Positions 1-21,446 of a stretch of DNA of 21,446 bases are shown in pieces. Both the position numbers and the translations under genes were made by a program. The stretch is taken from the IMG/VR virus record IMGVR_UViG_3300025418_001001, positions 1-21,446 of that record, one strand, 5' to 3'. The notes below the pieces were generated by a model. The model was not told the origin of the DNA and made no database searches. It saw only the letters and a program-made list of their open reading frames with translations. This DNA is from a virus. Position 1 is the stretch's first letter; each line of letters begins with the position of its first letter.

Positions 1-231
1 TACACGTATTTTGCCACTTTTTGGCTACTGCCTAAGCGTAAACCTCGTACCCATGCCTCCAACCTGGCACGACCGCTTGCCAACTTCGATTAAGGGTGAG
101 GGGGTGGATTGTCAATGTCATTGATTTACAATGCTTTCATGCTTGCTACCTGACTACGAATCAGGTGCGAAGTGTTCACTTCATGCGTGATTCAGGTGGA
201 TTTTTATAGCTTGGTGACATCATCGGTGACA

Positions 232-245
232 CAGCCACGTGGCTG
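232..245. other. Perfect 14-bp palindrome
   Basis: CAGCCACGTGGCTG reads identically on both strands. It lies in the gene-free left region between two other dyads. It could be a protein-binding site for a dimer, such as a repressor operator, but no partner protein can be named. Confidence 0.55.
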
Positions 246-260
246 GCTTCGGCTACTGTG

Positions 261-275
261 CTCGTGAGTCACGAG
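261..275 (+). other. Short hairpin
   Basis: CTCGTG and CACGAG form a six-base-pair stem around a three-base loop (agt). No T-run follows, so it is not a convincing terminator. It is one of a series of dyads in the left non-coding region. Confidence 0.45.
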
Positions 276-334
276 ACTGTGCGACCACCACCAGCATGAC
301 AGCCACCCTGCCCCACTGTTACCACATCATTACT

Positions 335-407
335 ACATGCATGCATGTCACATTGCTGTGATTGTCATTGGTGATATGACATGCATTCAGTACATGCATG
401 ACATGCA
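335..407. repeat. ACATGCA repeat cluster with 14-bp palindrome
   Basis: ACATGCA occurs at 335, 379, 392 and 401, and its complement TGCATGT at 342-348. The first copy is part of the perfect 14-bp palindrome ACATGCATGCATGT (335-348). Spacing is irregular, with two copies packed within 16 bases. The clustering in a gene-free region resembles iterons or multiple binding sites for one protein, although the low complexity of the unit allows chance expansion. Confidence 0.55.
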
Positions 408-487
408 CCAGTAGTCATGCACTAAGAGTTATCTCTATCTATCTCTTCTCTCTCTACATCATTGACTAATTCCACACTCTTACATTG

Positions 488-504
488 AGGGGGCGTTGCC
501 CCCT
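488..504 (+). other. GC-rich hairpin
   Basis: AGGGGGC and GCCCCCT form a seven-base-pair stem closed by the three-base loop gtt. It is strongly stable for its size. Only two T residues follow, so it is a doubtful intrinsic terminator. It may end transcripts entering from the left or be a structured element. Confidence 0.5.
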
Positions 505-1163
505 TGAACCCCCATCTAGGATTTAGTTGAACTTTCAACTATCTGACCCCCAGCTGGCGCCCTATCGGGGGCTATCCCACGCTCAATTTCAGCCCCCCGA
601 CACGTCCATTGCGTAGTTTTGCAATTGTCAGCCTCAGTGTTACTATTGGCTCGTACGCACGCACCAACCGTTCGGTCTCGGTCAGAATCCCCAAGGGGCA
701 CCGATTCCAAACTCAGTAGTAGAAGTGACCCAGTACAACGTATCGCTAGTACCACTGGTGAATCGATTCGAATCATTATGAATCGACTGACAGAAAACTT
801 TCGGATACGAAATTACATATTGAATTACTAATCCGTAAAACGTGAACGACTGTTTATCACCAAAGGTTGATAGCGAACGTTCTGCAATTGCAGTGTCAGT
901 GATGACATGACATTCACGTTGATTAAATTCTAACGATGACGAAATTCATTGTGGACTCGTTACTGACCTTGCGAGTGAGACGGTGCGTACTAACAAACAT
1001 CATGGACACGAATCAACGGACTGCTGGTGCACTCAGTGCAGACGGTAACCATTCCGCTCGATAGAACAGTGACGATGAATGAGTGGTGTTTATGCATTAT
1101 GTGTTTTTGGTCGTTGCTAATCGACAAACAGTCTGCGAACTGTCATTGATTGGCAACGGTCAT

Positions 1164-1190
1164 GAATACGTAATCCCTAACTACGTATTC
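1164..1190 (+). promoter_or_regulatory. 9-bp inverted repeat upstream of first gene
   Basis: GAATACGTA (1164-1172) and TACGTATTC (1182-1190) are perfect inverted copies separated by nine bases. They lie 31 bases before the first start codon of the plus-strand gene string. Stem length, symmetry and position fit a dimeric repressor operator or a leader hairpin. No protein can be assigned. Confidence 0.5.
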
Positions 1191-1221
1191 TGTAATACCA
1201 AACATGACAAACACCTAGAGA

Positions 1222-1413
1222 ATGGAAAATAATTCAATGCGACTATCAACCTTCGTCGATACTGATAACAACGTCGTAGCACGTGGCGTTATCAAACCCA
1301 ACTTCATTGACCTACATCTTGCTGATGGCACTCGCTTCTACTCAACTCGTAGCGATGGCTATGCACTCGAATTCTTACAGTCACTCAATATCAATAAGGC
1401 GGTGCAGTCATGA
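1222..1413 (+). CDS. Small hypothetical protein, first gene of plus-strand string
   Basis: A 63-residue protein that I do not recognise. The sequence reads like a compact beta-rich domain: a V-D-T-D-N-N-V-V-A-R-G stretch near residues 12-22, followed by hydrophobic strands and a polar DGTRFYSTRSDG segment. The start is uncertain. The ATG at 1222 lacks a strong ribosome binding site, and the in-frame ATG at 1237 is no better; a stop codon lies just upstream of 1222. Its end overlaps the next gene by ATGA, so it is probably translationally coupled to it, which is the main reason to accept it as real. Confidence 0.6.
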   Translation: MENNSMRLSTFVDTDNNVVARGVIKPNFIDLHLADGTRFYSTRSDGYALEFLQSLNINKAVQS

Positions 1414-1613
1414 CACAACTCAATGGCATAACACTCACGAACAGGGAGCTTGAAATTGTGTGGCTCTCATTGCTCTGCGCTGGTAACGGCAGAATCCCCC
1501 ACACCGTTGATTACGGTCAACGTGTCGAACTCATTGATGAAGCGCAAGTGACTGCACGTGAACTTGCAGTGACCATCAATAAATTAATCGCTGACAGTAA
1601 CAAGGAGGCATAA
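1410..1613 (+). CDS. Small hypothetical helical protein
   Basis: A 67-residue protein without a recognised family. It looks largely helical, with a hydrophobic segment (IVWLSLLCAG, about residues 16-25) followed by a charged C-terminal half (ELIDEAQ, then TARELAVTINKL). The ATG overlaps the stop of the preceding gene in an ATGA junction and has AAGG about ten bases upstream. The segment is too short and interrupted to be a confident membrane span. Function unknown; it is accepted from the coupling and from the following gene beginning one base after its stop. Confidence 0.65.
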   Translation: MTQLNGITLTNRELEIVWLSLLCAGNGRIPHTVDYGQRVELIDEAQVTARELAVTINKLIADSNKEA

Positions 1614-1614
1614 C

Positions 1615-2307
1615 ATGTCAACAGCTCTCACTGGCAAGGTCGCTGGCTCACCAGCGTCGAATCAATATGGCGAGTACACCGTACAAGTGTGCTCGCCAAA
1701 GCAGGCGTCATTCATTCAGTCATTGCTCAACACTCGCAAGCACTCATTGCCTATCACTGACGCAACGACAGTAAATAAAAAGCATGCGTCGAGAATCATT
1801 GACGAATTGCTCAAGTGTCCAAAGCTCGTGCCCGACCTTGCGACATCAAAGCAGGTTGAGTACATCAACGCTCTTATCACGACTCGACAAACGGCTCAGC
1901 TGTACGTCGAGTCATCATTGAAACGTCATGGTGTTACTGACATTGCACAGTTGTCACGTGACAATGCACGTTCATTGATTACAACACTCAAGATACTTCC
2001 ATTCGTTGGCGTTGCTGTATCGGTCACTGAGGTCGGTGCGTATCGTCATGGTGAGACGTACTACTCAGTCCGCAAGTCAGGTCAGAGTGGCAAGTTGATT
2101 GCTTACGAATTCGACCCTGATACGAGAAGCTGGAACTTCGCACGAGGTGCCATCTATTCATTGCAACCATCGGAGCGCCTGACATTGTCAGAAGCTAAAA
2201 AATTCGGTGTGCAAACAGGTCAGTGCGTTCATTGCGGTCGCACTCTGACTGACCCGATATCCATCATGGCTGGTCTTGGCACAGTCTGTATCAAACGATA
2301 CGCCTGA
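1615..2307 (+). CDS. DUF6011-type zinc-finger-like protein
   Basis: A 230-residue protein. Its C-terminus has the pattern C204-x2-C207-GRTLTDP-...-GLGTVC225, which matches what I know of the DUF6011 family of actinobacteria and their phages, probably a small metal-binding module. Two upstream segments share a repeated plan, S-P-K-Q-A-S-F-I-Q-S-L-L near residue 28 and S-K-Q-V-E-Y-I-N-A-L-I near residue 78. Similar K-Q-x-x-x-I-x-x-L-L helices are common in phage proteins of this type. A perfect AAGGAGG site lies before the ATG. It sits directly upstream of the AAA ATPase and may act with it, but no biochemical role is known to me. Confidence 0.75.
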   Translation: MSTALTGKVAGSPASNQYGEYTVQVCSPKQASFIQSLLNTRKHSLPITDATTVNKKHASRIIDELLKCPKLVPDLATSKQVEYINALITTRQTAQLYVESSLKRHGVTDIAQLSRDNARSLITTLKILPFVGVAVSVTEVGAYRHGETYYSVRKSGQSGKLIAYEFDPDTRSWNFARGAIYSLQPSERLTLSEAKKFGVQTGQCVHCGRTLTDPISIMAGLGTVCIKRYA

Positions 2308-2315
2308 AAGAATCT

Positions 2316-2322
2316 AGGAGGG
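2316..2322 (+). promoter_or_regulatory. Strong ribosome binding site of AAA ATPase gene
   Basis: AGGAGGG ends seven bases before the ATG at 2330 and fixes that start. The 22-base gap after the previous stop is one of the few true gaps in this gene string. Confidence 0.8.
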
Positions 2323-2329
2323 AAAACAC

Positions 2330-3715
2330 ATGTACGGAGCATTAATCGTCTCGCAAACTCATGGGGACACCGTTGTACGTCAAACCGTCATTGCGAATTG
2401 CAATGGCGTTGTCCATAAGTGGTGGCGATTCACCAATGGCAAACAAGGCAAACAGAATGCGTGGGTCACTGGTGCATTCGATATCAACGCCAGCAACGAA
2501 CAGTTGATTGGCAAAGTTATCTCAACACCATTGACCATCAATGACATCGACGAAATCGAGAACAGTCCATTGCCACGTGTTCTCTTTCAGAAGTTGATTC
2601 GTCAGCATTCATTGCAAGAGCAAACAGTTGTCACCGAAGATATCGACGCACTCGTTCGATACATCGAGGACATTGCACAAGTTGACCCATCCGCACTCAA
2701 GACCTACTACATCGATAACAGAGGGAAAAAATCCATGGCAACACAAACACTGAACTCGGTCATCGAGGTCGCTTATCAGCCACCAGCGCCTGTTACAAGC
2801 AACGTTGCGCCAGTGGTCACTGTCAATAACGGTGAGAAGCGAATCTCATTCGTACCAACAGCAGAGCACGTCAGCAATTACATCGAGCGAACGATTGCTG
2901 GTGTCAAAGAACACCAGTGGTTCGACTTCGCATTGCAGAACAACCTCAACGTGCTTCTCTTCGGTGAGGCTGGTACTGGTAAGACATCGTCGGTCATGAA
3001 CTTCGCCAAAGAGCGTGGTCTCTCGTTCTACTCACTTGCTGGCAATATCGCACTCGAGCCATCGCAGATATTCGGCAGTGACCGTCCACAACCTGACGGC
3101 ACATTCAAGTGGGTCGACGGTGGTCTCACTGAAGTGGTACGCAATGGCGGTGTGCTGTTGCTCAACGAGTTGTCATTCGCACCAGCTCGTATCATGACGG
3201 TGCTCTTCTCGTTGCTCGACTATCGTCGCTCCATCACATTGATGGACAACGGCAACGAAGTCATTCATGCACATCCTGACTTGCTGATTGTCGCTGACAT
3301 GAATCCAAGTTACCGAGGAACTTCGTTGCTCAACGAGGCACTCAAAGACCGATTCGAATTGAAGATTGCATACGAGTACGACAGTGCAATTGAGAAGCGA
3401 ATTCTTACATCGTCAACACTGATTGACCTTGCTCGTGATATGCGAAAGACATCTCGTGGCATGGACTCAGCAGTGCCTACAAGCGATAACGGAATCGTAT
3501 TCGAGACCCCGATATCAACTCGATTGCTCAAGACATTCGAGAAGGTTGCAAAGGGATTGAGCTACGACTTCGCTGTCTACAACTTCATCAATAACTTCGA
3601 ACCCGAAGAACGTGGTGCAGTGAAGATACTTCTCGAGTCACTCGAGACCAACTTGAAGTCAGACCTTGGTCTGCAATTCGAATCCATTGACGTCGACGTT
3701 ACGGAGACCGTATGA
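2330..3715 (+). CDS. MoxR-like AAA+ ATPase (CobS/AAA_5 type)
   Basis: A 461-residue protein. Residues 1 to about 135 form an unrecognised N-terminal region. The AAA+ core follows, with Walker A GEAGTGKT at 212-219, Walker B-like VLLLNE at 275-280, a sensor-1 segment (LLIVADMNP) and a probable arginine finger in LKDRF. The nearest known families are the MoxR and CobS-type ATPases (AAA_5), which form hexameric rings and drive remodelling or metal insertion together with a VWA partner. That partner is the next gene, overlapping by ATGA (3712-3715). The Walker B aspartate appears as asparagine (N279), an oddity that could weaken hydrolysis or be a family trait. The target of the machine is unknown. 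Confidence 0.85.
   Translation: MYGALIVSQTHGDTVVRQTVIANCNGVVHKWWRFTNGKQGKQNAWVTGAFDINASNEQLIGKVISTPLTINDIDEIENSPLPRVLFQKLIRQHSLQEQTVVTEDIDALVRYIEDIAQVDPSALKTYYIDNRGKKSMATQTLNSVIEVAYQPPAPVTSNVAPVVTVNNGEKRISFVPTAEHVSNYIERTIAGVKEHQWFDFALQNNLNVLLFGEAGTGKTSSVMNFAKERGLSFYSLAGNIALEPSQIFGSDRPQPDGTFKWVDGGLTEVVRNGGVLLLNELSFAPARIMTVLFSLLDYRRSITLMDNGNEVIHAHPDLLIVADMNPSYRGTSLLNEALKDRFELKIAYEYDSAIEKRILTSSTLIDLARDMRKTSRGMDSAVPTSDNGIVFETPISTRLLKTFEKVAKGLSYDFAVYNFINNFEPEERGAVKILLESLETNLKSDLGLQFESIDVDVTETV
2721..2737 (+). promoter_or_regulatory. Possible internal ribosome binding site and ATG within AAA gene
   Basis: GAGGG (2721-2725) sits nine bases before an in-frame ATG at 2735, which is codon 136. Initiation here would give a protein containing the AAA core without the N-terminal region. 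The site is suggestive, not proven. Confidence 0.35.
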
Positions 3716-5655
3716 CCTCATTCATCGATACCTTCCAGCAAGACCTACAGGAGCGCCATCGCCAACGCCTAGAGCGCTTCTGTCAGGTCTTCGGACGTGT
3801 CAACGGTGTACTCGCACTTCGTCCTATCAAAGTGCGAGTTGAGAACTCAGAGTTGAATGCGCCTGCATATTCCAATGCGAATGAAGTCGTATTCAACTCT
3901 CGATTGATTGGCGAGCTGAAGACCGAGCGAGACCTTCTCGCTATCTACGGTCTCGACTTCCATGAGATTGGGCACGTGCTCTTCACACCACGTCATGGTT
4001 CACGTCTCGTTGATTACGTCGTGGACAACGGATACTGGTCAGCATTCAATGCACTTGAAGATTGCAGACTAGAACGATTGCTCACTGGTAAGTATCCATC
4101 GATTGCAAAGTGGCTAACAGCAACAGTCTCATTGCACTTGATTGAGAACTCAAAGTCATTCGACACGTCGTATCTCTTGCTACGTGGTCGCAGATATCTG
4201 CCAGCTGAATTGCGTGCCGAGTCTCGCAAGGCATACAAGAATCAAGATGACATTGCCGAACTATGCGACGTCGTTGATTCCTATCGTGACCTTGTCTTTC
4301 CACGTGATTACGAAGTCGCAGAAGACCTCATTGCTCGCTTCCACAAGCTGTTAGGTGGCAACGATTCACAAGGTCAAGACCAAGACCAAGAGCAAGGTCA
4401 GGGCGAGGGTCAGGGCAAGCGTGTTCGCATTACTATCAAAGACCCATTCGGTCATGGTGAGCGACCACACGAAGGCGTTGACTCAAGCACATCACGTCCA
4501 CTGAATCAGAAGCAACAGGAGCGAGCACGTGACAATGCTCCTGACGCTGGTAATGACGAAGATATCAATGATGAAGATGACATTGATATTGATATTGATA
4601 TCACGCTTGACTTCAGTGATTCAGATGATTCAGATAATTCAGATGACGAAGAGTCATCAGAAGAATCAGATGATGATTCAGATATCGATGACGTTGATGA
4701 TTCAGATGACGTCGATGATGAAGAGGAATCAGATGATGGCGAATCATCCAATGGTCAGTCTGCTGGCAATGCAGAAGCTGACAAGACCGAGACATTGCTA
4801 AACAACATCATTGATGAACTTCTCAATAACGAGGAGGTCATTAAAGAGATTGACAATGTACTTCGTCAGGTCAGTGGCTTGCCATCACTATCAAGCAACG
4901 GTGCACAAGAGCCCGAGATTGCCCGATACAAAGAGCAACCAGCAGACAGCACGTCAGCTGGTGTTGCTCGTTCATTCGGACGTGAGCTCGAGCGATTGCG
5001 TGCCAGTGTTGACCCAGCTTGGGATAGGCACTTGTCCAGTGGCAAGCTCAATGCAAAGCGTGCAATGCGTGGTGATGACCACGATTCTATTTATGACCAA
5101 TGGAATCAGGGACGCACTGACGCAACCGATATCGAATGCGTCATCATGCTTGACACCAGTGGCTCGATGGGCGGTGTACCTGCAACGCAGGCATATCGCT
5201 CCATGTATGCCATCAAGCGAGCACTCGACCGTATCAATGCCAGCACTACAGTGTTGACATTCTCAAGCTATGCACAGACGCTGTACTCAAAGCATGAGAA
5301 GGCAGGCACATTGATTCGTGACGCTGGTACAGGTGGAGGCACCGAACCAACTGACGCAATTGCTTATGCCACTCGAGTCTTCGCAGAGTCTGATAAGCCC
5401 ACCAAGCTTCTGATTGCTATCACTGATGGCGTATGGAGCGGTGAAGAGCGGGCACACCGAGAAGCCATTACTCGCATGAAGCGAGCTGGTGTTCTCACAT
5501 CACTGGCGTACATCACGCAACGTCAGGGCACGTTGCGTAAGGAGGCGCTCTACGGCTGTGAGATTGGGCAGGTCATTACTAATCCGTCTGACCTTGTCGG
5601 TCTCGCTCGCAACCTCGTGAAGACAGCGATTGCTCGCCAACTCACGAATGCATAA
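3712..5655 (+). CDS. VWA-domain protein with HExxH motif and acidic linker (CobT/DUF2201-like)
   Basis: A 647-residue protein, partner of the upstream AAA ATPase. The N-terminal part has HEIGH at 84-88, a zinc-metallopeptidase-type HExxH signature. Residues about 219-234 are Gln/Gly-rich, and about 280-347 form a very acidic Asp/Ser/Glu linker. A VWA domain follows, with MIDAS motif DTSGS at 481-485, a further Thr in a GGGTEPTD segment near 544 and an ITDG segment near 570. An acidic linker before a VWA domain is typical of chelatase subunits CobT and ChlD, and a HExxH domain joined to VWA is known from DUF2201-type proteins. I infer a MoxR-VWA remodelling or proteolytic complex, not true cobaltochelatase, because no CobN-like subunit is present. 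GGAG precedes the overlapping ATG. Confidence 0.85.
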   Translation: MTSFIDTFQQDLQERHRQRLERFCQVFGRVNGVLALRPIKVRVENSELNAPAYSNANEVVFNSRLIGELKTERDLLAIYGLDFHEIGHVLFTPRHGSRLVDYVVDNGYWSAFNALEDCRLERLLTGKYPSIAKWLTATVSLHLIENSKSFDTSYLLLRGRRYLPAELRAESRKAYKNQDDIAELCDVVDSYRDLVFPRDYEVAEDLIARFHKLLGGNDSQGQDQDQEQGQGEGQGKRVRITIKDPFGHGERPHEGVDSSTSRPLNQKQQERARDNAPDAGNDEDINDEDDIDIDIDITLDFSDSDDSDNSDDEESSEESDDDSDIDDVDDSDDVDDEEESDDGESSNGQSAGNAEADKTETLLNNIIDELLNNEEVIKEIDNVLRQVSGLPSLSSNGAQEPEIARYKEQPADSTSAGVARSFGRELERLRASVDPAWDRHLSSGKLNAKRAMRGDDHDSIYDQWNQGRTDATDIECVIMLDTSGSMGGVPATQAYRSMYAIKRALDRINASTTVLTFSSYAQTLYSKHEKAGTLIRDAGTGGGTEPTDAIAYATRVFAESDKPTKLLIAITDGVWSGEERAHREAITRMKRAGVLTSLAYITQRQGTLRKEALYGCEIGQVITNPSDLVGLARNLVKTAIARQLTNA

Positions 5656-5675
5656 GTCACTCTCTAGGTGACACC

Positions 5676-5707
5676 GAGTGAGGCGTAGTTAGGGCTACGT
5701 CTCACTC
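5676..5707 (+). terminator. 13-bp stem-loop between VWA gene and next gene
   Basis: GAGTGAGGCGTAG (5676-5688) pairs with CTACGTCTCACTC (5695-5707) through 13 base pairs with one G-T wobble, around the loop ttaggg. A smaller hairpin, GTCAC/GTGAC (5656-5672), precedes it. Only a weak T-rich stretch follows, so it may be an attenuator, a transcript-stabilising end or a partial terminator rather than a full stop. Confidence 0.55.
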
Positions 5708-5738
5708 ACTAACTTTCAAAGTAATCAAAGGAGAGCAA

Positions 5739-6356
5739 GTGAAAGCACAGAACCTTCAAGCAGGCAAGTACTACGTCGCTCTTGCACCATGGGGACGTAG
5801 TAAAAGCGCAGACCAAAGAGACCCATTCAAAGTCGAACGTGGCACATTCGTGTACAAGGTCGAGCTCGTATCCATGGCTCGATACAAGTACACCGTATGG
5901 AAGTCAGCGAATCCGCAGGACTCAAACTTCATACCAGCAGAATCGAGCGACCGTTCTATCGGTTACCTCATGCGTGCTCATGGAGTGAACAACGATGGCT
6001 CTGACCTGTACTGGCTATCTCGTACTCAAGACATTGTGGGCGAGTGGGACTTAATCTCAAAGCGCTGGGCAGAAGAGGACGCCATTCGTGAAGCGAAGGA
6101 CGCAAAGGAGGCACAAGCACGTGCCGAGCGTCAACGCAAGTATGACGAAGCTGACGCACTCAAGGTTCGTGTCAAAGATACATTGACGCAAACCATTGCA
6201 ACGATTACCAATAAGCAACCACAGTACGTCGAGACCTACACTCGAAGCAGGACTGTCAATAACCAAGAGCTCGTTACGGCAACGATGGAGATTGACATCA
6301 AGACCTTGCAACGATTGGTCGAAGCGGTATTGGAAGCAAAGGACATGGTCGCATGA
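5739..6356 (+). CDS. Hypothetical coiled-coil protein
   Basis: A 205-residue protein starting at GTG with AAGGAGA six bases upstream, which decides the start. The first ~105 residues look like a beta-rich domain with many aromatic residues (GKYYVALAPWGR, then YKYTVWKS). Residues about 110-150 are charged and Ala/Glu/Lys/Arg-rich, probably a helix or coiled coil. The C-terminal part is again helical. I do not recognise the family. It starts a second sub-block after the 5676 hairpin and overlaps the next gene by ATGA, so the following genes are probably co-translated with it. Confidence 0.7.
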   Translation: MKAQNLQAGKYYVALAPWGRSKSADQRDPFKVERGTFVYKVELVSMARYKYTVWKSANPQDSNFIPAESSDRSIGYLMRAHGVNNDGSDLYWLSRTQDIVGEWDLISKRWAEEDAIREAKDAKEAQARAERQRKYDEADALKVRVKDTLTQTIATITNKQPQYVETYTRSRTVNNQELVTATMEIDIKTLQRLVEAVLEAKDMVA

Positions 6357-6535
6357 AGCTAACAACTCGAGGTTGGGTGGTGCTCGTCATCATCCCAGCC
6401 ATCATTGCAACACTTCTCATTAGCTATTGGACACGTGACGTCTGCTGGGTTGGCAACGGCTATGGCTCGTGCTCCAAGATGATTGACAAACTACCCACCC
6501 AACCACAGCGCCATGAAACGGAGTTACTTCCATGA
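6353..6535 (+). CDS. Small single-span membrane protein
   Basis: A 60-residue protein with one strong hydrophobic segment at about residues 8-25 (WVVLVIIPAIIATLLISY), flanked by Lys/Arg on the N-terminal side. It is therefore probably anchored in the cytoplasmic membrane with a short outer tail containing two cysteines (C31 and C40), which could form a disulfide. ATG overlaps the previous stop (ATGA) and AAAGGA lies upstream. It could be a superinfection-exclusion or lysis-accessory protein, but nothing in the sequence shows that. Confidence 0.65.
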   Translation: MKLTTRGWVVLVIIPAIIATLLISYWTRDVCWVGNGYGSCSKMIDKLPTQPQRHETELLP

Positions 6536-6837
6536 GCCACACAACCGTTGCAGAACTCATTGAGAATCTGCAGAAGAACTACGAACCAACAGAACCGATT
6601 GCATACACCGTCTATTCAGTCGGTGACGTACTCGACCACCATCTAATCGGAGACCCGAAAGCTGGTGAGATTGTATGGAAAGAGATTGTCGAAAGTATCA
6701 GTGACTTCATTGAGGGAAGTCAGGAGTACATCAATGACCACATCACTGAACAACTAGAAGAATACGGCGCTGGTGAAGGCGGTCGTGTTCTGCGTTCTGA
6801 TTCCGATAACACACTATGGTTAGGAGACAAGGCATGA
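6532..6837 (+). CDS. Hypothetical acidic protein
   Basis: A 101-residue acidic protein of unknown family. It begins with a predicted helix (TVAELIENLQKNY) and has a segment VGDVLDHHLIGDP near residues 30-42, followed by a Glu/Asp-rich helix and a Gly-rich stretch. The ATG overlaps the stop of the membrane protein (ATGA) and GGAG lies about ten bases upstream. Coupled spacing on both sides supports it as a gene; no function is proposed. Confidence 0.65.
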   Translation: MSHTTVAELIENLQKNYEPTEPIAYTVYSVGDVLDHHLIGDPKAGEIVWKEIVESISDFIEGSQEYINDHITEQLEEYGAGEGGRVLRSDSDNTLWLGDKA

Positions 6838-7223
6838 GCACTGTAACATTCACAGAACTAACAGCAGAAGAGTGGAAGCAGAAGTACAAGCCAAAGGTCA
6901 ACTACATTGACCCTAACGCCTCATTCTCTGATGAGAATGGTCAGGGCATTATGTACGAGACGTTCGGAGATGAACTACAGTACGTAGCTCAACACGACAT
7001 CCACAACGTATGGACGTACCTCGACGCTGACGGTACAACAGTCATTACCAATGGCTTCTCTTTTGTGAATCGTCTTGGATACTTCGTTACAGAAGTGCCA
7101 TGGAATCCACAAGAGGAGATACAGATAACCATCAGTGTTGACGAATGTGCTGAATGTGAGAAGCCATTGGATGATTGCGATTGCTCTCATTGCTCTTGTT
7201 ATTGCGATTGTGGGGAGTACTAA
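6834..7223 (+). CDS. Hypothetical protein with Cys-rich C-terminal tail
   Basis: A 129-residue protein. The ATG at 6834 is preferred over an in-frame ATG at 6816 because it makes an ATGA overlap with the previous stop and has AGGAG upstream. Residues 1-100 are acidic with many aromatic residues. The tail carries eight cysteines within 22 residues (C105, C108, C115, C117, C120, C122, C124, C126) interspersed with Asp and one His. This could bind zinc or other metals in a metallothionein-like way, or act as a redox centre. I do not recognise the family. The next gene also encodes a Cys-rich small protein. Confidence 0.65.
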   Translation: MSTVTFTELTAEEWKQKYKPKVNYIDPNASFSDENGQGIMYETFGDELQYVAQHDIHNVWTYLDADGTTVITNGFSFVNRLGYFVTEVPWNPQEEIQITISVDECAECEKPLDDCDCSHCSCYCDCGEY

Positions 7224-7327
7224 TGCGTTGCACATCATGCGGAGCAAAGATTACCTACGAGTCTGAGCAAGACGGATACTGGTCATGCAGTGACTGTGGG
7301 ACACCAACTACCAAGGAGGTTGACTAA
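7223..7327 (+). CDS. 34-residue zinc-ribbon mini-protein
   Basis: A very short frame of 34 residues with C3-x2-C6-G and C22-x2-C25-G, the classical double-knuckle layout of a zinc ribbon. Its ATG shares one base with the previous stop (TAATG) and has GGGGAG upstream; its own stop shares a base with the next ATG. Motif, ribosome binding site and coupling together make it believable despite its length. Such isolated ribbons may bind DNA, RNA or protein; the role here is unknown. Confidence 0.65.
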   Translation: MRCTSCGAKITYESEQDGYWSCSDCGTPTTKEVD

Positions 7328-7470
7328 TGCCATTCAGCTTAGAAGAGCTACGAGACATGTACACAGCATGCATGGCTCTGTCTTGTGAAACGACAGAGCC
7401 AGCACGCAGTCGCTACCTTGCACTGGCTATCAAGATTGCAGACCATCCGATTATCAAAGGAGCCCAATAG
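7327..7470 (+). CDS. Small hypothetical helical protein
   Basis: A 47-residue protein read from an ATG that overlaps the previous stop (TAATG) and is preceded by a perfect AAGGAGG at a suitable distance. It appears to be a helical hairpin (SLEELRDMYTACMAL, then ARSRYLALAIKIADH). No family recognised. It resembles other mini-proteins of unknown role common in actinophage early regions. Confidence 0.6.
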   Translation: MPFSLEELRDMYTACMALSCETTEPARSRYLALAIKIADHPIIKGAQ

Positions 7471-7472
7471 CC

Positions 7473-7622
7473 ATGGCGCAATACCAATTGACAGTCGAGT
7501 TTCAGACTGATGGAGAGCTAGGTGTTCACGACCTTATCTCCCTACATAACAAAGTAGATAAACACGTCAATAAGGTGGGGGCAGTCACTGAGCCTGTCTC
7601 CACATTACGAATAGGAGAATGA
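7473..7622 (+). CDS. Small hypothetical protein
   Basis: A 49-residue protein from an ATG at 7473 with AAAGGAG upstream, two bases after the previous stop. The sequence alternates hydrophobic and polar residues (YQLTVEFQTDGELG), suggesting a beta strand pair followed by a short helix. No motif recognised. The ribosome binding site of the next gene lies at its 3' end. Confidence 0.55.
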   Translation: MAQYQLTVEFQTDGELGVHDLISLHNKVDKHVNKVGAVTEPVSTLRIGE

Positions 7623-7625
7623 CCA

Positions 7626-7946
7626 ATGACAGATGGAATGTCAGCACAACAGCGTGAGCAATTCGGGTCATTGGTATTCGCCAATGAATTCTTGAAGACA
7701 GCACGTGGTGTCATGAATGAGCAGACTCGCAAGGACTCACTACCTTCTGACGTCAGCAACGTACTGGCAAACGCCTATCTCGAAGAGATTATGGCGCAGT
7801 ATGGTCTCGACCCTGAGGCTCTCGTATGGGGGCTGGTGCAGGTTATTGAGCTGATGGTGAAGTTTAGTGGCATACCACCCGAGGCATTACATGACGCTCT
7901 TGATTCATTCATTGCATGGATTAAAGAGAATCCAAAGGACTACTGA
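7626..7946 (+). CDS. Hypothetical helical protein upstream of WhiB
   Basis: A 106-residue, apparently all-helical protein with no recognised motif. Segments such as QREQFGSLVFANEFLK and ALVWGLVQVIELMVKF are amphipathic. The ATG has AGGAG ten bases upstream, and its stop overlaps the WhiB start by one base (TGATG). A regulatory or adaptor role with WhiB is possible from position only. Confidence 0.65.
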   Translation: MTDGMSAQQREQFGSLVFANEFLKTARGVMNEQTRKDSLPSDVSNVLANAYLEEIMAQYGLDPEALVWGLVQVIELMVKFSGIPPEALHDALDSFIAWIKENPKDY

Positions 7947-8236
7947 TGGGAAACGAACTCATTCAGATAGTCAAAGCTCCATGTCAAAGCAAGTATGTCG
8001 ACCCTGAATTATTCTTTCCCGATTCAACCGACCTAGAGACAACCCGCAAAGCTCAAGCACTATGCGCTCAATGCGAAACTCAGACAAAGACTGATTGTCT
8101 ATCTTTTGCATTACGCAATAACGTGCAATACGGCATATGGGGCGGTCTTACTGAACTCGAACGCAAAGCTATCCAACGCCGATTAGAGAGGGAGAAGTAT
8201 CGTGCGAATCAAGATAAAGCAGGTGACAAAGTATGA
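7946..8236 (+). CDS. WhiB-family iron-sulfur transcription regulator
   Basis: A 96-residue protein with the WhiB layout. C13 lies in APCQ, a helical segment follows, then C40-x2-C43 and C51, and the turn GIWGG at about residues 63-67, followed by LTELER and a basic C-terminus. The four cysteines normally hold a 4Fe-4S cluster, and family members bind the primary sigma factor region 4 or DNA. Phage versions, for example WhiB of mycobacteriophage TM4, can interfere with host WhiB regulation. The spacing C43-x7-C51 is two residues longer than the usual C-x2-C-x5-C. It overlaps the next gene by ATGA and probably takes part in the lysogeny switch or host regulation. Confidence 0.88.
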   Translation: MGNELIQIVKAPCQSKYVDPELFFPDSTDLETTRKAQALCAQCETQTKTDCLSFALRNNVQYGIWGGLTELERKAIQRRLEREKYRANQDKAGDKV

Positions 8237-8430
8237 GCGAGTGGCTAACTACTTCCGATATCGTAAAGATGACGGGTCTGAAATACGACACTCTCTATCA
8301 GTATCGAAAGCGTCGCACCCTTCCCGACCCCGACCACTACGTGGGTCGAACACCGTTGTGGAAGAAAGACGTCATAGAAGATTGGGAGGCGTCACGCAGA
8401 AAGCACAAAGCAACGACCATTAATCCATAA
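8233..8430 (+). CDS. xis: Small HTH protein, excisionase/AlpA-like
   Basis: A 65-residue protein made almost entirely of a MerR/AlpA-type helix-turn-helix. It runs WLTTSDIVKMTGLKYDTLYQYRKR near the start, then a wing containing LPDPDHYVGRTPLW, and ends with the helix VIEDWEASR. This layout is that of excisionases and AlpA-type regulators. It starts in an ATGA overlap with whiB, ends just before a strong terminator and lies about 100 bases upstream of the integrase, all fitting a recombination directionality factor. A general repressor role cannot be excluded. Confidence 0.75.
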   Translation: MSEWLTTSDIVKMTGLKYDTLYQYRKRRTLPDPDHYVGRTPLWKKDVIEDWEASRRKHKATTINP

Positions 8431-8446
8431 TGCAAACATTTACATT

Positions 8447-8480
8447 AAGACCCTAAGTGTGTATTGCTTGGGGTCTTTTT
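8447..8480 (+). terminator. Rho-independent terminator after xis-like gene
   Basis: AAGACCCTAAG (8447-8457) pairs with CTTGGGGTCTT (8467-8477) over 11 base pairs with one wobble and a nine-base loop, followed directly by a run of T residues to 8480. It is the best intrinsic terminator in the window and separates the long gene string from the integrase transcript. Confidence 0.9.
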
Positions 8481-8530
8481 GTATTTTGATTACCAACTAG
8501 TAAACTTCACACCATGAGAGGAGGCACACC

Positions 8531-9802
8531 ATGGCATACGTTGTAAAGCGTGGAGATAGATTCACTGGCTATTATCGCAAGGGCAATAGACGCCTATCAG
8601 CTGGCACATGGGCTACCAAGGTAGAAGCCGAGTATTACGCAGTCAAAGCAGAAGTCAACGGCTCAGAGGGGCGCTCACGTATCACTATGAGCCTTGCCGA
8701 TTACATCGAGTCGTGGCTACCAGTAGCACACGTCCTGCCTATCACGAAGAAAGGCTACGAGGCTGTTCTACGCACTCACGTGTTGCCACGCATAGGCAAT
8801 AAGAAAGTTTCACAAGTAACACGTCGAGTCGTGCGTGACCTACTTGATGACCTCAAGCATGATGGCGTGGGCAGTGCAACGATTGCACAAGTCAAAGCGT
8901 CATTAGGTTCAGCACTAAGGCCATTGATTGAGACTGAAGAGCTAACGGCCAACCCAACACATGGGATTACCATTAAAAAGACTAATGCAGACTTTAGCAA
9001 TGTGCTTGAGCCTGAGGAATTCAAACTTATTCTGGAGAAGCTACCAGAACATGCACAGCTGTTCGCTAAGTTTCTTGTCATGTCTGGCACCAGATTCGGT
9101 GAAGCCACTGAGGTGCGTGTTAAAGACTTTAACTTTAAGAGTGGAGAAGTCTACATTCAACGGCGTGTCAGTGACTTAGGTGCAAAGCACAATAAAGGTC
9201 AACGGTTTCTTGTAGTAGAAGCAACGAAATCAGGCTATAAGCGCAGTATTACGCTATCTAAAGCACTACTACAAGAGATAAAAGACTATGTCTCAGTAAA
9301 CGAATTAAAAAAAGATAGCTTGCTGTTCTCAAGAACACTGGTGTTACCAGCAGGTAAACTAGAATCTTCACGTGGCACAAAGTCATCTCGACCATTCGAG
9401 AATGACGGAAAAACGTTCCAGCATGGGACTCTGTACGCCTACTCAACAGGCGGTTGCAGGTGTGATGACTGTAAGCAAGCGGTGCGTGAGTACCGTAGAA
9501 GTTACAGGCAAAGCAAAGGCATTCAACAGAGAACCAGCCATACCGATACGAGTCACTTGCCACGTGATGTATGGAGAAACGTATGGAACACAGCAATTGC
9601 CAAATCAGGAATTGATTGGAGCCCTAGGACGCACGACCTACGACATGCAAATGCAACAGCGTTGCTAAAGAACGGTGTTGACGTGCATGAAGTAAAGGAG
9701 CGTCTAGGTCATCAGTCAATTAAAACGACGGAAAGGTACTTACACCGTATCCGTCACCAGCAGTCAAAGGCAGGTGAGCTTGCTAATGACTTTTTGGAGT
9801 GA
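8531..9802 (+). CDS. int: Tyrosine integrase with embedded Cys-rich insertion
   Basis: A 423-residue tyrosine recombinase that would integrate and excise the phage genome at an attachment site. An N-terminal arm-binding region is followed by a SAM-like core-binding domain (about residues 50-140) and the catalytic domain: R188 in SGTRFGE, H368 and R371 in HDLRH, H394 in LGHQS, and nucleophile Y403 in TTERYLH. Between the first catalytic half and HDLRH lies an unusual insertion at about 295-335 with HGT, a Tyr-rich turn, GGCRCDDC (C309, C311, C314) and a basic tail, a small module I know from other actinophage proteins. AGGAGG before ATG 8531 fixes the start. No attP could be recognised. Confidence 0.93.
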   Translation: MAYVVKRGDRFTGYYRKGNRRLSAGTWATKVEAEYYAVKAEVNGSEGRSRITMSLADYIESWLPVAHVLPITKKGYEAVLRTHVLPRIGNKKVSQVTRRVVRDLLDDLKHDGVGSATIAQVKASLGSALRPLIETEELTANPTHGITIKKTNADFSNVLEPEEFKLILEKLPEHAQLFAKFLVMSGTRFGEATEVRVKDFNFKSGEVYIQRRVSDLGAKHNKGQRFLVVEATKSGYKRSITLSKALLQEIKDYVSVNELKKDSLLFSRTLVLPAGKLESSRGTKSSRPFENDGKTFQHGTLYAYSTGGCRCDDCKQAVREYRRSYRQSKGIQQRTSHTDTSHLPRDVWRNVWNTAIAKSGIDWSPRTHDLRHANATALLKNGVDVHEVKERLGHQSIKTTERYLHRIRHQQSKAGELANDFLE

Positions 9803-9806
9803 TGCT

Positions 9807-10415
9807 ATGAAAGCACTAAACAAAGCGAGATTGCTATTGGGAACTATCTCAATAAGCGGACTCATAATAGCGGTGGCTATTGGACTGGCTTCCCCAGCCA
9901 TAGCACCCAGCAAAGCTGACGCACTAACGGCACGTTATGCCCCCTATCAGAACGCAACCTCTCTATCCGACAAGCAATTGGTCGGACTATTGGTGGCTGT
10001 GGGCTTCAAGGGACAGGCGTTGAAATATGCGTGGGCTGTTGCTAAAAAGGAATCACATGGAAACCCCCTCGATTACAACGGTAATCGCAAGACAGGGGAC
10101 AACTCTTTCGGACTCTTCCAAATTAACATGCTGGGAAGCATGGGAGCCGATAGACGGAGTTACTACGATTTAGCGTCTAACGCTGAATTGCTGAATCCTG
10201 TGACAAATGCCCACGTCGCTTACTTGATGAGCAACGCAGGCAAAGATTGGAGTGCATGGAAGGGAACACATACGGCGGTAGTGCAGTACTGGCTAACGCA
10301 GTACCCTTACAAAGCGACTACAACTCAGGCGCATAAGCCAACGCACAAGGTCAAAGCAACAGTAAAAGCTGTAGCAAAGACCAAGGCAAAGCCAAAGCAG
10401 AAGCAGAAGCACTAA
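9807..10415 (+). CDS. Secreted lysozyme-like transglycosylase
   Basis: A 202-residue protein. The ATG at 9807 is chosen because GGAG lies seven bases upstream; an in-frame ATG at 9774 would overlap int and lengthen the protein by 11 residues. Residues 1 to about 39 form a signal peptide, with a hydrophobic core at 9-28 and cleavage likely after an Ala-x-Ala site near 33 or 39. A lysozyme-like fold follows, with catalytic Glu82 in AKKESHGNP and the SFGLFQINM motif of SLT/Rpf-type transglycosylases. Residues about 170-202 are Lys/Ala/Thr-rich, suiting binding to anionic wall polymers. It would cleave peptidoglycan outside the membrane. Directly behind int, it may be a lysogenic-conversion gene more than the main endolysin. 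Confidence 0.8.
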   Translation: MKALNKARLLLGTISISGLIIAVAIGLASPAIAPSKADALTARYAPYQNATSLSDKQLVGLLVAVGFKGQALKYAWAVAKKESHGNPLDYNGNRKTGDNSFGLFQINMLGSMGADRRSYYDLASNAELLNPVTNAHVAYLMSNAGKDWSAWKGTHTAVVQYWLTQYPYKATTTQAHKPTHKVKATVKAVAKTKAKPKQKQKH

Positions 10416-10426
10416 CACGCAGAGTG

Positions 10427-10446
10427 CCCCTCTCGAAAGGGAGGGG
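10427..10446. terminator. GC-rich hairpin after transglycosylase gene
   Basis: CCCCTCTC and GGGAGGGG form an eight-base-pair stem (one wobble) with a stable GAAA tetraloop, 11 bases after the stop. The downstream T-run is weak (ttacttaaa), so it may act as a leaky terminator. It could also stop minus-strand transcripts that read past the redoxin gene. Confidence 0.6.
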
Positions 10447-10472
10447 TTACTTAAAGCAATAGGAGCAGGCAC

Positions 10473-10928
10473 ATGGAATACGACCCACACAAAGCACGCC
10501 AATGGGTTACTGATGAGCGTTATGACCATAAAAAAGAATTAGCAAAGAACATTCAAAAGATTAGCAAAGAACAACGAGAAGAGCTGTATTGGAAGCATCT
10601 CGCTACAGCAGGATTTAAGATGGATGATGAGGGCGTAGCTCTAGTCTGCGAAAAATGTGATAATGAAATTAGCTCTCACCGTTGGAGCTCGTTGTATGCA
10701 GAAGAGTACTTCACGACGCTTCGGTACAGAGCCAAAGCATTACGTGAAGCACACATCTGCTTTAAACCAACTAAGGTAGTAAAGCGTTCAACTTATCAAG
10801 ACGAAATCCCGACCAAGAATCATCGTCAGTTACCACTATCGGAGCCGTCTTATAACCCTTCTCCTCTATCAAAGAGAAAATCTCGGGTGAGTCCTGAATC
10901 ATTTTCGAAACAAAAGCAATATCTTTAA
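10473..10928 (+). CDS. Hypothetical protein with CxxC motif, convergent with NrdH gene
   Basis: A 151-residue protein starting at ATG 10473 with AGGAG upstream. Residues 1-98 look like a genuine domain: a charged helical part and then C59-x2-C62 with later H69, H94 and C96, a possible zinc site. Residues 100-151 are low in structure (Pro/Ser/Lys-rich) and are encoded on DNA that also encodes the redoxin on the other strand. The protein may originally have ended near residue 100 and grown by loss of a stop codon. Family unknown. It is the last plus-strand gene. Confidence 0.6.
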   Translation: MEYDPHKARQWVTDERYDHKKELAKNIQKISKEQREELYWKHLATAGFKMDDEGVALVCEKCDNEISSHRWSSLYAEEYFTTLRYRAKALREAHICFKPTKVVKRSTYQDEIPTKNHRQLPLSEPSYNPSPLSKRKSRVSPESFSKQKQYL

Positions 10929-10992
10929 GAGTTAAGAATCGCTTCGTATTCTCGCATTGCACACAATTGGTATTGCTGTAGATAGTTATCAT
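10771..10992 (-). CDS. nrdH: NrdH-type glutaredoxin-like redoxin
   Basis: A 73-residue thioredoxin-fold protein with active-site C10-V-Q-C13 near its N-terminus and the conserved ending APIVVTDDDSWSGFRLDKL, typical of NrdH redoxins. It reduces the active-site disulfide of ribonucleotide reductase, here the enzyme encoded immediately upstream. The start at 10992 is chosen over an in-frame ATG at 11022 because it aligns with the family and has AAGGA at good distance. It also forms an ATGA overlap with the RNR stop, so the two should be translated together. Its last 158 bases overlap a plus-strand gene. Confidence 0.9.
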   Translation of the reverse strand: MITIYSNTNCVQCENTKRFLTLKDIAFVSKMIQDSPEIFSLIEEKGYKTAPIVVTDDDSWSGFRLDKLNALLP

Positions 10993-13004
10993 TGATTGTC
11001 CTTGATGAGCTTTACTTCGCAAGCGTCAGTAGTGCAGTAAGCCTCACCAATAGCGTCAGAAGCCATACCAGCATAGACACCAGCAAAGTCAATGGGGAAG
11101 AGAGACGAACAAGCCTGCTCGTAATCTGCCTCAGTAATCTGTGTGTATGGCATCTGTGGGTAAACAGTGTTACCACTAGGCAGGAATGAGACAGTCTTCA
11201 ATTGACCGTCGTACATATGCAAAGCAGTACCAATAGCATTCGACTCAGTCTCAGGGTCGAAAGAAATAGTGACAGAGACAGAGTTGTCTGACCAATAGCG
11301 TTGCGCTGTTGCAGCTAAAGCCATTTTCTCGTAGATAGAGACATCCTTCTCCGAACGAACAGCGTCGCTCTTTACAGGGAAGAAGACAACAGAAGTTGTA
11401 TCAGGAGATTCGTTAGCTGGCTCTACACGATAGTTAGCCATCTTAAAGAGCGGAAGCATAGGGTCAGCATTACTAAAGCGAATGGCACGCAAGAAATACT
11501 TGCCACCAACAGTCCAGTGAACGCCAGGACTCTCTCCTGCGAGAATGGAGACGGTTCCCGATGGCTTAACGGTTGTCATCTTGATGGACTCACGGATACC
11601 AAGCCATTCAGAGTAAGACTTATCATAAGTTTTCACTACCTCATAGCCTCCATCCATCCAGTCACGCAAGACAGACCAGCCGTTGTTGTCTGCAAAGTTA
11701 GCGACGCCTGAGATAGAAGTACCAATGCGACGGTTGCGTTGCATGATGGCGTTGGTCTCTTGCCAGTGAGTAGGAAGCAACGTCACAGTCTTGGCATAGA
11801 GATATGCAAACTTTAAGGTTCTCTTAAAGTCTTCAATAGATTCATGGCGATTGAGATAGGTCTCAACCAAGGTGCAACACTCGTATGACTCAAGTGATTG
11901 CTCAGCACATGGGTTGTAACCAGCGATGCGCCAGTCCTTGTTGTTGATGGGGTCAGCAAGACGACCGTATTGGCGAGAGACATCCATCCAAATCACGCCT
12001 GGCTCACCATTGCGAGCAATACCGTCAAGAATAGGAGTCAAGTCCTGTCCTACAGATACCTCAACAGAATTGTTGGACATCCATCCGTAAGCACCACGTT
12101 GTGGATTGACATCATAGTTCTTCAGATTGAGAAAGTTCTCATCGTCCAAACGACCCATGAGAAGTTCGGCGGAGCGGCGCACATTGCCAGAGACAACGCA
12201 GACGCCAATCATATTGCCAATGTCTGCAATGTCGGTTCGGGTTAGCTTTTGCCCAGAACGGCCCGCAAACATCTCGTTAATGTGATTGTGAAGTTTCTCT
12301 AATGGCTCATGTCCTGCAGCTGTTCCTCCAAAGGTCTTAATCGGAGCTCCTGCTGGACGGATGACTGAGTAGTCAAAGATAGGCTTCTTCGTATCTGGCT
12401 TAAGGTAGGCATTGAGGAGGGAGGCTGTTGATTCCACCCAGCCTTCTCGTGTGTCAGGGATTTCATAGGTGTAAGTCTCTTGTGGGTCATAGATAGCAAA
12501 GTCCTTGTCTGCTCCCTTATCGTCAAAGCCCACACCCACTCCGAGCATGGAAGCCTCCATAAGGAAAGCGAATGGTTTAGCAGGGTCAGTCCTGGTCATA
12601 GAACCAGTAGAAACAAAAGCACAGTTTTGCAATGCGGCTGAATTTCGTTGTTCGTTGACAAGTGGTGTTCCCATTACCCATAGACCTCGACCAGGCGGTG
12701 TCCACTTCAACTCAAAGAGACGTTGGAAAGCCTCTTTAGCCGAAGCAGCTGCTTTGGCGTCTGACCATGGAAGTCGGTTGATTTTGGCGTGGTCTTTCTG
12801 CAGGGAGTACATGCCGTTGATGACTCGCTCGCATACCTCAGCCCACGTCTCCTTGGTGCCATCCTCCTTGAGGCGAGAATAGGTGCGAAGGAAAGTAATC
12901 TCTCCCACCGAGTTTCCAGCAGCATCTCGGTAGCCAAATGGTGGTTGCTTATCCTTGTATGAAGCGACGAAGTCATCTGCCAAGCGGAAAGAGAATAAAG
13001 CCAT
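10989..13004 (-). CDS. nrdJ: Adenosylcobalamin-dependent (class II) ribonucleoside-triphosphate reductase
   Basis: A 671-residue monomeric class II RNR that converts ribonucleotides to deoxyribonucleotides with adenosylcobalamin as radical source, independent of oxygen. Visible key residues are C128 in QNCAF, the radical cysteine C366 with N364 and E368 in NPCAE, the redox partner C376/C377, a PSGTVS loop, and the C-terminal shuttle pair C657-x4-C662. The N-terminal FLRTYSR and ETWAE segments are typical of the Lactobacillus leichmannii type (RTPR). It is slightly shorter than the roughly 740 residues of that enzyme. It supplies dNTPs for phage replication and depends on host or environmental B12. 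Confidence 0.93.
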   Translation of the reverse strand: MALFSFRLADDFVASYKDKQPPFGYRDAAGNSVGEITFLRTYSRLKEDGTKETWAEVCERVINGMYSLQKDHAKINRLPWSDAKAAASAKEAFQRLFELKWTPPGRGLWVMGTPLVNEQRNSAALQNCAFVSTGSMTRTDPAKPFAFLMEASMLGVGVGFDDKGADKDFAIYDPQETYTYEIPDTREGWVESTASLLNAYLKPDTKKPIFDYSVIRPAGAPIKTFGGTAAGHEPLEKLHNHINEMFAGRSGQKLTRTDIADIGNMIGVCVVSGNVRRSAELLMGRLDDENFLNLKNYDVNPQRGAYGWMSNNSVEVSVGQDLTPILDGIARNGEPGVIWMDVSRQYGRLADPINNKDWRIAGYNPCAEQSLESYECCTLVETYLNRHESIEDFKRTLKFAYLYAKTVTLLPTHWQETNAIMQRNRRIGTSISGVANFADNNGWSVLRDWMDGGYEVVKTYDKSYSEWLGIRESIKMTTVKPSGTVSILAGESPGVHWTVGGKYFLRAIRFSNADPMLPLFKMANYRVEPANESPDTTSVVFFPVKSDAVRSEKDVSIYEKMALAATAQRYWSDNSVSVTISFDPETESNAIGTALHMYDGQLKTVSFLPSGNTVYPQMPYTQITEADYEQACSSLFPIDFAGVYAGMASDAIGEAYCTTDACEVKLIKDNQ

Positions 13005-13123
13005 AGATAGCCACCATTTCTGTAATTGTGTAAATATCCCCCATGGGGAGTCCCTTATTTTGCTCTAACGAAACCTATAATGCACTTGCTAATAAAACAA
13101 ACTGAGAAAAAGAACCAGTGTTG
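13005..13123 (-). promoter_or_regulatory. Intergenic region upstream of RNR with 10-bp palindrome
   Basis: This is the largest gap on the minus strand. It contains the perfect palindrome CCCCATGGGG (13039-13048) between endonuclease VII and RNR. An AT-rich stretch further upstream, read on the minus strand, has TATAGG as a possible -10 and TTGTTT as a poor -35 at short spacing. It may be a promoter/operator for nrdJ-nrdH, but the promoter elements are weak. Confidence 0.35.
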
Positions 13124-13495
13124 CTAAACGATTCCCTTGCTCCCAGTTTCTGGAATAAATACCCCAGTACTTGCTAAAAGTATGTAATCCACCGCCTTAC
13201 GAAGGCGAATTGGATTGTCATCAAAGAACCCTAAAGCTGCGTTGCACTTGCTACAGAGCAAGCCTCGAATCTCGTTCGTCTCGTAATTGTGGTCAACACA
13301 CAATCGATACGGGGCGTCAGAAGAATCTCCATTGCAGATAGCACATGCAAAGTTTTGCATTTCTGCCAGCTCTAGAAACTGCTCCTTGGTTAAGCCATAA
13401 AGGTTTTTCTTTTGGGCGTAGCCAGCTTTTTCGTTCTTCTCACTGGTTTCAGTTTCAATGTAAATTGGCTCCCAATCGCTGGGATACGGTTTCAT
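13124..13495 (-). CDS. Recombination endonuclease VII
   Basis: A 123-residue HNH-type nuclease of the T4 endonuclease VII (gp49) family, which cuts Holliday junctions and other branched DNA so that replicated phage DNA can be packaged. Zinc ligands C51-x2-C54 and C81-x2-C84 are present, with the catalytic D68-H69 and N85 corresponding to T4 D40, H41 and N62. The YGLT segment before the first Cys pair is also typical. It is shorter than the T4 protein (157 residues), as are most actinophage members. It lies 24 bases after the preceding minus-strand gene with GAGGG and AAGGG upstream of its ATG. Confidence 0.92.
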   Translation of the reverse strand: MKPYPSDWEPIYIETETSEKNEKAGYAQKKNLYGLTKEQFLELAEMQNFACAICNGDSSDAPYRLCVDHNYETNEIRGLLCSKCNAALGFFDDNPIRLRKAVDYILLASTGVFIPETGSKGIV

Positions 13496-13519
13496 GCCCT
13501 TGCCCTCACTGTTGTCAGA

Positions 13520-15040
13520 TTACTTGTCTTCGAGGTTTTGACTGATGATTCGAGTGACGCTCTCCTCTTTGAGAGCTTCTGGAAGCTCACGAAGCGCCTG
13601 AGCTCTGTCTCCGAAGATGGCTGAGAGCACTCCTCCTGATGACTGGCGCTCTGCTGTAATGCGAACGAACTCACGGTTCTCTTCCAATTCTTTGAGATTA
13701 GCGACGAGCTTAAAGAGCCTGTCAATTTCCTGAGAAACATTAGGGTCAGCATAGCCACCGTTCATTTCTTCAGCAAATCGCATAAAAGCCACTCTTTGAC
13801 CCTGCATTTCAATCATTGCGGTCATCAAAGCCTTGAGTTGGTCTTTGGTTTTGACCTCGACTGGCAGGTTAAACGCACACATATTGTCGGGCTTGAACGC
13901 TGGGCAATTGCTGGCAACGAAGCAGGTGTTGCATTGGCGAAGCGATGACTGCTGAGTCTGAACGACTGGCACATCCTTGAGAACGTCTTTTCCACTATCG
14001 TCTGTTTCGACAATCGTCTTCATCTTGAAGCCGAAAACTGGGAGGTTTTGCATCTCATCAGGGTTTCTTTGGACTACCTCAGTGGGCGAAACTTTCCGTG
14101 TCTCAAGCTCACTGTTATCAGAAGGTACCCCCCCTAATTCCATCATTAGCCCCGTATACAGGTCATCGCTGTTGTCAGTTACTTTCTCAGCCTTGTCACC
14201 CTTACCACCATCGATAATGTGAAAGTTGGGGCTCTTCTTATCCATAGATTCCTCTAGTTTCTTGTATGACCAGACTGCAACCTTAGTCGCTTCCAGCGTG
14301 TCATCCTGCTTGAACTTATCAAAATCCAAGCCAGCCTTCTCCACTACAGCCTTGTAGCGAATGCGAGCTTGGTCTTTCATCTTCTTGGGATAGCGGACGA
14401 TTCGCTGTCCATCCCACACGATAGTCTCGCCTCGTCTCATGGGCGATAGCCATGACAATGTGCTGGCAGTCGTAAATGGTACCTGTCGCAGGTTGTCGGG
14501 CTTGGCACATCCAAGAGCATGGTACTTGGTGCCGTACTGTCTCTCGTAGGCTCTAGTAATGGCTGAGAGGTTCGTAAGAGCCTCTATCTCGTCATTGGGT
14601 ATTGCGACGTTAGGATAAATACCCGAGAGATATTGGAGGTTGGGCAAGCCATATTCTTGGTGCCAAACGACCCAGAGCTTGGGGTCATGTTCATAAAAAG
14701 GTCTCTGTGCCTCGACCCATGATTGCCCTAATGTTAAAGAATCGAATTCCAAAAAGGCAGTGGCTCGGTCTGCATTGTTGGCGACAAACTCTTGATACTC
14801 GGCGGCAAAGTCGAGGAGCTCTTGTCTGGAAAGGCCCGCTTTATCGGCTTGTGATGCCCCAGACTCAATGATAACTTTTGTATTCTCATCGAAGTGCTCG
14901 CTGATGAGCCATAGTTTTGTTTTAGGCAATCCACGCTTCTTCAGTCCCCAAAAGTTGAGTCCCATCAACTCAACTTTTTGACCTTCTAGCAGGGTTCGGT
15001 TGCTGCCAACCTCAGTGCCTGAGAAGATAATCCTAGTCAC
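13520..15040 (-). CDS. Large protein, possible TGT/DpdA-like barrel fused to Cys-cluster domain
   Basis: GTG at 15040 is taken as start because it overlaps the upstream stop by only eight bases; starting at 15091 would add 17 residues inside that gene. The product is 506 residues. The first ~240 residues suggest a TIM barrel: SGTEVGSNRTLL, IIESGA, FLEFDSLTLG, VVWHQE and HALGCAKPD, then SWLSPMRRGETIVWDG. The order, with an ESGA loop where tRNA-guanine transglycosylases have DSG(G/A)F, hints at a TGT/DpdA-like fold, so a role in 7-deazaguanine DNA or RNA modification is possible. Near residue 385 is a four-Cys cluster, C-x2-C-x5-C-x8-C, then a helical tail resembling conserved actinophage proteins of unknown function. 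The assignment is an inference. Confidence 0.6.
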   Translation of the reverse strand: MTRIIFSGTEVGSNRTLLEGQKVELMGLNFWGLKKRGLPKTKLWLISEHFDENTKVIIESGASQADKAGLSRQELLDFAAEYQEFVANNADRATAFLEFDSLTLGQSWVEAQRPFYEHDPKLWVVWHQEYGLPNLQYLSGIYPNVAIPNDEIEALTNLSAITRAYERQYGTKYHALGCAKPDNLRQVPFTTASTLSWLSPMRRGETIVWDGQRIVRYPKKMKDQARIRYKAVVEKAGLDFDKFKQDDTLEATKVAVWSYKKLEESMDKKSPNFHIIDGGKGDKAEKVTDNSDDLYTGLMMELGGVPSDNSELETRKVSPTEVVQRNPDEMQNLPVFGFKMKTIVETDDSGKDVLKDVPVVQTQQSSLRQCNTCFVASNCPAFKPDNMCAFNLPVEVKTKDQLKALMTAMIEMQGQRVAFMRFAEEMNGGYADPNVSQEIDRLFKLVANLKELEENREFVRITAERQSSGGVLSAIFGDRAQALRELPEALKEESVTRIISQNLEDK

Positions 15041-15524
15041 CCCACTCACCCAACTCTGGGTCTGGCTTCTTGTAATCCAAGGTACGGGCAATGTTAACTC
15101 TTGTAACAGCCTCTTCTATATCCGACCATTTGCGAACCTTTGATGGAGCATCGGGGCGATTCTCTACCTTTGCATAGGAGGGATGAGAAACAAGGAGAGT
15201 GGGAACTTTTTGATGTTCGAAGACCCACGCACACATCGAGGGGTCTGCATCCACATATAGCTCAACGGGGGCATGAGAGCGGGCTATTGTAAACTGTCTC
15301 TTACGAAGGTCTTCGCCTTCTAGGTTGTAGGAGAAATCAATCAGGTCATCGTAGTTGATGACGCCATGGGAGAAGAGCCAGTGCTCCGCATCCTCTTTGG
15401 TGCGAGAGGTAACGATGGCAACTCGATTGCTGGAGTTGAGCGCATAGTAGAGAGCGACACCTGCTCTGATTGGTTCGCCTGTGTCGGAACTAAGTACGCC
15501 GTCTAGTGATAGAAGTATGTTCAC
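15033..15524 (-). CDS. HAD-like protein without nucleophile Asp
   Basis: A 163-residue protein starting at GTG with AAAGGG upstream, one base after the previous stop. The N-terminal LLSLDGVL matches HAD motif I (usually DxDGxL), but the first Asp, the phosphoryl-accepting nucleophile, is Ser6; D8 remains. A motif II-like TSR segment follows near residue 39 and a motif IV-like VDADPS near residues 92-97. Without the nucleophile it is probably not a phosphatase; it may bind a ligand or partner. It is coupled to the nucleotidyltransferase-like gene upstream and the large barrel protein downstream. Confidence 0.65.
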   Translation of the reverse strand: MNILLSLDGVLSSDTGEPIRAGVALYYALNSSNRVAIVTSRTKEDAEHWLFSHGVINYDDLIDFSYNLEGEDLRKRQFTIARSHAPVELYVDADPSMCAWVFEHQKVPTLLVSHPSYAKVENRPDAPSKVRKWSDIEEAVTRVNIARTLDYKKPDPELGEWGD

Positions 15525-15525
15525 G

Positions 15526-16461
15526 TTATCCCTTTGCTCGGTAAGTCGCTGCTCTCCTGATTAGTGTCTCGGTTGTAGGTAATTCCATTCCGTAATTCTC
15601 TTGGGATTGCTGGTTCTTGTAGGCTGTCCAGTAATCGGACAACTGACGAAGCGCAGGAACTGTGCCCAGCTTTTTGCCTGCCTGCCAACGGTAATTGTAA
15701 AAGTCTCCATAGCCCTGACCACTGGTGCTGAACGCATATCGACGGGCATGGTGGATGTCGTCAAACAATGCAGACCCTTGCATAAGAGCAGACTCTAAAC
15801 GAACTTCTGCATTACGACGTGAGGCATCGTTTTGAGCTCCGTGCAAATCAGTGAGGGCTTGTGAGTAACGCTTGATGATGTCCTGCGTCATCTTGTTGTC
15901 ACGCTTGGCGTGCTCATCCCATACAGCATTTTGAGTCGCTCCCTCATGTGATGGGAAGACAGTCCACTCGTTATGGGTCAAGTCGTAAGCAGCATAGGGG
16001 TTAATGCTACGTATATCGGTAGCGCCTGGATTGACATAGAAGGTAACCTCATAGCCATTCCAGTTGGCTGTATCTGGTTGTAGGTACTCTCTAAAGTCTT
16101 CATTGAGCATCTTGCTAATTTCAGTATCGCCCAGACCCATGAACTGGGGATGAGCTCTGCGGAACTGCAAATAATCAACACCAATAAGAACATCGAGGTC
16201 TCCAGGCTGACGGGCAGCTGACCATTGGTAAGAGACACCAGAGCCTGCAAGCCACACATGGCACCACAAATCAGGATGACGATATGTCTCATTAAGAAAA
16301 TCAAATAATAAAGTTAGCAAACCATTGCGAACCCAACCCTTGAGGGTTGTGCCAGAAAATAGCGTAGGGTCTAACTCGGGCTCAGGTGTGGAGAAATAAG
16401 AAGTAGCCGAACCCTCGATACTGACGGGTCCGACTACCTTATCCAAACCATCGGGGCGCAT
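15526..16461 (-). CDS. Nucleotidyltransferase-like protein
   Basis: A 311-residue protein. Residues about 68-94 contain AGSGVSY and, a short distance on, GDLDVLIG, the GS...DxD signature of the polymerase-beta-type nucleotidyltransferase fold; a possible third acidic residue is in EVTFYV. Such proteins transfer nucleotides to RNA, protein or small molecules. The C-terminal half is helical and unrecognised. The ATG at 16461 is preceded by AGGGG at very short spacing, so initiation may be weak or the start slightly wrong. It heads a coupled set with the HAD-like and barrel proteins, which could act on the same substrate. Confidence 0.7.
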   Translation of the reverse strand: MRPDGLDKVVGPVSIEGSATSYFSTPEPELDPTLFSGTTLKGWVRNGLLTLLFDFLNETYRHPDLWCHVWLAGSGVSYQWSAARQPGDLDVLIGVDYLQFRRAHPQFMGLGDTEISKMLNEDFREYLQPDTANWNGYEVTFYVNPGATDIRSINPYAAYDLTHNEWTVFPSHEGATQNAVWDEHAKRDNKMTQDIIKRYSQALTDLHGAQNDASRRNAEVRLESALMQGSALFDDIHHARRYAFSTSGQGYGDFYNYRWQAGKKLGTVPALRQLSDYWTAYKNQQSQENYGMELPTTETLIRRAATYRAKG

Positions 16462-16478
16462 ACCCCTAGTTTATGCGG

Positions 16479-16856
16479 TTATTCAGCCTTGCGGTCTGCT
16501 AAAGCCTGTGCAATGCGTGCCTTTGCTTCGTCTGTTTCATCTGCAGGGGTAATAGCTGCAACTACTCGGCGTGCAACACGGTCTGCAAGAATCTGAGCTT
16601 CCAAATCTTCCACAATATCCTTGCTTGATTGGAAGATATCCATGGTTGTTGCTACACGCTCAACAGTGAATTGCTTAAGTCCTGCTGGTGTAACGACAGT
16701 GGTGCTAAGGCTGCCATCTGGATTGATGATAACTACATAGGCAGCGTGGACAGTCAGTACTTCAGGTACTGCTGGTGCATCTGTTGTTTCTACAGGTGCG
16801 TCTGTCTCAGGTGCATCTGTTGCAGGAGCGTTTACGGGAGTTGTTTCATCAGTCAT
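16479..16856 (-). CDS. Hypothetical protein with Ala/Pro/Thr-rich N-terminus
   Basis: ATG at 16856 is chosen because AAAGGA lies seven bases upstream; an in-frame ATG at 16874 would start inside the preceding gene. The product is 125 residues. The first ~35 are low-complexity, with TDAP repeated three times within a TDAPETDAP / TTDAP run, probably disordered. A folded part follows (VHAAYVVIINPDGS) and then a charged helical C-terminus (about 75-125). No family assigned. It follows the methyltransferase by two bases. Confidence 0.65.
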   Translation of the reverse strand: MTDETTPVNAPATDAPETDAPVETTDAPAVPEVLTVHAAYVVIINPDGSLSTTVVTPAGLKQFTVERVATTMDIFQSSKDIVEDLEAQILADRVARRVVAAITPADETDEAKARIAQALADRKAE

Positions 16857-16858
16857 AT

Positions 16859-17437
16859 TTATTCCTTTATCCATATCCAGGTGTTATTGTAGGTGTTCAT
16901 TGTAGAAACTATACTGTTTTTTTCTCTAAAATTGTAAACTGCGTCTTGAATTGCGGAAACTGTCCAATCATGACCTGCAAAAATGCCTCCTTTTTTAACT
17001 TTTGGATACCAATCAATTAAGTCTTGGTCTGCTTGTTCTCGAGTCATGTAAGTATCTAAAAATATAAAGTCTAAAGATTCGTCTTCAAATCTGGTTTTTG
17101 CAATTGATGTGTCTTCTTCATATATTACTGCTTTGTCTTTAACTCCTGAATACTCAATATTATGGTAAGCCAAAAATTTAATTACTTCAATTTGCTTTTT
17201 GTCAATAAAATAAGAAGGAGTCCTGTCATATGGTTCTTTTAAGTAATCGGTATAAGGCTGGTAAGAATCAACTCCATACAAAGTAGTGATATTTGGACAG
17301 TTTTGTAGTAAAGCACAAAAAGTATGTGCTTTAAATACACCAATTTCAGCACCAACAGCACCTTTTGGAAACATCAGTTGAATTAATGGAATAAGGTTAC
17401 TTCCATCTACTGGTCCATAAAAATCATATAGTTCCAT
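16859..17437 (-). CDS. SAM-dependent methyltransferase (class I, type 24-like), AT-rich
   Basis: A 192-residue class I methyltransferase. Motif I appears as AVGAEIGVFKAHTF near residues 27-40, a strand ending in FIFLD follows near 127, and GGIFAGHDW near 150 is characteristic of the Methyltransf_24 group, often linked to glycan or small-molecule methylation. The ATG overlaps the previous stop by one base (TAATG). The gene is clearly AT-rich: three hand-counted lines (17041-17220) give 28% G+C against 45% at 17701-17760. Codon use differs from all neighbours, so recent acquisition from a low-GC source is likely. The substrate is unknown; a DNA methyltransferase motif such as DPPY or PCQ is absent. 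Confidence 0.8.
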   Translation of the reverse strand: MELYDFYGPVDGSNLIPLIQLMFPKGAVGAEIGVFKAHTFCALLQNCPNITTLYGVDSYQPYTDYLKEPYDRTPSYFIDKKQIEVIKFLAYHNIEYSGVKDKAVIYEEDTSIAKTRFEDESLDFIFLDTYMTREQADQDLIDWYPKVKKGGIFAGHDWTVSAIQDAVYNFREKNSIVSTMNTYNNTWIWIKE

Positions 17438-17982
17438 TAATTTCCCAAAAGTTTCTGTTTACGTTGGTTGACGGCGATAGATACTGGACAGAAGTTACAC
17501 AAGTATGTCTTTGGACCTGCTTCGTCTTGATAACGAGCCATGCCTTCTGCCTTGCGTTCTTTGACAGTATTAGGGATAAGTAGTTTACTCTTGTGTTGCC
17601 AATCATCGCAACCATCTTTGGGCTTGTTATGGCTCACATAGCAGGTCATGGCGTCTTCCATGAAGGTAGAGCGTGACTCATAAAACTTGTCATCGAGCTC
17701 ATCTAAACCAGCAGAGCCTCCACCTTTAATCTGGCGGATAATCTCTTTCTTAGACTCAGGCTTTGCCCATGCTCGCAGGGGAAGAACGAACAACTTGCCC
17801 TTATGTGGTTCACCTGATGGGAATACATGCTGCTCACACGCAATAGCAAGGAGATGGTCTAACTCTGGCTCGCCATCGTAGGGAGGTAATTCTTCAAGTG
17901 TTTGGCAGACAAGACAGAACAACAACCGAAACATCGGTTCATTGTCCATCTTCTTCTCGCCCAGAATTGGGACGTTTGACAT
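17437..17982 (-). CDS. Conserved zinc-ribbon-like phage protein
   Basis: A 181-residue protein with CxxC pairs at C23-x2-C26 and C162-x2-C165 (YLCNFCPV), plus several His residues between them, suggesting one zinc site joining the two ends. The central part includes GLDELDDKFYESRSTFMEDAM and a GCDDW segment. I recall similar proteins from other actinophages, where they are hypothetical. The ATG has AAGGAG at good distance. It overlaps the methyltransferase by one base. Confidence 0.7.
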   Translation of the reverse strand: MSNVPILGEKKMDNEPMFRLLFCLVCQTLEELPPYDGEPELDHLLAIACEQHVFPSGEPHKGKLFVLPLRAWAKPESKKEIIRQIKGGGSAGLDELDDKFYESRSTFMEDAMTCYVSHNKPKDGCDDWQHKSKLLIPNTVKERKAEGMARYQDEAGPKTYLCNFCPVSIAVNQRKQKLLGN

Positions 17983-17999
17983 GGGTGCTCCTTATAGTG

Positions 18000-18164
18000 C
18001 TAGGAGGTTAAAACTAGTTTCCCGTGTCCTTGTTCGTGACCTAAACGGTCAGTTCTTTTTAGTGAATATCCGCAACAAGACTTGCCTTTGCTGACGTTGG
18101 AGCGTGGATTCTTTTTAGACGCTTTGCCACACTTGCGAGCGTCGTTGCGAGCGCCTCTAGACAT
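18000..18164 (-). CDS. Small basic hypothetical protein
   Basis: A 54-residue frame from ATG 18164 that overlaps the end of the preceding gene by eight bases and fills the only gap in this series. It is strongly basic (many Lys and Arg) with C12, C30 and C31, and ends GKLVLTS. No good ribosome binding site is visible, so translation would depend on coupling. It could bind nucleic acid; no family recognised. It may be spurious. Confidence 0.42.
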   Translation of the reverse strand: MSRGARNDARKCGKASKKNPRSNVSKGKSCCGYSLKRTDRLGHEQGHGKLVLTS

Positions 18165-18516
18165 TCGTAGGCTTGATATTGGACGTTGGAACGCCAGTAT
18201 CTACATGGTTGCGAGCTGCATCGTGCCCTTGGTCAAAGAGCGCACGTCGAACAACTCCCTGATGTTGGGAAGTTGTAGGCGAATAACGAGATGTGGAGAC
18301 GTGCCATCCCTTATCTCCGTGCCATGCGATAGGAGTGTTGTACGACATGACGGTGTATGAAGGATTTGATTGACGATACTCACGGAGTTCATCATCGCTC
18401 ATACGACCAACGCCACCCATACCTGCAACACCTGATAATGCAGATGCCTTAAATGGTTCTTTCTTTGCAATAGATTCGCCAGCAGTACGACGGGTTGCTT
18501 TCTTAGGGGCAGCCAT
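18157..18516 (-). CDS. Hypothetical protein with conserved SYxTPIAW domain
   Basis: A 119-residue protein. The N-terminus is basic (KKATRR). Residues about 50-90 contain a recognisable module, YTVMSYNTPIAWHG, a Trp-Val segment, then YSPTTSQHQGVVRRAL. I associate this with a small beta domain found in many phage and plasmid proteins (perhaps DUF8033), with no established function. ATG overlaps the preceding stop by one base (TGATG). Confidence 0.65.
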   Translation of the reverse strand: MAAPKKATRRTAGESIAKKEPFKASALSGVAGMGGVGRMSDDELREYRQSNPSYTVMSYNTPIAWHGDKGWHVSTSRYSPTTSQHQGVVRRALFDQGHDAARNHVDTGVPTSNIKPTNV

Positions 18517-18743
18517 CAGTAATCCTTTGGTGCTTTAGGGTTGCTGTCGTACTCAGGAAGTGCCCAGCCACCCATAGGTGACATGTGCTTTTTTAATTCT
18601 GAACCGTGTGGGCGACCAGAACGGTATCCTTTAGGACTTAACCAACGAACATCAGCACTGTGGGTATGGTTACCCTTTGCATCGTAAAAATTTACACGAC
18701 GCTTTGGGTCATCACCACGGTCAGGAACGGCTGTTGTTGTCAT
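18516..18743 (-). CDS. Small hypothetical basic protein
   Basis: A 75-residue polar protein with no recognised family. It has an N-terminal VPDRGDDPKRR segment and a Trp/Pro/Gly-rich C-terminal half (MSPMGGWALPEYD). A short VPDR motif near the N-terminus is shared with the next upstream gene, which may reflect common origin or a common interaction. It starts three bases after that gene's stop. Confidence 0.6.
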   Translation of the reverse strand: MTTTAVPDRGDDPKRRVNFYDAKGNHTHSADVRWLSPKGYRSGRPHGSELKKHMSPMGGWALPEYDSNPKAPKDY

Positions 18744-18746
18744 AGG

Positions 18747-18944
18747 TTAGTTTCCAAAAAGCGCTTGACTAAATTCGTTAGAAAGGTCATACGCATGGGT
18801 ATCGCAACGCTGGCAGCCAGTAGCGCCTGATGCATCACGTTCTTTTTTTGTTGCATACCCATGAAGACATGTCTTTGGGTTTGCTAATTTAAACGCTTTA
18901 CCTGTACGTGAAGCGCCAGAACGGTCAGGAACTGTATTAGCCAT
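18747..18944 (-). CDS. Small hypothetical protein with CxH/CxxC motif
   Basis: A 65-residue protein with C26-x-H28 and C44-x2-C47, a plausible single zinc site. The start contains VPDRSG, similar to VPDRGD in the downstream gene. Lys-rich between the two metal pairs. No family recognised; short intergenic spacing on both sides supports it as a gene of the same transcript. Confidence 0.62.
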   Translation of the reverse strand: MANTVPDRSGASRTGKAFKLANPKTCLHGYATKKERDASGATGCQRCDTHAYDLSNEFSQALFGN

Positions 18945-18946
18945 GA

Positions 18947-19171
18947 TTATTGACGAGCTCCTTCGTGGCCAGCCTCAAAGTGTGCACGAGCCATGCGACG
19001 ATACTTGCCTGACAACGATATTGCCTCATCAGGTCCGCTAACGTTATTTAACTTTTCTTCAAATTCAGACTTTAAATGACCTGCGTTGTATTTATCGAAT
19101 GCGTCATAGGCACCCACAATATGGGTACGTGGGTCGCTGTAGTCCACCATGCGTGCTCTGCTTTTAGCCAT
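18947..19171 (-). CDS. Small hypothetical protein
   Basis: A 74-residue, mostly helical and charged protein (YDAFDKYNAGHLKSEFEEKL, then a helix KYRRMARAHFEAGHEGA). No known motif. The stop is two bases before the next start, so it is part of the same polycistronic message. Confidence 0.6.
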   Translation of the reverse strand: MAKSRARMVDYSDPRTHIVGAYDAFDKYNAGHLKSEFEEKLNNVSGPDEAISLSGKYRRMARAHFEAGHEGARQ

Positions 19172-19173
19172 GA

Positions 19174-19380
19174 TTACTTACCTGGATTCACTTTGTTGGG
19201 ATATTCGGATGTTAAAAATCCATAACCATAGAAAGGATGAAGAGACTGGCGGTTGTTGATGGTTGCTTCGTCACCAAGACCAGGAATGAGCTCTGTATCT
19301 GGGCGAGCCTTGCGGTACTTGCCGTCTGTTGTTCCTTCGTCAAGTGACTTGTTCATGGAACGTGATGAGTTAACAGCCAT
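19174..19380 (-). CDS. Small hypothetical protein
   Basis: A 68-residue protein with a polar Ser/Asp-rich first half and a Gly/Tyr/Phe-rich end (HPFYGYGFLTSEYP). No family recognised. Its start shares a base with the stop of the preceding gene (TAATG). The tail composition recalls structural or virion-associated phage proteins but proves nothing. Confidence 0.6.
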   Translation of the reverse strand: MAVNSSRSMNKSLDEGTTDGKYRKARPDTELIPGLGDEATINNRQSLHPFYGYGFLTSEYPNKVNPGK

Positions 19381-19580
19381 TATGCCATCTTTCCTTTCAT
19401 TCTAGACATTTTCTTTTGAGTTAAACAACTCAAGCAATGTCCTCGATTGTTCATAAATTCTACAGGGTTCATGATGACCCCACAGGTTGGACACGGTGCA
19501 GAACCGTTATACCGAATTGCATTCTCGGCAATTTGTCGAGCCTGCAAATCCAGTATCAATCCACCAGAACCGTCATCCAT
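19380..19580 (-). CDS. Small zinc-ribbon protein
   Basis: A 66-residue protein. An N-terminal helix is followed by C30-x2-C33 and C49-x2-C52, a standard zinc ribbon, and then a basic end (KKMSRMKGK). It probably binds nucleic acid or protein through the ribbon. ATG shares a base with the preceding stop (TAATG). Confidence 0.68.
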   Translation of the reverse strand: MDDGSGGLILDLQARQIAENAIRYNGSAPCPTCGVIMNPVEFMNNRGHCLSCLTQKKMSRMKGKMA

Positions 19581-19942
19581 TAGATGCCTCCGAGGTCGTT
19601 ACGGGCTGCTGCGGAGTATCCAGCAACGCCACCTGAATACCATGATACCCGTGGTTCTGTGTAATTACGGTCAATTGTGACAATATCTTCGATGCCAGGC
19701 TGTGAACGGTCTCCATATCCAAAACGGTCTGGGAAGAGACGAATCTGAGGAAGTGGAGGGCGAACCATCTGTTGCAAATCTGCTCCTGGAATGGTCATGA
19801 CCATCAGAGCTTGTTGGGTAAGGCGCTCCATGTTGGTAGCCCATGGACCTGAGTAGGTGTATTGCTTTGCTACTTGGTCAGGCTGTACTGGTGCACGCCA
19901 TGGTTTGGTGTAATCGTAATTGCCATCAAATGTTTGAGTCAT
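19580..19942 (-). CDS. Hypothetical protein, aromatic- and Pro-rich
   Basis: A 120-residue protein without a recognised motif. It begins with a polar Tyr-rich stretch, has a helical part (MERLTQQALMVMTIPG) and a Pro-rich centre (VRPPLPQIRLFPDRFGYG), and ends Gly/Ala-rich. The composition is what one often sees in small virion-associated proteins. Coupled on both sides by one-base stop/start overlaps. Confidence 0.6.
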   Translation of the reverse strand: MTQTFDGNYDYTKPWRAPVQPDQVAKQYTYSGPWATNMERLTQQALMVMTIPGADLQQMVRPPLPQIRLFPDRFGYGDRSQPGIEDIVTIDRNYTEPRVSWYSGGVAGYSAAARNDLGGI

Positions 19943-20181
19943 TAATGACCGCCCCTATTGGCATAGAACGCTGTTGTTTTTGCTCGGTTCATTCCTGGCA
20001 ATAATGCGGGTAGTGGAGTTGCTTTTGTTGCTTGGCTTAAATCAACGCTATAGTCAATCTTTCCATGCATGCCACCCATAGGAACAGACATTGTCTGTGC
20101 TTGCCCACCAACAAATCCTTGAGGAAAATCAGAGGTTCCCATGTTTTGGCTACCAAATTGCTGTGCAGATAATCCGTTCAT
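19942..20181 (-). CDS. Hypothetical protein, Gly/Gln/Met-rich
   Basis: A 79-residue protein, low in complexity at the N-terminus (Gln, Gly, Met, Ser) and with a short C-terminal part containing Pro and basic residues. No domain recognised. The ATG overlaps the preceding stop in an ATGA junction. It lies among similarly sized genes that may be a late or accessory operon. Confidence 0.58.
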   Translation of the reverse strand: MNGLSAQQFGSQNMGTSDFPQGFVGGQAQTMSVPMGGMHGKIDYSVDLSQATKATPLPALLPGMNRAKTTAFYANRGGH

Positions 20182-20804
20182 CCTACGGCTCCTCTATGTG
20201 TTACCCATGTTGCTGCTTGTACTTTATGGGGAAGGTCAACGCCCAGTTGCTCTGTAGCGTTCTTATATGCGTGAACAAAATGCTTGTAGCGACCCATTGC
20301 TCCTAAACCAAGGTTTGCATTAGGGTTATCTGACTTGCCACCAGCCCCTACAAATGGGCGACCCACTGCAACATCGTGAGCATGTCGGTCAATAGTTACT
20401 TCGTGTGAAGTGTCTGGATTAGCGATATTGTGAAAGAATGCTTTAACTTTATGACCACCCAATACTTCATCTGGGTGTTCGCCTTCGTGAATTCTTAAGG
20501 CTTTGCGGACGTTATCTTCGGTAGCGCCAGTGGTTCCCTTGCTGATGAGCTCATGTGACATGGCAATGTTGCGTGCCCATCCCGTCTGTGGGGATAGTGC
20601 TGCGATGATTCCAGCGCCCTTTACTGCATTGCCTTTACCAACCTTTAGCGCTTCTTCATGGGCTTTTCCGTACCACTCATGACCAGCACGAACCATCTCA
20701 GGAGATGCCTCACGGTACTTGGCTACCACATTCTTAATGTGCTCACCTAGTTGTGCTTGAGCTAAATTCTTATCCCAACGACCTTCGTGGTTAGCGCCAA
20801 ACAT
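20178..20804 (-). CDS. Conserved phage protein of unknown function, helical
   Basis: A 208-residue largely helical protein. It has AGHEWYGKAHEEA near residue 40, GIIAALSPQTGWARN near 65-80, a segment GGHKVKAFFHNI near 116-127, VTIDRHAHDVAVG near 136-148, and a C-terminal QAATWVTHRG. The pattern of these blocks is familiar to me from many actinophage hypothetical proteins. The arrangement (a helical SP-x-x-W-x-x-N loop and an invariant DRHA) could be an enzyme active site, but I cannot name the reaction. Start ATG is one base after the preceding stop. Confidence 0.7.
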   Translation of the reverse strand: MFGANHEGRWDKNLAQAQLGEHIKNVVAKYREASPEMVRAGHEWYGKAHEEALKVGKGNAVKGAGIIAALSPQTGWARNIAMSHELISKGTTGATEDNVRKALRIHEGEHPDEVLGGHKVKAFFHNIANPDTSHEVTIDRHAHDVAVGRPFVGAGGKSDNPNANLGLGAMGRYKHFVHAYKNATEQLGVDLPHKVQAATWVTHRGAVG

Positions 20805-20805
20805 G

Positions 20806-21339
20806 TTATGCCCACGCTGGTCTCAAGTATGCGAGCATTGCTTGGCGACGCTCGTTAATCTGACCTGGCTCTTCTGCCATGGTGTTTGCCTTACCGTCAT
20901 TGACAAGGTGAGGTGCAGGAGTCAACTGAACCTGTGGTGCATTACGAACAGAACGGTAAACGGTGACGCCATTAGAGGTATCCAGTGTGGATGCCATCTG
21001 GCGTTGAATGCCCATCATAGGGTTGATGCTCTCAGGCCAAAAGTACATAGATGGCTCAATGCGCTCACCTTTATGTACACCACGTTGGTAGGACTTTTGG
21101 TTGACACGAGACTTGATGGAATCTAATAGGCGGTCATCACGACGTGAACGGATTGTGCCAAGGTAACCGTCGGGGTATTCTGCAGAGGGAACACGTCCAA
21201 CACCAATGCGAGATGCGTCCATCTCGTCACGTGCTACAGGAGTTCCTGCACCACCTTGGTTATTGTATCCATAGAACCCGTTGCCACCCAGTGACTGCCA
21301 GTTCTGGGATGGCGACATATTGTTAGTGGCGCCAGCCAT
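20806..21339 (-). CDS. Hypothetical phage protein, Gly/Asn-rich N-terminus
   Basis: A 177-residue protein. The first ~30 residues are Gly, Asn, Gln and Tyr-rich and probably flexible. The remainder has many charged residues (RSRRDDRLLDSIKSRV), a MYFWPES segment and a helical end (NERRQAMLAYLRP). No family recognised; composition suits a virion or scaffold-associated protein, without proof. Its ATG shares one base with the stop of the truncated upstream gene (TAATG). Confidence 0.62.
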   Translation of the reverse strand: MAGATNNMSPSQNWQSLGGNGFYGYNNQGGAGTPVARDEMDASRIGVGRVPSAEYPDGYLGTIRSRRDDRLLDSIKSRVNQKSYQRGVHKGERIEPSMYFWPESINPMMGIQRQMASTLDTSNGVTVYRSVRNAPQVQLTPAPHLVNDGKANTMAEEPGQINERRQAMLAYLRPAWA

Positions 21340-21446
21340 TACACGCCTCTATTTCGACGGTTCTTTGCAATCGTCGCATAAACTTCGTTTATCGAGATTG
21401 GTCGAGTGCCCTTTTTTCCACGCTTACCCACGGTAGCTCCACGGCT
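21339..21446 (-). CDS. 3' end of a basic protein, cut by window edge
   Basis: The last 35 codons and stop of a minus-strand gene whose start lies beyond the window. The visible part is very basic, with a Gly-Lys-Arg-Gly-Lys-Lys stretch near its start, a helical middle (ISINEVYATIAKNR) and RRNRGV at the end. The frame stays open to the edge and its stop overlaps the next start (TAATG), which supports it. Function cannot be judged. Confidence 0.6.
   Translation of the reverse strand, partial: SRGATVGKRGKKGTRPISINEVYATIAKNRRNRGV

Follow-up and report, generated by a model that had tools for sequence, protein, structure and literature searches.

A pair of overlapping genes in a viral record of 21,446 bp (hereafter the window, the whole stretch of DNA that was analysed) probably encodes an ATP-powered protein-remodelling protease and not a cobaltochelatase. 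The first gene specifies an AAA_5 ATPase and the second a VWA protein whose N-terminal domain carries the zincin motif HExxH. The protease reading is favoured because HExxH is kept in 126 of 126 intact phage partners and lost in CobT (0 of 7 CobT or CobT-like sequences), a sequence-level reason for preferring it. The same reasoning covers the cobS and "peptidase" core genes of cyanophages, whose role was open in 2010, when it was stated that the consequences of a cobalamin increase due to phage cobS were not known (PMC2984593). If the reading is correct, phage "CobST", counted both as a B12 auxiliary metabolic pair and as cyanophage core, would be a protease. The vitamin label (CobS/CobT) is widely used in virus ecology, and hence the choice between protease and B12 carries weight.

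Pairs of this kind are already known, from two descriptions that conflict with each other. In group 2.2 jumbo phages, a MoxR protein is accompanied by a vWA protein with an N-terminal metallopeptidase, and a function in virion assembly or processing has been proposed (PMC7824862). Elsewhere, a two-gene cluster has been named CobST, the cyanophage peptidase label has been deemed a mistake, and hijacking of the host CobN has been proposed (PMC8651126). This view is repeated in PMC9503304 and PMC13390420 (2026), and the latter still bases conclusions about viral effects on B12 upon it. The window pair is a member of the PMC7824862 type, given its adjacent AAA and VWA genes and an N-terminal domain that is of the metallopeptidase type by motif; by the equivalog test it is not CobT. 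The present work adds a motif test across the actinophage-like and cyanophage-like branches, the comparison with CobT, and a freshwater lineage.

The gene pair

The features of the window that bear on the pair are as follows.

1615..2307, + strand: DUF6011-domain gene (PF19474, 1e-7); adjacent here, but not conserved with the pair
2330..3715, + strand: AAA_5/MoxR-CobS-like ring ATPase gene, 461 aa (Pfam PF07728, 5.5e-22; PHROG 249, 6.9e-40)
2963..2986, + strand: Walker A, GEAGTGKT, aa 212-219
3712..5655, + strand: VWA-zincin partner gene, 647 aa; its start overlaps the ATPase stop
3712..4365, + strand: N-terminal zincin-like domain, aa 1-218 (AlphaFold2 pLDDT 94.2, pTM 0.89)
3961..3975, + strand: HEIGH (HExxH), aa 84-88, in helix 72-91; predicted zinc-binding and catalytic residues
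4054..4074, + strand: LEDCRLE, aa 115-121, in helix 109-127; E116 is the predicted third zinc ligand
4495..4779, + strand: acidic linker, mostly disordered, aa 262-356, 45% D/E
4909..5652, + strand: VWA domain, aa 400-647 (PF00092, 1e-7; CobT_C PF11775, 2.5e-6)
5152..5166, + strand: MIDAS, DTSGS, aa 481-485, completed by T544 and D572
10989..13004, - strand: class II (B12-dependent) ribonucleotide reductase (PF17975, 9.7e-30; PF21995, 1.9e-16)

The coordinates, Walker motifs, linker, and MIDAS confirm a preliminary description of the locus as overlapping genes for a ring ATPase and a VWA-HEIGH protein with an acidic linker. The ATPase gene is preceded by an aggagg motif, begins after a gap of 22 nt from the end of the DUF6011 gene, and overlaps the start of the VWA gene by 4 nt (ATGA, 3712-3715). 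The DUF6011 gene had been taken as the first member of a three-gene unit, which does not hold: it is not consistently beside the pair in relatives, being absent or elsewhere in most of them.

Besides Walker A, the ATPase carries a Walker B (VLLLNE) and a sensor (DMNP). In profile comparison the solved structures nearest to it are Midasin/Rea1, NorQ, CbbQ, and CobS. An N-terminal extension of about 160 aa has no counterpart in the Gordonia and Brevibacterium relatives (alignment A2). The model for bpMoxR ternary conflict systems, PF20030, scores 17 bits against a cut-off of 27, and the PADLOC defence families give weak AAA matches only (e.g. IetA) and none to the VWA protein. No evidence was found for the counter-defence or superinfection-exclusion roles suggested in the preliminary description.

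The VWA partner joins an N-terminal domain to a C-terminal VWA domain through the acidic linker, which between aa 285 and 345 reaches 59% D/E with no K or R. From the composition of the protein, HExxH would be expected about 0.017 times, and residues H84, E85, H88, L115, E116, and R119 do not vary among 21 diverse relatives that are 27-49% identical to the window protein (alignment A3). Thus, the motif is not there by chance. In the model HExxH lies on a helix with the acidic residue E116 downstream, as predicted for a zincin.

The structural matches of the N-terminal domain are mostly zinc peptidases. The best is E. coli BepA (Z 7.4, rmsd 3.5, 130 residues), followed by selecases, aminopeptidase N (M1), DPP III, Ste24, Wss1, ArdC, and thermolysin, with M48 proteins also present. 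Every Z value is below the guide of 8, and the Foldseek E value is about 1. The predicted fold around HEIGH is confident and most of its matches are of the metalloprotease kind, but the matches are weak. By itself such a zincin-like fold is suggestive, not proof, and since the fold matches are weak it is motif conservation that carries the protease argument. Peptidase M48 (PF01435) scores 15.8 bits on the protein, below its cut-off of 20.3. Viral structure models that match the N-terminal domain include many phage VWA and "CobT" proteins. CobT itself is missing from the structure matches of this domain, for which the library may predate the solved CobT N-terminal domain (21vu), so that its absence carries no information. 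DUF2201_N (PF13203) was rejected as a description; it has no match in a record with a 100% identical pair and a sub-threshold E value of 0.0065 in DalanDe.

For the VWA domain, the best structural match is the Rea1 MIDAS domain (6qtb, Z 21.4, rmsd 2.5 over 198 residues). Both this match and that of the ATPase point to Rea1/Midasin, which is known as a remodelling machine built of AAA and MIDAS parts.

Conservation of the pair and of the zincin motif

The closest isolate relatives are Gordonia phages (Bendigovirus and kin) and Brevibacterium phage Cantare, with about 30% identity in the VWA protein and about 43% in the ATPase. In every Gordonia and Brevibacterium isolate examined, an AAA gene adjoins the VWA gene. 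Among the freshwater relatives that stand further from the window (e.g. L028-L047), identity to the window's proteins is about 61-80% for the reductase, 30-40% for the ATPase, and 26-45% for the VWA protein. Fast divergence of the two partners is what a changing target could produce; other explanations exist.

A first scan of viral contigs via A1 gave 38 loci, but its patterns contained "HE", which biased the motif counts. Counts were therefore taken from loci fetched with the ATPase alone, a sampling that did not select for HExxH because the partners were found via the ATPase only. Of 80 actinophage-like loci obtained this way, 72 have a VWA gene directly downstream and the other 8 run off the contig; the pair is thus conserved as a pair. 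An alignment of cyanophage CobS retrieved 80 further loci, with a VWA partner in 70. All 72 actinophage-like partners, which form 46 clusters at 90% identity and 10 at 50%, carry HExxH, and so do all 54 cyanophage-like partners whose 5' end is intact or whose N-terminus bears the motif. Across the 126 intact partners of the combined set, HExxH is always followed by the downstream acidic residue; among the actinophage-like proteins this residue is E 60 times and D 12 times, and in the cyanophage-like ones it is E in all 54. Of the 72 actinophage-like partners, 68 have a full MIDAS pattern. HExxH also occurs in Gordonia and Brevibacterium phages, S-CRM01, S-CAM1, ICP2, Forza, phiOC, DSL-LC01, and E. 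coli phage-plasmids.

Several loci show individual variation. In one clade (L095-L097, L100-L105, L107, L123, and L148) LDDQRIE replaces LEDxRIE, making the predicted third ligand Asp and not Glu. At L046:4974-7042 the VWA protein is in two pieces, and L043 (the same virus as L138) lacks the DxSxS segment, which means either a defective MIDAS or an assembly error.

Loss of the motif is seen at the margins of the family. ICP2 deviates at the third-ligand segment and keeps HExxH; the "CobT" of the Acinetobacter phage-plasmid pORAB01 (L061:2918-4840) has lost HExxH (DQEVAK) and keeps LEEARVE and the AAA neighbour. These two cases indicate that catalysis is not needed everywhere. In chromosomal relatives the motif is degenerate, with HALGH in Chloroflexota and HEVAR in Nocardioides. 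The Chloroflexota AAA-VWA pairs with HALGH are at L066:4178-6645 and L067:1368-3778; the former has ABC transporter and CbiQ genes in its vicinity and a tRNA synthetase upstream.

Comparison with CobT and the cobalamin question

HExxH is absent from all seven CobT or CobT-like sequences compared, a small sample on the CobT side. These are the CobT proteins of Methylobacterium, Sinorhizobium (HDARVH), Sphingomonas, and Cereibacter, the solved CobT 9uka (HNPRIH), and the CobT-like proteins of Caballeronia and Photobacterium. Against the CobT equivalog TIGR01651, the window protein scores 13.1 bits (cut-off 759.05). It exceeds the cut-off of CobT_C (PF11775; 27.7 bits against 21), and among PDB sequences solved CobT matches it best (1.9e-8). 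Compared by profile, the protein and CobT match with a probability of 96.5% at full length and 9% for the N-terminal part only; the latter figure (8.8%) is too weak alone to serve as proof of homology between the CobT and phage domains. Proteins of SSU5-like phage-plasmids provide a better bridge, matching CobT at 99.9% over the full length and the phage family at 96.4% over the N-terminal part.

No CobN was found in any of 39 related phage, plasmid, and viral records. The window is a fragment, and absence of CobN from its 21 kb alone proves little. Taken with the HExxH difference, the 39 records bear out the preliminary view that the pair is unlikely to insert cobalt. The window also contains no cobalamin riboswitch.

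A class II reductase, which the preliminary description passes over, lies about 5 kb from the pair in the window and is present in 22 of 22 and 23 of 24 viral records related to it. None was found in 17 records of isolates or plasmids that had been retrieved through the pair or through its ATPase, Gordonia and Brevibacterium phages included; this set includes LP-037, PT11-V19, Pumpernickel, and HHTV-2, which were fetched by the ATPase and have no HExxH partner in the ORFs read. Another reductase large subunit (PF02867) occurs in 5 of the 17 and none in the rest. An E. coli control genome gives no CobN match, and E. coli phage-plasmids nonetheless carry the HExxH pair. Given no class II reductase in the 17 isolate and plasmid records, no CobN in the 39 records, and no riboswitch in the window, the link to the reductase is most readily explained by common descent within a single phage lineage. 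A lineage-specific B12 role for the pair is possible.

Genomic context

Homologues of gp46, gp47, gp45, and gp44 are found near the pair in 75 of 80 cyanophage-like loci. Gordonia phages have the pair close to DnaB, primase, or SSB, Cantare and two phage-plasmids have it close to DnaE, and ICP2 has it close to primase and DNA polymerase. Searches for terminase and portal gave no match in the 160 loci, a weak test with one query each. This replication-gene context would be better fitted by early or middle expression than by a late virion role. The transcriptome text of PMC5082946 does not mention the cyanophage cobS and peptidase genes.

Proposed mechanism and alternative explanations

To our knowledge, protease activity is known for no member of the phage AAA plus VWA-HExxH pairs. 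In the proposed mechanism, the product of the first gene would assemble into a MoxR/Rea1-type AAA_5 ring that extracts or unfolds a substrate. The VWA/MIDAS domain, on its long acidic tether, would dock on the ring or grip the substrate, and the N-terminal zincin domain, presumably binding zinc through HExxH and the downstream E or D, would cut it. Judging by the neighbouring genes, the complex would probably act in the replication phase, on a host or replication-machinery protein. The preliminary description had offered a remodelling or proteolytic machine, which the retention of HExxH in phages makes probable. A wider proposal, that phage "CobST" in general is an early-acting AAA+ zinc protease directed at a host or replisome protein, and that CobT, as a descendant or a sister, retained the motor and MIDAS parts after losing the protease site, is put forward tentatively, as an idea that may well be wrong.

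The pair might instead be a non-proteolytic MoxR-VWA chaperone, like RavA-ViaA, NorQ-NorD, or CbbQ-CbbO, which matures or reactivates a metalloenzyme or complex and in which HExxH would serve to hold a structural metal or a peptide. The best relatives of both ATPase and VWA protein are indeed remodelling chaperones, and cellular relatives as well as pORAB01 keep the pair without the catalytic motif. However, all 126 partners retain the catalytic Glu of HExxH, for which metal binding alone has no need, and this makes the account unlikely. In the window lineage the client could be the nearby class II reductase, as synteny within that lineage would suggest; against this particular client are the phages that bear the pair and no such reductase.

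Replacement of the host cobaltochelatase motor subunits, with use of the host CobN to raise B12 for the phage reductase (PMC8651126), would account for the CobT_C score, the full-length CobT profile and PDB matches, and the regular presence of a class II reductase in the window lineage. It is at odds with the equivalog score (13 against 759), the 9% N-terminal profile, the retention of HExxH in phages and its loss in CobT, the lack of CobN in 39 records and of a riboswitch in the window, the reductase count of 0 of 17 in isolates and plasmids, and the phage-plasmids of E. coli, whose control genome has no CobN match; on balance it is decidedly improbable. Least credit is given to a virion assembly or maturation protease, as proposed for the group 2.2 jumbo phages and also raised in the preliminary description. 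It has precedents in maturation proteases and in the MoxR-VWA pair of Acidianus two-tailed virus (cited in PMC7824862), but no evidence for it was found here. The gp46/47/45/44 neighbours, the placement of the pair in isolates, and, as a weak test, the missing terminase and portal matches speak mildly against a late role and leave this explanation very improbable.

Relation to known systems

The jumbo phage pair (PMC7824862) has the same two genes and the same domain order as the window. The window's pair differs in belonging to a freshwater actinophage-like lineage, with contigs of up to about 100 kb and a class II reductase, and the neighbourhood of its relatives points to the replication phase and not to virion assembly. 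The cyanophage core cobS and "peptidase" (cobT) genes (PMC3037559, PMC8651126) share HEVGH, EDxR[IV]E, the acidic linker, the VWA domain, and the adjacent AAA gene, and the N-terminal profile of the "peptidase" matches the window family at 96.9%; they differ in their reversed order (VWA first) and low sequence identity. CobS-CobT (9uka) likewise combines an AAA protein with an acidic linker and a MIDAS VWA domain, and its VEQARVE resembles LEDxRxE, but CobT has no HExxH and the phage genes have no CobN. The Gordonia and Cantare "CobT-like" and AAA genes differ from those of the window in that no class II reductase was found with them and the ATPase is shorter.

Rea1/Midasin resembles the pair in its AAA_5 domains, D/E-rich linker, and MIDAS domain, and differs in being a single giant eukaryotic chain. 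We know of no zincin domain in it.

Other genes of the window

The window has actinophage traits, namely WhiB, an SLT-domain lysozyme-like protein, and a tyrosine integrase. Positions 1-1200 contain few genes, with no convincing ORF and no Rfam match. The class II reductase and an adjoining thioredoxin-domain gene occupy 10771-13004 (- strand); the reductase of Actinomycetia phage DSL-LC01 (L063) is 78% identical to that of the window, and this phage also has a gene, at L063:37959-38648, that is annotated as an HslV-like protease subunit. At 13520-15091 (- strand) is a PHROG 887 "queuine tRNA-ribosyltransferase" protein (8e-63), also present at L075:18764-19870, which could take part in 7-deazaguanine chemistry of phage DNA. 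The tyrosine integrase (8531-9802, + strand) has an internal GCRCxxC segment at aa ~290-335 that matches PHROG HNH-endonuclease families and looks like a short inserted module.
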